From Planctomyces sp. SH-PL62 (GTDB lineage Bacteria; Planctomycetota; Planctomycetia; Planctomycetales; Planctomycetaceae), in NCBI GenBank assembly GCA_945893045.1, contig CAMDEA010000005.1:42899-106898 (forward strand): 64,000 nt of DNA, read 5' to 3'. The notes beneath the pieces are model-generated. The model was given only the letters and a program-made list of their open reading frames with translations, had not been told where the DNA came from and searched no databases. Shown here in pieces: positions 1 through 64,000 of the stretch (positions are counted from its first letter, which is position 1; the number at the start of each line of letters is the position of its first letter). Both the position numbers and the translations under genes were made by a program.

Positions 1-36
1 CTTGTTGTTCATCGAAGTGCCGATGGAGGCGCTGGT

Positions 37-1086
37 ATGAACGCCGTCAAACGCTGGTTTGCGGAACGCTTGCCGATCACCGGAGTGCAGTTGGAAGAGC
101 TGACCAACGAGCCGGTGCCGGCTCATCTGCGGCATTGGTGGTTTTGCCTGGGCGGAACGCCGGCGTATCTCTTCGTCGTGCAGATCGTGACCGGCATCTT
201 GCTCGCGTTCTATTACCAGCCGTCGCCGCAGACGGCCTATCAGTCGATCGACACGATCACGAATCAAGTTGCGTTTGGCTGGTACATCCGCGGGATGCAC
301 AAGTGGGCCGCGACGCTGATGATCGCGGCGGTGATCCTGCATCAGATGCGGGTTTACTTCACCGGCGCGTATCGGCAGCCGCGCGAGATCAATTGGATGG
401 TCGGCATGTGCCTGCTGCTCTGCACGCTGATCGTCGGCTTCACCGGCTACAGCCTCGTCTTCGAGCAACTCAGTTTCTGGGGAGCGACCGTCGCTGCGAA
501 CATCTGCGACACGGTGCCATACCTCGGCGTCTTCGCCAAGCGAATGCTGCTGGCCGGCGACACGTACAACGACAACACGCTGTCCCGGTTCTTCATCCTG
601 CACGCGGCCGTGCTGCCGGGGCTGATGATTCTGCTCATCGGCATTCACGTCGCGATCTTGCGGCTACAAGGAGTCAGCGAACTCCACTTCGAGAACGAAC
701 CGGCCGACGCTCCGAAGCACTTCGACTTCTTCCCCGACCACTTCTACACCGAACTGATCATCGGCCTGACGCTGATGATCCTGCTGAGCGTGCTGGCAAC
801 GGTGTTGCCCGTGACGCTCGGCCCGAAGGCCGATCCGCTGACGACTCCCGAAGTCATCAAGCCGGAGTGGTGGTTCTACGTGTCGTTTCGCTGGCTGAAG
901 TTGTTTTCCGGCACGTTCGCCGTGCTGAGTTCCGGGTTCGTCGTGTTCGTGATGTTCGTCTGGCCGTTCATCGACGGCTGGATTCGCAAACACACTCGGT
1001 TCAGCGAAGCGAGCGTCTGGATCGGCATCGTCGGCGTGTTCCTGTTAGTCGGCCTCACCGTGTGGGAGGCGGTGGTGGAACACTGA
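37..1086 (+). CDS. Cytochrome b (b6/subunit IV-like, bc-complex membrane subunit)
   Basis: 349 aa; typical cytochrome b stretches (RHWWFCLGGTPAYLFVVQIVTGILLAFYY, GWYIRGMHKWAA, GFTGYSL, PEWWFY); multiple TM segments. Confidence 0.93.
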   Translation: MNAVKRWFAERLPITGVQLEELTNEPVPAHLRHWWFCLGGTPAYLFVVQIVTGILLAFYYQPSPQTAYQSIDTITNQVAFGWYIRGMHKWAATLMIAAVILHQMRVYFTGAYRQPREINWMVGMCLLLCTLIVGFTGYSLVFEQLSFWGATVAANICDTVPYLGVFAKRMLLAGDTYNDNTLSRFFILHAAVLPGLMILLIGIHVAILRLQGVSELHFENEPADAPKHFDFFPDHFYTELIIGLTLMILLSVLATVLPVTLGPKADPLTTPEVIKPEWWFYVSFRWLKLFSGTFAVLSSGFVVFVMFVWPFIDGWIRKHTRFSEASVWIGIVGVFLLVGLTVWEAVVEH

Positions 1087-1132
1087 TGAGGAATAAATGA
1101 TGCGGAATAAGGGACGAAGGATCCTTGATGAA

Positions 1133-1414
1133 TCACGATGAGCTGCGGCGCGATTTGCGCCAAACAAATACCCCACCCACAATCGCAACGAGCCCTGACA
1201 CAATCCCTACCGAGCTGAGGACAATGACCATTTCCTTGCCGAGCGGTGAAGCGAACCCAGACATCCAGAGGAAGAAAAGGCCCGTGGCTGCGATTCCCAC
1301 TCCAACCAGCATCAGCAAAACAGCGACGACGCGCAACACGGCATCACCCCAATCGCTTCGAAGATAAATGAACCACAAAACAGACAAGCCGATCATGGCT
1401 TGCCTGACCCTCAA
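1133..1414 (-). CDS. Small hypothetical membrane protein
   Basis: 93 aa with two to three hydrophobic segments; overlaps only the untranslated upstream part of the + strand ORF if that gene starts at 1442. Confidence 0.45.
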   Translation of the reverse strand: MRVRQAMIGLSVLWFIYLRSDWGDAVLRVVAVLLMLVGVGIAATGLFFLWMSGFASPLGKEMVIVLSSVGIVSGLVAIVGGVFVWRKSRRSSS

Positions 1415-1441
1415 CCCTCAACCCTCAACCGACAACTAATT

Positions 1442-3040
1442 ATGACTCTGCAAACCAAACGATATCTCATTGGATTTCTCGGCCTGCTTTTTTTGGCTTC
1501 GCTAGTGCTGGTGCAAGCGATGGAGATTGCTCGCAAGCGTGAGGAGGTCGGCATCACGTCGGGACATGTCGCGGTGCCGGCGACGTCAAAGAGTTGCGTC
1601 GAGTGTCATGGGAAATCGTCGCCGGGGATCATCGACCATTGGAAATTCAGCACTCACGCTCAAAAGGGTGTCGGATGCGTCGAATGCCATCTGGCTCAGA
1701 AGGGGGATGTCGATGGCTTTACGCATTACGGCCATCTCATCGCGACCGTGGTGACTCCGAAGGACTGCGGACGATGTCACGAGAAGGAGACGACCGAGTT
1801 CACTCACAGCCATCATGCGAAAGCGGGGAACATTCTCGCGTCGCTCGACAATTTTTTGGCCGAGACCGTCGAGGGTTCACGGACGCCGTTCAATCCGCAT
1901 TCGCCGACACCGGGCAAGCCGGACATTCACGAAGTCAACGGGATGTCGAGCGCCGCCGTCGGTTGTCAGCAGTGTCACGGCAGCAAGGTGGCGTTGCTGG
2001 CGAAGGACGGCGGAAAGATCACGCTCGATGACTTGAAGCCCGATGCGAAAGGGCAGCCGACAAATCTGGATGTGCTCGACCGCATCGCCAAGACCGAAGA
2101 CGGCCGACCAAAGTTGCATGCCGACACTTGGCCGAACACCGGCATCGGGCGGTTGAATCTCGATGGCTCGTTGGGTTCGTGCTCGGCGTGTCACAGCCGG
2201 CATGACTTCTCGCCGCGACGTGCGCGGCAGCCGGAGAACTGCGGCAAGTGCCACCTCGGTCCGGATCATCCGCAGAAAGAAATCTACGAAGAGTCGAAGC
2301 ACGGCGTGGCGTTTCGTGACCTCAAGGATCACATGAATCTCAACGCCAAGGATTGGGTGCTGGGCAAGGATTACTCGCAGGCTCCGACGTGCGCGACGTG
2401 TCACATGTCGGGTCACTCGAAGAACGGCGGGACGATCACGCACGATCCCGGCAAGCGCATCTCGTGGACGAACCGGCCGCCGGTCAGCGCGGTGCTCGAT
2501 ACCGATGCGAACGGCAAGCTCGTCACTGAAGCCGATCCGGCCAAGCGGCGTGCGCTCGTCACGTTCTCGGCCGAGGAGAAGCGGACCAACATGAAGCAGG
2601 TCTGTCATCACTGCCACACGCCCGATTACGTCAATGGGTTCTACAAGCAATACGACGACTTCATCGTGAACTACAACGAGAAGTTCGGCAAGCCGGGCCA
2701 GGCGATCATCGCCGCGATGCGGAAGCACGAACTGCTCACCAAGACCGAGTTCGATGAGGAGATCGAATGGACCTGGTTCTATCTCTGGCACCACGAGGGC
2801 CGGCGTGCCCGGCACGGAGCGTCGATGATGGCTCCCGATTACGCTCACTGGCACGGCATGTTTGAAGTGGCTGAGCGGTTTTACATGAAGCTCATCCCGC
2901 AAGCTCGCGAGATCACCAAGCACGCCGCCGAATCCGGCCAGGCCGATCAAGCGCGGGCCGTCAACGCGGTCATCGACGAAATCCTCGCCCGCCCCGAACA
3001 CATGTGGCAGGACACCGGCAAGAAGCCGGCCGCGAAGTAG
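1442..3040 (+). CDS. Octaheme cytochrome c, hydroxylamine oxidoreductase (HAO) family-like
   Basis: Eight CXXCH motifs (CVECH, CVECH, CGRCH, CQQCH, CSACH, CGKCH, CATCH, CHHCH); N-terminal signal/anchor; HAO-like tail HEGRRARHGASMMAPDYAHWHGMFEV. ORF track start is 1400; ATG at 1442 preferred. Confidence 0.85.
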   Translation: MTLQTKRYLIGFLGLLFLASLVLVQAMEIARKREEVGITSGHVAVPATSKSCVECHGKSSPGIIDHWKFSTHAQKGVGCVECHLAQKGDVDGFTHYGHLIATVVTPKDCGRCHEKETTEFTHSHHAKAGNILASLDNFLAETVEGSRTPFNPHSPTPGKPDIHEVNGMSSAAVGCQQCHGSKVALLAKDGGKITLDDLKPDAKGQPTNLDVLDRIAKTEDGRPKLHADTWPNTGIGRLNLDGSLGSCSACHSRHDFSPRRARQPENCGKCHLGPDHPQKEIYEESKHGVAFRDLKDHMNLNAKDWVLGKDYSQAPTCATCHMSGHSKNGGTITHDPGKRISWTNRPPVSAVLDTDANGKLVTEADPAKRRALVTFSAEEKRTNMKQVCHHCHTPDYVNGFYKQYDDFIVNYNEKFGKPGQAIIAAMRKHELLTKTEFDEEIEWTWFYLWHHEGRRARHGASMMAPDYAHWHGMFEVAERFYMKLIPQAREITKHAAESGQADQARAVNAVIDEILARPEHMWQDTGKKPAAK

Positions 3041-3092
3041 TTCGGACGCCTACGTCCGAACGGATCGACCGGACGTAGGCGTCCGGTCTACG
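3037..3092. repeat. Inverted repeat, arm type CGGACG-TAGG-CGTCCG, GTAG...CTAC ends
   Basis: GTAGTTCGGACGCCTACGTCCGAACG...ACCGGACGTAGGCGTCCGGTCTAC; begins within the preceding stop codon. Confidence 0.92.
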
Positions 3093-3184
3093 AATTGATG
3101 AATTCGCCTCCGGCTTGCCAGCGGCTGGAAATGTTTATGGAATGCCGCTCTCGAATCCGCTTCCCGACAGCCAGGAAGACCGGT

Positions 3185-5812
3185 ATGGCATTCAACGCAC
3201 GCACGGTGGTTTTGGTCTTCTCCGTTCTGATCGTCACGATGCCGACGCTCGTGCCGGCGCAGACGGCTCCGTCGCAGGATGCAGCCGCCTTGGAATTCTT
3301 CGAGAAGAAGATTCGCCCGCTCTTGGCCGACAACTGCTTTAACTGCCATTCGACCAACACGAATTCGCGAGGCGGGCTGCGGGTGGATGATCGCAATGGG
3401 TTGATCGCGGGGGGTGATCGTGGGGCGGCCATCGTTCCGGGCGATCCCGAAAAGAGTTTGCTGATCAAGGCGGTGCGGCAGACGGACAAGCTCAAGATGC
3501 CGCCGATGAAGCAGCTCACTGAGCAGCAGATCGCCGACCTCACCAAATGGATTCAAGACGGAGCCGTCTGGCCGCAAGTCGAATTCACGCTACCGAAAGG
3601 CGATCCCACTCCCGAATACGCCAGACTGCGCAAAGAGCATTGGGCGTGGCAGCCGCTGCGGGACGTGAAAGCTCCGACCGTTCGCTTGGCCGATTGGGCG
3701 CGTGGTGAGATTGATCAATTCCTTCAAGCCAAACTGGAGCAGCAAGGACTGACTCCGGTCAGCGATGCGGACAAGATCACGCTGATCCGCCGCGTGACGT
3801 TTGATTTAACCGGTCTGCCGCCAACGCTCGATGAGATCGCCGCGTTCGTGAAGGACGATTCCACGACGGCGTTCGAGACGCTCGTCGATCGCTTGCTGGC
3901 CTCGGCCGGGTTTGGTGAGCGTTGGGGCCGGCACTGGTTGGATGTGGCTCGGTATGGCGAATCGACCGGCTCGGCGCGCAATCTTCCGTACCCTCATGCG
4001 TGGCGGTATCGAGACTACGTCATCGACGCTTTCAATAATGACAAGCCGTATGACCAGTTCCTTCGCGAGCAGATTGCCGGCGACCTGCTCCCCGCGACAT
4101 CGGAAGCCCAGCGCGATGAGCAACTGATCGCGACCGGGTTCCTGGCGCTCGGCGTGAAGGACGTTAATCAGCGATACAAAGTCCGCTTCGTCATGGACAA
4201 CGTCGATGAGCAGATCGACACAGTCAGCCGCGCGGTGCTCGGCCTGACGGCAAGTTGTGCTCGCTGCCACGACCACAAATTCGATCCGATTCCGCAGACG
4301 GACTATTACGCATTGGCGGGTATCTTCCGCAGCACGGACCTGTGTGCTGGCGTGCGGAACAAGATGGGGGGCGGCGGACTCGATTACTACGACACCGACC
4401 TGCTGTTGAAGCTGGGGTCAGCACCAAGTTCGAGTGCCGACTCGGCGACGAAGCGCGATGAGATCAAGAAGGCACTGGCTGAAGCCCGCGCCGAGTTGCA
4501 GGCACTGGCCGACAGCAAAGAAGGAAACGAACTCGCCCCGGACGGACGGCAGAAGAACGTCATCGCACGCGAGAAAGTCGCGAAGCTGCAAGCGGAGATG
4601 CTCGCGCTCAGTGACCCGGCGATGCAGGGGCCGGTCGCGTTCGGTGTTCGCGATTCGCAATCCATCAGCGACACCGAAATTCGTGTGCGCGGCGAAGCCG
4701 AAAAACTTGGTCCGGTTGTGGCACGCGGATTCCTCGGCACGATCCCGGTCCCCGATGCACCGCCAGTGAATCCGAATCAAAGCGGCCGGTTGGAATTGGC
4801 TCAGTGGTTGACCAGCGAGAAGAACCCGCTCACGTCGCGCGTGATGGTCAATCGGATTTGGCAGCACTTGTTCGGTCAAGGATTGGTGCTCAGCGTCGAT
4901 AACTTTGGAGTGACCGGCGATGCGCCGTCGCATCCGGAGTTGTTGGATCATCTGGCGCAGCGATTCGTTCGCGAGGGGTGGTCGGTCAAGAAGCTCGTGC
5001 GAGCGATCGTGTTGACCCGCGCGTATCAACTCGGATCGGAGACTCCCTCAACCCACATGGCGACTGATCCCGCGAACGAGTTGGTCTGGCGGCACAGCCC
5101 GCGACGGCTCGATGCCGAAGAGATTCGGGACGCGACTCTGGCGGCGGCCGGAACGCTGAATCTGTCTCGCCCTGAGGCATCGCTCGCGAAGGACTTCAAA
5201 GTCACTGAACTGCGCAACAACGGCCCGGAAGCTCAACGGCTCTTGAGCGGTGCCGTTCGCAACACACAGCGCAGCGTCTATCTGCCGCTGGTCCGGAACA
5301 TCACGCCGACGTCGCTGGACGTCTTTGACTTTGCCACGCAAGGCATGGTCACCGGCAGCCGCGACACGACGACGGTGGCGACTCAAGCTCTGTACCTCTT
5401 GAACGACCCATTCGTGCGCCGCCAGTCGTTGGCCTTTGCCGATCGACTTCTCAAACAAACCGACCTGAACGACGCCGCTCGCGTGGACTTGGCGTATCAA
5501 TTGGCAATGGGCCGGGCCGCGACGACCGCCGAGATCGAACGTGGCACGAACTATCTGACGGACTACGCAGCGGCCGCTCGTGAAGTCCCGGCTCCGAAGA
5601 TCGCGCAAGCACCGCGCCAACGAGCGGCCGACAAAGCTCCGGCGGTCGCGACAAACGCGCAAGCGGCGGCGATCATCAACCCCGATCAAGTTCCGCGCGA
5701 GGAAGAAACGGCGCAGCACGAATTCATCGAGCCAACGGATCCCCGACACGCCGCTTGGTTCAGTTTCTGCCAAGCGCTGCTGGGGAGCGCGGAGTTTCGT
5801 TTTATTAAGTAG
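3185..5812 (+). CDS. PSCyt1 (cytochrome c-like) / DUF1549 / DUF1553 planctomycete protein
   Basis: Signal peptide, FFEKKIRPLLADNCFNCHS, GLPPTLDEI, WGRHWLDVARYGES, CARCHDHKFDPI, NRIWQHLFGQGLV. Upstream in-frame start at 3095 also possible. Confidence 0.92.
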   Translation: MAFNARTVVLVFSVLIVTMPTLVPAQTAPSQDAAALEFFEKKIRPLLADNCFNCHSTNTNSRGGLRVDDRNGLIAGGDRGAAIVPGDPEKSLLIKAVRQTDKLKMPPMKQLTEQQIADLTKWIQDGAVWPQVEFTLPKGDPTPEYARLRKEHWAWQPLRDVKAPTVRLADWARGEIDQFLQAKLEQQGLTPVSDADKITLIRRVTFDLTGLPPTLDEIAAFVKDDSTTAFETLVDRLLASAGFGERWGRHWLDVARYGESTGSARNLPYPHAWRYRDYVIDAFNNDKPYDQFLREQIAGDLLPATSEAQRDEQLIATGFLALGVKDVNQRYKVRFVMDNVDEQIDTVSRAVLGLTASCARCHDHKFDPIPQTDYYALAGIFRSTDLCAGVRNKMGGGGLDYYDTDLLLKLGSAPSSSADSATKRDEIKKALAEARAELQALADSKEGNELAPDGRQKNVIAREKVAKLQAEMLALSDPAMQGPVAFGVRDSQSISDTEIRVRGEAEKLGPVVARGFLGTIPVPDAPPVNPNQSGRLELAQWLTSEKNPLTSRVMVNRIWQHLFGQGLVLSVDNFGVTGDAPSHPELLDHLAQRFVREGWSVKKLVRAIVLTRAYQLGSETPSTHMATDPANELVWRHSPRRLDAEEIRDATLAAAGTLNLSRPEASLAKDFKVTELRNNGPEAQRLLSGAVRNTQRSVYLPLVRNITPTSLDVFDFATQGMVTGSRDTTTVATQALYLLNDPFVRRQSLAFADRLLKQTDLNDAARVDLAYQLAMGRAATTAEIERGTNYLTDYAAAAREVPAPKIAQAPRQRAADKAPAVATNAQAAAIINPDQVPREEETAQHEFIEPTDPRHAAWFSFCQALLGSAEFRFIK

Positions 5813-5866
5813 TTCGGACGCCTACGTCCGAACGATTGCCAGACTGGACGTAGGCGTCCGGTCTAC
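5809..5866. repeat. Inverted repeat, same arm type as 3037-3092
   Basis: GTAGTTCGGACGCCTACGTCCGAACG...GGACGTAGGCGTCCGGTCTAC. Confidence 0.92.
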
Positions 5867-5894
5867 GACGTGACCCTTCTCGAAGGATGCGACG

Positions 5895-7301
5895 ATGTTG
5901 AATCCTCAACCGAATTCCAACTTGCTCGATCGCCGACTGTCGCGGCGGCAAGCGCTCAAGACCAGCAGTGCCGGCTTCGGATATCTCGCGCTCGCCGGAC
6001 TGCTCGGCCAAGACGTGGCGCGGAATCGCGCCGTCGCCAATGAGCCACCTCACGCGCTGCGCCCGCTGGCACCCAAGGCACCGCATTCCAAGGTGCAGGC
6101 CAAGCGAATCATCTTCTGTTTCATGGAAGGAGCGGCTTCGCAACTCGACACCTGGGAATATAAGCCGCAGCTTCAAAAGGACGGCGGCAAGGTCGGACCC
6201 GGCGGCGGGCTGTTGACGGCGTCCAAGTTCAAGTTCAGTCAACACGGTCAGACGGGAACGTGGGTTTCGGAACTCTTCCCGCATACGGCGAGGCATGTCG
6301 ATGACCTCTGCTTCATTCGCGGTCTGCACACGGACACTCCGGCGCACCCGCAGGCGTGCATTCAGCTTCACACGGGGACCGCGATCGCCTCGCTGACGCG
6401 GCCGTCGATGGGAGCCTGGCTGATGTACGGCTTGGGAACCGAGAACCAAGACCTGCCCGGTTACGTCACGATCAACCCCTCCGCGAACTTTGGCGGAGCG
6501 ATCAACTTCGGCAGCGCGTTCTTGCCCGCTCACTTCCAGGGCACGCGGATCGCTGACACCGGCTTCGTGCCCAACCTAAAAGCGCAGACCGTGACGACAC
6601 TGCAACGCAAGCAGATCGACTTGATTCAGTCGCTCAACCGCGACCTCGCCGCAACGCCCGGCGCGCCGGATCAGCTTGAGGGGGTCATTCAATCCTACGA
6701 GCTGGCGTTCAAGATGCAGGGCAAGGTTCCGGAACTGCTCAACATCTCAAAAGAGCCGCAGTCAGTGCTTGATGCTTACGGAGTGAAGCCCGGCCCGGCC
6801 GGCAGCTTCGCGCGGCAATGTTTGATGGCGCGGCGATTGACCGAAGCGGGAGTCCGCTTCGTCGAGATCTGTCATCCCGGTTGGGACCAACACAACAACC
6901 TGCATCGCGACCTGATCAAGAACTCCGCCGCGACCGATCAACCCACCGCCGCACTGCTGGACGATCTCGGCCAGCGCGGGTTGTTGGATGACACGCTGGT
7001 CCTGTTCGGCAGCGAGTTCGGCCGCATGCCGACTGCTCAAGGCCCTGACGGCCGCGATCACAACATCACCGGCTACCCAATGTGGTTGGCCGGAGCCGGT
7101 GTGAAGAAGGGCTTTTCGCATGGAGCCACCGACGAATACGGCCTGCACGCGGTCGAAGGTCGGATGCACACGACCGACCTGCACGCCACGCTGTTGGCGC
7201 TGATGGGACTCGATCACGAACAACTGACCTACCGCTACGCCGGTCGCGATTTCCGGCTGACCGATGTCGCCGGCAATGTGGCTCACGAGATCTTTGCTTG
7301 A
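5895..7301 (+). CDS. DUF1501 domain protein (Tat-type signal)
   Basis: SRRQALKTSSAGFGYLALAGLL N-terminus; FCFMEGAASQLDTWEYKP; EFGRMPTAQGPDGRDHN; paired with the upstream DUF1549/1553 gene. Confidence 0.92.
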   Translation: MLNPQPNSNLLDRRLSRRQALKTSSAGFGYLALAGLLGQDVARNRAVANEPPHALRPLAPKAPHSKVQAKRIIFCFMEGAASQLDTWEYKPQLQKDGGKVGPGGGLLTASKFKFSQHGQTGTWVSELFPHTARHVDDLCFIRGLHTDTPAHPQACIQLHTGTAIASLTRPSMGAWLMYGLGTENQDLPGYVTINPSANFGGAINFGSAFLPAHFQGTRIADTGFVPNLKAQTVTTLQRKQIDLIQSLNRDLAATPGAPDQLEGVIQSYELAFKMQGKVPELLNISKEPQSVLDAYGVKPGPAGSFARQCLMARRLTEAGVRFVEICHPGWDQHNNLHRDLIKNSAATDQPTAALLDDLGQRGLLDDTLVLFGSEFGRMPTAQGPDGRDHNITGYPMWLAGAGVKKGFSHGATDEYGLHAVEGRMHTTDLHATLLALMGLDHEQLTYRYAGRDFRLTDVAGNVAHEIFA

Positions 7302-7390
7302 ATCGGGCGCACGACTTCTGTGCGCAGAGCCGGGGTCAGGTGTTCGGATTTCTGTTTTGGCGTCGCGAATGGATACCAACGGGGTCGATC

Positions 7391-8467
7391 ATGAAATCTC
7401 TGCTTGGCTTCTGCCTCATCGTGTGGCTCGCGAATGTTGCGGTGGCTCAAACCGACCTCGTGCAAGTCCGCGATGAGGCGAGTCTCAGGGCCGCGCTGCC
7501 GACGCTGACGACCGGAACGATTCTGCGAATCGCTCCTGGCGAATATCCGGGCGGCCACGACGTCAAAGACGTGGCGAATCTGACGATCGAAGCGGCCGAT
7601 CCCGACAAGCCCCCGCATTTCAAAGGGGGCAGCTATGCCTGGCACTTCTCCGGCTGCTCCGGCCTGAAACTGCGTCACCTGCGAGCCAGCGGTCAGAGCC
7701 ACAACGGTTTTAATCTGGACGACGGCGGCCGAGCCGATCGCCCAATGCAGAACGTCAGGCTGGAGCATCTCGACATTAGCGACATCGGACCGAAAGGGAA
7801 TTTCGATGGTCTCAAGTGCTCCGGCCTGGACGACGTGACGATTCGCAACTGCACGATCGAAGGCTGGGGCGGACAGGCGATCGACTTCGTGGGCTGTCAT
7901 CGAGTCGTGGTCTCCGAGTGCCGCTTCACCGGCAAGCCGAGTCACTCGCAAGCCAGCGGAGTGCAGTGCAAAGGAGGCAGCGAAGACGTGACGATCGAAA
8001 ACTGTCGCTTCGTCAACGCCGGCCAACGTCCCATCAACGCGGGCGGCTCAACGGGCCTAGCGTACTTCCGGCCGGCCGGCGCGAAATACGAAGCGCGGCG
8101 AATCCTCATCCGCAAGAACGAGATTTCCGGATCGTTGTGTGCCTGCGCCTTCACCGGCGTGGAAGGCGCTGAGTTCTCCGACAACACGATTCTCTTCCCA
8201 GAGAAGTGGATCTTCCGCATCCTGCAAGAAACCACCGAACCCGGCTTCGTCCCCTGCCGCAACGTGCTCATCGAAAACAACGCAATCGTCTTCCGCCGGT
8301 CCGAAGTCAGCGTGGAGGTGAACATCGGAGCCAAAACCGCCCCGGAAACATTTCGATTCGCCAAGAACCGCTGGTTCGCCGAAGACCGCCCGGATCGCTC
8401 GCGCCCGCAATTGCCGACCAATGAAACAGACGGCACCTACGGCCGCGATCCGCGCGTCAAGAAGTGA
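7391..8467 (+). CDS. Right-handed parallel beta-helix (pectate-lyase-like) secreted protein
   Basis: Signal peptide MKSLLGFCLIVWLANVAVAQ; repeated LDISDIG/VTIRNCTIEGWGG/VVVSECRFTG coils. ORF track start 7082 overlaps the previous gene; 7391 preferred. Confidence 0.8.
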   Translation: MKSLLGFCLIVWLANVAVAQTDLVQVRDEASLRAALPTLTTGTILRIAPGEYPGGHDVKDVANLTIEAADPDKPPHFKGGSYAWHFSGCSGLKLRHLRASGQSHNGFNLDDGGRADRPMQNVRLEHLDISDIGPKGNFDGLKCSGLDDVTIRNCTIEGWGGQAIDFVGCHRVVVSECRFTGKPSHSQASGVQCKGGSEDVTIENCRFVNAGQRPINAGGSTGLAYFRPAGAKYEARRILIRKNEISGSLCACAFTGVEGAEFSDNTILFPEKWIFRILQETTEPGFVPCRNVLIENNAIVFRRSEVSVEVNIGAKTAPETFRFAKNRWFAEDRPDRSRPQLPTNETDGTYGRDPRVKK

Positions 8468-8471
8468 GTCC

Positions 8472-8538
8472 GTAGCCACGTTCGCCAGAACGTGGGTTTT
8501 CCGTGAGTTGTTCCCACGTTCTGGCGAACGTGGCTACG
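8472..8538. repeat. Inverted repeat between convergent genes, arm GTAGCCACGTTCGCCAGAACGTGG
   Basis: GTAGCCACGTTCGCCAGAACGTGGG...CCCACGTTCTGGCGAACGTGGCTAC. Confidence 0.93.
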
Positions 8539-8551
8539 GTTTTTGAAACAG

Positions 8552-10189
8552 TCACGGCTTGATGCCACAGTCAGCGGCCCACGATTGCCACCTCGACGCA
8601 AGCTGTTGAACCAATTCCGGGCGCTGTTCGGCGAGGTTCGTGGTTTCGGTGCCATCGCGGGCGAGATCGTACAGTTCCCACGGTGCGCTCGCGTTGGGAC
8701 GAATGATCTTCCAATCCCCTTCGCGGAGAACCTGATGCTGCGGCACTCGCCACGCGAGGAACTCGTGAGCGGCCCGCGTCTCGCCGCGAAACAGCGGAGC
8801 CAAGCTGCGGCCATCCAGTGGCAGCGGTTTGCGGCCATTGAGTTCCGTGGGGTACTTCGCGCCGGCGAGTTCCATGCACGTCGGCATCAAGTCGATCAGA
8901 TGGCCGACGTCGTGTACGACCTGTCCGCGAGCCGCGATCCCGCGCGACCAGTGCGCGATGAGCGGCGTGCGAATGCCCCCTTCATAGCCCGTGAGTTTGG
9001 TCGCTCGGAACGGCGTGTTACTGGTCAGCGCCCATGCGAGTCCGTAAGCGGAGAACGTGTCATGCGGGCCGGGCAGATTTTGCGGCCCGCTGCCGTGTCG
9101 AATGGCCACGCCGTCGCGCCGCCAGGTGCTGTTCGTCGCCAATCCCGGAGCGAAGCCCAGCATCCGATCCACCGGCGTCAAGCCGCCGTCCGGTGCCGCT
9201 CCGTTGTCCGAGAGGAATAGCACCAGCGTGTTCTCCAACTGACCACGCTCACGCAGCGCTTCGAGTATCCGTCCCGTGCTGCGATCAATGGCCGCGACTT
9301 GAGCCGCGTAAACCGCCATCCGTTCGGCCTGCCAATCCGGAGACTTGTCAGCCGCCCAGTCGTGAATCTCTTTGGGCCGCGGCGCGGCCAACCACTCATC
9401 GGGGACGAGCCTCATCTCGCGCTGACGTTCTCGCCGCGCGGCCTGCGATTTATCCCAGCCAAGCTCGCGATAGCGGGCGCGATGTGGTGCGATGTCTGAC
9501 TCGCGCGCGTGCAACGGCCAATGCGGCGCGATGTGCGCCACGTACAAAAAGAACGGCTGCTGTTTCGACTCCGGCTGGCGAGCGGCCTCTTTCAGAAACT
9601 GGAGCGCGTGCTCGGTCAGCGCATCGGTGAGATAGAAATCGGCCGGTAGCGTCACTCGCTGTTCGTCGAGGTAAAACGGATTCGCCTGCACTTCATGAAA
9701 GTAGCTGATCTTCCCCGCGCACATCGGCCCGAAGAATCGCTGAAACCCACGCTTCGCCGGCAGATCGGGATCCTGCCACTTGCCAACCATCATCGTGTGA
9801 TAGCCCGCTCGTTGCAGTCCCTCGCCGATCGTGATGCTGCGCGAGAAATCGCTCGGCTGATTCCAGTTCGTGCCCGAGTGCCCGATCCGCTGCGCATACA
9901 ACCCCGTGAGCAACGCCGCTCGCGACGGCCCGCAGACCGCGTTGTTGTAAAACTGCGTGAACCGCAATCCGCCCGCCGCGAGTGCATCCAGATGCGGCGT
10001 CGGAATCTCGCCGCCATAACAGCCCAAATCCGACCAACCCAAATCATCCGCAAGAATGAGCACAATATTCGGCCGCGACTCAACCGCCGTCAGCGGAACG
10101 GTCATAGTCAGGACAATGGCGACGACAACCGGGAGCATCGACAAGACTGGCTTCATGAAATCCCGTCTCCGTCTGGTCAGTTCGCTCAC
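8552..10189 (-). CDS. Arylsulfatase-family sulfatase
   Basis: RPNIVLILADDLGWSDLGCYGG; CGPSR (CXPXR) formylglycine motif; signal peptide. Confidence 0.95.
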   Translation of the reverse strand: MSELTRRRRDFMKPVLSMLPVVVAIVLTMTVPLTAVESRPNIVLILADDLGWSDLGCYGGEIPTPHLDALAAGGLRFTQFYNNAVCGPSRAALLTGLYAQRIGHSGTNWNQPSDFSRSITIGEGLQRAGYHTMMVGKWQDPDLPAKRGFQRFFGPMCAGKISYFHEVQANPFYLDEQRVTLPADFYLTDALTEHALQFLKEAARQPESKQQPFFLYVAHIAPHWPLHARESDIAPHRARYRELGWDKSQAARRERQREMRLVPDEWLAAPRPKEIHDWAADKSPDWQAERMAVYAAQVAAIDRSTGRILEALRERGQLENTLVLFLSDNGAAPDGGLTPVDRMLGFAPGLATNSTWRRDGVAIRHGSGPQNLPGPHDTFSAYGLAWALTSNTPFRATKLTGYEGGIRTPLIAHWSRGIAARGQVVHDVGHLIDLMPTCMELAGAKYPTELNGRKPLPLDGRSLAPLFRGETRAAHEFLAWRVPQHQVLREGDWKIIRPNASAPWELYDLARDGTETTNLAEQRPELVQQLASRWQSWAADCGIKP

Positions 10190-10500
10190 TTATTTGCGAC
10201 TCTCGTTCGCTTTTTGGGGACTAAGCGAATCAGTGTTCGGAGCGCTTGATTGACGGCATCGGAATCGGGGAAGTACTCGCGCACATCCTGCGCCAACATG
10301 ACCGCGCCATCTTCCAGCGTAAAGTGTTGGATCGAGATCGTTCCGTCCGTTCGGTGAATCTTTACGGAGTGTCCACGTCGATACGCTTGGGAATGTTTCC
10401 CGCGCAAACCCTTGGTGAAGTCGTATTCCGGAAGCAAGTCTGGTGTGCCGCGTGACGGCTTAGTTTTCTTGGGCGTTTTGTTCATAAGTTTTCCGCTCAA
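10186..10500 (-). CDS. Putative antitoxin partner of BrnT-like toxin
   Basis: Small basic protein; YDFTKGLRGKHSQAYRRGH and DVREYFPDSDAVNQALRTLI resemble antitoxins paired with BrnT-type toxins; overlaps the 3' end of the toxin ORF. Start may be 10485. Confidence 0.6.
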   Translation of the reverse strand: MSGKLMNKTPKKTKPSRGTPDLLPEYDFTKGLRGKHSQAYRRGHSVKIHRTDGTISIQHFTLEDGAVMLAQDVREYFPDSDAVNQALRTLIRLVPKKRTRVANK

Positions 10501-10750
10501 ATTTGGTCGCCTTGCGGCAACTGATGATCCGAATATTCGCCTCGCGATCAGTGTAGGACACCACCAACACTCGGCCCCGAGCCGAGGTTCCTATGTCGAT
10601 GAACCGCTCTTCTTCGTCGGAATGTGCTGCGTCGTGAATGGTGAGCGACCGCGGATCATTGAAGACCGACTTCGCCTCGTCAAAACCCACACCATGCTTC
10701 TGATGATTTAAGTGGTCCTTCGCTTCGTCCCATTCAAAAGTCAGTGCCAT
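10460..10750 (-). CDS. BrnT-family ribonuclease toxin
   Basis: FEWDEAKDHLNHQKHGVGFDEAKSVFNDPRSL...ERFIDIGTSARGRVLVVSYTDRE..IRIISCRKATKFERKTYE is a full BrnT pattern. Confidence 0.85.
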   Translation of the reverse strand: MALTFEWDEAKDHLNHQKHGVGFDEAKSVFNDPRSLTIHDAAHSDEEERFIDIGTSARGRVLVVSYTDREANIRIISCRKATKFERKTYEQNAQEN

Positions 10751-11121
10751 ACAGCGAACGCTCCAATTCAGAAAACGCTTCGGTGAGCCATTTGAGCACG
10801 ACCAGAAACGTCACCCGTTGCAGCGACCGTTCCTGAGCCGCTTCATTGCGCCCACGGTTCATTTCGACGTCAGATTTCTCCGTTCTTTTTTCGGTATTCA
10901 GTCTGACGCGACCTGAAACTTTCGACAAGCCGTTATTTCAATCAAGGCTCAAACGCATCATTCCCATCACCTCCATCGGCCGCGTCACCGAATCCGTACT
11001 ACGCCTCAACCGCCCCAAACTCGTTCAGGCGAGAGCACTCTGGAATGCGGAACTGAAACGACGTCGGGGCGGCTAATGGTACGACCGACGGATGCAAGCT
11101 TTGTCCCCGTTGGCCAACTCG

Positions 11122-14100
11122 TCATCCAGTCGCCTGTCGCGCCAATTCGCGAAACAGTCTGGCCGGAACCGCATGTTGAAGATTCCAGACGATGCTGATC
11201 GGTCGGTTGCCTTGGTGTGACACGTATTCGCATGGACCAAGAAACGTGTACGGAGCCGACATGCCAGAGACCAACTCGCGAGTTTCTCGGACGAAGAGCA
11301 ACGGAGAATATCCCATTTGACGATGCTGAATGTACCGCTGGCCGGTTGGTGTATTGACCGCGGTGCTGCTCTGCGATTGCCAATGGAACAAGTCGTGCGA
11401 GATGAGATAGTCCTCGTACATCGTTGTTGGCGAATAATCCTCCACAGACTTTTGCAGCGTCACGAAGAATGCGTCGATTTTCGACTGAGCGAGGTGCAAC
11501 ACGCCTTCCCGCTGGTCTGGTCGATTAGCGAGTGACCAGTGGCCAAGGCCGACGAGAATCTCATCGCGTGTGTACCGGGCATGGATTGTCAGCGGGCCGC
11601 CCGCGTCCAAGTTCTGACCAGAGCTGTGCGTCGGCGCGTTTGCGAGCTGATATTCGAGAATCGTTCGTAAGTCGGAAACCGCTGACGAGTTTTGCCGTAG
11701 CCGATCATCCGCTTCTTCTATCGTCCATCCTCTGCTCTGGTCCCCCCAAAGCGTGACATGCAGCATCTCGATGACTCGGTCGGTTCCGGCTGCGTGTGAC
11801 TGGTTGAGCTCGATACGAGCGATGTACGACAACAACTCGCGAATTTGCGTGACCGAATCGATGTGGCAAAGTCGTCGGAGCCCTTTTGCCAGTCGCTCCT
11901 GGTCTGGGTCCTCTGGCTTGGGAATTAGCCCCGCATCGGCAAGGAGTTGCGACCAGAGGCCGCGTTTCAGAAGTTCGTCGAGCGATGTGTCGAGAAAGTC
12001 CAGTGTTTCGGCGATAGATGGTGGCCGTCCGAGGTACCGGCCTAGCTCACGAATGCTGCCAACCATTCGTGGCCGGAGAAGCCGGACTGACTCACGAACA
12101 TTGTCGAGCACTCGCTGCTGCGCGACGCGCTCGAGTTGGATGACGCAGCCGCTTGGCAGATGTGGGAATCCATGTTCGATTTCACTGTCGAGACGGCCAT
12201 TCGGTCTCGTGCTCAGCGCCCGAAATCTCGCGGCAAACCGGAATTCCCTGCGCTGTGCACCAATGAAGTCGAGAACGGTCAGACAGTCCTTTTCGTCGTG
12301 CAGCCGCAGGCCACGACCAAACTGCTGAAGGTAAACGGTCAGACTTTCGGTCGGACGCAGGAACAACACAGTGTCGACTTCTGGGATGTCGACTCCTTCG
12401 TTGTAGAGATCGACGACAAAAATGAAGTTCACTTCGCGTGCACGGAGGCGATCTTGAACTGAGTGCCGAATTTCGTCGCTTGAGTCCCCGGTCAGCGCGG
12501 CTGCGGGAAGACCATGCGAATTGAAAAACCGCGCCATGAATTCTGCATGGGCCACACTGACGCAGAAACCAAGCCCGCGAGCCCGAAGTGGGTTCAGCAA
12601 AATCTCATGGACCTTATCCAGAATGAGACTCGCACGGGCATCGTTCCCTGTATAGACGCGGTCCAAATCTTCAACGCGGTATCCGCCGCGCTGCCACGTC
12701 AGACCTTCCAGGTTGACTGAATCCGCGACGCCAAAATACTGGAACGGGCACAAGAGCCGCCGATTGATCGCATCCGGCAGCCGAATCTCGGCACTTGTCC
12801 GTCCGCCAAACCAATGCAGGACATCAAGCTGATCGGTTCGCTCCGGTGTCGCAGTTAATCCCAAAAGGATTCGAGGTTGCACATGATCAAGTAACTGACG
12901 GTAGCTTGGTGCCGCTGCGTGGTGAAACTCATCGACAACGATGTAACCAAACTCGTCAGGTGGGTGTCGCCACAGTTCGCGAGAGTTGTAACTTTGGATT
13001 GAGCAGAACAAATGGCGAGTCTGTTCGGGGTCTCTTCCGCCGACGAGTAGATCACCAAAGTTCTGGTCACGAAGAACGCCTCGGAAGGCACCGAGTGACT
13101 GCTGCAAAATCTCTTCGCGGTGAGCGACGAACAGGAGAGACGGCTTGGTGCCCGATTCGCGGCACGTGCGGGCATAGTCGAATGCAGCAATCATCGTCTT
13201 GCCGGTGCCGGTGGCGGCAACAATCAGGTGTCGGTGCTTTTGCTGGACTTCCCGTTCCGCAGCAAGAACATCAAGGATTTCTTCCTGAAATGGATACGGA
13301 CGAAGGTCAAACATGAACGCTGCTCTCGGCTCATTGGCACTTGCCCTTTCGTGCGCGATCGCTCGCCTCATCCGTTCGGGAGCATCGCCGCTGAAGACTT
13401 GGAATTCATCGTCCTGCCAATAGGTCTCAAAGCTTCCGCTAATTTTCTCCCACAGGTACGGCAACTCGTAATGGCTGATTTTCGTGGTCCATTCGAGACC
13501 TTCGGAAAGGGCCGCGTTCGAGAGATTTGCTGATCCCACGTACGCGCTGCCGAACCCTGTTTCCCGGTGGAAGATGTAAGCCTTCGCGTGCAACCGCGTA
13601 CGTTTCGTGTCGTAGCTGACCCGAATCTCGGTGTTCGGGAGTCGGGCGATTTCTTCGACCGCCTTCGGATCGGTTGCGCCCATGTAGCTGGTCGTTATCA
13701 CCCGAATGCGCGGGCCAATTGCACACGGCCTCGCTGCAACTTGGCGCAGATCCTCCACCAATACTCGAAGGCCGCTCCATTTAATGAACGAACACAGGAT
13801 GTCGATCCGGTCCGCCGTCGCGATCTCCTTGCGAAGCTGGCTGCCGAGACTTGGGTCCAATCGGGATCCCGTCAACAAAGCAGAACGCGCCAACGGCGTA
13901 TCTGGCCGTTCGCATGAAGTCCCGGCGTGATTGGCGTGAACCGCGAGAAGACGCCGGAAAGGCGTCGAGATACTCAGGGCGTCTGTCCAATCGCTGCCCA
14001 ATTCCTCAGTCAACATTGTGATGATGCGATCGACCAAGCGCTTCTGTCGCTCCGCCGCGTCTCCACCACGGAACACCGCGAGGCTATTCGCAAGGACATG

Positions 14101-14238
14101 TTCGAGATACTGCGCGATTGCCGAATGGGAGTCTTCTGAATCGATTGGCGCGAGCGCATACAACCGTGGATCAACCAATTGTTCGAGGTCGCGCTGTAGA
14201 GCGACGGTCACGAGCTGCTCATAGAGTCCAGTCAGCAC
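11122..14238 (-). CDS. PLD-like nuclease / DEAD-DEAH helicase / DUF3427-type fusion protein
   Basis: N-terminal PLD-like segment (TRLHAKAYIFHR, VGSANLSNAALSEGLEW), Walker A ATGTGKT, VVDEFHHAAA, helicase C QQFGRGLRLHDEK, C-terminal DUF3427-like region. Confidence 0.88.
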   Translation of the reverse strand: MLTGLYEQLVTVALQRDLEQLVDPRLYALAPIDSEDSHSAIAQYLEHVLANSLAVFRGGDAAERQKRLVDRIITMLTEELGSDWTDALSISTPFRRLLAVHANHAGTSCERPDTPLARSALLTGSRLDPSLGSQLRKEIATADRIDILCSFIKWSGLRVLVEDLRQVAARPCAIGPRIRVITTSYMGATDPKAVEEIARLPNTEIRVSYDTKRTRLHAKAYIFHRETGFGSAYVGSANLSNAALSEGLEWTTKISHYELPYLWEKISGSFETYWQDDEFQVFSGDAPERMRRAIAHERASANEPRAAFMFDLRPYPFQEEILDVLAAEREVQQKHRHLIVAATGTGKTMIAAFDYARTCRESGTKPSLLFVAHREEILQQSLGAFRGVLRDQNFGDLLVGGRDPEQTRHLFCSIQSYNSRELWRHPPDEFGYIVVDEFHHAAAPSYRQLLDHVQPRILLGLTATPERTDQLDVLHWFGGRTSAEIRLPDAINRRLLCPFQYFGVADSVNLEGLTWQRGGYRVEDLDRVYTGNDARASLILDKVHEILLNPLRARGLGFCVSVAHAEFMARFFNSHGLPAAALTGDSSDEIRHSVQDRLRAREVNFIFVVDLYNEGVDIPEVDTVLFLRPTESLTVYLQQFGRGLRLHDEKDCLTVLDFIGAQRREFRFAARFRALSTRPNGRLDSEIEHGFPHLPSGCVIQLERVAQQRVLDNVRESVRLLRPRMVGSIRELGRYLGRPPSIAETLDFLDTSLDELLKRGLWSQLLADAGLIPKPEDPDQERLAKGLRRLCHIDSVTQIRELLSYIARIELNQSHAAGTDRVIEMLHVTLWGDQSRGWTIEEADDRLRQNSSAVSDLRTILEYQLANAPTHSSGQNLDAGGPLTIHARYTRDEILVGLGHWSLANRPDQREGVLHLAQSKIDAFFVTLQKSVEDYSPTTMYEDYLISHDLFHWQSQSSTAVNTPTGQRYIQHRQMGYSPLLFVRETRELVSGMSAPYTFLGPCEYVSHQGNRPISIVWNLQHAVPARLFRELARQATG

Positions 14239-14416
14239 GGTGCGAGGTCCTCAAACTTTACGATGAAAACTGCGTTGGATTGTACTCGTACCGCCGCCGA
14301 TCTTCGCATTCACTACTACCTCTCGTTGGGCAGCGAAGCCAGCTGAAATGGTGATCGTTGGCAAGCACGCGCTTGCAGCCATGACGTATCGAGTCTCGGT
14401 CGCTGTGCGGCAAGTG

Positions 14417-15898
14417 TCACATTGCTGGGACAGCTCGGCGGAATGCCGCCTCGTAAACCACTTCACCGTTGACGTCGCAGAGGTGGAATGTGATTTGGCT
14501 TTGCTGGCCGTCGGGACGCAGTTCGATGGACAGGAAGCCGCCCTTCACGCGGTGGAAGCGGTGATAGGTTTTGTTTTCGCCCGGGGTTCCGCCCGCGTGC
14601 GAATCGCTCGCCGCACCGACGCTGAATTCTTGAGTTCCGGCGGTCGGATGCACCGAATGGTACTGCCAATGCCGGTCGCCGCAGATGACGAAGAAGTTGT
14701 CGGGGACATGCTGCTTGAGCCACTGGCGGAGTTCGTTGCCTTCGTGAGCGAAGCTGGTGTTGGAATGATTATCGTTCTTGTTCGCTCGATCCGGACCGAC
14801 CAGCGGTGTGGGGCTGATGAGCAACTTCCAAGTGGCGGTGCTCTCCTGAACCGTGCGTTTGAACCACGCCTTTTGCTCGGTGCCCCAGATGGTTTTGTCC
14901 GGGCCGTCAGGCAGCTTGTTGGGCGAGCGGAAGTCGCGGCCGTCGGTGAACCAGATTTGCAGATCGCGGCCCCAGCGAAATGTGCGATAGCTCGGCTCGC
15001 TGATCGGAGCCTGCTGTCGGAAGATTTTCTGGCCTTCGGCAAACGTCAGCTCACCGGCCTTCATGCCGGGCCACGAGTCGTCGCTGAGCGTGTCGTGATC
15101 GTCTTTCAGCCAGTAGCTCGACGCATTCCGCATCATGGCGACCAGCCGGGGCAGGCTGAACATTCTCTCCCAGTGCAGCCGAGCCAGTGCGGGGGTGACC
15201 GCGCGCGGCTCGTTGCTGTCGTAGTACACGAGATCGCCGGTCATCGTCACGAACTTCGGCTGCAGCGCGAGCATCGACGGATAAATCGGATGCCCGTCCG
15301 CATGATCGCGATCCTGATAGCCTTGGCAGGTCATCACGCAGAAACGAAAGGCACTCGGTGTCGTCGGGACGGGCGCGGTGGAGAACTTGCCACGAAACTC
15401 GCCACTCACTTTGGAGTCGCCGGTCGCCGCCGTTTGACTCAGGTAGTGATACGTGGCGTCGGGTTTCAGGCCGCTCAGCTTGAACTGATGAATGAAGTCC
15501 GTCGCCTCGGTGACATCGACCCATTTGGTTTCGGCCGCGTCGCTCAGGTCGTCTTTCAAGCCGAAACGCAAACGGACTCGGCCGGCCTGACCGGGACAGG
15601 CTCCTTCGATCTGTTCGACCGGGACTGTCGTGGCCTGTTTGTTCTGCCGGTCCACCTTCTTGGGGAACACGACTCCGTCATTGTTGCGTTGCGAATGCTT
15701 CGTGAGCCGCGTCCAAACGATCGCCGAGTTTTCGGTGACCTCGCCGACGCGAGTGCCGGTCGCCTGATGCAATTCCCCCTCCGCCGCCGCAAGGACGCCG
15801 GCCGAGACCGCTCGCGGAAACACGAGTGCTGTTCCCGCAGACGCCGCCAAGAAATCGCGTCGCGTCAGCGAGGCGAGGAAGACGTTGTCATTCGGCAT
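14417..15898 (-). CDS. PhoD-like alkaline phosphatase family protein
   Basis: TRRDFLAASAGTALVFPRAVSA Tat-like signal; IVWTRLT; LKDDHDTLSDDSWPG; VICGDRHWQYHS. Confidence 0.88.
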   Translation of the reverse strand: MPNDNVFLASLTRRDFLAASAGTALVFPRAVSAGVLAAAEGELHQATGTRVGEVTENSAIVWTRLTKHSQRNNDGVVFPKKVDRQNKQATTVPVEQIEGACPGQAGRVRLRFGLKDDLSDAAETKWVDVTEATDFIHQFKLSGLKPDATYHYLSQTAATGDSKVSGEFRGKFSTAPVPTTPSAFRFCVMTCQGYQDRDHADGHPIYPSMLALQPKFVTMTGDLVYYDSNEPRAVTPALARLHWERMFSLPRLVAMMRNASSYWLKDDHDTLSDDSWPGMKAGELTFAEGQKIFRQQAPISEPSYRTFRWGRDLQIWFTDGRDFRSPNKLPDGPDKTIWGTEQKAWFKRTVQESTATWKLLISPTPLVGPDRANKNDNHSNTSFAHEGNELRQWLKQHVPDNFFVICGDRHWQYHSVHPTAGTQEFSVGAASDSHAGGTPGENKTYHRFHRVKGGFLSIELRPDGQQSQITFHLCDVNGEVVYEAAFRRAVPAM

Positions 15899-15922
15899 GA
15901 TGAGTTCTCTCCAATGAACGCG

Positions 15923-17326
15923 CTACTTGACGAGGAACTCCGGGCGTTCCTTGGCCAGTTCGCCTTCCCAGGCGGCGAGCCGGCGTTTGAGGTCAACGAA
16001 GGTTTCTGGATTCTGGAACGACACGTCGCGGCGTTCGCCGATGTCCGTGGACAGGTCAAACAGCATCTCGACGTTGCTGTCTTGGATGTATTTCCAATGG
16101 CCATGTCGCACCGCCTTTTGCTGGCGGCCGGTGCGGTCGATGCGCCAGCAGAGCGTGCGCGGTTGCTCCGGCTGTTCGCCGGTGAGGACCGGCAACAGGT
16201 TGATGCCGTCGAACGCAATGTGGGGTAGGCTCCCAGCCTGCCTTTGGGTATTTGAATTGGCAGGCTGGAAGCCTGCCCCACTGATGGCGGCGAACGTTGC
16301 GGTCAGATCCATCGTGATACCGACTTGGTTCGTGACTTTTCCTTTTGGCAGTTTCGCGGGCCAGCGCATCAGGCAGGGGACGCGGATGCCTCCTTCCCAG
16401 AGTGTGGACTTGTGATGGAACAGCGGCGAGTTGTCCGAATATCGCTCGCCGCCGTTGTCGCTGCTGAGCACGAACAGCGTGTTGTCGAGCACGCCCTGCT
16501 TCTCCAATTCGGCCAGCAGCAGGCCGACTCCTTCATCGACCTTCTCGACCATCGCTGCGTAGGTGCGGCGGTCGCCGTCGTACATGTTGGCTTTCGTGAC
16601 GCTCGGTTTTGGACGGCCGGGGGGTTGATACGGAGAATGCACGGCGAGATGCGGCACGTACAGAAAGAACGGCTCACGCGCGTGCTTGCGGACGAACTCG
16701 ACGGCTCGGCGATTGAGCAGGTCGGTGAGGTAGCCATCGACCTTCACTGGCTCCAGGCCGTCGCGCAGCGCGTAGGTGCCGTCGTAGTACGAGTGCGTGT
16801 AGTAGTCGCAGTGACCGAGCAGCTCGCCGAAGTATTCGTCGAAGCCATGCTTGGTCGGATTGAATTCGTCTTTGTAGCCGAGATGCCATTTGCCGAATGC
16901 TCCGGTGGCATAGCCGGCGGCCTTGAGCATCTTCGGCAGCGTCGGCACGGACGTCGGCAGGCCGAGCGAATGAAAGTCCGGCTCCGACACCCATTCATTG
17001 CCCTTGCGACGGAAGGACTCCGCCGAGAAGCCCATCGCCCACTCGAAGCCGACTCGCTGCTGCCAGCGGCCGGTGATGAACCCGCAGCGCGTCGGGGTGC
17101 AGACCGGAGCGTTGGCGTAGAAGTCGGTGAACTTGACCCCTTCGCGCGCGAGTCGGTCGATGTTCGGCGTGCGAATGTCCTTCGCACCATACGGGCCGGA
17201 GTCGGCATAACCGAAGTCATCGATCAGCACGAAGACGATGTTGGGTCGCGACTCGGCCGCCGCGAGCGGGCGAATGCCTGTCAACATGGTGGCAACGAAC
17301 AACAGAAGTGAGACAGCGAGCTTCAT
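15923..17326 (-). CDS. Sulfatase
   Basis: RPNIVFVLIDDFGYADSGPYG; CTPTR motif; signal peptide; contains an in-frame inverted-repeat insertion. Confidence 0.94.
   Translation of the reverse strand: MKLAVSLLLFVATMLTGIRPLAAAESRPNIVFVLIDDFGYADSGPYGAKDIRTPNIDRLAREGVKFTDFYANAPVCTPTRCGFITGRWQQRVGFEWAMGFSAESFRRKGNEWVSEPDFHSLGLPTSVPTLPKMLKAAGYATGAFGKWHLGYKDEFNPTKHGFDEYFGELLGHCDYYTHSYYDGTYALRDGLEPVKVDGYLTDLLNRRAVEFVRKHAREPFFLYVPHLAVHSPYQPPGRPKPSVTKANMYDGDRRTYAAMVEKVDEGVGLLLAELEKQGVLDNTLFVLSSDNGGERYSDNSPLFHHKSTLWEGGIRVPCLMRWPAKLPKGKVTNQVGITMDLTATFAAISGAGFQPANSNTQRQAGSLPHIAFDGINLLPVLTGEQPEQPRTLCWRIDRTGRQQKAVRHGHWKYIQDSNVEMLFDLSTDIGERRDVSFQNPETFVDLKRRLAAWEGELAKERPEFLVK
16220..16281. repeat. Inverted repeat inside sulfatase CDS
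   Basis: GTGGGGTAGGCTCCCAGCCTGCC...GGCAGGCTGGAAGCCTGCCCCAC. Confidence 0.9.
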
Positions 17327-17356
17327 GGGACGCCTGTGGGAAATGGATGACTCTGT

Positions 17357-17412
17357 CGTAGACCGGACGCCTACGTCCGGTCATTCAACAGTTCGGACGT
17401 AGGCGTCCGAAC
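17357..17412. repeat. Inverted repeat, CGGACGTAGGCGTCCG arm type
   Basis: GTAGACCGGACGCCTACGTCCGGTC...GTTCGGACGTAGGCGTCCGAAC. Confidence 0.92.
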
Positions 17413-17439
17413 GACGTTGGATTGCACGAAGGGTGAAGA

Positions 17440-18960
17440 TCACGGCTCCGTAAGCAGGGGTGCCCAGACTCCTGGCTGAATCTCCGGCGTTTGACCGGAC
17501 GGCGGAAAGGTTGTCTTCGCGGCGGCGCGGACCTGTTGCGAAAGCTCTTCGATGGTTTTCGCGTGTTCGGGTTTGCTGGCGAGGTTCGTCAGTTCGCGTG
17601 GGTCGGCGTCGTGGTCGTAGAGTTCGCGGCCTTTCTTCCCTTCGTCCCATTCGGTGTAACGCCAGCGTGGCGTGCGCAGCGTGTAACCGAAGTAGCGCGG
17701 TCCGTCGGCTCCGACATTCGTCGTGACGGAAGCTCGATTCGGGCCTCCGCCGCGCATGACCTGCGTGATCGCCCAGCCTCGGCCGGCAACGGTCGGGTCG
17801 CGCAGCATCGGCACGAGGCTTTGGCCTTGCAGGTTGGCCGGAGCTTTAACGCCGCACAGTTCGGCCAGCGTTGGGAACAAGTCGATGTGCGACATTGGCG
17901 ACTTCGCCGCCGCACCTTTCGCCGCCACTCCCGGCGCGACGATCAACAGCGGCACGCGAGCGCTCTCTTCAAAGAGGCTCATCTTCTGCCACAGGCCGTG
18001 CTCGCCCATGTGGTAGCCGTGGTCGCTGGTGAAAACGATGATCGTGTTGTCGGAGAGTTTCAGTCGATCGAGCGCATCGACGACTCGGCCAACTTGCGCG
18101 TCCATGAAACTGATGCTGGCGAGATACGCCTGCCGAGCTTGCCGTCGCAGATCGTCGGTCAGCTTGTCCTGTTCTTTCTTGTAGCTGCCGAGCCCCGGAG
18201 CCGGGATATCGGCCTGATCTTCCTTCACGCCTTGCACGACGGGCATGTCCTTTTCGGGATACATGTCGAAGTAGGTCTTCGGCGAAACATACGGCGTGTG
18301 GGGCCGGAAGAATCCGACGGCGAGAAAGAACGGCCGGTCCTTCCGCTTCGCGCAGCGTTCGAGCACCCATTCGGCGTCTTCGGCTTCCAGCCCGTCGGTG
18401 TGCTGCGCGTCGCTCTTTGGCGAGGCGTACCAACTGAGCGTCCCGCCGAACTGATTTGGCGTCAGCGAGAAGATTTTCGGATGTTCTTCCAGCCGATCGA
18501 CGCCAGCCGGGTTGAGTTCCAATTCCCACGAGGCCGGATCGTCGTGTCCGTTCGTGCCGATCGAATTCGGAACGTTGTAGTGATACAGCTTGCCGATCCG
18601 AGCCGCGAAATATCCCGCCTGACGAAACGCCTGCGGAAGGCAGACCTGCGACGGAATCGTCTGCCGAAAGATCTGCTGATTGGCCAGTATCCCGGTGCTG
18701 TTGGGATACAACCCGGTCAGCAGCGCGTTGCGGCTCGGCCCACACAGCGGGAAGGCGCAGTAAGCTCGATCGAACCGCACGCCGCGAGCCGCCAGCCGGT
18801 CGATGTTCGGCGTCTTGGCCAACGGATCGCCGTAGCAGCCCAGCATGTTGTTGAGGTCATCGGAAACGATGAAAAGCACGTTCGGCCGTTTCTCGGCAGC
18901 CTCCAAGGAACTCGCCAAGCCGCACAACATCAGCGTCGCAACGATCATTCGGATGGGCAT
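17440..18960 (-). CDS. Sulfatase (iduronate-2-sulfatase-like)
   Basis: RPNVLFIVSDDLNNMLGCYGD; CGPSR motif; GFFRPHTPYVSPKTYFDMY; signal peptide. Confidence 0.94.
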   Translation of the reverse strand: MPIRMIVATLMLCGLASSLEAAEKRPNVLFIVSDDLNNMLGCYGDPLAKTPNIDRLAARGVRFDRAYCAFPLCGPSRNALLTGLYPNSTGILANQQIFRQTIPSQVCLPQAFRQAGYFAARIGKLYHYNVPNSIGTNGHDDPASWELELNPAGVDRLEEHPKIFSLTPNQFGGTLSWYASPKSDAQHTDGLEAEDAEWVLERCAKRKDRPFFLAVGFFRPHTPYVSPKTYFDMYPEKDMPVVQGVKEDQADIPAPGLGSYKKEQDKLTDDLRRQARQAYLASISFMDAQVGRVVDALDRLKLSDNTIIVFTSDHGYHMGEHGLWQKMSLFEESARVPLLIVAPGVAAKGAAAKSPMSHIDLFPTLAELCGVKAPANLQGQSLVPMLRDPTVAGRGWAITQVMRGGGPNRASVTTNVGADGPRYFGYTLRTPRWRYTEWDEGKKGRELYDHDADPRELTNLASKPEHAKTIEELSQQVRAAAKTTFPPSGQTPEIQPGVWAPLLTEP

Positions 18961-19011
18961 GAGCTGACTCCTGTTGGTTTCTGGTCAACGTGATTCGGAT
19001 TCACGACCGCC

Positions 19012-21003
19012 TCACTTCGCGGGGAAATCCCAGCGTTGCGGCTTCGCGGTTTTGCTGGTGACTTCGATCCAATCGAGTTCGACCGGCTTCTCGTGTGCCG
19101 GCAGATACAACCTGACAACGCCCAGCGGTCCCGTCGCCGATAAGTCCACGGCGATCTCTTTCCATTCGCCGGCGGGAACGTCGAACGCCACGGATTTTGA
19201 TTCCGTCGAGTCACCGGCTCCGTTCGGAAGCCATTCGACTTTGCCCGCGCCGCCAGTCGGTGATCGCACGCGGAACGTCAGCTTGGCCGGGCCGGATTGC
19301 TTGCCCAAGCCGTGACCGAGGAACGCGGTTCCGGCTTTGCCTTTGCCGGTCATCGTCAACACGCCGTCCTTCACGACTGCATCGCAGACGCGCGCTTTCC
19401 AGCCATCCAGCGGATCGGATTCCGCAGCCGTCGTGGTTGCGGCCGGCTTCGTGGTGGTTGGTTTGAACGCGGGGTTCGGTCGCGGGTACGTCGCGCCGGT
19501 GTCGGCGAGAAACCCGTCGATCAGCGCGTCGAGTTCCTTCACGCGTGCGAGTTGTTCCGATGCGAGGTTCCGCGATTCGCCGAGGTCATTGCGCAGGTTG
19601 AACAATTCCCATCGAGCCACATCACTGCTCGGCACGCCGAACCAGCGGATTAGCTTCCAATCGCCGGAGCGGACCCACACACCGCCCGCTCGGCCGGGAC
19701 CGCCGCCGTGCGGGAAATAATTGAAGAACGCCGTGCGATTCAGCGAGCCGGTTTGCTTCAGCACTGCCGCGTAACTGACGCCGTCAAACTTTTGTGGCTT
19801 TGGTCGAGGCAGTTCGAGCAGTTCCAGCAGCGTCGGATACAGGTCGATGTGTCCGACAACGGCGTCGCTGGTCGAGCCGGACTTGATGCGGCCGGGCCAC
19901 GACCACATCAGCGGGACGCGCGTGCCCCCTTCGTAGAGCGTGCCTTTGCCGTCGCGCAGCGGAGCGTTGTTCGTCGGCGGTTGGTTGCCGGCCCACTTGC
20001 GCCAGTCGGCGGTCTGCGGAGTCGCCGCCTTGCGTTGATCCTTCGCGCTCTCGCCGGTGTTGCTGTGCGTATTGCCGCCGTTGTCCGAGTTGAAAATGAC
20101 AATCGTATTCTCAGCCAAGCCGTGCTTGTCGAGCGCGGCGAGCACACGGCCGAAGCACTCATCGACGCTGCGCAGCATCGACGCCATGATTGGATTCCCT
20201 TGCTCGCCGCGCGGGTCTTTCTTCGCCGCGAACGCCTGCGTGTAGTCCGCCTTGTGACCCCACGGACCATGCACGCCGTAGTTCCACAAGTTCAGGAAGA
20301 ACGGCCGGTCGCGATTGGTTTCGATGAACTTGACCGCCTCGTCCGCCAGTCGATCGACGATGTATTCGCCGTCCGGCCCATCGGTGATCGTGCCGGCTCG
20401 GCTTTGCCCGCGCGGCTCGCCATCCAGCTTCACGGAGTACGGCGAGAAGTAATTCCCCGGCGGACCCGGATCGGGATGACAATGAAACGCGACGTCGAAA
20501 CCTTGCTGCTCCGGCCAGTACGGTCGCGTCAGTCCCAGATGCCACTTGCCAATGTGAGCCGTCCGATATCCCGCGTCGTGCAGCGCCTCGGCCAGCGTGT
20601 ACTCGGACGGTTCGAGATAATTCTTGCTCTCCGGCGTGAGCATCGCTTGCGTGGCGGGGCCAGCCTCCGGCAGAAACTTGTGTCCGGCCGGTTGTGGTGG
20701 TTGATGCCCCGTCGCGCTCGTGATGCCGTGCCGAGCCGAATACTTGCCGGTCATCAAGCTCGCGCGCGTCGGCGAGCACAACGGCTGCGCATACGCATTC
20801 GTGAACCGCATCGCTCGCGACGCGAACCGGTCGATGTGCGGCGTTTCGTAATACGTCGAGCCATACGCTCCGCAATCTCTCCAGCCCATGTCGTCCACGA
20901 GAAAGACAATGACGTTCGGTTTGCGCGAAGCCTCCGCGGCCGGCAGCCACGTCAACGGCGAGAACCACAGGATCACAGCGACGAGACCAAGCTTGGAGTT
21001 CAC
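19012..21003 (-). CDS. Sulfatase with extra C-terminal beta-rich domain
   Basis: KPNVIVFLVDDMGWRDCGAYGS; CSPTR motif; about 120 aa extension after the sulfatase fold (DGVLTMTGKGKAGTAFLGHGLGKQSGPAKLTFRVRSPTG...). Confidence 0.93.
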   Translation of the reverse strand: MNSKLGLVAVILWFSPLTWLPAAEASRKPNVIVFLVDDMGWRDCGAYGSTYYETPHIDRFASRAMRFTNAYAQPLCSPTRASLMTGKYSARHGITSATGHQPPQPAGHKFLPEAGPATQAMLTPESKNYLEPSEYTLAEALHDAGYRTAHIGKWHLGLTRPYWPEQQGFDVAFHCHPDPGPPGNYFSPYSVKLDGEPRGQSRAGTITDGPDGEYIVDRLADEAVKFIETNRDRPFFLNLWNYGVHGPWGHKADYTQAFAAKKDPRGEQGNPIMASMLRSVDECFGRVLAALDKHGLAENTIVIFNSDNGGNTHSNTGESAKDQRKAATPQTADWRKWAGNQPPTNNAPLRDGKGTLYEGGTRVPLMWSWPGRIKSGSTSDAVVGHIDLYPTLLELLELPRPKPQKFDGVSYAAVLKQTGSLNRTAFFNYFPHGGGPGRAGGVWVRSGDWKLIRWFGVPSSDVARWELFNLRNDLGESRNLASEQLARVKELDALIDGFLADTGATYPRPNPAFKPTTTKPAATTTAAESDPLDGWKARVCDAVVKDGVLTMTGKGKAGTAFLGHGLGKQSGPAKLTFRVRSPTGGAGKVEWLPNGAGDSTESKSVAFDVPAGEWKEIAVDLSATGPLGVVRLYLPAHEKPVELDWIEVTSKTAKPQRWDFPAK

Positions 21004-21171
21004 GATGCAACCGCCCTCCGAAAAAACGTCTCAACGACGGCCATCCTAACTGCACAGGCTGGGTGAGCGAGAGCGACGGCTGGTTACGAAATCGAACCGA
21101 CTCGATGGGACGAGCCGCGTGGTTTTCCTGGCACGGCTGGCCAGAAGTTCGAATATTGAGTTTGCAGTCAT

Positions 21172-21261
21172 GGGTGGCACGTCCCTGACCATCGGGAAGG
21201 GCGTGGTATCCCGTGTTGATCGCGATTCCCACGTCCTTCCCGATGGTCAGGACGTGCCACC
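21172..21261. repeat. Inverted repeat upstream of DUF1592-type gene
   Basis: GGGTGGCACGTCCCTGACCATCGGGAAGG...CCTTCCCGATGGTCAGGACGTGCCACCCC; flanked by a weaker outer pair CACGGCTGGCCA / TGGCCAGCCGTG. Confidence 0.9.
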
Positions 21262-21370
21262 CCAATTCACAAATTGGCCAGCCGTGGTTTTCACGGCTGA
21301 ACGTGGACACCGCCGAGCGAGCCTGTTAGGACATTTTCCGTTCGCGTTGTCGTATGTTGGAGATTCCGTC

Positions 21371-23701
21371 ATGGCTTTTGCCGCGCGCCTCGTTGCTGTC
21401 AGTGTTGCAGTCCTAATCGGGGTCGTGCTCGCCTTCGGCGAAGAGATCAAAACAAACAACGGGCCGGGATGCGCCGCCGCTGTCGATCGGTTCTTTGCCG
21501 AGGAAGTCTGGACCAAAGTCGGCGCGCAAGAGTGTCTCAAGTGTCACAAGACTGGCGGAGATGCCGAGAAGAGCAAGTTCGTCTTGCAGGATCCGCAGCG
21601 GAGTCAGGGAGCCGACCGGGACGCGGCGATGCGGCACAACCGAGCCGAGTTCGCGCGGATGGCTCAGGTCAAGGAGGGCGAGCAGTTTCGCATCCTCTTG
21701 AAAGCGACGGGCGGTCTCGATCACGGCGGCGAAGAAGTATTGAAAGCGGACTCGACGACGTATCGCATCCTCGCGGACTTCGTGCGGCGGACGAATGCTC
21801 CGCCGGCGGAACGGTTGCCGGGCGCGGCCGATGATAAGCACGCGACTCCGTTCTTCGATGGCGTCGTGATGCTCGATGACCGCCGGTTGCTGCGGCGAGC
21901 CACGCTGTCGCTGGCGGGACGCTTGCCGACCGAAGCTGAATTGTCCGCCGTGGCCGTTGGAGGCTTGAACGCTCTGCCGAAAACCCTCGATGACGTGATG
22001 CGGGAGGAGGCGTTTTACGACCGGCTGCGCGAAGCGTTCAACGACATCTTCCTGACGCTCGGCATCGACGGGAACGCGGACGCGGCGGTGCTCTCGTACG
22101 AGCACTTTGAGAAGACTCGGCTGTGGTATCAGAAGTACGATCTCAGCCACATCGCCGACAAGAACGAACGGCAGCGGACGGAGTGGAAGATCGCCGGCGA
22201 GTATCGCAAGGCGCTGCTCGGCGAACCGATGAAGCTCATTGAGCACATCGTCCGCAACGACCGGCCGTTCACAGAAATCGTCACGGCCGATTACATCATG
22301 GTCTCGCCGTACTCGGCCCGCGGTTACGGAGTCTTCGACGAGTTGAAAGAGCAGTTCAAGAACTCGGACGCCCCGTTCGAGTATGTGCCGGTGAAACTCA
22401 AAGCGCTCGCCGGCCGCAACAAGCAAGAGAATCAGGACTCGGAGACCGGCTTCTACCCGCACGCGGGGTTGCTGAGCCAGTTTCAGTATCTCGCTCGCTA
22501 CCCGACGACCGAGACGAATCGCAACCGACTCCGAGCGCGGATGTACTACCAGCATTTTCTCGGCGTGGATGTGCTCGAACTCGCGGCCCGCGTGTCCGAC
22601 GCCGCTGCTGTGTCAGCGAAGTACGAAGTCCCGACGATGCAGGCGTCCGAGTGCGTCGTGTGTCACAAGACGCTCGATCCGGTCGCCGGATTGTTTCAGG
22701 ATTACTGGCGGTTCGACGCGAACTTCGCGATCTACGGCAAGCGGAAAGAGGGCTGGTTCACCGACATGTTCGGAGCTGGCTTCGAGGGGGACGATCTTCC
22801 GACCGAAGAACGTTGGCGTTCATTGCAATGGCTCGGCGAGCGAACGGCCCGCGACCCGCGCTTCGCCGTCGCGATGGTCGAGCACGTTTATTACATCCTC
22901 ACCGGCCGCAAGGCGCTGCTCCCGCCGAAAGAGATCGACGACCCGCTCTTCGCCGCCAAACGCCGGGCCTATGCCGAGCAACGCTGCCAGATCGAAGCGA
23001 TCGCCGGCCGGTTCGCGCAGAACGAGTTCAATCTTAAACGCGTCTTCCAGGATTGGATCGTCTCGGATTTTTATCGCGCCGATGGCCTCGCGACCGTTGC
23101 CAAAGACTCGGCGCGACGGGCGGAACTCGACGACATCGGGTTGGCTCGAATGCTCTCGCCGGAGCAAGTCGAACGGAAAGTCAACGCCGTGTTCGGCACG
23201 CCGTGGGGCAAGCTGCACGATCAAATGGCGATGCTTTACGGCGCGATCGATTCCCAGGAAGTCACCGAACGCGCCTTCGATCCCAGCGGAGCAATGGGTG
23301 CGATCCAACGCATGTTGGCCAACGAGGTCGCTTGCCGCCAAACGCTGCGCGACTTCGCACGCGAACCGGCCGAGCGGCTGTTGTTCCCCCACATCGAACC
23401 AAGCGTCGTGCCCGCGACATCACCGGAGAACGACCTCGCGATCCGCCGCGCGATCGCTCATTTGCATGAGCGGATTCTCGGACGACACGACGCCGTGGAT
23501 TCACTGGAAGTCGAACGCTCGTTCCAACTGTTCGCCGGGATCGTCAGCGATGCTCAAATGCAAAAGGGGATCGAGCGAATCGAAAACTACCACTGCCGGC
23601 ACAACGTCCCCGATGCCCCAGCAGACCCGCACTACACGATCCGCGCGTGGCGCGGCGTCGTGACGTACCTGCTCCGACGACCGGAATTTCTTTACGAATA
23701 A
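21371..23701 (+). CDS. Planctomycete DUF1592/DUF1588/DUF1595-like secreted cytochrome-type protein
   Basis: Signal peptide MAFAARLVAVSVAVLIGVVLAFGEE; CLKCHKTG and CVVCHKTLDPVAGLF heme motifs; followed by a DUF1501 gene. ORF track start 21119 runs through an inverted repeat; 21371 preferred. Confidence 0.75.
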   Translation: MAFAARLVAVSVAVLIGVVLAFGEEIKTNNGPGCAAAVDRFFAEEVWTKVGAQECLKCHKTGGDAEKSKFVLQDPQRSQGADRDAAMRHNRAEFARMAQVKEGEQFRILLKATGGLDHGGEEVLKADSTTYRILADFVRRTNAPPAERLPGAADDKHATPFFDGVVMLDDRRLLRRATLSLAGRLPTEAELSAVAVGGLNALPKTLDDVMREEAFYDRLREAFNDIFLTLGIDGNADAAVLSYEHFEKTRLWYQKYDLSHIADKNERQRTEWKIAGEYRKALLGEPMKLIEHIVRNDRPFTEIVTADYIMVSPYSARGYGVFDELKEQFKNSDAPFEYVPVKLKALAGRNKQENQDSETGFYPHAGLLSQFQYLARYPTTETNRNRLRARMYYQHFLGVDVLELAARVSDAAAVSAKYEVPTMQASECVVCHKTLDPVAGLFQDYWRFDANFAIYGKRKEGWFTDMFGAGFEGDDLPTEERWRSLQWLGERTARDPRFAVAMVEHVYYILTGRKALLPPKEIDDPLFAAKRRAYAEQRCQIEAIAGRFAQNEFNLKRVFQDWIVSDFYRADGLATVAKDSARRAELDDIGLARMLSPEQVERKVNAVFGTPWGKLHDQMAMLYGAIDSQEVTERAFDPSGAMGAIQRMLANEVACRQTLRDFAREPAERLLFPHIEPSVVPATSPENDLAIRRAIAHLHERILGRHDAVDSLEVERSFQLFAGIVSDAQMQKGIERIENYHCRHNVPDAPADPHYTIRAWRGVVTYLLRRPEFLYE

Positions 23702-23702
23702 C

Positions 23703-23767
23703 GTAGCCCGATCTCTCCGAGTCGGGCCGATGGCGGAAGACGCCCGACTCGGAGAGATCGGGCTACG
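23703..23767. repeat. Inverted repeat, arm GTAGCCCGA..CTCTCCGAG..TCGGGC
   Basis: GTAGCCCGATCTCTCCGAGTCGGGC...GCCCGACTCGGAGAGATCGGGCTAC directly after the stop codon. Confidence 0.93.
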
Positions 23768-23783
23768 TTTGAAAGAGTCTCCC

Positions 23784-25064
23784 ATGCGACGCAATTTTCT
23801 GAAACTCTGTGGTCTCGCGGGACTCGGCTTGGCGATGCCGTTTGATTGGCCGATCACGGCTCGCGCGAAGGACGACGACGGTGCGTATGGCGGGCCGTAC
23901 TACCTCGTGTTCAACGCCTCCGGCGGCTGGGACACGACGTACTTGATGGACCCCAAGGGGATCAACGAGATCAATCGGCTGTACCAAGAGGGAGACATCC
24001 TGACTCGCGGCGCGCACAAGTTCGCGCCGACCGCCAAGCACCAGCAAGGGGGGATGAGCAACGAAGATTTCTACGCCGAGTTCGGCGACCAGTTGCTGGT
24101 TCTCAACGGGCTGGACTACTCGGTGAATAACCATTCGCCCGGCGCGCGCTACATGGCGACCGGCAAGCTCGACAGCCTGGCGTATCCGACGTTCGCCGCG
24201 CTCGTCGCCGCCTGCCAAGGGCCGACCTGCCCGATTTCGTTTCTGACGTTCGGCAATTACTCGGCGACCGGAAATCTCGTGGCGATGTCGCGCGTCCCGT
24301 ACTTGCCGTCGCTGCAAAAGATCGCCAACGCCGACGCCGTTGAGGGCAACGCCCGCTCGCCGTTCCACGACCGCTTCGCCCTCGATCGCATCGAGCAAGC
24401 CTTAGCCGCCGAGAACGACGCCCGCGCGCAGGAGCCGCGACTCCCCCGCCTCGAACGGGCCGAGAACATGCTGTATGCCGCCCAGGTCAACTCGAAGGCA
24501 TTGCAGCGAGTCACCGCATACATCCCGTCGTCGATTCCCAAAGAGCGACTCTCGCAACAGGCCGAGATCGCGCTGGCCTCGTTCAAGGCCGGAGTGTGCG
24601 TCTCGGCCAATCTGACGATCGGCCAGTTCGACAGCCACGCGAACAACGACGTCGATCAGATGAAGCTCATCCCGGAGTTTCTCGCCGGCATCGCTTACGT
24701 CCTCCGCCGCGCCGAAGAGTTGAAGATCCGCGACCAGCTCGTCGTCATCGTCCAAAGCGAGATGGGCCGCACGCCGACCTACAACAAAGGGAACGGCAAA
24801 GATCATTGGTCGATCGGCTCGATCATGTTTCTCGGCCGCGGCATCCAGGGCAATCGAGTTATCGGTGCGACCGATGAGAAACAGTTCCATATCCCCGTCG
24901 ATCCGAAAACGCTCGCGTGCGACAAAGAGAACGGCATCCGCGTGCGTCCGGAACACATTCACGCCGCGCTGCGCGAATTCGCCGGCATCGCCAACCATCC
25001 CTTCAGCAAGAGATTTCCCCTCGGCGTGCTTGAGAAAGAGAATCTGCAAGGACTGTGGGGCTGA
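23784..25064 (+). CDS. DUF1501 domain protein
   Basis: MRRNFLKLCGLAGLGLAMPFDWP signal; LVFNASGGWDTTYLMDPKG; QSEMGRTPTYNKGNGKDHWS. Confidence 0.85.
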   Translation: MRRNFLKLCGLAGLGLAMPFDWPITARAKDDDGAYGGPYYLVFNASGGWDTTYLMDPKGINEINRLYQEGDILTRGAHKFAPTAKHQQGGMSNEDFYAEFGDQLLVLNGLDYSVNNHSPGARYMATGKLDSLAYPTFAALVAACQGPTCPISFLTFGNYSATGNLVAMSRVPYLPSLQKIANADAVEGNARSPFHDRFALDRIEQALAAENDARAQEPRLPRLERAENMLYAAQVNSKALQRVTAYIPSSIPKERLSQQAEIALASFKAGVCVSANLTIGQFDSHANNDVDQMKLIPEFLAGIAYVLRRAEELKIRDQLVVIVQSEMGRTPTYNKGNGKDHWSIGSIMFLGRGIQGNRVIGATDEKQFHIPVDPKTLACDKENGIRVRPEHIHAALREFAGIANHPFSKRFPLGVLEKENLQGLWG

Positions 25065-25208
25065 GTACCGTCGCCGTCCGGAGAAGGCGAACCGGCTCGC
25101 GGCTCAACAAATGCGTTGAAGGAGCGGCTTGGGACACGAAGTCGACTCCTGAGATTGCAGCCGACTGGCAACTGATCTCCTCGACGAACCCACTCATGAC
25201 GAGCAGCC

Positions 25209-28200
25209 ATGCCGACCCTGACATCACCAGAACCTGACTTGCCAACCCCGCTGCCAAGTCAGCCCACCCCACGCAAACGCAAGGTGATGGTCAGCAGCAC
25301 CGCGCGGGATTTGCCGGATCATCGCCAGGATGTGCTCGATGCCTGCCTCAGGCAGAGCTTCGATCCGATCATGATGGAGCACCTGCCGGCCATGGATGCG
25401 AATGCCATCCAGGCGTCGCTCGACATGGTGGATGAGGCCGACATCTATCTTGGCATTTTCGCGTACCGCTACGGCTGGGTGCCGGGCTTCGACAATCCGC
25501 AGCAGATCTCCATCACCGAGATGGAGTACCGCCGCGCCGTTGAACGGGACATGCCGAGGTTGATCTTCTTCATGCACGACGATCATCCGGTGCGACCGTC
25601 CGACGTCGAGACCGGTGACGGAGCGGCCAAGCTCAAGAAACTCAAGGACGAGATCGGCTCGCTGCGAGTCGCCGGGATCTTTAAGTCGTCCGAACATCTG
25701 CGTTCGCTGTTGATCGACTCATTGTCGAAGCTGCCCAAGAGCGACGCCGAACAGAAGCGGCAGACCGAGTTCCATTACGTCAGCCCGATCCCGCCGGCTC
25801 CTGAGGTGTACGTCGCGCATCCCTACACGCTGCTGACCGCGCCGGGTGGTCTCGTCGGACGACGGCACGAATTGAACTGGCTCACCGATTGGGTGGCGGG
25901 GACTCGGCATGCGGCTGACTCGCTGGGCGTGTCCCACCAAGCGGCCATGAATCGCATCGTCAGCCGGCTGCATCGGTCGCGTTTGTTTTTCTTCGTGGCG
26001 ATCGGCGGGCAGGGGAAGAGTGCGTTGGCTTGGCACTGGTTTCAGAACATCGCCGACCAGGAAATGCGACCGCTGGCCGGGCGCATGTGGTGGAGCTTCT
26101 ACGAGTCCGATGCCAGCTTCGAGAATTTCGTGATTCGCGCGTTGGCGTACACGGCGAAGATCTCGATCGAGCAAGCCAAAGCGCAGCCCGTGGCGGAGCG
26201 TGAAGCGTGGCTGCTGCATCTGCTCGACACGCAGCCGTTTCTGATCGTGCTGGATGGGTTGGAGCGGCTGTTGCTGGCGTACTCGGGCGGGAACGTGCGG
26301 GGGTTGGAGGACGACGAACTCGATCAGCGCACCGCGCATCGTGTGGCCGAAGCGTATGGTCTCGATGAAACGGCGGCGCAGTCCTACACAGGGCAAGCTC
26401 GGCTGCGGCTGACGTCCGATCCGCGCGTCGGTTCGTTTCTGCGCAAGCTGACTCATGTGCGAGCCGCGCGAGTGCTGGTGACGACCCGACTATATCCGTC
26501 GGACTTGCAAATCGACGCGTTGGGCGAGCCGGTGACGTCGTGCTTCGCGTACTTCCTGCCGGGGCTGAGCGACGATGACGCGCTGGAGTTGTGGCGGTCG
26601 TTCGGAGCACGCGGTGCGCGCGAGAACGTGCTGCCGGTGTTGGCGTCGTTCGAGAAGCATTCGTTGCTCGTGCAGGCTCTGGCCAGCGAGGTCGCGAGAG
26701 ACCGCTCGGCGCGCGGCGATTTCGAAAAGTGGCGGGCCGAGCATCCCGACTTCAATCCGTTCGGTCTGGCTCACGATCAACGCCGCTCGCATGTATTGAG
26801 CCATGCACTGCGCGGGTTGAGCGGCTCGCACATCTGGCTGCTGCAAACCATCGCGGCGTTCCGCATGCCGACAACATACGAAACGCTCAAGGACTTGGCT
26901 TGTAGGATGGGCACTCTTGCCCATCCGTCTTCGCGTAAGAAGTCGGCTCGAAAGCGCGGTGCCAAAGATCAAACACAAAATGTGACGGGCAAGAGTGCCC
27001 ATCCTACGTTCGATCAAGCGGCGCTGGATGCCGCGTTGACGGAGCTGGAAGACCGCGGGTTGGTGGGCTGGGACCGAGCGGCGAATCGCTATGACTTGCA
27101 CCCGATCGTGCGGGGCGTGGTGTGGAACTCGCTGGGCCAGGAGCGTCGCCGCGAAGTCTGCGAGACGCTGCAAGCGCACTTCCAACCCATCGAAGTGCCG
27201 GACCACTTGAACGTCACCAGCCTCGAAGACCTGACGCCCGCCATCGAGCTATTTCACGCGCTGATCGAACTGGGCCGCTTCGACGACGCCTGCGACGTGT
27301 TTTACAACCGATTGGACACTGCGACGCTGTACCGACTGAGTGCCAGTCGCCTGCGGATCGAACTGGTCGAGCGGCTGTTCCCCGACGGCACCGACCGGCT
27401 CCCGCGAGTCAGCACACCGCGCGATCAGAGCTACACGCTCAATTCGCTGGCGGGGGCCTACCTCTTGAGCGGCCAGCCGAAATCCGCCGTGCCGCTGTTT
27501 CGCCGGGTCTGTGACCTTGACGAGGAATCCAAAGACCAAAGCAACCTGAGCATCGGCTGCAATAACTTGTCGTACGCCGAGCGGCTGTCAGGTGCCGTGC
27601 GAGCAGCCGAAGTCTCAGCCCGCTCCGCCTTGCGGATCACGCGCGAACTTGGAGACGAGTTCGAGGAAGCCATGAGTTTGCTGATGTTCGGATTGGGATT
27701 AGCCGTGCGTTTCAAAAAAGTTGCCGAGTCAGAGATCAGACACGAAGTCCTCACTGCTCTGGAAACCTCGCAACAACAGTTCGAGCAACTCGGTGATAAA
27801 CAAATGACCGGTGTCGTGTCCGCCTCCCGCGCCGCAGTCGCCCTGTGGTTCGGCGAGGGTGTGATCGCGCGGACGCTGGCCGATCGGGCCTGGGAAATGG
27901 CTGCCGTCTGGAAGCAAGAAGCGGATTTCATCCGTGCCGCGCGGCTGCAAGGGACGGCGGCTTTGCGTTGCTCAGGCGGCCCGCCCGAATCCGAGCAGAC
28001 GAGTCGCTCGCTCTACGAGTTCGCTAACGAGCGGCTGCATCACGCCCTGACCCGCGCTCGCAAGTGCGATCTCGTCGACGAAGAACTCCCCACGCTGATC
28101 GCGCTGGCGGAACTGCATGAGGCGCTGGCTCGCACTCCCGTAGCCACGCTCGCCAGAGTGAGGGGCGAGGGCACGCACGCTGTCGCCTCGCCGACCCACG

Positions 28201-28670
28201 CTCTGGCGAGCGTGGCTACTTCGCATGACGGCACGCTTGGTTCCCCGCTGGGTCGGCGCGAGCCGGAGTCGTTGACGACGTCGCTGCAACTCACGCCGGC
28301 TGAGCATCTCGATCAAGCCGAGCGGTTGCTGGACGACGTCTGGGACCGCGCCGAGCGAGGTCCATATCCGCTGTTCCAAGCCGACGCCTTCAACCGCCTG
28401 GCCAGCCTCGAACGGACCTGCGCCGCGCTGCTCCCAGCCGACTCGCCGGAACGAACCACCGCCCTCGACCGAGCCGGAAAAGCCGCGCTCCGAGCCTACG
28501 AAAAAGCCTGGCTCGACGGCCCTCCTTTCGCCTACGCCTTCGGCTTGAGCAACGCCGCCGCGCACCTCGCCGACCTCGGCATCACGCCACCCGACCTGCC
28601 ACCCTACGATGATTCCCGATTCCCACCCATGCCCGATGAACCTATCGTGCGGAAGAAAAGTAGCCCGTAG
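25209..28670 (+). CDS. DUF4062 - STAND/NB-ARC-like NTPase - TPR-like protein
   Basis: N-terminal KVMVSSTARDLPDHRQDVLDACLRQ..DIYLGIFAYRYGWVP (DUF4062-like); P-loop AIGGQGKSALAWHWF; Walker B PFLIVLDGLERLL; helical-repeat C-terminal half; two in-frame inverted repeats. Confidence 0.85.
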   Translation: MPTLTSPEPDLPTPLPSQPTPRKRKVMVSSTARDLPDHRQDVLDACLRQSFDPIMMEHLPAMDANAIQASLDMVDEADIYLGIFAYRYGWVPGFDNPQQISITEMEYRRAVERDMPRLIFFMHDDHPVRPSDVETGDGAAKLKKLKDEIGSLRVAGIFKSSEHLRSLLIDSLSKLPKSDAEQKRQTEFHYVSPIPPAPEVYVAHPYTLLTAPGGLVGRRHELNWLTDWVAGTRHAADSLGVSHQAAMNRIVSRLHRSRLFFFVAIGGQGKSALAWHWFQNIADQEMRPLAGRMWWSFYESDASFENFVIRALAYTAKISIEQAKAQPVAEREAWLLHLLDTQPFLIVLDGLERLLLAYSGGNVRGLEDDELDQRTAHRVAEAYGLDETAAQSYTGQARLRLTSDPRVGSFLRKLTHVRAARVLVTTRLYPSDLQIDALGEPVTSCFAYFLPGLSDDDALELWRSFGARGARENVLPVLASFEKHSLLVQALASEVARDRSARGDFEKWRAEHPDFNPFGLAHDQRRSHVLSHALRGLSGSHIWLLQTIAAFRMPTTYETLKDLACRMGTLAHPSSRKKSARKRGAKDQTQNVTGKSAHPTFDQAALDAALTELEDRGLVGWDRAANRYDLHPIVRGVVWNSLGQERRREVCETLQAHFQPIEVPDHLNVTSLEDLTPAIELFHALIELGRFDDACDVFYNRLDTATLYRLSASRLRIELVERLFPDGTDRLPRVSTPRDQSYTLNSLAGAYLLSGQPKSAVPLFRRVCDLDEESKDQSNLSIGCNNLSYAERLSGAVRAAEVSARSALRITRELGDEFEEAMSLLMFGLGLAVRFKKVAESEIRHEVLTALETSQQQFEQLGDKQMTGVVSASRAAVALWFGEGVIARTLADRAWEMAAVWKQEADFIRAARLQGTAALRCSGGPPESEQTSRSLYEFANERLHHALTRARKCDLVDEELPTLIALAELHEALARTPVATLARVRGEGTHAVASPTHALASVATSHDGTLGSPLGRREPESLTTSLQLTPAEHLDQAERLLDDVWDRAERGPYPLFQADAFNRLASLERTCAALLPADSPERTTALDRAGKAALRAYEKAWLDGPPFAYAFGLSNAAAHLADLGITPPDLPPYDDSRFPPMPDEPIVRKKSSP
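26902..27007. repeat. Inverted repeat in frame inside DUF4062-STAND CDS
   Basis: GTAGGATGGGCACTCTTGCCCATCCGTC...GACGGGCAAGAGTGCCCATCCTAC. Confidence 0.92.
28140..28219. repeat. Second inverted repeat in frame inside DUF4062-STAND CDS
   Basis: GTAGCCACGCTCGCCAGAGTGAGGGGCGAG...CTCGCCGACCCACGCTCTGGCGAGCGTGGCTAC. Confidence 0.9.
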
Positions 28671-28732
28671 CCCGACTCTCCGAGTCGTGTGTGTTTTCAG
28701 AATGCCCGACTCGGAGATTCATCAGCGCTACG
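28667..28732. repeat. Inverted repeat, GTAGCCCGACTCTCCGAGTCG arm type
   Basis: GTAGCCCGACTCTCCGAGTCG...GCCCGACTCGGAGATTCATCAGCGCTACG; GTAG carries the stop codon. Confidence 0.88.
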
Positions 28733-28733
28733 A

Positions 28734-28819
28734 GGTCGGGAGTCTTTTTTCATGCCGCAGTCGAGAGTTTTTCGATTGTTTGACTCGTATTGTGCGGCAT
28801 GAAAAAGACTCCCGACCCC
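28734..28819. repeat. Inverted repeat, arm AGGTCGGGAGTCTTTTTTCATGCCGCA
   Basis: AGGTCGGGAGTCTTTTTTCATGCCGCA...TGCGGCATGAAAAAGACTCCCGACCCCT. Confidence 0.9.
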
Positions 28820-28840
28820 TTACCGCGGAAAGCCAACGAC

Positions 28841-30241
28841 ATGACTTCACGACGTTCGCATCAACACACGCTCGGCCTCAATCGGCGCGAGCTGTTGCAG
28901 GTCGGCTATTCCGGTTTGCTGGGGCTTGGTTTGCCGACGTTGCTCGCGCAGCAATCGCCCGCGGCGGAATCCCGGCCGGTTGGCGAGAAGCGTGCTCGCA
29001 GCGTAATCCTCATTTTTTTGACCGGAGCTCCGAGTCATCTCGACATGTTCGATTTGAAGCCGGAAGCTGCGGCCGAAGTGCGCGGCACGTTTCAGCCGAT
29101 CGCCACGCGGACGCCGGGAATGGATGTCTGCGAGCACTTGCCGAAGCTGGCCGCTCGATCGGACAAGTACGCCGTGATTCGCTCGATGACGCATGGCCTG
29201 CCGAGTCACGAACACGCGACGCACATGGTCCTGACCGGGATCGACAAGATGCCGATTGGCGCGACGCACATGGCCTCGCGATCCGATTGGCCCTGTTACG
29301 CATCGACCCTCGACTATCTGCGACCGCGGCACGACGGCATTCCCAATGGCGTGATGCTGCCGACCTATTTGAATAACGGCTACGGGTTCTCTGGTCAGGA
29401 TGCCGGATTCCTCGGAGCGAAGTATGACCCGTGGCATGTGAAGCAAGATCCGAATGACCCGAAGTTCCGCGTCGAGAACCTCAGCCTTCCGATCGGCATG
29501 ACGGTCGACACGCTTGGCCATCGGCGTCAGTTGTTGGCTCAGTTCAACGCTCAGTCGGCGAGTTTTGACCTCGCTCGTTCGGCGGCCGAGTTCAGCAACT
29601 ATCAGGATCAGGCGATGTCCATCCTGACGACCAGTGCAATCGGCCGCGCTTTCGCGATCGACCAGGAACCGGCCGCGATCCGCGATCAATACGGACGGCA
29701 CTTGTTCGGGCAATCGCTGCTCTTGTCCCGGCGACTCGTGCAAGCGGGCGTCCCGATCGTGCAAGCCAACATGGGGACGATGAATAACTGGGACACGCAC
29801 AACAGCAACTTCACGCAGCTCAAAGACCGCCTGCTGCCGCCGCTGGATCTGGGCGTGTCCGCACTGCTCGATGATCTGAGTTCCTCGGGCCTGCTCGACG
29901 AGACTCTGGTCGTGATGGTCGGCGAGTTTGGCCGCACTCCCAAACTCGGCGGCAACGTCGGCACGCCGAGCTATGTCCCCGACGGACGCGACCACTGGGC
30001 CGGAGTCTTCTTCGCTCTCTTCGCCGGAGCCGGCGTGCGCGGCGGACAGGTCATCGGCAGTTCCGACAACATCGCCGCCTATCCCGCCTCGAACCCGTAT
30101 TACCCGTCCGATCTTGGAGCGACGATCTTTCAGTCGTTGGGCATCGACCCGCGCAGCATCATTAAAGACCGCGTAAGTCGCCCGGCGCACGCGAGCGAAG
30201 GCGAACCGATCGCGCCGCTCTTCACCGGTGCCGCGAGTTAG
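28841..30241 (+). CDS. DUF1501 domain protein
   Basis: TLGLNRRELLQVGYSGLLGLGLPTLLA Tat-like signal; LIFLTGAPSHLDMFDLKP; GEFGRTPKLGGNVG..GRDHW. Confidence 0.92.
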   Translation: MTSRRSHQHTLGLNRRELLQVGYSGLLGLGLPTLLAQQSPAAESRPVGEKRARSVILIFLTGAPSHLDMFDLKPEAAAEVRGTFQPIATRTPGMDVCEHLPKLAARSDKYAVIRSMTHGLPSHEHATHMVLTGIDKMPIGATHMASRSDWPCYASTLDYLRPRHDGIPNGVMLPTYLNNGYGFSGQDAGFLGAKYDPWHVKQDPNDPKFRVENLSLPIGMTVDTLGHRRQLLAQFNAQSASFDLARSAAEFSNYQDQAMSILTTSAIGRAFAIDQEPAAIRDQYGRHLFGQSLLLSRRLVQAGVPIVQANMGTMNNWDTHNSNFTQLKDRLLPPLDLGVSALLDDLSSSGLLDETLVVMVGEFGRTPKLGGNVGTPSYVPDGRDHWAGVFFALFAGAGVRGGQVIGSSDNIAAYPASNPYYPSDLGATIFQSLGIDPRSIIKDRVSRPAHASEGEPIAPLFTGAAS

Positions 30242-31299
30242 TCGCTCCGCGGTTCTCTCCCTTCCGAGACCGCGCTGGTGATGCGCCAGTTCCCGTCCTT
30301 GTCGCAGGCGGCGTAGTACATCCGATATTCGTTCGGGCCGATTTGGATCAGCGACATGTCCTCGGCGTGAATGGCGTCCAGGCCCGCGCCTCCGTATCCG
30401 AGACCGTCGATCACGCACCCGCCTCGTTCCCAAACCAGGCCGTCGGTCGAGTATGCCATGTAGATCCGCGACCGGTATCCCGACAGGTCAGATGCGATCG
30501 AAGCTGTGGCGAAGTCGTCGCTCGTTCCGTTCGCGACGGCGTTGGCATCATGGCTCGGATGCAGCGGCACCTTGGTTCCCAGTGGCGCATCCTGCCAGGC
30601 CGAAAAGAACATCGTCCAACGGTCGTCGGCAGCCGAGGGTGGAATGACTTCCGCGGCGGTGATTCCCGCCGTGTCGTAATCGGCCTGCTTGTCCCGCAGC
30701 CGAGCACCCGGCTCGAACTCGAAGTGCAGACCATCGGACGTGATCGCGCTGAGGACGCTCGTCGAAATTCGCTGGCCGCTCGCGATCCCGCCGGGACCGA
30801 ATTCCGAACAACAGCAATACAGCCGGCCACGACCATCCGGCAGAGGCGCATACCTCGGCCCGCCGACACCGCCAAGGTTCTGCAATCGAATGCCCTCTTC
30901 GAGTTCCCAGTGCAGCAGGTCCGAGGAAGCCGCGCTACAAATCACGGTCGGCCGATCGGCCGTGCCACGCGACTCGAAATACATTCGCCAGTGGCCCGCG
31001 GCGCAGGGGGTGATTGTCGGCGCGAGCACTCGCAGCGACATGTGCGGCAAAAGCGGTTGCGGTGCCAGTCGGATGCCAGGCTCCGTGCGAAACGTCAATC
31101 CGTCTTCGGAGACCGCGCTGAGAATGTAGCCCTGACACGCCGGAAAAGGTTTTGCCGGTCCCACGGCGGTGTAGAAGAGCCGGAACCCGCCACTCGGCAC
31201 ACGCACGATGCACGGTGCTTGGACCTTCGAGCGATCCAAAGCTCGCGAGCCTGGCAGCCGCGCGCCCGGTTCCTTTCGCCAGTGATATGTGACGCTCAT
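30238..31299 (-). CDS. Five-bladed beta-propeller glycosidase-like protein
   Basis: Repeated propeller-like motifs (GFRLFYTAVG, WRMYFESRG, WTMFFSAW, IYMAYSTDGLVWERG, YRMYYAACD). Confidence 0.7.
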   Translation of the reverse strand: MSVTYHWRKEPGARLPGSRALDRSKVQAPCIVRVPSGGFRLFYTAVGPAKPFPACQGYILSAVSEDGLTFRTEPGIRLAPQPLLPHMSLRVLAPTITPCAAGHWRMYFESRGTADRPTVICSAASSDLLHWELEEGIRLQNLGGVGGPRYAPLPDGRGRLYCCCSEFGPGGIASGQRISTSVLSAITSDGLHFEFEPGARLRDKQADYDTAGITAAEVIPPSAADDRWTMFFSAWQDAPLGTKVPLHPSHDANAVANGTSDDFATASIASDLSGYRSRIYMAYSTDGLVWERGGCVIDGLGYGGAGLDAIHAEDMSLIQIGPNEYRMYYAACDKDGNWRITSAVSEGREPRSD

Positions 31300-31360
31300 G
31301 AAGTGCTTTCCTCCGAGCCAGTTTTCCGGCCGAAGTCCGCCCGATTTTCAGCGCGGGCTT

Positions 31361-32059
31361 TCATTCGTCGACCAGACGGTAGCCGATCCCCGCCTCGGTG
31401 AGCAGATAACGCGGGCGCGTGGTGTCCGATTCGAGCTTGCGACGGAGTTGGCCCATGTAGACGCGCAGGTATTGATACTCCTGCACGCTGTCGGGGCCCC
31501 AGACTTCTTTGAGCAGTTGGCGATGAGTCACCACCTTTCCCGCGTTGCGGATCAAGACCGCAAGTAGCCGGAATTCGGTCGGCGTGAGATGGACTTCACG
31601 ATCACCGACAGAGACTTCGTGGCGTGATTGGTCCACTTTTAACTCGCCAACTTGAAACACCGCGCTGCCGATCGCATCTGCCCCTTGTCGGCGATGTCGC
31701 AGAGCCACGCGAATGCGGGCCAGCAACTCGCCGGCACCGAAGGGTTTCGTGAGATAGTCGTCGGCTCCGGCATCCAGCGCGGCGATCTTGTCGGTTTCCC
31801 GGCCGCGAGCGGAGAGCACGATAATCGGCACTTGCGACCACAAACGGAGGCGGCGGATGACGTCCAACCCATCGACGTCCGGCAGACCCAAGTCGAGGAT
31901 CACCGCATCGGGCGGCAAGCACTCGGCTTCGCGAAGTCCTTGCTGACCGGTAGTCGCTTCGATCGGGTGATAGCCGTCAGCCTCCAGCGAGATTCGGACG
32001 AATCGCCGAATCGGAGCTTCGTCTTCGATGACCAGGATGACGGGGGCGGAGACGGTCAT
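31361..32059 (-). CDS. kdpE: OmpR-family response regulator, KdpE-like
   Basis: VILVIEDEAPIRRFVRISLEADGYHPIEA; DLGLPDVDGLDVI; C-terminal wHTH HLTPTEFRLLAVLIRNAGKVVTHRQLLKEVWG. Start at 32059 preferred over 32092. Confidence 0.9.
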   Translation of the reverse strand: MTVSAPVILVIEDEAPIRRFVRISLEADGYHPIEATTGQQGLREAECLPPDAVILDLGLPDVDGLDVIRRLRLWSQVPIIVLSARGRETDKIAALDAGADDYLTKPFGAGELLARIRVALRHRRQGADAIGSAVFQVGELKVDQSRHEVSVGDREVHLTPTEFRLLAVLIRNAGKVVTHRQLLKEVWGPDSVQEYQYLRVYMGQLRRKLESDTTRPRYLLTEAGIGYRLVDE

Positions 32060-32096
32060 GATGGGTGTCTCGCGTGTTGAGCCGTTGGACATGAAT

Positions 32097-32156
32097 CCGT
32101 ACCGCGACCGTTAGGGAGCGGCCAACGCGGGCCGCTCCCTAACGGTCGCGGTACGG
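32097..32156. repeat. Inverted repeat, arm CCGTACCGCGACCGTTAGGGAGCGGCC
   Basis: CCGTACCGCGACCGTTAGGGAGCGGCC...GGCCGCTCCCTAACGGTCGCGGTACGG; overlaps the 3' end of kdpD. Confidence 0.95.
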
Positions 32157-34193
32157 TAGCGTGAATCGAAACACGGCACCGCTGTCGGCGTCCGAACGAT
32201 TGGCCGCCTCGATGCGTCCGCCGTGGAGTTCGACCATGCCCTTGCAAATCGCCAAGCCCAAACCGCTGCCGCTGTGTTTGTGCTGGTCGGCTTGGACAAA
32301 CTTCTCAAACAAACGTTGCCCTTGGCTAAGCGGAATTCCAGGCCCGTGATCGGCGACCTCCACAGCCAACGCGGATTCCGTGGCTGTGACCGACAGTTCA
32401 ATCGGCGAACCTGCCGGAGCAAACTTCGCGGCGTTGTCGAGCAAGTTGATGAGCACCTGCTGAATCAGAATCTCGTCGATCGGCACCGGCGGCAGGTCGA
32501 TCGGCACGTTGGTTTGCACAGGGTGATCGCGAAGCTGCCGTTCCAACCGCCGCAGGACAACTCCGATGACATCGTCGATCGGTTGCAGTTCCCGTTGCAG
32601 TGGAATCGCTCCCGCTTGCAATCGTGTCAGGTCCAACAAGTTGGCAACCAGCCGATTGAGTCGATCCGCTTCATCGAGGATCGAGACCGCCAACTCATGC
32701 TGCTGTTCTGCGGGAAGTTGCTCGCGCTGTTCGGCGAGCAAGCTTGCGGCACCGGCGATCCCCGTCAACGGCGTGCGCAGGTCGTGGGACACGGAACTCA
32801 ACAGCGAACTCCGCATCTGCTCGGTCTGAATGCTCAGTTGAGATTCTTGAACTTCCAGCAACGACAGGTCGCGTTCGATCGCCAACGCGATCAGGCTGGC
32901 GCATGTTTCCAGGAGTCGGCGTTGATCGGGATCAAGCAAGCGTTTTGGATCATCTGGTTTGATACCGACGGCACCGATGGTCTGTCGTGTTCCGATCAGC
33001 GGGACGAACAACGCCGTGGCATTGGACAGCGTGTCGGTGCCCGCGCCGGCGATCTGGTTGTGCATCGCGACCCACTGCGCCGCTTGGGTATTGATTGGTT
33101 GACCGGCAACGCTCGTGCCCGTGCCGAATCGCAGCAGCAGGGGGCCATTCAGTTCGCGAGCGAACAGCACGACCTCACCGGGAAACATCTCGCGCAGCCG
33201 TTGGCTGGCCGTGCGAATCAAGAACTCCGTTCCAGACACCTCGCTGAGTTGCTGCGTGAGCCGATACAGCGCCGCCGTGCGATACTCTTGCGATTGCGTG
33301 GCGGCCAACTGCTCGTGAATGCGTGCGGTCAGCGTGCTGACCAGCAGACCGATGCCCAGCATCACACCAAACGTCAACAGGTATTGGGCGTCGTTCACGG
33401 TGAAGCTGAAATGCGGCGGCACGAAGAAAAAGTCGAAGACCAACACATTCACGACGGCGGCCACGATGGCCGGACCTCGGCCATAGCGTGTCGCCACGAA
33501 TACGACGCCCAACAAAAAGAGCATGACGATGTTGGCTTCGGCCAAGCCCAGCAATTGGCTCAGCCGTCCCAATAATCCGCACATGGCGATGATCCCTGCT
33601 GTCGCCAGAAACCGTTTCCACAACTTGCCCGGCCGGTGCCAGGATGTCGGCTCAACATTGACGTCTGGTTCGCCTTGGCCACGAATGACAGAGATGTCGA
33701 TCTCGCCGCTGAGTTGGAGTAATTCATCGACGACGGTCGCGAACAAGATTTGCCGCCACCACGGCTGTGCGGTCTTGCCGACGACAATTCGAGTGACGTT
33801 GCGGGAGCGAGCGTAATCCAGCACGGTGTTCGCGACGTTAAGGCCGATCAACGTGTGGGTCTCCGCGCCGAGTCGTTCGGCCAGTTGCAAATGTTGCGCG
33901 ATGCGCTGCCGTCGCTGATTGCTCGCCTGACTTTCGCCGCCGGATGACACGGCCACCGCGAGCCACTCGCAGCCAAATGCTGCCGCCATGAGTTTGGCAC
34001 GATGCAGCAACTTGGCCGTCGTGGGACTCGGGCCAACACACACGAGCAGTCGTTCCGCATTCCTGTCGCCCAGGCCCTTGTGGCCTGGGTGATCGGACAG
34101 ATTCGCCAAATCCTCCGAGCCACAAGGGCTCGGGCTACAGGCTGCGTGTGGCAGGCGAGCGGATACATCGAGATGGGAGTGATTGTCAGTCAT
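32139..34193 (-). CDS. kdpD: KdpD-like sensor histidine kinase (USP + DUF4118 + GAF + HisKA/HATPase)
   Basis: VGKTAQPWWRQILF; DUF4118 TM block; SSVSHDLRTPLTGIAGAASLL; DHGPGIPLSQGQRLFEKFVQAD..SGSGLGLAICKGMVELHGG. Lacks the canonical N-terminal KdpD ATP-binding domain; start at 34193 or 34223. Confidence 0.88.
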   Translation of the reverse strand: MTDNHSHLDVSARLPHAACSPSPCGSEDLANLSDHPGHKGLGDRNAERLLVCVGPSPTTAKLLHRAKLMAAAFGCEWLAVAVSSGGESQASNQRRQRIAQHLQLAERLGAETHTLIGLNVANTVLDYARSRNVTRIVVGKTAQPWWRQILFATVVDELLQLSGEIDISVIRGQGEPDVNVEPTSWHRPGKLWKRFLATAGIIAMCGLLGRLSQLLGLAEANIVMLFLLGVVFVATRYGRGPAIVAAVVNVLVFDFFFVPPHFSFTVNDAQYLLTFGVMLGIGLLVSTLTARIHEQLAATQSQEYRTAALYRLTQQLSEVSGTEFLIRTASQRLREMFPGEVVLFARELNGPLLLRFGTGTSVAGQPINTQAAQWVAMHNQIAGAGTDTLSNATALFVPLIGTRQTIGAVGIKPDDPKRLLDPDQRRLLETCASLIALAIERDLSLLEVQESQLSIQTEQMRSSLLSSVSHDLRTPLTGIAGAASLLAEQREQLPAEQQHELAVSILDEADRLNRLVANLLDLTRLQAGAIPLQRELQPIDDVIGVVLRRLERQLRDHPVQTNVPIDLPPVPIDEILIQQVLINLLDNAAKFAPAGSPIELSVTATESALAVEVADHGPGIPLSQGQRLFEKFVQADQHKHSGSGLGLAICKGMVELHGGRIEAANRSDADSGAVFRFTLPYRDR
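34062..34141. repeat. Inverted repeat inside N-terminal part of kdpD
   Basis: CCTGTCGCCCAGGCCCTTGTGGCCTGGG...CCGAGCCACAAGGGCTCGGGCTACAGG. Confidence 0.87.
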
Positions 34194-34398
34194 CGCGGTG
34201 GAGTATATCGGCCCCCGCCTCAAGCCAGGTTCCAGTGAGTGCCCCGATCGCCGCTCCGATGATCATGCACGTTGCGAAGCGGCCAAAGAACAGACTCGCG
34301 ATTGCTCCGGCCACGGTTCCGGGCAATGCCAGGAAGGCCGCGACGATCAGGACTCGATACTTGAACGGCGGGTTGCGGAATTTGAAGCGCGGACTCAT
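34186..34398 (-). CDS. Small (70 aa) membrane protein overlapping kdpD start
   Basis: MSPRFKFRNPPFKYRVLIVAAFLALPGTVAGAIASLFFGRFATCMIIGAAIGALTGTWLEAGADILHRDD; stop overlaps the kdpD ATG in ATGACTGA. Confidence 0.65.
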   Translation of the reverse strand: MSPRFKFRNPPFKYRVLIVAAFLALPGTVAGAIASLFFGRFATCMIIGAAIGALTGTWLEAGADILHRDD

Positions 34399-34435
34399 CG
34401 CAGATTCCTTCGACCTCGTTGCGCTTGTCGCGAAA

Positions 34436-34527
34436 GTAACCCGAAGCGTCAGCGAGGGCGAACGCTTCACAAGATTCTGAAGCCATCGCGTTCTGGAGCG
34501 CCCGCCCTCGCTGACGCTTCGGGTTAC
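34436..34527. repeat. Inverted repeat, arm GTAACCCGAAGCGTCAGCGAGGGCG
   Basis: GTAACCCGAAGCGTCAGCGAGGGCG...CGCCCTCGCTGACGCTTCGGGTTAC (one-base irregularity). Confidence 0.92.
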
Positions 34528-34550
34528 ATCACGCAATGATCAATCTGAGG

Positions 34551-37187
34551 TCATTCCGTGACTTCTGGCGGAAGCACCGGCGGAGCGGCCAAGAACACCA
34601 AGCAGTGAGCATGTTGCAAAACGTAGTCTGTCCAGGGCGTCCTCGTAGAATTGCTCGAGTGCGACCACTCAGCAGACAACGCCAAAATGATCAAGTCGTA
34701 GTGTCCCTCGTGAGCGACCTCGACGATTTCGGGACCAAGCTGGTCAGCCGGCGAATGGACTTGAAGCTGTCGGCCCAGATGGCGAGCCAACTCTTGATCC
34801 TGTCGAAGTTGTTCCGCGCCGTGGCCGTTCGTGGTTGGCTCGGCGGGCGTCACCGACACCACATCCAAAACGACTTCGGGATCGAGCATCGTCAACACGG
34901 ACTTGAACAGATCGCTGCTGATCGTCGTGCCGTCGTGCGCGAGCAGCACGCGGTCCACGCCGACTCCGGCCGCCCGCAATTCGGCGACCGACCGAGCCTG
35001 CCGTTCGCTGATCTTCGGAATGCGATTGCCACCTTCCAGATCGAAGTACACGTCCCGATCGCGGCTGAGAATGCGAACCGTCAAACCGGGCGGCTGACCA
35101 CCGTGCAGACTGATCCAATAAAAGGAGATTTGGTCGAGTTGTTCCTCGGCAGTGAATTTGTTCGACGCTCCCAGGACCACCTCGTGCGCGCGAATGTCTT
35201 TGGCGGTTTTCAATACGGCGTGCAGGCCGTTGTTGGTCGGCACGATGAGCGGCAGAACTTTCTTGCCAGCCCGCTCGGCTCGCTCCACCACCGCCGTCAT
35301 CAGTTGCTGGTCGTAGCTATCAAGAGCCAGATCGGATGCACGTTCTTCACTCCCCTGCGGAGTGACTTTCGCCGTCATGACGACCACGTCGGTGGTCAGC
35401 GGATCGGTCTCTGCCAGAGCGGTCTCCAGCATGAACAGGTTGTGCGTGGAGCGAATCGCGACCAGCTTGTGGTAGGTCTGGGACAGCCCCAAGCTCTGAC
35501 CGCTGACTACTTCGGCCACCTGCTGGTTGAATTGATCCAAATGCGTGTGCTTCGCGCCGCGACGGCGTTTTTCGTGCAAGTGCTCCGTGATCAGAAAAAC
35601 GCTGAGGAAAGCCGTCGTGAAGATCACCCCGCTGACCGTCGCCACCTGTTTGGTCAGCAGGTTGGCCAACGCCGACAGAAACACGACCAGAAAGATCAGG
35701 CTCAAACCGACCGGCACCTCCACGCCACGCACGCGGATATTGAATGGCACTTTGAACTCGCGCGGGCTGCGGTCTTTGAAACGCAGCACCACCATCGACA
35801 GCGTCTTGAACACGAAGCTCCAGACGACGCCGAAGGCGTAAGCCTCGCCCAGCAGAATCACGTCGCCCCGGCTGACGATGATCGTGAAGAGTTGCAGAGC
35901 CGTGATGAGCCACAGAATTCTCGACGTCGTGCCATACCGGCGGTGCGGCTTCAGAAACCAATCGGGCACGACGCCGTCCTCGGCCACACGGCTGAGCACG
36001 CCGTTGGAACCAATGAGCGACGTGTTGACCGCTCCCGACAGAATCAGGAAGCCAACCACCACCACGAACGCATTCAGCAGCAATCGGACTTCCAACGGTC
36101 CGACCATTTGCATCGCTAAACCGCCAATCCAGTTGTCGTAGTACAGCGTCATGCGCAGGTCGTCGGGGATCAGCAGCACGGCCATGAAGTTCATCGTGCC
36201 CGTCAACAGCAGGCTGTAGAGAAACACAATGAACGCCGCTTTCTCGAAGTTCGGCAGCTTGGGAGCCTCGACCTCGCGATAAACCTGGGCCAGCGTTTCT
36301 TCGCCGCTCATGGCCAGGATCGAATGCCCAAATGCCATCACGAGGCCAATCAAACCGACCAGACTGAGCCAACTCGTCGGGTTGCGCACCGGATCGGCTA
36401 ACTCCGGCGAATGACCGAGAAAGCCCAGCGGATCTTCCTGCTCGCCAGTCACAGGGCTGATTTTGGGGACGGTCTGTCCCGCGTCGTCGATCTCAAATTT
36501 CTGGTGCAGATCGGGCGTCATTGAGGGGAGCGAATTGACCGGCCCTTTGACCGCCAACGTCACACCGCACCAGACGAGCATGATGGCTCCCATGATCGTC
36601 GTGGCGATCATGATCTTCAGTGCCTTGCCGCTCGATTCGTGAAGGCCGATCAGATTCTGTCGGAAGAAGTACAACGTGATACCGCAGGCGATGAGCACCG
36701 AGCCCCAACTCTTGATCGCCAGCCGCGTCCCGTCGTCGAGCTGCACGCCCCCGAATCGAACCGCCGCCTCCAGCCCCAACCCAATGATGTACTGTCCTGC
36801 GGACACGCCGCTGATCGGCCCGGTCAGGATGTAGTCAAACAGCAAGGCCGAGACCGACAACTTCGCCAGAAACCCGCCCATCGCCTCTTTGACCACGCGA
36901 TAGACGCCGCCGCGCACGAACAGAGCACAGCTTTCGATGTAAACCGCGCGCATCGCATAGCTGAACAGCAACACGCCCACGATGAACCACGGCGCTGCCT
37001 TGCCGATCGCGGTTTCGACGATCGCGCCGATGTAGTACACGGTGCTCGACATGTCGCACAGTACGACCGCCGCCGTGCGCCAGTACGAGATGAACGAAAA
37101 CATCACGCTGCTGACAACAATCACCTGCGCCGTGCGAGCCAATCGCCGCTCAGTGGGAGGGCTTCCCGGAATGTGAGATTGAGACAT
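34551..37187 (-). CDS. APC-superfamily amino-acid/cation permease with C-terminal USP-like region
   Basis: About 12 hydrophobic segments; LLFDYILTGPISGVSAGQYIIG; cytosolic C-terminus with USP-like VDRVLLAHDGTTISSDLFKSVLTML. Start at 37187 preferred. Confidence 0.85.
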   Translation of the reverse strand: MSQSHIPGSPPTERRLARTAQVIVVSSVMFSFISYWRTAAVVLCDMSSTVYYIGAIVETAIGKAAPWFIVGVLLFSYAMRAVYIESCALFVRGGVYRVVKEAMGGFLAKLSVSALLFDYILTGPISGVSAGQYIIGLGLEAAVRFGGVQLDDGTRLAIKSWGSVLIACGITLYFFRQNLIGLHESSGKALKIMIATTIMGAIMLVWCGVTLAVKGPVNSLPSMTPDLHQKFEIDDAGQTVPKISPVTGEQEDPLGFLGHSPELADPVRNPTSWLSLVGLIGLVMAFGHSILAMSGEETLAQVYREVEAPKLPNFEKAAFIVFLYSLLLTGTMNFMAVLLIPDDLRMTLYYDNWIGGLAMQMVGPLEVRLLLNAFVVVVGFLILSGAVNTSLIGSNGVLSRVAEDGVVPDWFLKPHRRYGTTSRILWLITALQLFTIIVSRGDVILLGEAYAFGVVWSFVFKTLSMVVLRFKDRSPREFKVPFNIRVRGVEVPVGLSLIFLVVFLSALANLLTKQVATVSGVIFTTAFLSVFLITEHLHEKRRRGAKHTHLDQFNQQVAEVVSGQSLGLSQTYHKLVAIRSTHNLFMLETALAETDPLTTDVVVMTAKVTPQGSEERASDLALDSYDQQLMTAVVERAERAGKKVLPLIVPTNNGLHAVLKTAKDIRAHEVVLGASNKFTAEEQLDQISFYWISLHGGQPPGLTVRILSRDRDVYFDLEGGNRIPKISERQARSVAELRAAGVGVDRVLLAHDGTTISSDLFKSVLTMLDPEVVLDVVSVTPAEPTTNGHGAEQLRQDQELARHLGRQLQVHSPADQLGPEIVEVAHEGHYDLIILALSAEWSHSSNSTRTPWTDYVLQHAHCLVFLAAPPVLPPEVTE

Positions 37188-37425
37188 CGAACACCATCCT
37201 TCGTTGATTGCTCCGACGGGACACCGCGTTGAAGAAACAAGCGGACGCCCCAAAATGCCAGACCACGACAACGTGGCTGAACCAGTCGCAAAGCAGTCGA
37301 GCGATCGTAGCGCACCCCGCATCAAAACGGGGTTAAGACGGGACGGATGCGCATCAAAAGCGCATCAAGACGTCGTCCGTCGTGCAGACGCATTCCGAAT
37401 CACGAGGAACGTCGCCTCCGTGAAA

Positions 37426-39204
37426 TCACTCCTGCGCGACGTGGCACAAAACGCAACTGGCAGTCAACGACTGGCGGTTGATGCGATGCGCGTCGGCTCG
37501 ATAGGGAGTCAGTTCGCTATGGCAATGCCGGCAATCGAGGCTGCGGTCTTGAGTCGCTCGGTGAACTTTGTCGAAGTGCCAGAATCCCTCGCGTGCTTGC
37601 GACAGCAACTCCGGCATGTTGTGACAAGCCGCGCATCGCGACTCGCTGGATGCCGCGGTCCGAGCGGGAACTTCGAGCTCCTTGAGCAGCGAGCGTGCGG
37701 CAACGCGGCCGGTGACGATGCACGGTCCCAAAAACGTTCCTTCGAGTGCGGCCTTGCCGTTGATGCCCGCTAAGCCGGTCAGCTCACCGACGGCGTACAA
37801 GCCGGGGATCGCTTGTTTCTGTTTGTCGAGGACGCGGCACTGCAAGTCGATCGCCACGCCGCCCATGCTTTTGCGAGTCAGCGGAAATGTTTGCATCGCG
37901 TAATACGGCGGCTTCGCGATCTTGGGTGACGCCTTGTTCGAGAACTCCGGCTTGCCGGGACCGAAGCGACCGAAGTCTTTGTCTGCGCCTTGCTCGACCA
38001 GTGCGTTGTAGCGCGCCACCGTCTCGACCACGTTCTGCACCGGGAGACCAGACAACTCCGCCAACTCTTCGAGCGTGTCCGCCTTCTTCACCAAGTCCGG
38101 GTTCTGAAAGATGAGGTTCTCGACTTTCTTGAAGTCGCCCCAATCCGAGCCGGAGACGCTGAAGAACGGTTTGCCCGCTTCGTCGAAAATGCACCAGCAG
38201 GTTGCGACTTTCTGTTTAAGCAGGATCGGCATGACCTCCTTGGCCCAGCCGTGGAAGTTAGCGAACCGCTGGCCTTCGGCATTCACCAGGATGCCGTACA
38301 AGTTGGTCGCATTCAGTCCGCGGTTGGTGCCGGGATAGCGCGGGTCGGGCAGGCCGGTGAAGTAATTCCATTGGTAGTCCATGTGGACCAGTTCGCCACC
38401 GACAGTCTGAGCCATCTGATGTCCCAGCCCGATGGAATTCCTGCCGGAGCCGGCCAGGATGCGTGCGGGAAAGCGAAACTCGGCGGGCCAGAATTCGCGG
38501 ACCATGTCGAGATTACTTTGAAACCCGCCGGTCGCCAGGATCACGGACTTGCCGCGCAGTTCGCGTTCGTCGCCAGTGCGCATGTCGCGCACGCGAACGC
38601 CGACCACGCGGCCGTTGTCCGACAGTAACTGCTCGACTTTGCTGTTCCAGACGAAGTCGATGTGGCCCAGCTCCAAACAGGCTCGATAGATCGGCGTGAC
38701 CAAACCGATGCCGCGTCCCACCGGCTGATGCTCGCGCGGGACCGAATTGCCGGACGACGACAGCACCTCCGAGAATCGCACGCCCAGTTCGTCCAGCCAG
38801 TCGTAGATGTCGCGCCGCGAATGATCGACGTAGTAGCGCACCCAGTCTGTATCCGGGTCTTCGCCCCAGCGATGAAAATCCTGAAAGGCCAAGTCCGGAG
38901 AATCCTTGATGCGGGCTCGTTCTTGCGCCGGCGTCGCCACGATGCTGACGCTCCCCTGCGACATGACGGCATGCCCGCCGAAGACGGACGACATGTCGAT
39001 CACGGTCACTTTCGCTCCGCCGCGACCAAGATCGAGCGCCGCCGACAACCCGGAGATCCCGGCCCCGACAACGATCACGTCTGGTGTTGGAGCGGACGGT
39101 TTTGACGGACTCGCGTTCGTGTGGACGTGTGACGTTGTCGCTGACGAGCAACCACTCAGTGACAGCCAGGCAATCAGCGAAACGATGCCGAGAAAGACTC
39201 TCAT
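37426..39204 (-). CDS. FAD-binding fumarate reductase/flavocytochrome c-like lipoprotein with C-terminal multiheme segment
   Basis: Lipobox LSLSGC; VIVVGAGISGLSAALDLGRGGAKVTVID; C-terminal CAACH, CRHCH, CVLCH motifs. Confidence 0.88.
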   Translation of the reverse strand: MRVFLGIVSLIAWLSLSGCSSATTSHVHTNASPSKPSAPTPDVIVVGAGISGLSAALDLGRGGAKVTVIDMSSVFGGHAVMSQGSVSIVATPAQERARIKDSPDLAFQDFHRWGEDPDTDWVRYYVDHSRRDIYDWLDELGVRFSEVLSSSGNSVPREHQPVGRGIGLVTPIYRACLELGHIDFVWNSKVEQLLSDNGRVVGVRVRDMRTGDERELRGKSVILATGGFQSNLDMVREFWPAEFRFPARILAGSGRNSIGLGHQMAQTVGGELVHMDYQWNYFTGLPDPRYPGTNRGLNATNLYGILVNAEGQRFANFHGWAKEVMPILLKQKVATCWCIFDEAGKPFFSVSGSDWGDFKKVENLIFQNPDLVKKADTLEELAELSGLPVQNVVETVARYNALVEQGADKDFGRFGPGKPEFSNKASPKIAKPPYYAMQTFPLTRKSMGGVAIDLQCRVLDKQKQAIPGLYAVGELTGLAGINGKAALEGTFLGPCIVTGRVAARSLLKELEVPARTAASSESRCAACHNMPELLSQAREGFWHFDKVHRATQDRSLDCRHCHSELTPYRADAHRINRQSLTASCVLCHVAQE

Positions 39205-39428
39205 GGGACTCCCGCCGGTTTGGTGAATTCGTGTCGTGCTTCAGACTCTATTCGCGTTGGGGACTGCGTTCGAGCGAACCGGGGGGTTCTTCCGTTGCGG
39301 CAGACTCAACCCCCGGGCGAGTTGTTTCGATCCTTTCGGGATCAATACAACTTCGCGATCGTCGTTTCTTGATCACTGTCAGTGAGGCTCTGGGCTTTCT
39401 CGGCCACCTAACAACATCGGAGGAAAAC

Positions 39429-40169
39429 ATGATTCGCAACTTGGTGCTGCTGACCGTTCTCATGGTTCCGGTCTTTGTCCTGGGAGCCGATGCTCCTGTC
39501 ACGGCTCCTCCCGAAGCGGCGGGGATGCGGGCGTTGTTCAATGGGAAGGATCTCACCGGGTGGGATGGCGATCCTCGGCTGTGGAGCGTCAAGGAGGGTG
39601 TGATCCACGGCGAGACGACCGAAGCCGTTCCGGCCAAGGGGAACACGTTCATTATTTGGAAGGATGGCACCACGAAGGATTTTGAGCTGCGGCTGTCGTT
39701 CCGCTGCAACGCGACGAACAACTCCGGAATTCAATATCGCTCGAAGCACATCACCGAGGGGAAGGTCAACAATCAATGGGTCGTGCGCGGTTATCAGCAT
39801 GAACTCCGCAACGAGACGCAACTGCCCAACGTCGGTGGCTTCATCTATGACGAAGGGGGCAAGCGCGGACGCATCTGTCTCGTGGGTGAGCAAGCGACGT
39901 GGGAAAACGAGGGCAAGAAGCTCATCAAGAAAGACCTGATCGATCAGGCCGGGTTTGAAAAACTCTTCAAGCTCGATGGCTGGAATGACGTGGTGATCAT
40001 CGCCCAAGGGAACCACATCCAGCATTACCTCAACAACACGTTGATCCTGGATTTCACCGACAACCATCCGGAACTCGCTCTGACGGAAGGGATCCTGGCA
40101 CTGCAACTGCACGCCGGAAAGCCGATGTGGGCCGAGTTCAGAAACATTCGCATCCGCGAAGTGAAGTGA
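39429..40169 (+). CDS. DUF1080 / 3-keto-disaccharide hydrolase domain protein
   Basis: Signal peptide; GMRALFNGKDLTGWDGDPRLWSVKEGVIHGE; NNSGIQYRSK; WNDVVIIAQGNHIQHYLN. Confidence 0.93.
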   Translation: MIRNLVLLTVLMVPVFVLGADAPVTAPPEAAGMRALFNGKDLTGWDGDPRLWSVKEGVIHGETTEAVPAKGNTFIIWKDGTTKDFELRLSFRCNATNNSGIQYRSKHITEGKVNNQWVVRGYQHELRNETQLPNVGGFIYDEGGKRGRICLVGEQATWENEGKKLIKKDLIDQAGFEKLFKLDGWNDVVIIAQGNHIQHYLNNTLILDFTDNHPELALTEGILALQLHAGKPMWAEFRNIRIREVK

Positions 40170-40177
40170 TGAGAGTC

Positions 40178-40241
40178 GCAGGCACATTCCATGTGCCGTC
40201 AGCCTTGGAAACGCCGACGGCACATGGAATGTGCCTGCTAC
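40178..40241. repeat. Inverted repeat, arm GCAGGCACATTCCATGTGCCGTC
   Basis: GCAGGCACATTCCATGTGCCGTC...GACGGCACATGGAATGTGCCTGCTAC. Confidence 0.93.
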
Positions 40242-40252
40242 TTTGCTGACGG

Positions 40253-41542
40253 TCACTTGTTCGGCAGCGTCAGCGTTGATCGCGGATGATTGGCGAACGG
40301 CCAGTCGGTGGGTTGATACGACACTGCCAGTTCGGGAGTTTCCAGACGTTTGCCACCGTCAGCGAGGCTGTGCATGACTCGGTCGAGAATGCCCGTGGTC
40401 AGCAACGTGCGTTCGATGGGATAGACGGCTCGGCCGGAATGGATCGTCTCTTCGATGGCGTGAACCAAATACGCGAAGTGGCCGTAGGGAGCACCGTCCT
40501 GCAACTTGAACCACGTTGCGAACGGTTCGGCTCGACCTTTGAGCTTCACGGCAAACGCCTGGTATCTGGCGAGTCCGTTGGCCATGACGACGGCCGACTT
40601 CAGTCCGTCGCGGTGCTGCAACAGATACACGGCGGAGTTGTTTTTGGAGGTCCACTTGTCGGAATCTTGCGGCGATCCAGGCAACTGCTTGAGTGCCGCA
40701 GCGAAAAGTTCGCTGGACCAAAGACCGGCGGACTCGGCCTTGCGGATCTCGTCCTCCGACACCGTTTGCACTGAGGCCACTCCGGTTTCGCCACCGCGAC
40801 GACGTTCGATCATGCTCTGATGCGCTTCCAGCGCGTGAAAGCCGTAGGACTCCAAGCCGCCATAGCCGATGGTCAGCGCGGCTTCGATCTCACAGTCGCG
40901 CGGCAGTTCCAGCGGCGGCTCGCGCCACGCGACGGGGACTGACGATCCTGCGAGGAATGGGAAGTTCATCTTCTTCGCCGTCTCGACCATGACGCGCGCG
41001 TCGTCCCAGCGATACGACAAGTGCTTGTCGTTGAACACCGGGACGGATTTGTCGCAGCGACGAAACGTGGCGACGATCTCGTCGAAGAAGCGTCGGCGCG
41101 GGTATTGATGCTGCTTCGTGTCGGGCGTGAAAGGGTAGTCGCCGTGCTCGCCAATGCTCAGCACGCCCGCGACTTGGATTTGGTTCGTCCCCAACGTGAT
41201 CGCTTCGTCGATGGACTTGGCGAGCCGAAAGCCATGCTTCTCGGCCAGCGGACGGCTGAGATCGCCGGCGGGAACCTGATCCGCGTAGAGCGAGACGAGC
41301 CGCAGATCCGGTCCCTTGCCGCCATCTTGTTGAAAGCCTTCCAAGATCTTGCCGACGATCACATCGGCGTGGCTATTCTTGCGATAGACCGTGACCACCG
41401 CCGCGACCGGCAGCTTCTCTCTGGCGGGTGCGAATCCCCGCGCTGTCGATACGAACCACGCAGGCAGCGTCGCTCCCAAGGCTGTCGTAAGACCGGCCTT
41501 CAACAGATCGCGGCGGTTGGGTGCAGTCATCGTGTACCTCAC
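40253..41542 (-). CDS. Secreted (Tat-type signal) hypothetical protein
   Basis: APNRRDLLKAGLTTALGATLPAWFVSTARG signal; conserved-looking globular sequence with no family I can name. Confidence 0.7.
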   Translation of the reverse strand: MRYTMTAPNRRDLLKAGLTTALGATLPAWFVSTARGFAPAREKLPVAAVVTVYRKNSHADVIVGKILEGFQQDGGKGPDLRLVSLYADQVPAGDLSRPLAEKHGFRLAKSIDEAITLGTNQIQVAGVLSIGEHGDYPFTPDTKQHQYPRRRFFDEIVATFRRCDKSVPVFNDKHLSYRWDDARVMVETAKKMNFPFLAGSSVPVAWREPPLELPRDCEIEAALTIGYGGLESYGFHALEAHQSMIERRRGGETGVASVQTVSEDEIRKAESAGLWSSELFAAALKQLPGSPQDSDKWTSKNNSAVYLLQHRDGLKSAVVMANGLARYQAFAVKLKGRAEPFATWFKLQDGAPYGHFAYLVHAIEETIHSGRAVYPIERTLLTTGILDRVMHSLADGGKRLETPELAVSYQPTDWPFANHPRSTLTLPNK

Positions 41543-42471
41543 TTCTTCGTGAGCTTTTGAAATCGCAAGTTCCCGACCTCGGCAATGAACAGGTTGCCGG
41601 CTTTATCAAAGGCCAACATGTGCGGAGTATCGAACTCGCCCCAAGCCGTTCCCTTCTGTCCCCAGCGTTGTTGCACTTTGCCAGACGCATCCAGGCGGAG
41701 CACTTGATTGGCTTGGGCATCGGCGACGAAGACGTGTCCATCGTCGTTGATCGCGATGCCATACGGAGCGAAGCCGGGCCATTGATCGAGAAACTTGCCG
41801 TCGGCATCAAAGAGTTGAATCCGATCGTTCTCGCGATCGCCGACCAGCAGACGGCCCTTCGAGTCCATTATGATCGCGTGCGGCAAATCGAACTCGCCCG
41901 CCTTCGTCCCTTTCGTGCCCCATGATTTGAGGAAGCGGCCGGCCGACGAGAACTTCATCACTCGGCTGTTGCCATAGCCGTCGCTGACGAACACATCCCC
42001 GTTGGGAGCGAATGCGATATCGGTCGGCCGATCGAACTCGTCGTTGCCCGCCCCTGCCTTGCCGGTGCCCAAGGCCAACAGCAGTTTTCCGGTGGGATCA
42101 AACTTCAAGACTCGGTGCCGGCCGATGTCTGTGACCCAGACGTTGTCCTGCCGATCGACTCGCAATCCGTGAGGCGTGCCGATGTGGTCATCGCCCCACG
42201 CTCGCAGCAGCTTGCCGACCGCATCGACACATAGCAGCGGGCGCGGGCCGCGATGAAAGAGGTAGATCTCCCCTTTGCTGTTCGTGGCCACGGCCGAACA
42301 TTTTCCGAGGACAACGTCGGCCGACAATTTGGGGAAGTCGCCGCGTGCCTCGAAGGTGATTGCGTCGTCAGCGAAAGCGCGGCTCACAGTTACTAGAGCC
42401 GCACAGCAGAGTGAGGCAACCAATAACCAGGTTCGGACGACGTTGTGCTGTTGCGCGATTGGACGTTTCAT
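41539..42471 (-). CDS. NHL-repeat / 6-bladed beta-propeller protein
   Basis: Repeated blades (TPHGLRVDRQDNVWVTDIGRHRVLKFDPTGKLL, RPTDIAFAPNGDVFVSDGYGNSRVMKFSSAGRFL); N-terminal signal/anchor. Confidence 0.88.
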   Translation of the reverse strand: MKRPIAQQHNVVRTWLLVASLCCAALVTVSRAFADDAITFEARGDFPKLSADVVLGKCSAVATNSKGEIYLFHRGPRPLLCVDAVGKLLRAWGDDHIGTPHGLRVDRQDNVWVTDIGRHRVLKFDPTGKLLLALGTGKAGAGNDEFDRPTDIAFAPNGDVFVSDGYGNSRVMKFSSAGRFLKSWGTKGTKAGEFDLPHAIIMDSKGRLLVGDRENDRIQLFDADGKFLDQWPGFAPYGIAINDDGHVFVADAQANQVLRLDASGKVQQRWGQKGTAWGEFDTPHMLAFDKAGNLFIAEVGNLRFQKLTKK

Positions 42472-42482
42472 GGTTGCATTTT

Positions 42483-42695
42483 CTCCGAAGGAGTTATGTC
42501 ACATAGCCCAGGGTTGCCGCGCTTCGCGGCTACCCTGGGAACAGGTTGCAGAGTTTTCCTCTACCCCAACGGGGTTGCGTCAAACGGAATGGATGACACA
42601 ACCCCGTTGGGGTAAAGGCATCACATTCTCGATTTCTCCCAGGGTAGCCGCGAAGCGCGGCAACCCTGGGCTATGTGACAAAACTCCTTCGGAGT
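42483..42695. repeat. Long triple-nested palindrome between metX and NHL gene
   Basis: Outer CTCCGAAGGAGTT/AACTCCTTCGGAG, middle TGTCACATAGCCCAGGGTTGCCGCGCTTCGCGGCTACCCTGGGA and its complement, inner CTACCCCAACGGGGTTG/CAACCCCGTTGGGGTA. Confidence 0.95.
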
Positions 42696-42705
42696 AAAGC
42701 CAAGA

Positions 42706-43911
42706 TCACATCTCGCGTCGCACGGCTAACAGCGTCTGTTCGAGGAACGGCCGCACGAGCCGTTCGAGCCACTCGAATTCAATCAGGAACGCGTCGTGGC
42801 CGTAGGCGCTTTCCAGTTCGATGAACGTCACATGGCGGCGAGCTTCAATCATCGCGCGCACCAGCTCTTTGCTTTGAATCGTTGGGAACAGCCAGTCGGA
42901 CGTGTAGCTGGTGACGAGAAACCGCGCGTTCGTTTGGCTCAGCGCCTGCGCGACCGAACCGCGACCTTCGGCAAGGTCGAAATAGTCCATCGCTCGCGTC
43001 AGATAAAGGTAGCTGTTGGCATCGAAGCGTTCGATGAATCGCTTGCCTTGGTAGTGCAGATAGCTTTCGACTTGGAACTCGATCTGCCGCATCATGTCGT
43101 AAGAGAGTCGATCGCCGTCTTGTAGGCGGCGGCTGAATTTCAGTTCGATCGAAGCGTCCGACAAATAGGTGATGTGCGCGACCATGCGGGCCAGAGCGAG
43201 GCCAACCTTCGGGCCGATCGGCTTGTCGTAGTATTGCCCGCCGTGAAAGTTCGGATCGGTGCAGATGGCTCGGCGGCCGACCGCGTTGAAGGCGATCCCT
43301 TGCGCCGTCAGCTTTGCGGCCGACGCCATGCAGATCGCCGATTGAACCATCTGCGGGTAGCGAGCGGCCCACTCGAGCACCTGCATGCCGCCGAGGCTGC
43401 CGCCGACGATCGACAACAACTTCTCGATCCCCAGATGCCGGACCAGCCCGGCATGAACCTCGACCATGTCCCCCACGGTCATGAATGGGAAGTTGAGTCC
43501 GTAAGGCTCGCCGTTCAGCGGGTTGAGACTCAGCGGCCCAGTCGTCCCCTGACATCCGCCGAGCACGTTCGCGCAGATGACGAAGTAGCGGTTCGTATCA
43601 AGCCCCTTGCCCGGTCCCACAAACTCATCCCACCAACCGGTCTTCCGATCCAGCGGCGTGTGATAGCCCGCGACGTGAGCATCTCCCGTCAGCGCGTGAC
43701 AGACGAAGATCGCGTTGTCTTTTTGCGGACTGAGTTCACCATAGGTCTCATACGAAACCGTGACCGGCCCCAGTTCGCCGCCGCCGGCTAATCGCAGCGG
43801 ATTCGGCGGCTCGAACAGCGACACCGAACGCTTCGGCACGAACCCGACCGAGTCCGGGCCAGGTTCGATGGGTTCGTCGGGTTCGCGTAGTTCGCCTGCG
43901 TCGGTTGCCAT
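42706..43911 (-). CDS. metX: Homoserine O-acetyltransferase
   Basis: NAIFVCHALTGDAHVAG, FVICANVLGGCQGTTGP, VGGSLGGMQVLEWAARYP, AYGHDAFLIE. Confidence 0.95.
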   Translation of the reverse strand: MATDAGELREPDEPIEPGPDSVGFVPKRSVSLFEPPNPLRLAGGGELGPVTVSYETYGELSPQKDNAIFVCHALTGDAHVAGYHTPLDRKTGWWDEFVGPGKGLDTNRYFVICANVLGGCQGTTGPLSLNPLNGEPYGLNFPFMTVGDMVEVHAGLVRHLGIEKLLSIVGGSLGGMQVLEWAARYPQMVQSAICMASAAKLTAQGIAFNAVGRRAICTDPNFHGGQYYDKPIGPKVGLALARMVAHITYLSDASIELKFSRRLQDGDRLSYDMMRQIEFQVESYLHYQGKRFIERFDANSYLYLTRAMDYFDLAEGRGSVAQALSQTNARFLVTSYTSDWLFPTIQSKELVRAMIEARRHVTFIELESAYGHDAFLIEFEWLERLVRPFLEQTLLAVRREM

Positions 43912-43953
43912 AGATGCCGCTCCTGAGTGCGGCGGAGTATATTGAGCAACGAA

Positions 43954-44038
43954 TCCGTACCGCGACCGTAGCCTGACTCTCCGAGTCGGGCGTCTTCCGA
44001 ACAGATCCCGACTCGGAGAGTCGGGCTACGGCGGTCGC
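43954..44038. repeat. Composite inverted repeat: GTAGCC(T/C)GACTCTCCGAGTCGGGC element flanked by CCGTACCGCGACCG-type remnants
   Basis: CCGTACCGCGACC|GTAGCCTGACTCTCCGAGTCGGGC...CCCGACTCGGAGAGTCGGGCTAC|GGCGGTCGC. Confidence 0.85.
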
Positions 44039-44072
44039 AGAAACCAATTCCATCAACCTCGTGAGGCACACC

Positions 44073-45398
44073 ATGTCCCAGCCAACTCGACGTGACTTCC
44101 TGCAAACGACCACTCTTGCCGCTGCCAGCGCGGCGCTGCCGTATTGGTTCGCTCAGCAGCGGACGGTGGCGGATGATGCCAAGTCCCCCAACGAACGGCC
44201 GAAGGTCGGCTGCATCGGCAACGGCGGCATGGGGAGCGGTGATGCCGCAGCGATCAAGAACTACGGAGACATCGTCGCGTTATGCGACGTGGACAGTCAG
44301 CGATCGGGAGTCCTCAATGACAAACTGCTCGGCGGCAAAGCGGAGTTTCACGAGGACTACCGCAAGCTGCTCGATCGGAAGGACATCGACGTCGTGACGA
44401 TCAGCACGCCGGACCATTGGCACTCGCGGATCGCCGTCGCCGCGCTGCGAGCCGGCAAGGACGTCCATTGCCAGAAGCCACTGACGCTGACCATCGACGA
44501 AGGCAAGCTGCTCTGCAAAGTCGTGAAGGAAACTGGCCGAGTCTTCCAAGTCGGCACGCAACAACGCAGTGACGGCAATTTTCAGAAGGCGGTCGCGCTG
44601 GCTCGCGAGGGACGCATCGGGAAGATCAAGACGGTTCACGTCGCGATCGGCGGCGCTCCCAAGGGCGGACCGTTTAAGAAGCAGGCTCCGCCGGCGCATC
44701 TCAACTGGGATTTTTGGTTGGGACAGGCTCCGCTGGTCGAGTACATCCCGGAACGCTGCCACAACAATTTCCGTTGGTGGTACGAGTACTCCGGCGGCAA
44801 GATGACCGACTGGGGCGCTCACCACGTCGATATCGCCCAGTGGGCGATTGGCATGGAAGCGTCCGGGCCAACGTCCATCGAGGTTCTGGAGAACGTCCAC
44901 CCGGTTCCCTACGAGAAGGGCTGGCCGACGGTCGATGATTCGTACAACGCCGCGACCAGCTTCAACCTCAAAGCGACGTTCGCCAACGGCGTCGAGGTTT
45001 TCATTCGCGACGACTGCAAAGACCTGGGCTTCGACAACGGAGTGATGTTCGAGGGCGAGTCCGGCCGCTTCTTCGTGAACCGCGGCAAGCTGACCGGCGC
45101 TCCGGTCGAGGAACTCGAAAAGAACCCGATCTCCGAAGACGTCTTCAAAGCGCTTCGCAAAGGGAAGAACCGCGACAACCACATGGGCAACTTCATCGCC
45201 TGCGTGAAAGACCGCGGCCAAACTCAAAGCGACGTCTTCAGCCACCACCGCATCCTGACGACCTGCCATCTGGCCAACATCGCGCTACGTCTAAACCGCA
45301 CGCTCAAGTGGAACCCCGAGACCGAGCAAATCCTCGGCGATGACGAAGCCAACGCCTGGCAGAAGCGCGAGCAACGCAAGGGCTACGAAGTCGCGTGA
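44073..45398 (+). CDS. Gfo/Idh/MocA family oxidoreductase (Tat signal)
   Basis: SQPTRRDFLQTTTLAAASAALPYW; KVGCIGNGGMGSGDAAAI; GKDVHCQKPLTLTIDEGKLL. Confidence 0.95.
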   Translation: MSQPTRRDFLQTTTLAAASAALPYWFAQQRTVADDAKSPNERPKVGCIGNGGMGSGDAAAIKNYGDIVALCDVDSQRSGVLNDKLLGGKAEFHEDYRKLLDRKDIDVVTISTPDHWHSRIAVAALRAGKDVHCQKPLTLTIDEGKLLCKVVKETGRVFQVGTQQRSDGNFQKAVALAREGRIGKIKTVHVAIGGAPKGGPFKKQAPPAHLNWDFWLGQAPLVEYIPERCHNNFRWWYEYSGGKMTDWGAHHVDIAQWAIGMEASGPTSIEVLENVHPVPYEKGWPTVDDSYNAATSFNLKATFANGVEVFIRDDCKDLGFDNGVMFEGESGRFFVNRGKLTGAPVEELEKNPISEDVFKALRKGKNRDNHMGNFIACVKDRGQTQSDVFSHHRILTTCHLANIALRLNRTLKWNPETEQILGDDEANAWQKREQRKGYEVA

Positions 45399-45411
45399 GA
45401 CCTGCAACCTA

Positions 45412-45482
45412 GCCGTACCGCGATCGTTAGGGAGCGGCCTGCTTCGATCGACGGGCTCACTCCCTAACGGTCGTGGTACGGC
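45412..45482. repeat. Inverted repeat, CCGTACCGCGA(T/C)CGTTAGGGAGCGG arm type
   Basis: GCCGTACCGCGATCGTTAGGGAGCGG...CTCACTCCCTAACGGTCGTGGTACGGC. Confidence 0.92.
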
Positions 45483-45491
45483 TGCTGCCCG

Positions 45492-46382
<891 letters not shown>

Positions 46383-46426
46383 GGTTGAGTAGAGTTCAGG
46401 GGTTAGGGGTTAGAGAAGGCGAGGAA

Positions 46427-47614
<1,188 letters not shown>

Positions 47615-47654
47615 CGGTTGGCCTTTGAATGTCGTCGGGCGGCGGAGCCGCAAA

Positions 47655-47707
47655 GTAGACCGGTCACTCCGTGACCGGAAATTCGGGTCACGGAGTGACC
47701 CGTCTAC
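47655..47707. repeat. Inverted repeat, GTAGACCGGTCACTCCGTGACCGG arm type
   Basis: GTAGACCGGTCACTCCGTGACCGG...CGGGTCACGGAGTGACCCGTCTAC. Confidence 0.92.
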
Positions 47708-47777
47708 GGGGGTGCAAAGGGGCGGGATGATAACGGTGCCCTTTCGCGACCGTTAGCGAACTGGCGCGGCCCCAAAA

Positions 47778-47873
47778 TAACCCGAAGCGTCAGCGAGGGC
47801 GAGCGTTTAGACCGACGCTGATTTGGCGGCGACGTCTTTGGGAGCGCTCGCCCTCGCTGACGCTTCGGGTTAC
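47778..47873. repeat. Inverted repeat, same arm type as 34436-34527
   Basis: TAACCCGAAGCGTCAGCGAGGGCGAGCG...CGCTCGCCCTCGCTGACGCTTCGGGTTA. Confidence 0.93.
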
Positions 47874-47941
47874 TTTCTTGCGGAATTCTTCAACCGTCCG
47901 GGAATAACCCCGGACGCAACGACTCTCCCTCTTGCGTCGCC

Positions 47942-48517
47942 ATGAACTCCATTGAGCATCAGCAGCGTGTCGCCGATTTGATCGGACAGCATTACGAATT
48001 GCTGTACCGGGTGTCGTTCCGTTTGACCGGATCGGTGGCCGATGCGGAAGACCTGACTCAGCAGACGTTCCTGACGGCGCAGCAGAAGTTCGAACAGCTT
48101 CGGCAGACCGAGAGCGCGAAGTCGTGGTTGCTGGCAATCCTGCGGCACCATTTCTTTCGCAATCGGAGCCGGGCGGCGAAGCAATCGGTGCGGTTGGAGT
48201 CGCTCCCCGAACCGATGAGTTCGACGTCCAAGTCGGACGGCTTCGATTCGGAAGAGTTGCAAGCCGCGCTCAACGATCTGGCAGAAGAGTTCCGAGTTCC
48301 GCTGGTCCTCTTTTACTTTCACGAACTGAGCTACCAAGAGATCGCCGCTGAACTGTCAATCCCGCTGGGGACGGTGATGAGCCGTCTCTCACGCGGAAAA
48401 GAACATCTTCGACGCCGTCTGTGCCAGGACGGCGTCGAAAGTCTTTTTCAGGTCGGACAAACGGCGTCCGACAATCTTTCGCCAAAACGTCAGCCTCAAC
48501 GATCAACGCCGACCTGA
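47942..48517 (+). CDS. ECF-type RNA polymerase sigma factor
   Basis: LIGQHYELLYRVSFRLTGSVADAEDLTQQTFL; LSYQEIAAELSIPLGTVMSRLSRGKEHLRRRL. Confidence 0.93.
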   Translation: MNSIEHQQRVADLIGQHYELLYRVSFRLTGSVADAEDLTQQTFLTAQQKFEQLRQTESAKSWLLAILRHHFFRNRSRAAKQSVRLESLPEPMSSTSKSDGFDSEELQAALNDLAEEFRVPLVLFYFHELSYQEIAAELSIPLGTVMSRLSRGKEHLRRRLCQDGVESLFQVGQTASDNLSPKRQPQRSTPT

Positions 48518-48526
48518 AAAAGACTC
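48438..48526. repeat. Inverted repeat covering the 3' end of the ECF sigma gene
   Basis: AAAGTCTTTTTCAGGTCGG...CCGACCTGAAAAAGACT; followed by CCCGACCCCTTACCG, also seen at 28811-28825. Confidence 0.85.
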
Positions 48527-48549
48527 CCGACCCCTTACCGCCAATTGCC

Positions 48550-49395
48550 ATGACAACTTCCCGCCCTGAACCGCTGACTTGTGAAACCGCCCTCGAACGG
48601 CTGGATGGCGTGTGGCTTGATCCATTGCCGGAAGAGCCGCTCGATGCCGACTTACTCGCGGCACGCGAGCACCTGCAAGAGTGCTCCGCCTGCTGGCCGA
48701 AATGGGAAGAGCGTCGCGTCGCCGATCAGCGCATCTCCGAAGTCATGCAAGCGGTCCCGGTGCCGATCGGATTGCGCGAGCAGTTGCTGGCGCAGTCCGT
48801 GGCGGACGCAACTGGTGTCCAGCCGGCCGGCGCAAGTCCGCCGCGGCAGATCGGCCACGAACGCAAGCTGCATCGTCGAGCTTGGTGGATCTCGGTCGCG
48901 GCGATGTTGCTGGTCAGCGCGGCCGGCGGTTCCTGGTTGTGGCAGGCGCTGCAACCTCCGCGAGTCTCGATGCAGACGCTGTGCGATCAAACGCCGTTGT
49001 CGCCGATAGGACTCACGAAGGTGGATGACGTCACCAAGTTGCCAGCACTGCCGGCCATGTGGCCGCAAGCGAAGAATTTGAAGTTGGTCGATTCGCCGTA
49101 TTGGTTCACTCCGCCAAAATCGCGTGACGCTGCCGGATGGATCGCGTTCGAGCTGCGAAATGGCAAGTCGCCAACAATCCGCGGAGTTCTGTTGATGACG
49201 CGACAGGTCAACGTCAGCGATTCGCCTCCCGAATTGCTGGTTCGACCGAGCTGGTCGCGGTACACGCAACGCAACGGCAAGCCCGTCAGCGTAGCGGCTT
49301 GGTCGGAGCGTGGAGTCGTCTATCTCTGCTTCGTCCCCGGCGAACAAGAGTCGCTCGACCGAGTGCTCCGAGCGACCGCTCCGACGTCGGCGTAA
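48550..49395 (+). CDS. Putative anti-sigma factor (zinc-finger type) membrane protein
   Basis: HLQECSACWPKWE (HxxxCxxC), single TM WWISVAAMLLVSAAGGSWLW, directly downstream of the sigma gene. Confidence 0.75.
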   Translation: MTTSRPEPLTCETALERLDGVWLDPLPEEPLDADLLAAREHLQECSACWPKWEERRVADQRISEVMQAVPVPIGLREQLLAQSVADATGVQPAGASPPRQIGHERKLHRRAWWISVAAMLLVSAAGGSWLWQALQPPRVSMQTLCDQTPLSPIGLTKVDDVTKLPALPAMWPQAKNLKLVDSPYWFTPPKSRDAAGWIAFELRNGKSPTIRGVLLMTRQVNVSDSPPELLVRPSWSRYTQRNGKPVSVAAWSERGVVYLCFVPGEQESLDRVLRATAPTSA

Positions 49396-49477
49396 GCGGC
49401 GCTGGTCGTGACCCCATCCGGTTTGCCCGGATGGTGAAAACGATGGAGAGCTAACAAGCGAGAATCCACCAACCACA

Positions 49478-49524
49478 CAAACACTCCCATTCCTCCGCCT
49501 TCGGCGGAGGAATGGGAGTGTTTG
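49478..49524. terminator. Perfect hairpin between convergent genes, possible bidirectional terminator
   Basis: CAAACACTCCCATTCCTCCGCC TTC GGCGGAGGAATGGGAGTGTTTG, closes on a C(TTCG)G loop. Confidence 0.7.
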
Positions 49525-49609
49525 GGGTGAGTCGGTACGACATCAACTAGCCCACCATCTCCTTCACCAACGGCACGAGGCCGTTGGGGTCAAAAGCAAG
49601 GCAGTCGAA

Positions 49610-50293
49610 CTACAAACGCGTGGACTCGCCCGGTTGCAATACGATCGGCTCAGTCGTCGTCTCCGCTCTCACGCGCGCGGCCCAGGCGTGCGGATCTTGT
49701 GCGATCACCGGCCAGGTACTGTGGTGTTCTGGGATGACTCGCTTCGGCTGGATCAGCTTCACCGCCTTGAGCGCGTCGTCCGGCCCCATCGTGTAGTTGT
49801 CGCCGATCGGCAGGATCGCGACGTCGATCCCTTCTTCACCGATCAGCTTCATGTCGTAGAACAGCCCGGTGTCGCCGGAGTGATAGATCGTGCCGTCAGC
49901 CAGCTTCAGAATCAGCCCGCAGGGATTCCCGCCGTAGCTGCCGTCGGGCAGGATCGAGCCGTGATGGGCGATCGTCAGCTTGACCGTGCCGAAGTCGTAT
50001 TGGTGTGCTCCACCGATGTGCTGGTCGTGAGTGTTCTGTACTCCCTGCTTCGCCAGCCACAGACAGATCTCGTGATTGGCGATGACGAGACATCCCGTGC
50101 GCTGGGCAATCTCGATCGTGTCACCGATATGGTCGCCGTGTCCGTGTGTGACCAGCAGCACATCCGGTTGCACGTCGCTGGCTTTGATCGGCGAGGCCGG
50201 ATTACCGGTGAAGAACGGGTCGATGATCAGCGACTTGCCGGCGGTCTGAATTCCGAACGTGCCGTGGCCGTACCAGGTGATCGTGGTGGGCAT
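49610..50293 (-). CDS. UPF0173-like metal-dependent hydrolase (MBL fold)
   Basis: ITWYGHGTFGIQTAGKSLIIDPF; LVTHGHGDHIGDTIEIA; HSGDTGLFYDMKLIGE. Confidence 0.94.
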   Translation of the reverse strand: MPTTITWYGHGTFGIQTAGKSLIIDPFFTGNPASPIKASDVQPDVLLVTHGHGDHIGDTIEIAQRTGCLVIANHEICLWLAKQGVQNTHDQHIGGAHQYDFGTVKLTIAHHGSILPDGSYGGNPCGLILKLADGTIYHSGDTGLFYDMKLIGEEGIDVAILPIGDNYTMGPDDALKAVKLIQPKRVIPEHHSTWPVIAQDPHAWAARVRAETTTEPIVLQPGESTRL

Positions 50294-50355
50294 GAAAGCT
50301 CTCCCTGAAAATGTTGACGAGTAGTGTTGCTGGAGGATGCTCGATCAGAAAGTCA

Positions 50356-50490
50356 GGCGAGCGGGGCGGCGTCAGCCATCGTAGTAGGCACATTCCATGT
50401 GCCGTCGGCGTTGCTCTGGCTGACGGCACATGGAATGTGCCTGCTACTTTCCAGGGTGAGCATCGGGGGGCTGACGCCGCCCCGCTCGCC
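50356..50490. repeat. Nested inverted repeats (outer GGCGAGCGGGGCGGCGTCAGCC, inner GTAGGCACATTCCATGTGCCGTC at 50384-50447)
   Basis: Both arm pairs read directly. Confidence 0.92.
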
Positions 50491-50593
50491 GGTCTCAATG
50501 CCGAGCCTCCGCAGACTCTCTCTTCGCAAGTTCGGCGATTATGCTTCCGCCCGATTCACCTCTTCTGTTTCTCACTTCTCAAAGGACACAGCG

Positions 50594-52246
50594 ATGCCTC
50601 GACCCACTGATCTTCCGGCTTGGAAAGCTCTGCAAGCACATCAAGAGAAAATGTCGTCGGTCCATCTGCGTGATTTGTTTCAGCAGGACGCGGGACGGTT
50701 TGGAAAATTCTCGCTGAGATTCAAGGACACGTTGCTCGACTATTCGAAGAACCGCATCACCGAAGAGACGATGAAGCTGCTGCGCGATCTGGCTCGGCAA
50801 GCCGATCTGGCGGGCTGGACCGAGAAGATGTTCTCCGGCGGGAAAATCAACACGACCGAAGACCGCGCCGTCTTGCACACCGCCCTGCGAAATCGCTCGA
50901 ACCGGCCGATCCTGGTCGATGGCAAAGACGTCATGCCGGAGGTCAACGCGGTGCTTAAGCACATGCGCGAATGGACCGAAGCAATCCGCTCTGGAGCCTG
51001 GCGCGGCTACACCGGCAAGGTGATTACCGATGTCGTCAATATCGGCATCGGCGGCAGTGATCTGGGACCGGTGATGGCGACCGAGGCTTTGAAGCCGTAC
51101 AGCAAGCGCGACCTCAAAGTCCATTTCGTCTCGAACGTGGACGGCACGCACATCGCCGAGATCACCCGGCAGCTCAATCCGGAAACGGCGTTGTTTATCG
51201 TCGCGTCGAAGACGTTCACGACTCAAGAAACGCTGACGAACGCACACTCGGCCCGCAGTTGGTTCTTAAAGACGGCGGGCGACGCGGCTCATGTGGCGAA
51301 GCACTTCGTCGCGCTTTCGACCAACGAACCCGAGGTCAGCAAGTTCGGGATCGCCAAGGAAAACATGTTCGGCTTCTGGGACTGGGTCGGCGGCCGTTAC
51401 TCGCTGTGGAGTGCGATTGGTTTGCCGATCGCCGTCAGCATCGGCATGGACAACTTCGAGGAGTTGCTCGCCGGCGGTCACGAAATGGACGAGCACTTCC
51501 GCACCGCGCCGCTGGAGCAGAACCTGCCCGCCACGCTCGGCCTGCTGGGACTGTGGTATAACAACTTCTGGGGAATGGCTGGGTCTCAATCGCACGCGAT
51601 TTTGCCGTACGACCAGTACATGCACCGCTTCGCCGCGTACTTCCAGCAGGGTGACATGGAATCCAACGGCAAGAGCGTGACGCGCGACGGCGAAGCCTGC
51701 GATTGGTCCACCGGCCCGGTCATCTGGGGCGAACCGGGCACGAACGGTCAACACGCTTTCTACCAGTTGATTCATCAAGGAACGAAACTGGTCCCGTGCG
51801 ATTTCCTCGCTCCGGTGGAAACGCACAACCCGCTCGGCGAGCACCACGACATCCTGTTGTCGAACTTCTTCGCTCAGACCGAAGCCCTGATGAAAGGCAA
51901 GACGTCCGACGAAGTCCGCGCGGAATTGAAGGGGAGCAAGCTCTCGCCGGAAGCGCTGGAGAAACTCGTCCCGCAAAAATGCTTCGCGGGCAATCGGCCG
52001 ACGAACTCGATCCTGTTCCAGAAGCTCACGCCGCGCACGCTCGGCAATCTGATCGCGCTGTACGAGCACAAGATCTTCACACAAGGGATCGTCTGGAACA
52101 TCAACTCGTTCGACCAATGGGGTGTCGAGCTGGGCAAGCAACTCGCGAAAGCGATCCTGCCGGAACTGAGCGGCACGGGCGAGGTGACCAGCCACGACAG
52201 TTCGACCAATGGCTTGATCAACGACTTCAAGAAGCGACGCCGGTAA
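50594..52246 (+). CDS. pgi: Glucose-6-phosphate isomerase
   Basis: [61 protein letters not shown]. Start at 50594; the ORF track start 50324 runs through nested inverted repeats. Confidence 0.97.
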
Positions 52247-52288
52247 CACCGACATGTTGGTGCGACTGTGTGCATCCGTCGAATCCGC

Positions 52289-52328
52289 GTTATCTGTGTT
52301 CTTAACAAGTTATCTGTGTTCTTAACAA
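52289..52328. repeat. 20-bp tandem duplication
   Basis: GTTATCTGTGTTCTTAACAA repeated twice head to tail. Confidence 0.95.
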
Positions 52329-52418
52329 ACTGTCGAACACGGATGTCACGGATGAAGCGCGCTTGGCCTCTCTGGTGAGTGATTGTTTCCAAACTTGCGG
52401 CACAATTGAGGCTCTGTC

Positions 52419-53204
52419 ATGAAACTGCTTCATCGTACTGCGCTGGTCACTGGAGCCGCTCGCGGGATCGGTCGCGGTTGCGCATTGGAGTTGGCTCGCG
52501 CCGGTGCCGACGTGGCGATCAACGACCGGCAGTCGTCGGACAACACCGCCTCGCTGATTGCCGAAATCGAATCGCTCGGCCGGCGTGCGGTGCAGATCGT
52601 TGGCGATGCGTTTGAACGAGCCTCCTGCGAAGACATCGCGAAGCGAGCGATCGCAGCGCTGGGCCGGATCGACATCTTGGTCAGCAATCCGGCGTTCTCG
52701 CGCCGCGGCGACTTTCTCGACTACGACCCGGAGATCTTCGACCAGACTCTGCGCGGCACATTGACTGCGGGATTTCACATGAGCCAATTTGTCTCGCGGC
52801 ACATGGTCGAGCGAGGTCGCGGCGGAAAGATCCTGTTCATTTCCAGCGTCCATTCGCGGCGGCCCTACGCGCGAGCGGTCGCCTACAACGCGGCCAAGGC
52901 CGGACTGAATCACATGGCCTTCACGATGGCTGCCGAATTGATTGGGCACCGGATCAACGTCAACGTCATCGAGCCGGGTTGGATCGACACGCCCGGCGAG
53001 CACGAAACCTTCGGCGATGCGATGATCGTCGAAGAAGGAGCCAAACTCCCGTGGGGCCGGCTCGGTCAACCGGCAGACATCGGCCGCGCGGCGACGTTTC
53101 TGTGTTCGGACGATGCCGACTACATCACCGGCATCTCGCTGGTCGTCGACGGCGGGTTTTGTCTCCGCGATTCGATTTCGAGTCCGTCGATGTCTCCAAG
53201 GTAA
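52419..53204 (+). CDS. SDR-family NAD(P)-dependent oxidoreductase
   Basis: ALVTGAARGIGRGCALELARAGADVAI; ARAVAYNAAKAGLNHM; ITGISLVVDGGF. Confidence 0.95.
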   Translation: MKLLHRTALVTGAARGIGRGCALELARAGADVAINDRQSSDNTASLIAEIESLGRRAVQIVGDAFERASCEDIAKRAIAALGRIDILVSNPAFSRRGDFLDYDPEIFDQTLRGTLTAGFHMSQFVSRHMVERGRGGKILFISSVHSRRPYARAVAYNAAKAGLNHMAFTMAAELIGHRINVNVIEPGWIDTPGEHETFGDAMIVEEGAKLPWGRLGQPADIGRAATFLCSDDADYITGISLVVDGGFCLRDSISSPSMSPR

Positions 53205-53217
53205 AGGTAATCGTCCC

Positions 53218-53280
53218 CTCTGCGAGCTTTGCGCCTCTGCGTGAAATCTATTCTCACGCAGAGGCGCAAAGCTCGCAGAG
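53218..53280. repeat. Perfect inverted repeat, arm CTCTGCGAGCTTTGCGCCTCTGCGTGA
   Basis: 27-nt arms, 9-nt loop AATCTATTC. Confidence 0.95.
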
Positions 53281-53318
53281 ATAGCGGTGCTGACACACCG
53301 TTCTCCCAAAGGGCTGTC

Positions 53319-54647
53319 ATGCACCGCGTTGAAAAGTCTTACGACCTGTATCGTCGAGCCAACGAACTCATCCCTGGAGGAACGCAACTCCTCAGCCGTC
53401 GCCCGACGAAGTATGCGAACGGCGTTTCGCCGGTGTATGTCGCACGAGCGAGTGGCGCGCGGATCTGGGATGTCGATGGGAACGAGTACATCGACTGGGT
53501 CAGCGGCATCGGCGCGATCATTCTGGGTTACTGCGATCCGGTCGTGGACGACGCCGTGCGCGAGCAGATCGGCAAAGGAGTCGCGACGTCGATCAGCAGC
53601 GCGGTGGAGCTCGAACTCGCCGAGGAATTGTGCCGCACGATTCCGTGCGCTGAGATGGTCCGCTATGCGAAGTGCGGCGGCGAAGCGTGTGCGATCGCCG
53701 TGCGGATCGCTCGTGGTGCGACCGGGCGGGACAAGGTGTTGTTCTGCGGCTATCACGGCTGGCACGACTGGTACTTGGCCGCGAATCTCGTGGCCGAAGA
53801 GAGTTTGAATTCGCACTTGTTTCCCGGCATCGAACCGATTGGCGTCCCGAAGGCGCTGGCCGGAACCGCGCTGCCGTTTCCGTTTGGAGATCTCGCGGCA
53901 CTGGGGCAGTTGCTCGACGATCACAAGGGTGAGGTGGCGGCGATCATCATGGAGCCGCTCCGTTCGGAACGGCCTGCGGACGGATATCTCGCTGGCGTTC
54001 GCAAGCTGTGCGATGAGCGCGGCGTCGTGCTGATCTTCGACGAAGTCTCGTCCGGCTTTCGGTTCGGGATGCAGGCGGCTCAGGGCTTCGTCGGCGTGAC
54101 TCCGGACATGGCGGTGTTCGCGAAGTCGATGTCGAACGGCTATCCGATGGGAGCAGTGGTCGGGCGGCGCAACGTGATGGAGCCGGCCGCGAGGATGTTC
54201 ATTTCCAGCACGTACTGGTCCGATCCAATCGGCATGGTCGCCTCGCTGATGACGATCCGCGAACTGCGACGTCGAAACGTTTCGGAAGGGATGTGGTCGT
54301 TCGGCCGCGAACTGCAATCGCGACTGAATTCGGTTGCGGGAGAAGTGGGTCTCGACGTGCATTGCGGCGGCTTGGCCGTGCATCCGCATCTGGAGTTCGT
54401 GTCGACCTCGCCCGATCAGAAGCCGGTCTTGGCGACGTTGTTCATTCAGGAAATGGCGAAACGCGGCTGTCACGGTTACGCGAGCTTCTACCTCAACGCG
54501 GCTCAAGGGCCGACGGAGTTGGAACAGACGGCGGCGGCGGCTCGCGAGGTCTTCACGATCATCCGCCGCGCGCTCGACAGCGGCGACGCGGAATCGTTTC
54601 TGGAATGCCCCCGCCAGCAAGATGCGTTTCGGAGATTGGTGCGATAG
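53319..54647 (+). CDS. Class III aminotransferase / glutamate-1-semialdehyde aminomutase-like
   Basis: ELIPGGTQLLSRRPTKYANGVSPVYVARASGARIWDVDGNEYIDW; ILFDEV-type LIFDEVSSGFR; FAKSMSNGYPMGAVVG. Confidence 0.92.
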   Translation: MHRVEKSYDLYRRANELIPGGTQLLSRRPTKYANGVSPVYVARASGARIWDVDGNEYIDWVSGIGAIILGYCDPVVDDAVREQIGKGVATSISSAVELELAEELCRTIPCAEMVRYAKCGGEACAIAVRIARGATGRDKVLFCGYHGWHDWYLAANLVAEESLNSHLFPGIEPIGVPKALAGTALPFPFGDLAALGQLLDDHKGEVAAIIMEPLRSERPADGYLAGVRKLCDERGVVLIFDEVSSGFRFGMQAAQGFVGVTPDMAVFAKSMSNGYPMGAVVGRRNVMEPAARMFISSTYWSDPIGMVASLMTIRELRRRNVSEGMWSFGRELQSRLNSVAGEVGLDVHCGGLAVHPHLEFVSTSPDQKPVLATLFIQEMAKRGCHGYASFYLNAAQGPTELEQTAAAAREVFTIIRRALDSGDAESFLECPRQQDAFRRLVR

Positions 54648-54659
54648 GCTGTCCATGAT

Positions 54660-54743
54660 CCGTACCGCGACCGTCAGGGAGCGGCCGTTCGGGAGATTCG
54701 AGAGCCTCTCGAAATTGGCCGCTCCCTGACGGTCGCGGTACGG
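54660..54743. repeat. Perfect 27-nt-arm inverted repeat, CCGTACCGCGACCGTCAGGGAGCGGCC
   Basis: Both arms read directly; just 5' of the SSS transporter. Confidence 0.95.
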
Positions 54744-54745
54744 TT

Positions 54746-56371
54746 TTGAGAAAGGCTCCCTCTGTGGACAAACCGGACCTCACGCTCGACTCCGGCCTCG
54801 AATGGCCCGACTTCGCGGCGATCGCGTTTTATTTCACGCTGACGTTCGGCATTGCGGTGTGGTTCGGCCGCAAGCAGAAGGACGTCGATGACTTCTTCGT
54901 CGGCGGGCGGCGGATGCCGTGGTTCGCGGTCGGGCTGAGCATTCTCGCGACGCTGTTCTCGACATTGTCCTACCTGGGGATGCCGGGCGAGATGATCAAG
55001 AACGGCATGGGAGTCTTCCTGGGGATTCTCGCGGCTCCGCTCAGCATGGCCGTGATCATGCTGCTGTGGATTCCGTTCTTCATGCGGCTGAAGCTGACCA
55101 GCGCTTACGAGTACCTCGAATTGCGATTCAATTATCCGGTGCGGCTCATCGGCGCGTCGCTGTTCGTGCTGCTGCGGCTGGGTTGGATGAGCATGGTGAT
55201 CTTCGCCGCGTCGATGGCGCTGGACCGAGTCAAAGGTCCGGACTTCACCTGGCTGCCGGGGGAGGACATCTATTGGTGGATCGGGCTCGTGGGGATCATT
55301 GCTGCCATCTACACGGCGGTTGGCGGCATCCAGGCGATGATTTGGACTGACGTCTTGCAGTGCCTGCTGCTGCTGGCTGGAGTGCTGTTGGCAATCGGCT
55401 ACGTCGCGGCCGTGGACGGCACCGGTCCTGTCGATTGGTGGAAGACCGCCGCGAACACCGCAGGCCGAAACAATCTCCCGCCGTTTTTTAGCTGGGACAT
55501 TACCGTTCGCACGACGATCGTCTTTGCGTTGATCAATCACTTCTTCTGGAATATCTGCACTCACGGGTCAGATCAGGTCGTGCTGCAGCGGTACTTCTCG
55601 GTGTCATCGTTGAAGAACGCTCGGAAGAGTTACTTCGTGAATTTCCTCGTCGATCTGACGATGGCCTCGCTGCTGTCGCTGTGCGGCTTGGCGTTGTTGG
55701 CGTACTACCTGAAGCACGCGGATCAAGTTCCCGGCGGACTGACGGCGGTCAAAGGTGCCGACAAGCTCTTCCCGCACTTCTTGGGCAATCAGCTTCCGGC
55801 CGGCTTCGCGGGGCTGATCATCTCGGCGTTTCTGTGCGATGCGATTCAGACACTGGAGTCCGGCGTGAACGCGATCACGGCGGTGGCCGCGAATGACATT
55901 GTGCCTCGCCTGCGGCGCGGCCGGCCTCGCATTTTGAGCGACCTGACGTTCGCGCGCGTGATGAGCATCCTCATCACGATCGCGGTCACGGCGAACGCTT
56001 ACTTCGTGGCGAACCGCGTGCAGGCGATCGGCGAGACGATCGTCGGGATGATGCCCAAGTTCTTCAACATGTTCGTCGGGCCGCTGTCATCGCTGTTCAT
56101 CATCGGCATGTTCTTTCCGCGCTGCACGGCCAGATCGGCGATCCCGGCGGTGCTGTGCGGATTCAGTGTGTCCATCGTCTGGAGTTGGTGGCCGGAAATC
56201 TTTGGGGTCACGAAAGAAGAATCCCCTTCGTTTCTGCTGGCGATTGCGTTCCCATGTATCACGACGCTGACCATCGCGCGCGCGCTCAGTTGGTTTGTCG
56301 AACGGAACGGCGACCATGCCGGACTCAAATTCACTTGGCGGGAGATCGTTCGTAAAGACCCCTCACCCTGA
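54746..56371 (+). CDS. Sodium:solute symporter family (SSS) transporter
   Basis: DVDDFFVGGRRMPWFAVGLSILATLFSTLSYLGMPGEM; many TM segments. Start uncertain (TTG at 54746 abuts an inverted repeat). Confidence 0.92.
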   Translation: MRKAPSVDKPDLTLDSGLEWPDFAAIAFYFTLTFGIAVWFGRKQKDVDDFFVGGRRMPWFAVGLSILATLFSTLSYLGMPGEMIKNGMGVFLGILAAPLSMAVIMLLWIPFFMRLKLTSAYEYLELRFNYPVRLIGASLFVLLRLGWMSMVIFAASMALDRVKGPDFTWLPGEDIYWWIGLVGIIAAIYTAVGGIQAMIWTDVLQCLLLLAGVLLAIGYVAAVDGTGPVDWWKTAANTAGRNNLPPFFSWDITVRTTIVFALINHFFWNICTHGSDQVVLQRYFSVSSLKNARKSYFVNFLVDLTMASLLSLCGLALLAYYLKHADQVPGGLTAVKGADKLFPHFLGNQLPAGFAGLIISAFLCDAIQTLESGVNAITAVAANDIVPRLRRGRPRILSDLTFARVMSILITIAVTANAYFVANRVQAIGETIVGMMPKFFNMFVGPLSSLFIIGMFFPRCTARSAIPAVLCGFSVSIVWSWWPEIFGVTKEESPSFLLAIAFPCITTLTIARALSWFVERNGDHAGLKFTWREIVRKDPSP

Positions 56372-56387
56372 CCGGCTGGACGCCGAT

Positions 56388-56475
56388 GGCCGATCGCCGA
56401 CAGCCGCAGTACCGTTTTTCGGCGGAAGAAAAACGGCATAACGGCTGTCGGCATTCGGCTCACGGCGATCGGCCG
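56388..56475. repeat. Imperfect inverted repeat
   Basis: GGCCGATCGCCGACAGCCG..CCGTTTTTC / GAAAAACGG..CGGCTGTCGG..CGGCGATCGGCC. Confidence 0.75.
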
Positions 56476-56503
56476 AACAACGACACCTTTCGAGGTTTTC
56501 GCA

Positions 56504-57247
56504 ATGTCTCATAAAGACGCTTACGACCGAGACGGATTCGTCATCGTGCGCCAACTGTTGTCCTCTGATGAGTTCGGCGAGCTGCGGCGCGAGCTTGACC
56601 GCTACATTCGCGAGGTCGTGCCGACGCTGCCGGATGCGGACGCATTCTTCGACGACAAGTCGCGGCCGGAGACGCTCAAGCAGATGCAGCACATGCAGCA
56701 GGATGCGTTCTTCGCGGAGTACGTCCGGCATCCGAAATGGGTCGCATTGGCCGAGGCACTCGTTGGCGAATCGGCCGCGTGCGAGGGACCGGAATGGTTC
56801 AACAAGCCGCCGGGGACGAATCACATCACGCCGCCACATCAAGACAACTATTACTTCTGCCTCGCGCCGCCGAACGTCGTGACGATCTGGATGGCGTTCG
56901 ACGACGTCGATGACGAGAACGGTTGCCTGCAGTACGTCCCCGGCTCGCACTTGCCACCGATTCGCCCGCACAATCGCTCAAACGTGCTGGGTTTCTCGCA
57001 GGGGATCACCGACTACAGCGACGCCGACCGCGCGGCTGAGGTTCGCATCCATCTGGCTCCCGGAGACGTCGTGGCGCATCACGGCAATACGATTCACCGA
57101 GCCGACGCCAACCGCTCACCGATTCGCAATCGCCGAGCCTTCGCGATGGTCTTCAAAGGGGTCAGTTGCCGCCGCGACGAAGTTGCGTTCACTCGTTACA
57201 TGACCGCCGTCAAAGAACAGCATCAGCAAATGGGACTCCAGACATAA
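56504..57247 (+). CDS. Phytanoyl-CoA dioxygenase (PhyH) family protein
   Basis: YDRDGFVIVRQLLSSDEFGELRREL; THITPPHQDNYYF; LQYVPGSH; GDVVAHHGNTIHRADANRS. Confidence 0.92.
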   Translation: MSHKDAYDRDGFVIVRQLLSSDEFGELRRELDRYIREVVPTLPDADAFFDDKSRPETLKQMQHMQQDAFFAEYVRHPKWVALAEALVGESAACEGPEWFNKPPGTNHITPPHQDNYYFCLAPPNVVTIWMAFDDVDDENGCLQYVPGSHLPPIRPHNRSNVLGFSQGITDYSDADRAAEVRIHLAPGDVVAHHGNTIHRADANRSPIRNRRAFAMVFKGVSCRRDEVAFTRYMTAVKEQHQQMGLQT

Positions 57248-57259
57248 CCAGAACGGATT

Positions 57260-57386
57260 GGCCACAAGAATCACAAAGAGGCACAAAAGGGGTTGAATAA
57301 GGATGGTTCATCGGAAGCAACGCCCGCCAGTAATTCTTCCGTGAAAGTTCGTTCGATTTTTGTGTCTCTTTGTGTTTTTCGTGGCT
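57260..57386. repeat. Imperfect inverted repeat upstream of amidohydrolase gene
   Basis: GGCCACAAGAATCACAAAGAGGCACAAAA / TTTTTGTGTCTCTTTGTGTTTTTCGTGGCTA. Confidence 0.75.
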
Positions 57387-57402
57387 AAAGAAAGAGCATC
57401 TC

Positions 57403-58398
57403 ATGGACTGGCAACTTCTCGACCGTGACCGCGAGATTTGGAATCGTGAGCTGGCCTCATTTGTGCCGCCGCGCGTGTTCGATTCGCACCTGCATTTGTA
57501 TGAGTCGAGTCACTTCAATGGCTCGGTGCCGGCGCTGTGCGCGACGGGGCCGAGCGACGTCGGTTGGGATGTGTTCCAAAACAAGATCGCGGAGATCCTG
57601 CCCGATCGAGAGGTCAGTGGCTTGGCCTTTGGATTTCCGACGCCGACCGTGGACTTCAAGGCCGCGAACGATTTTTTGGCGCGCGAAGCCAAGCATCCCG
57701 GCGCGCTCGGTCAGATGCTGATCCGTCCGGAGATGGACCCAGAGTTCATTCGCGAGACGGTGCAGCGCGACGGGTTTGTGGGGCTCAAGCCATATCACAT
57801 CTTTGCCACCGAGAAGCCGACGTTCGACGCACACATCCCCAGCTTTCTTCCGGAAGCACAGATGCAAGTCGCTCACGAGTTGGGCCTGTCGATCACGCTG
57901 CACATCGTGCGCTCGCAAGCTCTGGCCGATCCGTCGAATCAAGAAGTGCTGCGGCGGTACGCGACGAAGTATCCCAACGCGCGGATGATCTTGGCTCATG
58001 CCGCGCGCGGCTTTAATCCGCATCACACTGTGCAGGGGATTGAATCGCTGCGCGGGTTGCGAAACGTCTGGTTTGACACCTCGGCCGTGACGGACTGCGG
58101 AGCCTATGAAGCGATCATCAAAGTGATCGGGCACGATCGGCTGATGTATGGCTCGGACTTCCCGGTCTCGCACATTCGTGGCCGATGTGTGGGACTCGGC
58201 GACAATTTCTTATGGCTCACGCCCGAAAACACGAAACTCGATGCGGCCTACGCCAACGTGCAGTTCACGCTCGTCGGGATCGAGTCGCTGCGAACGCTCA
58301 AAGTCGCTGCCCTCGCCTGCGGCCTGAGTGATGAACAGGTCGAGGACATCTTCTTCGGTAACGGTGCGGAGTTGTTTGCGGATCGGGGGATTTTATGA
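57403..58398 (+). CDS. Amidohydrolase (amidohydrolase_2-like) family protein
   Basis: VFDSHLHLYES; VGLKPYHIFA; RMILAHAARGF; RLMYGSDFPVSHI. Confidence 0.88.
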   Translation: MDWQLLDRDREIWNRELASFVPPRVFDSHLHLYESSHFNGSVPALCATGPSDVGWDVFQNKIAEILPDREVSGLAFGFPTPTVDFKAANDFLAREAKHPGALGQMLIRPEMDPEFIRETVQRDGFVGLKPYHIFATEKPTFDAHIPSFLPEAQMQVAHELGLSITLHIVRSQALADPSNQEVLRRYATKYPNARMILAHAARGFNPHHTVQGIESLRGLRNVWFDTSAVTDCGAYEAIIKVIGHDRLMYGSDFPVSHIRGRCVGLGDNFLWLTPENTKLDAAYANVQFTLVGIESLRTLKVAALACGLSDEQVEDIFFGNGAELFADRGIL

Positions 58399-59315
58399 GT
58401 CGCCAGCTTGTACTCGCCTTATGCGTCGTCGTTCTTGGATCGCACATAGCCCTTCGAGCCGACGACTTCGACCGCAAGGCGGTCATCCCATTGACGCCGG
58501 AGCTGCGTGAGCGTTGTCTCGATGTCTTGCAGCGCGGATTGAAAAGCATCGGCGACAAGCCGGAGAGCTTCTGGCCGGCGATCCACGCGGCCGAAGGGTT
58601 GACGCTGGCAGGGCAGGGAGCCGAAGTGGCGGCATTGCTCAACGCGCGACTGCCCCAGGAAGCCGATCATCAGCGGCGCTGCGGGTTGGCTCGCGAGATT
58701 GTGCGAACTGGCCGGCGCGAGCCGCTGGATGTGTTGTTCAACACGCTGGCCGACGAGCAATCCAACGGCCGAATTCACGCGGCCGAGAGTCTGTACAAGG
58801 TTGGCGAACTCCGCGATGGCAAGTTGATGCGTGCCGCGTTCAAACAGAAGGACAACATTCGCTTGCAACTGATGGCCGCAGCGGCACTCGGTCGGCAAGG
58901 GGACGAAGCCACGATGAAGCGGTTGCGGCAAATGCTCGGTTCTGAAGATCGCGAGCTTCGGAAAATCTGCGGCTGGGTGCTCGGCCTGATCGGCGACGCT
59001 TCGGACGTTGAGCCATTGAAGAAGGCACTCGCGGCCGAGACCGACGAACTCGCGCGAGCATACTTCGTCAACGCTCTCGCATGTCTCGGCGATGCCTCCG
59101 CGCGAATGTCGCTCGGCAAGAATCTGACGTCGAACGACCCAGCCATTCGGACGTACTCGGCCGAGTTCGCGGGCTACAGCCGAGCGGTTGAGTTTCGGCC
59201 ACAGTTGATCAAGATGCTCGACGACGAGAATGTCGACACGCGAGTGCGGGCGGCTCAAGCGTTGATCATGCTCTCGCAACCGCCGAAGCCGTATCGGATC
59301 GAAAAAGCCAAGTAA
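58395..59315 (+). CDS. HEAT-repeat protein (PBS-lyase-like repeats), secreted
   Basis: Signal peptide; repeated helical motifs NGRIHAAESLYKVGE, IRLQLMAAAALGRQGDEATMKRL; ATGA overlap with the preceding gene. Confidence 0.8.
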   Translation: MSRQLVLALCVVVLGSHIALRADDFDRKAVIPLTPELRERCLDVLQRGLKSIGDKPESFWPAIHAAEGLTLAGQGAEVAALLNARLPQEADHQRRCGLAREIVRTGRREPLDVLFNTLADEQSNGRIHAAESLYKVGELRDGKLMRAAFKQKDNIRLQLMAAAALGRQGDEATMKRLRQMLGSEDRELRKICGWVLGLIGDASDVEPLKKALAAETDELARAYFVNALACLGDASARMSLGKNLTSNDPAIRTYSAEFAGYSRAVEFRPQLIKMLDDENVDTRVRAAQALIMLSQPPKPYRIEKAK

Positions 59316-59319
59316 CGCC

Positions 59320-59387
59320 GTAGCCAATCTCGCCAGAGATTGGGCGGTTTGAGAATCCATCACCCAAGCTCTGGCGAGCTTGGCTAC
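59320..59387. repeat. Inverted repeat, GTAGCCAATCTCGCCAGAGATTGG arm type
   Basis: GTAGCCAATCTCGCCAGAGATTGGG...CCCAAGCTCTGGCGAGCTTGGCTAC. Confidence 0.93.
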
Positions 59388-59404
59388 ATCAGCGAGGTGC
59401 CGCC

Positions 59405-60826
59405 GTGAATTTCAGACTGAGTTGTTTGCTGATGCTCGTCGTCGCCTCGCACGCAACTGCCGAGGACTGGCCGCAGTTTCGCGGCATCAACGCCAGCGGC
59501 GTGTCGGCGTCGAAGAAACCGTTGCCGACTGAGTTCTCGCTGGAGAAGAACCTGCGTTGGTCGGTGAAGCTCGGTGATGGGGTCGGCTGTCCGATCGTTG
59601 CCGGGGGCAAAGTGTTTGCGACGGGAATGACCAGCGAGAAGACGTTCTCCGTCTTCGCGTTCGAGGCCGCGAACGGGATAAAGCTGTGGCAAAAGGATTT
59701 CGAGACCGGCAAGCTGCCGCGCATTACGCCGCCGAACAGTCATGCGTCAAGCACTCCCGCCAGCGACGGCAAGCAAGTCTACGTCTACTTCAGCACTCAC
59801 GGCCTCATCGCGCTCGATGCGAAGTCCGGCGAGCAGGCTTGGAAACGCTCATTGCCCAGTCCCAGCTATTTGATGGACTGGGGAGCCGCCTCATCACCGA
59901 TCGTGCATGACGGCACGGTCTTCTTCAATCAGGACGACGATCTGTCTCCCGTGCTGTTCGCGGTCGATGCGAAATCCGGAGCGATCAAATGGACTGCCGA
60001 CCGGTCAGACATGCTGGGGGGCTACGCGGTGCCGGTGATCTGCGAGGCGAACGGTCAGACCGATGTGGTCATCTCCGGCAGCGGGTTCCTCAAAGGCTAT
60101 GACCCGGCGACGGGAGCCGAGCGCTGGAGCAGCAACTCGACGCTGCGGACGATGATGTCCTCGCCCGTCGTGCGCGACGGGATCATCTACCTCTCGTCGC
60201 AAAGCTACGGCGACGAAAAGCGGACACTGAAGTTCGCGTTGCTGGAATGGCTCGACACGAACCAGGACGGCAAGCTGGCCAAGGCGGAGATCCCCAAAGA
60301 GTTCGCCTCGCGTTTCGATGCCTCGGACAAGAACGCGGACGGCTTCATCACCGATGGTGAACTCGACACGGCGTTTCAATCGTCCAAGAACCAAGCCGGA
60401 GGCGGCAACACGATTCAAGCGGTGCGCGGCGGAGGTCGCGGCGACGTGACCAAGACGCACGTCTTGTGGAACATCAGCAACAAATCGCCGTCGAACATCG
60501 TCTCGCCGATCGTCGTCGGCGAGCAGCTTTTCATCGTCAAGAAGGGGGGCCTCTCAAGCTCCTTCGACGCGGCCACCGGCAAGAGCCACTGGGAACTCGG
60601 CCGCATCCGCAACATCGGCGATTACTATGCCTCGCCCGTCGCGGGAGACAACAAGATCTTCGTCGCCGGCGAGAATGGTTTCATCGTCGTGCTGGAACAA
60701 GGCTCGCAGCTAAAAATCCTCGCCACCAACGACGTCAGCGAGTCATGCGTTGCCACACCCGCGATCGCCGACGGCCGACTCTTCGTCCGTGGGCGAGAGA
60801 CGCTGTTCTGTTTTGGGGAAGAGTAG
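59405..60826 (+). CDS. PQQ-like beta-propeller protein with inserted EF-hand pair
   Basis: WPQFRGINASGVSASKKPLP; WKRSLPSPSYLMDWGAASSPIVHDG; DTNQDGKLAKAEI and DKNADGFITDGEL. Confidence 0.9.
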   Translation: MNFRLSCLLMLVVASHATAEDWPQFRGINASGVSASKKPLPTEFSLEKNLRWSVKLGDGVGCPIVAGGKVFATGMTSEKTFSVFAFEAANGIKLWQKDFETGKLPRITPPNSHASSTPASDGKQVYVYFSTHGLIALDAKSGEQAWKRSLPSPSYLMDWGAASSPIVHDGTVFFNQDDDLSPVLFAVDAKSGAIKWTADRSDMLGGYAVPVICEANGQTDVVISGSGFLKGYDPATGAERWSSNSTLRTMMSSPVVRDGIIYLSSQSYGDEKRTLKFALLEWLDTNQDGKLAKAEIPKEFASRFDASDKNADGFITDGELDTAFQSSKNQAGGGNTIQAVRGGGRGDVTKTHVLWNISNKSPSNIVSPIVVGEQLFIVKKGGLSSSFDAATGKSHWELGRIRNIGDYYASPVAGDNKIFVAGENGFIVVLEQGSQLKILATNDVSESCVATPAIADGRLFVRGRETLFCFGEE

Positions 60827-60837
60827 TGCTTGCGGTC

Positions 60838-62871
60838 ATGAGTTTTGGCAGAAAAATGGAGGGCAGAAAAATGGTTTCACGCTGTTGCCGGTCGATCTTT
60901 TTGCCCTTCATTTTTTTGCCAGCCCTGTATCCCGCCAGCCAATTACTCGCCGGCCCGCGCGTCGACATCGTCATCGGCGAGAAGGCTCCCGCGCTGGAAC
61001 GGCTCGCGGCGGATGAGTTATCCAGCCAACTCAAACGAATCTATGAAGCCGAAGTGAAGATCGGCTCAACCGCGCCGGCTGATGCGCCGCACGTTCTCTT
61101 CGTCGGCAACCCAGACACGAACGCCAGCATGAAACCGTTCGCCGACTCCTGGCCGAGCGGCGACAAGAAGCTGACCGACCAAGGGCACTTGCTGCGCAGC
61201 GTCACCCATCGCGACCGCCCCGCGCTACTGATCGGCGGCGGCAGCCCGGTCGCGACGTATTGGGCCGTCGCCGAGTTCGGCCACCGGCTCGGCATTCGAC
61301 CGATGCTGTTCGGCGATCTCGATCCGATCAGCCCGCCCGAGTTCAAGCTCGATGGGATTGAGATCGTGCTCGAACCGCAGCATCGCGAGCGTGAATGGCA
61401 CTTCCGCAACCAGGGGCCAATGGATTCCGGTTCTTGGAGCGTGGACGAGCATCGCCGCGTGCTTCAGCAGCTTGCAAAACTCAAGTTCAATCGAGTGAGC
61501 ATCAACGTGCGAGCCTCACAGCCGTTCGTGCATTTTGAGTTTCAAGGCGTGCCACGAAAAACGGACGGACTTTGGGGATTCCAGGACCGCGCGTATTCGG
61601 TGTCGGGAGACACGTTGGGCCGGAAGGTTTTCGGCGGAGCCAAGCTGTTCGAGAATCCCAGCTTTGCCGGAGCGACGAGCTACGAAGATCGCATCGCGGC
61701 CGGCAAGAAGCATCTGACGGGAATCGTTGATGCCGCTCACGCCGTTGGGATGCCGGTTCGATTGCAGCTTCGCCCGGATTGGTTTCCGGGAGACTTCGGA
61801 GCGTTCGTGAAGGAACCCAAAGGGATGCAAGGCCGCGATGGCCCGCACGTTGTCGCTGATCCGTCCGCTTTCTTCCGTGATGACAAGACGCTGAAGCTGG
61901 CCCAAGCACAAATGCGTGCCTACCTCGACGCTTACCCGGCAGTGGATGGCATCGACCTGGAATTCGGCGCGGCGAAGGTCTCCGAAAAACAGTTTCGACG
62001 AGTCTTTCCCGATCAAGACTTTTGGCGGCGAGCGGATGGCCGCGACGTGAACGTGCGAGTTCGGGTCAATGAGTATCCCGCGAGAACCTACACGGCGCTG
62101 GACCAACTTGGTCAGCCGCGAGATTTCCAAGTGGCTCAGCCCATGCTTTTGCTGACCGAAGAGGAAGATTTCGTTCCGAGCAGCCCCGCCAATTTCCCGG
62201 AGAAGTTTGAGGCGGCGCGGCAGCGCAGCTCGAACAATTACCTGGTCGATCCGGAGGGGATCAGCGACCTCGATCTTCCCCTCTATTGGCTCAGCCGCAA
62301 CAGCTTTGGCGCGAAGCTGACGTTCGAGCAGACATGTCGCGAGGTGCTCGATCCGACATGCGGCGAAGGGGTCGCCGATCGCGTTCTCGCAGCGTTCCAA
62401 CGAAACCATCAAGCTCAGCAACTGATGCAACGCTTGTCTTTTGGCGGTGGCATGGCGGGACCAGTGGACCTGCGGCAGATCGACTGGGCCGTGAGTAAGA
62501 ATCCCATGAATCTCACTTCGGCAACGGACGACTATCTCAATGCCATGAACGAGATGTACCGAGCCAACACCCGCGCGCGCGAAGGCGGCCGGGCCTTCAC
62601 GTTGTATTGGGCGCGGCGATTTGAGTTCGCGTTCGAGTATCTGAACTTCGCTCAAGCCGTTCAGAAGGCGAGTGTCGCCGAAAAGGCGAAAGAGACCGGG
62701 ACTCAAATCGCCGAGTTGGAAAAGGGAATCGAGTCACTCAACAACGCCTTGAACGCGATGGCGGCGGTGGCTCGCAGCAACAGTGATCGCGGGTTGATCG
62801 CGGTGCTCAACGAGTACGGTTATCGTCCGCTCAAGAAGAAACTGGCCGAGGCGGAAGCGGCTGCGAAGTGA
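60838..62871 (+). CDS. Glycoside-hydrolase-like secreted protein (GH20-like N-terminal domain)
   Basis: VDIVIGEKAPALERLAADELSSQLKRIYEAEVKIG; large catalytic-like region with DGIDLEFG; start within an inverted repeat (in-frame ATGs at 60838, 60856, 60871). Confidence 0.65.
   Translation: MSFGRKMEGRKMVSRCCRSIFLPFIFLPALYPASQLLAGPRVDIVIGEKAPALERLAADELSSQLKRIYEAEVKIGSTAPADAPHVLFVGNPDTNASMKPFADSWPSGDKKLTDQGHLLRSVTHRDRPALLIGGGSPVATYWAVAEFGHRLGIRPMLFGDLDPISPPEFKLDGIEIVLEPQHREREWHFRNQGPMDSGSWSVDEHRRVLQQLAKLKFNRVSINVRASQPFVHFEFQGVPRKTDGLWGFQDRAYSVSGDTLGRKVFGGAKLFENPSFAGATSYEDRIAAGKKHLTGIVDAAHAVGMPVRLQLRPDWFPGDFGAFVKEPKGMQGRDGPHVVADPSAFFRDDKTLKLAQAQMRAYLDAYPAVDGIDLEFGAAKVSEKQFRRVFPDQDFWRRADGRDVNVRVRVNEYPARTYTALDQLGQPRDFQVAQPMLLLTEEEDFVPSSPANFPEKFEAARQRSSNNYLVDPEGISDLDLPLYWLSRNSFGAKLTFEQTCREVLDPTCGEGVADRVLAAFQRNHQAQQLMQRLSFGGGMAGPVDLRQIDWAVSKNPMNLTSATDDYLNAMNEMYRANTRAREGGRAFTLYWARRFEFAFEYLNFAQAVQKASVAEKAKETGTQIAELEKGIESLNNALNAMAAVARSNSDRGLIAVLNEYGYRPLKKKLAEAEAAAK
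60845..60921. repeat. Inverted repeat over the start/signal peptide of the GH-like gene
   Basis: TTGGCAGAAAAATGGAGGGCAGAAAAAT...ATCTTTTTGCCCTTCATTTTTTTGCCAG. Confidence 0.87.
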
Positions 62872-62872
62872 A

Positions 62873-62989
62873 TTTGGAGTGCGGTGACCCAAGTCACCGC
62901 TTTTCAAAACGCGCCGTTGCGCGTGAAGGCATTCAGTCGTATGTTCGATGCGTGTTGAAAAGCGACGACTTGGGTCGTCGCACTCCAAA
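62873..62989. repeat. Inverted repeat, arm TTTGGAGTGCGGTGACCCAAGTCACCGCTTTTCAA
   Basis: Arm 2 TTGAAAAGCGACGACTTGGGTCGTCGCACTCCAAA. Confidence 0.92.
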
Positions 62990-62998
62990 GGGATGAAA

Positions 62999-63898
62999 AT
63001 GACTCGACGATTTGGTGGACTGTGGCCGGCGCTCGTGACGCCGTTTGGTGCGGATGGCAAACCGGCGCTCGATGTGGTCGAGCAGCTTGTCGATCTGTTT
63101 GCGAAGCAAGGGATGGATGGGCTGTACGTCACCGGCTCGACGGGGCAGTGGCCGTTGCTGACCGTCGCTGAGCGACAGGCGATTGTCGAACGCTGCGTGA
63201 AGGCGAGTGCCGGGCGCATCCCGATCATGGCGCATGTCGGAGCGGTCGCGACCGACGATGCGGTGACGCTCGCGAAACATGCGAAACAAGTCGGGGCCGA
63301 TGCGGTTTCGACGGTCGCTCCGATTTACTACCCGTACCCGGCCGACGTGGTCTTCGAGCATTACCGCCGCATCGGGGCCGCCTCGGACTTGCCGCTGTTT
63401 GTGTATCACATCGAGCTGGCTCAGAAGATTACCGTCGGGGCGAAGGAATACACCGATCGCATCCTCGGCCTGCCGAACATCGCCGGGATGAAGATCACCG
63501 CCGGAGATTTGTATCTGTTCGGCCTGATTCACTCGCACGCGGGGGATCGGCTGCAACTCTTCAGCGGCGCGGACGAGGTGATGTGTCAGGCGGTGTTGTC
63601 CGGTTCGATCGGCGCGATCGGGACGTTCTACAACCTCTTCGGTCCGGCCTGTCAGCGTGCTCGCGCAGCGATGGTTGCGGGGCAAGTCGAAAAGGCGAGT
63701 GCCTTCATGCTCAAGTTCCAGCAGGTGATCGCGCGCGTCATCGCCTCCGGGTCGATCTGGTCGTTCTTCCGAGCGGCCATGCGACATAAATACGGCATCG
63801 ACATCGGAGCGCCTCGCGCGCCCTTGGGCATCATGGACAAGCCGTGGGCTGAAGCCGACATCGCCGAGTTGGTGGCGCTGGTAGACGAAGCGATCTGA
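62999..63898 (+). CDS. Dihydrodipicolinate synthase / N-acetylneuraminate lyase family protein
   Basis: RFGGLWPALVTPFGADGKPALDVVEQLVD; YVTGSTGQWPLLTVAERQAIVE; LPNIAGMKITAGDLYL. Confidence 0.92.
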   Translation: MTRRFGGLWPALVTPFGADGKPALDVVEQLVDLFAKQGMDGLYVTGSTGQWPLLTVAERQAIVERCVKASAGRIPIMAHVGAVATDDAVTLAKHAKQVGADAVSTVAPIYYPYPADVVFEHYRRIGAASDLPLFVYHIELAQKITVGAKEYTDRILGLPNIAGMKITAGDLYLFGLIHSHAGDRLQLFSGADEVMCQAVLSGSIGAIGTFYNLFGPACQRARAAMVAGQVEKASAFMLKFQQVIARVIASGSIWSFFRAAMRHKYGIDIGAPRAPLGIMDKPWAEADIAELVALVDEAI

Positions 63899-64000
63899 CT
63901 TTGGAGTGCGGTGTGTCAGCACCGCTTTGGACTGTCCTTACTCTGCACTCTGCGAGCTTTGCGCCACTGCGTGAAATCTGGCCTCACGCAGAGGCGCAAA
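63899..64000. repeat. Composite inverted-repeat region truncated by window end
   Basis: TTTGGAGTGCGGTGTGTCAGCACCGCTTTGG followed by CTCTGCGAGCTTTGCGCCACTGCGTGA...TCACGCAGAGGCGCAAA. Confidence 0.88.

Follow-up and report, generated by a model that had tools for sequence, protein, structure and literature searches.

The element at positions 62873–62989 of the window (the whole 64,000-nt stretch of DNA analysed here) is a pair of inverted REP hairpins of the kind spread by RAYTs, and belongs to a seemingly undescribed sub-type tagged by GGAG or GGAC. Pairs within an arm are preserved and those between arms are not; what began as a hunch from reading the letters has now been counted. It is very likely, in our judgement, that each arm is a REP hairpin acting as the single-strand substrate of a RAYT, and that 62873–62989 comes from a GGAG variant paired with an enzyme of the NHYH clade; binding, cleavage and mobility of the arms are what we infer from these patterns.

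Structure and genomic setting

Direct reading of the window shows that the arms of 62873–62989 form two perfect 8-bp hairpins with unlike stem letters, just as the preliminary description had it: arms that differ from each other, each self-complementary. The full order is TTTGGAGT-GCGGTGAC-CCAA-GTCACCGC-TTTT ... AAAA-GCGACGAC-TTGG-GTCGTCGC-ACTCCAAA. The element takes up nearly all of the 121-nt gap from a stop at 62871 to the likely start, at 62993, of a gene that appears DapA-like from its translation.

Both arms carry GGAG, not the GTAG/GTGG 5′ foot that defines a GTAG-tagged REP. In the wider sense of a REP, a short, multi-copy and mostly intergenic hairpin, the element qualifies by its position between genes, and two inverted REPs at a short, typical distance make it a BIME/REPIN. 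The same pattern had been claimed at 3037, 17357, 34062, 47655 and 59320. All five are as described, except that the head or foot is mutated in two arms and the six elements are not one family; since GGAG at 62873–62989 stands against GTAG-type heads in the other five, two related systems are present (Table 1).

Table 1. REP arms and dimers in the window
Feature	Positions	Strand	Description	Previously named
Left REP arm	62874–62904	+	TT-GGAG head 62876–62879, then T; stem GCGGTGAC/GTCACCGC 62881–62900; loop CCAA; TTTT tail	
Right REP arm, inverted	62958–62989	-	Stem GCGACGAC/GTCGTCGC 62962–62981, TTGG between; GGAG head on minus strand 62983–62986; TTT tail	
Single GGAG-headed REP arm	63901–63928	+	Other sub-family (TTGGAGTGCGGTGTGTCAGCACCGCTTT); directly after the putative DapA-like gene	
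GTAG REP heterodimer	3037–3091	.	Loop CCTA	yes
GTAG REP heterodimer	5809–5866	.	Loop CCTA; right arm with one mismatch	
GTAG REP homodimer	8472–8537	.	Loop GCCA	
REP heterodimer	17358–17412	.	Loop CCTA; right arm (at 17391) without CTAC foot	yes
GTAG REP dimer	26902–27007	.	Loop CTCT; within open reading frame	
GTAG REP dimer	28140–28219	.	Loop GCCA; same open reading frame as 26902–27007; left arm partly decayed	
REP heterodimer	34069–34138	.	Loop CTTGT; left head GTCG (mutated)	yes
GTAG REP dimer	43968–44029	.	Loop TCC (CCCGACTC type)	
GTAG REP heterodimer	47655–47707	.	Loop TCC	yes
GTAG REP homodimer	50381–50447	.	GGCACAT-TCC family	
GTAG REP heterodimer	59320–59387	.	Loop GCCA	yes

REPs in the window are mostly intergenic. 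One reading frame, 25209–28670 on the plus strand (1153 aa), stays open across two dimers (CTCT, 26902–27007; GCCA, 28140–28219), and REP-encoded stretches would be added to its protein; REPs inside genes are already known (PMC3733652). Two long perfect hairpins with short loops, at 32097–32156 and 49478–49524 (stems of 27 and 22 bp), lie outside the REP families.

REP families across the genome

Heads and loops were scanned for enrichment over 1.264 Mb of this genome, and dimers were gathered by genome-wide pattern searches. Within the 1.264 Mb, no tetramer is more enriched at hairpin feet than GTAG, the hairpins sort by loop (TCC, TTCC, GCCA, CTTGT, CCTA and others), and sites picked by head and loop alone fall into two groups, an unpaired background and a fully paired class. 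For instance, 15 of 19 GTAG-N8-CCTA sites have all 8 of 8 pairs, as against 0 with control heads of the same composition. The scans for TCC and TTCC have additional peaks at two pairs, which, judged from their spacing, are cross-matches among the TCC, TTCC and GGCACAT families. Free-stem patterns for inverted dimers matched 48 times genome-wide for CCTA, 199 for TCC, 117 for TTCC (the TCC and TTCC patterns overlap), 74 for GCCA and 52 for CTTGT, and 0–1 times when reversed as a control. The GGAG pattern gave 17+20 matches in this genome and 76+75 in sister genome G006, with 0–2 in the control.

Pairing within and between arms

Five families, gathered with stems wholly or largely unconstrained, were used to count pairing: all CCTA dimers, the first ~50 places listed for GCCA and TCC, CTTGT dimers shorter than 80 bp, and GGAG arms. 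Across the 190 dimers listed, 290 of the positions that differ between arms keep both within-arm pairs and lose both between-arm pairs, and the reverse occurs at 0. The total is made up of 79 + 25 + 69 + 36 positions from CCTA, GCCA, CTTGT and TCC together and 81 from GGAG, among the dimers listed. That paired changes arise inside an arm at the expense of pairing between arms, as proposed from the window, holds genome-wide among these dimers.

The two variable pairs of CCTA are Watson-Crick in 94/96 and 92/96 arms, where shuffled halves would give 33 and 44; GCCA, CTTGT and TCC behave similarly among the matches listed. The GGAG sample consists of 94 arms, of which sister genome G006 supplied 89 and this genome 5; the search that found them prescribed nothing but the head, two stem bases at either end of the hairpin and the TTT tail. 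All 6 of the 6 free stem pairs covary, 554 of 564 cells are paired, and 23 distinct stems are represented. Wherever a stem pair varies strongly in the five families, within-arm pairing survives double changes. The permutation tests take copies as unrelated and ignore their kinship; inheritance alone is nonetheless unlikely to be the cause, because each column holds many paired types and single-sided intermediates are rare. Intra-arm and inter-arm covariation, which the preliminary description proposed to compare, were assessed by permutation in place of R-scape, with a within-arm signal and no between-arm-only position as the outcome.

Homodimers and heterodimers

Families differ in how often their two arms are the same. 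Compared with what the observed arms would give if joined at random, homodimers are scarce in CCTA (1/48 versus 9.5 expected, P = 0.0004) and in short CTTGT dimers (2/28 versus 6.6, P = 0.014), and weakly so in GGAG (2/41 versus 6.0, P = 0.04), these P values being indicative only since dimers may be copied whole. Among the matches listed, TCC homodimers are at the random level (12 versus 12.6 expected) and GCCA homodimers are in excess (23/40 versus 9.4). In the GGCACAT family both arms of every dimer seen have an identical 7-bp stem, and some TCC dimers are perfect 52-bp palindromes. Because the window itself holds homodimers (8472–8537 and 50381–50447) and in some families most or all dimers are homodimers, differing arms are not general, and the heterodimer examples first put forward are real but selected. 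A strong homodimer shortage in one family and an excess in another bear on a question raised in 2013 without an answer: what makes heterodimers the prevailing form in many REP families (PMC3733652).

Two further features of dimer architecture were seen. The GTAGNA-GGCACAT-TCC-ATGTGCC family, present at 50381–50447 and many places genome-wide, has homodimers only; they are of near-constant length (67 bp in most cases) and their middle is largely conserved, which sets this family apart from the others. Genome-wide, almost every CTTGT dimer of ~74 bp is a heterodimer that joins CCAGGCC to CCGACCC or CCGAGCC, and almost every one of ~90 bp is a CCGACCC homodimer; spacer length and arm choice go together in this family.

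RAYT genes and the GGA[GC] head

Five RAYT-type genes of this genome score well against NF047646, a REP-transposase model. Around four of them, REPs of a single family lie on either side: TTCC (L088), CTTGT (L089), CTT (L090) and GCT (L091). The fifth, with an NHFH motif, has no flanking REPs, like the published subclass 2.1 RAYT genes (PMC6006769). In this genome no RAYT was found adjoining copies of the CCTA, GCCA or TCC families; further RAYTs flanked by their own REP family occur in related genomes. Two class 3-type Y1 transposase genes (L008 and L010, on contigs C8 and C2 of this genome) carry NHVH and Y...EAQ motifs. L010 is no more than a candidate enzyme for the TCC family, since the TCC dimer nearest to it lies ~850 bp downstream, on one side only.

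The probable RAYT of the GGAG family was seen in other genomes. In sister genomes, RAYTs bearing an NHYH motif have TTGGA[GC]T-GC...GC-TTT hairpins on their flanks. In this genome the copies beside RAYT genes are those of GTAG families; copies of the GGAG family adjoin such genes in the sister genome and elsewhere, but not here: a search of this assembly, which is 89% complete, found no NHYH RAYT and no other RAYT for the GGAG family. The GGAG copies of this genome could be orphans; alternatively, the assembly could lack the NHYH gene. Species genomes searched with an NHYH protein alignment yielded 210 relatives, of which 80, mostly from Verrucomicrobiota and Planctomycetota, were fetched. TGGA[GC]TGC lies within 500 bp of the NHYH RAYT at 73 of these 80 loci, on both sides in 61, and its density is 253 in 75.7 kb near the genes versus 13 in 136.8 kb far from them (3.3 versus 0.1 per kb, 35-fold). 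At two NHYH loci (L202 and L220) the flanking hairpins have the exact head and 8-bp stem of the left arm of 62873–62989, with TT as the loop, not CCAA. Another NHYH RAYT (L247), from another family of the same class and not from the relatives' scan, lies between GGAG hairpins with two different stems.

Heads called by rule were GGA[GC] at 48 of the scan loci and GT[AG]G at 0. Among other RAYT loci, all 7 of 7 with GGA[GC] were NHYH, compared with 1 of 20 with GT[AG]G (L144). On the protein tree all GGA[GC]-labelled proteins fall, along with L144, in one clade (SH-aLRT 97), and two changes of head class suffice. A sister branch of NHYH RAYTs (L150, L163, L164 and L144) has REP stems of 6–8 bp and heads TTGGAGT, TTGGTGT or GTAGT, and is a possible set of intermediates in the head change. 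The NHYH clade has the marks of a RAYT/TnpAREP: an invariant NHYH, a single Y and an N in Y..(x3)N. The only significant solved relative of its profile is E. coli TnpArep 4er8 (E 2.4e-6), and its scores against NF047646 lie near or above the 80-bit cut-off.

In the main text of the non-subscription papers searched, RAYT, REP and GGAG appeared nowhere together and nothing relevant appeared with TTGGAGTGCGG; the GGAG/GGAC head is provisionally an undescribed REP tag. We lean towards the broader reading that a RAYT clade in the Planctomycetota-Verrucomicrobiota group gave up the GT[AG]G guide, which is nearly universal, and took GGA[GC] in its place, so that another large REP super-family arose in addition to those tagged by GTAG and by CGTC. 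For GGAC, in which the last guide base differs, the published guide-to-cleavage-site rule predicts a changed cleavage dinucleotide (PMC8266576). RAYT/REP pairs in which head and enzyme have changed together form a natural set for testing the guide-recognition code of TnpAREP.

Mechanism and alternative explanations

Each half-element is a REP, an unpaired 5′ tetranucleotide head followed by a perfect ~8-bp hairpin with a family-specific loop, and two inverted REPs make the usual unit, the BIME/REPIN. RAYTs (TnpAREP), HUH single-tyrosine enzymes, copy REPs by binding one folded strand, the head-bearing one, reading the head and parts of the loop and stem, and cutting nearby. The stem would have to pair and its letters would be largely free; with each arm's own hairpin mattering, a stem change would persist chiefly when its partner in the same arm changes too. 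For 62873–62989 the head of the variant is GGAG, with GGAC in its place in many relatives, and a TTT tail follows the stem; its enzyme would belong to the NHYH-motif RAYT clade present in sister species. Single-strand hairpin recognition, already suggested in the preliminary description and here ascribed to a RAYT, is the best mechanism because RAYT genes are REP-flanked on both sides, each with its own loop; that the same hairpins flank the genes makes such recognition probable. In published work only one REP strand is recognised by TnpAREP, as single-stranded DNA, with activity dependent on GTAG, and group 3 TnpAREP requires loop bases and a perfect stem (PMC8266576). These needs fit what is kept and what varies here.

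A single long stem, or cruciform, between the two arms could instead be the selected structure. It would account for the GCCA homodimer excess among the matches listed, the invariable homodimers of GGCACAT and the perfect palindromes among TCC dimers; since homodimers are common in some families, the long stem is not always sacrificed, and the proposal of two tandem hairpins in place of one long stem stands with that reservation. As a general explanation, however, one inter-arm stem is ruled out by the 290 to 0 count and contradicted for heterodimeric families, CCTA dimers even avoiding homodimers, and we regard it as scarcely credible. It is also highly improbable that the hairpins work mainly as RNA, as terminators or 3′ mRNA stabilisers between genes. 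The mostly intergenic placement, the short TTT(T) tail of the GGAG family and the surplus of head-strand G.T wobbles over A.C mismatches (25 versus 11 over the five families, a small, post hoc tally) speak for such a role. An intrinsic-terminator search found no site at 62873–62989 and Rfam had no match anywhere in the window, which disposes of an intrinsic terminator there and of a known Rfam RNA; the fixed unpaired head, the family-specific loops, the inverted dimers and the flanking RAYT genes would be left unexplained, and an open reading frame also contains REPs. RNA function could still be a secondary role of REPs.

Short inverted repeats are known substrates of template switching, and correction of quasipalindromes in replication could yield within-arm perfection with neither selection nor protein recognition. 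In one genome (G028), where the genes checked included no NHYH RAYT, 42/54 arms are perfect, as such correction would have it. In another (G016, 86% complete), whose one RAYT found is of NHWH type, only 18/38 arms are perfect, which suggests decay and not correction; the idea that arms decay once the NHYH RAYT is missing agrees with G016 and does not agree with G028. Template switching also leaves the invariant head and loop and the RAYT association unexplained, and as the main cause it is highly improbable. Recognition of each arm by a RAYT remains our preferred explanation.

Comparison with known systems

GTAG-tagged REPs and their inverted dimers (Di Nocera et al. 2013, PMC3733652) resemble the present elements in their 20–30 nt hairpins with an unpaired head, in stem positions that offer complementary alternatives, in dimers whose two stems may or may not be the same, and in their copies beside RAYT genes, insertions inside genes and presence in the Planctomycetes-Verrucomicrobia group; 62873–62989 departs from them by GGAG and its TTT tail. 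As in REPINs (Bertels and Rainey 2011, PMC3116915), the repeated unit is two inverted REPs, although the dimer arms here often have different stems, non-randomly by family. The NHYH clade shares with RAYT/TnpAREP (subclasses, PMC6006769; structure, 4er8) the HUH motif, the catalytic Y, an N four residues on and flanking REPs, and differs in its YVHQNAxxHG motif and in flanking heads that are GGA[GC], not GT[AG]G. RAYT subclass 2.8 is also NHYH but was reported with GT[AG]G heads (PMC6006769). TIRtrons/TIRYT (PMC3733652) and class 3 Y1 genes, the latter present in Planctomycetes (PMC6006769), likewise combine Y1 genes with non-GTAG flanking repeats; the TIR consensus is GGGGWSAS with a CnGA foot, unlike GGA[GC]T here, and class 3 genes have NHVH and YV..EQ motifs, unlike the NHYH clade. 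On this comparison the elements are mostly of a known kind, the exception being the GGAG-headed element at 62873–62989.
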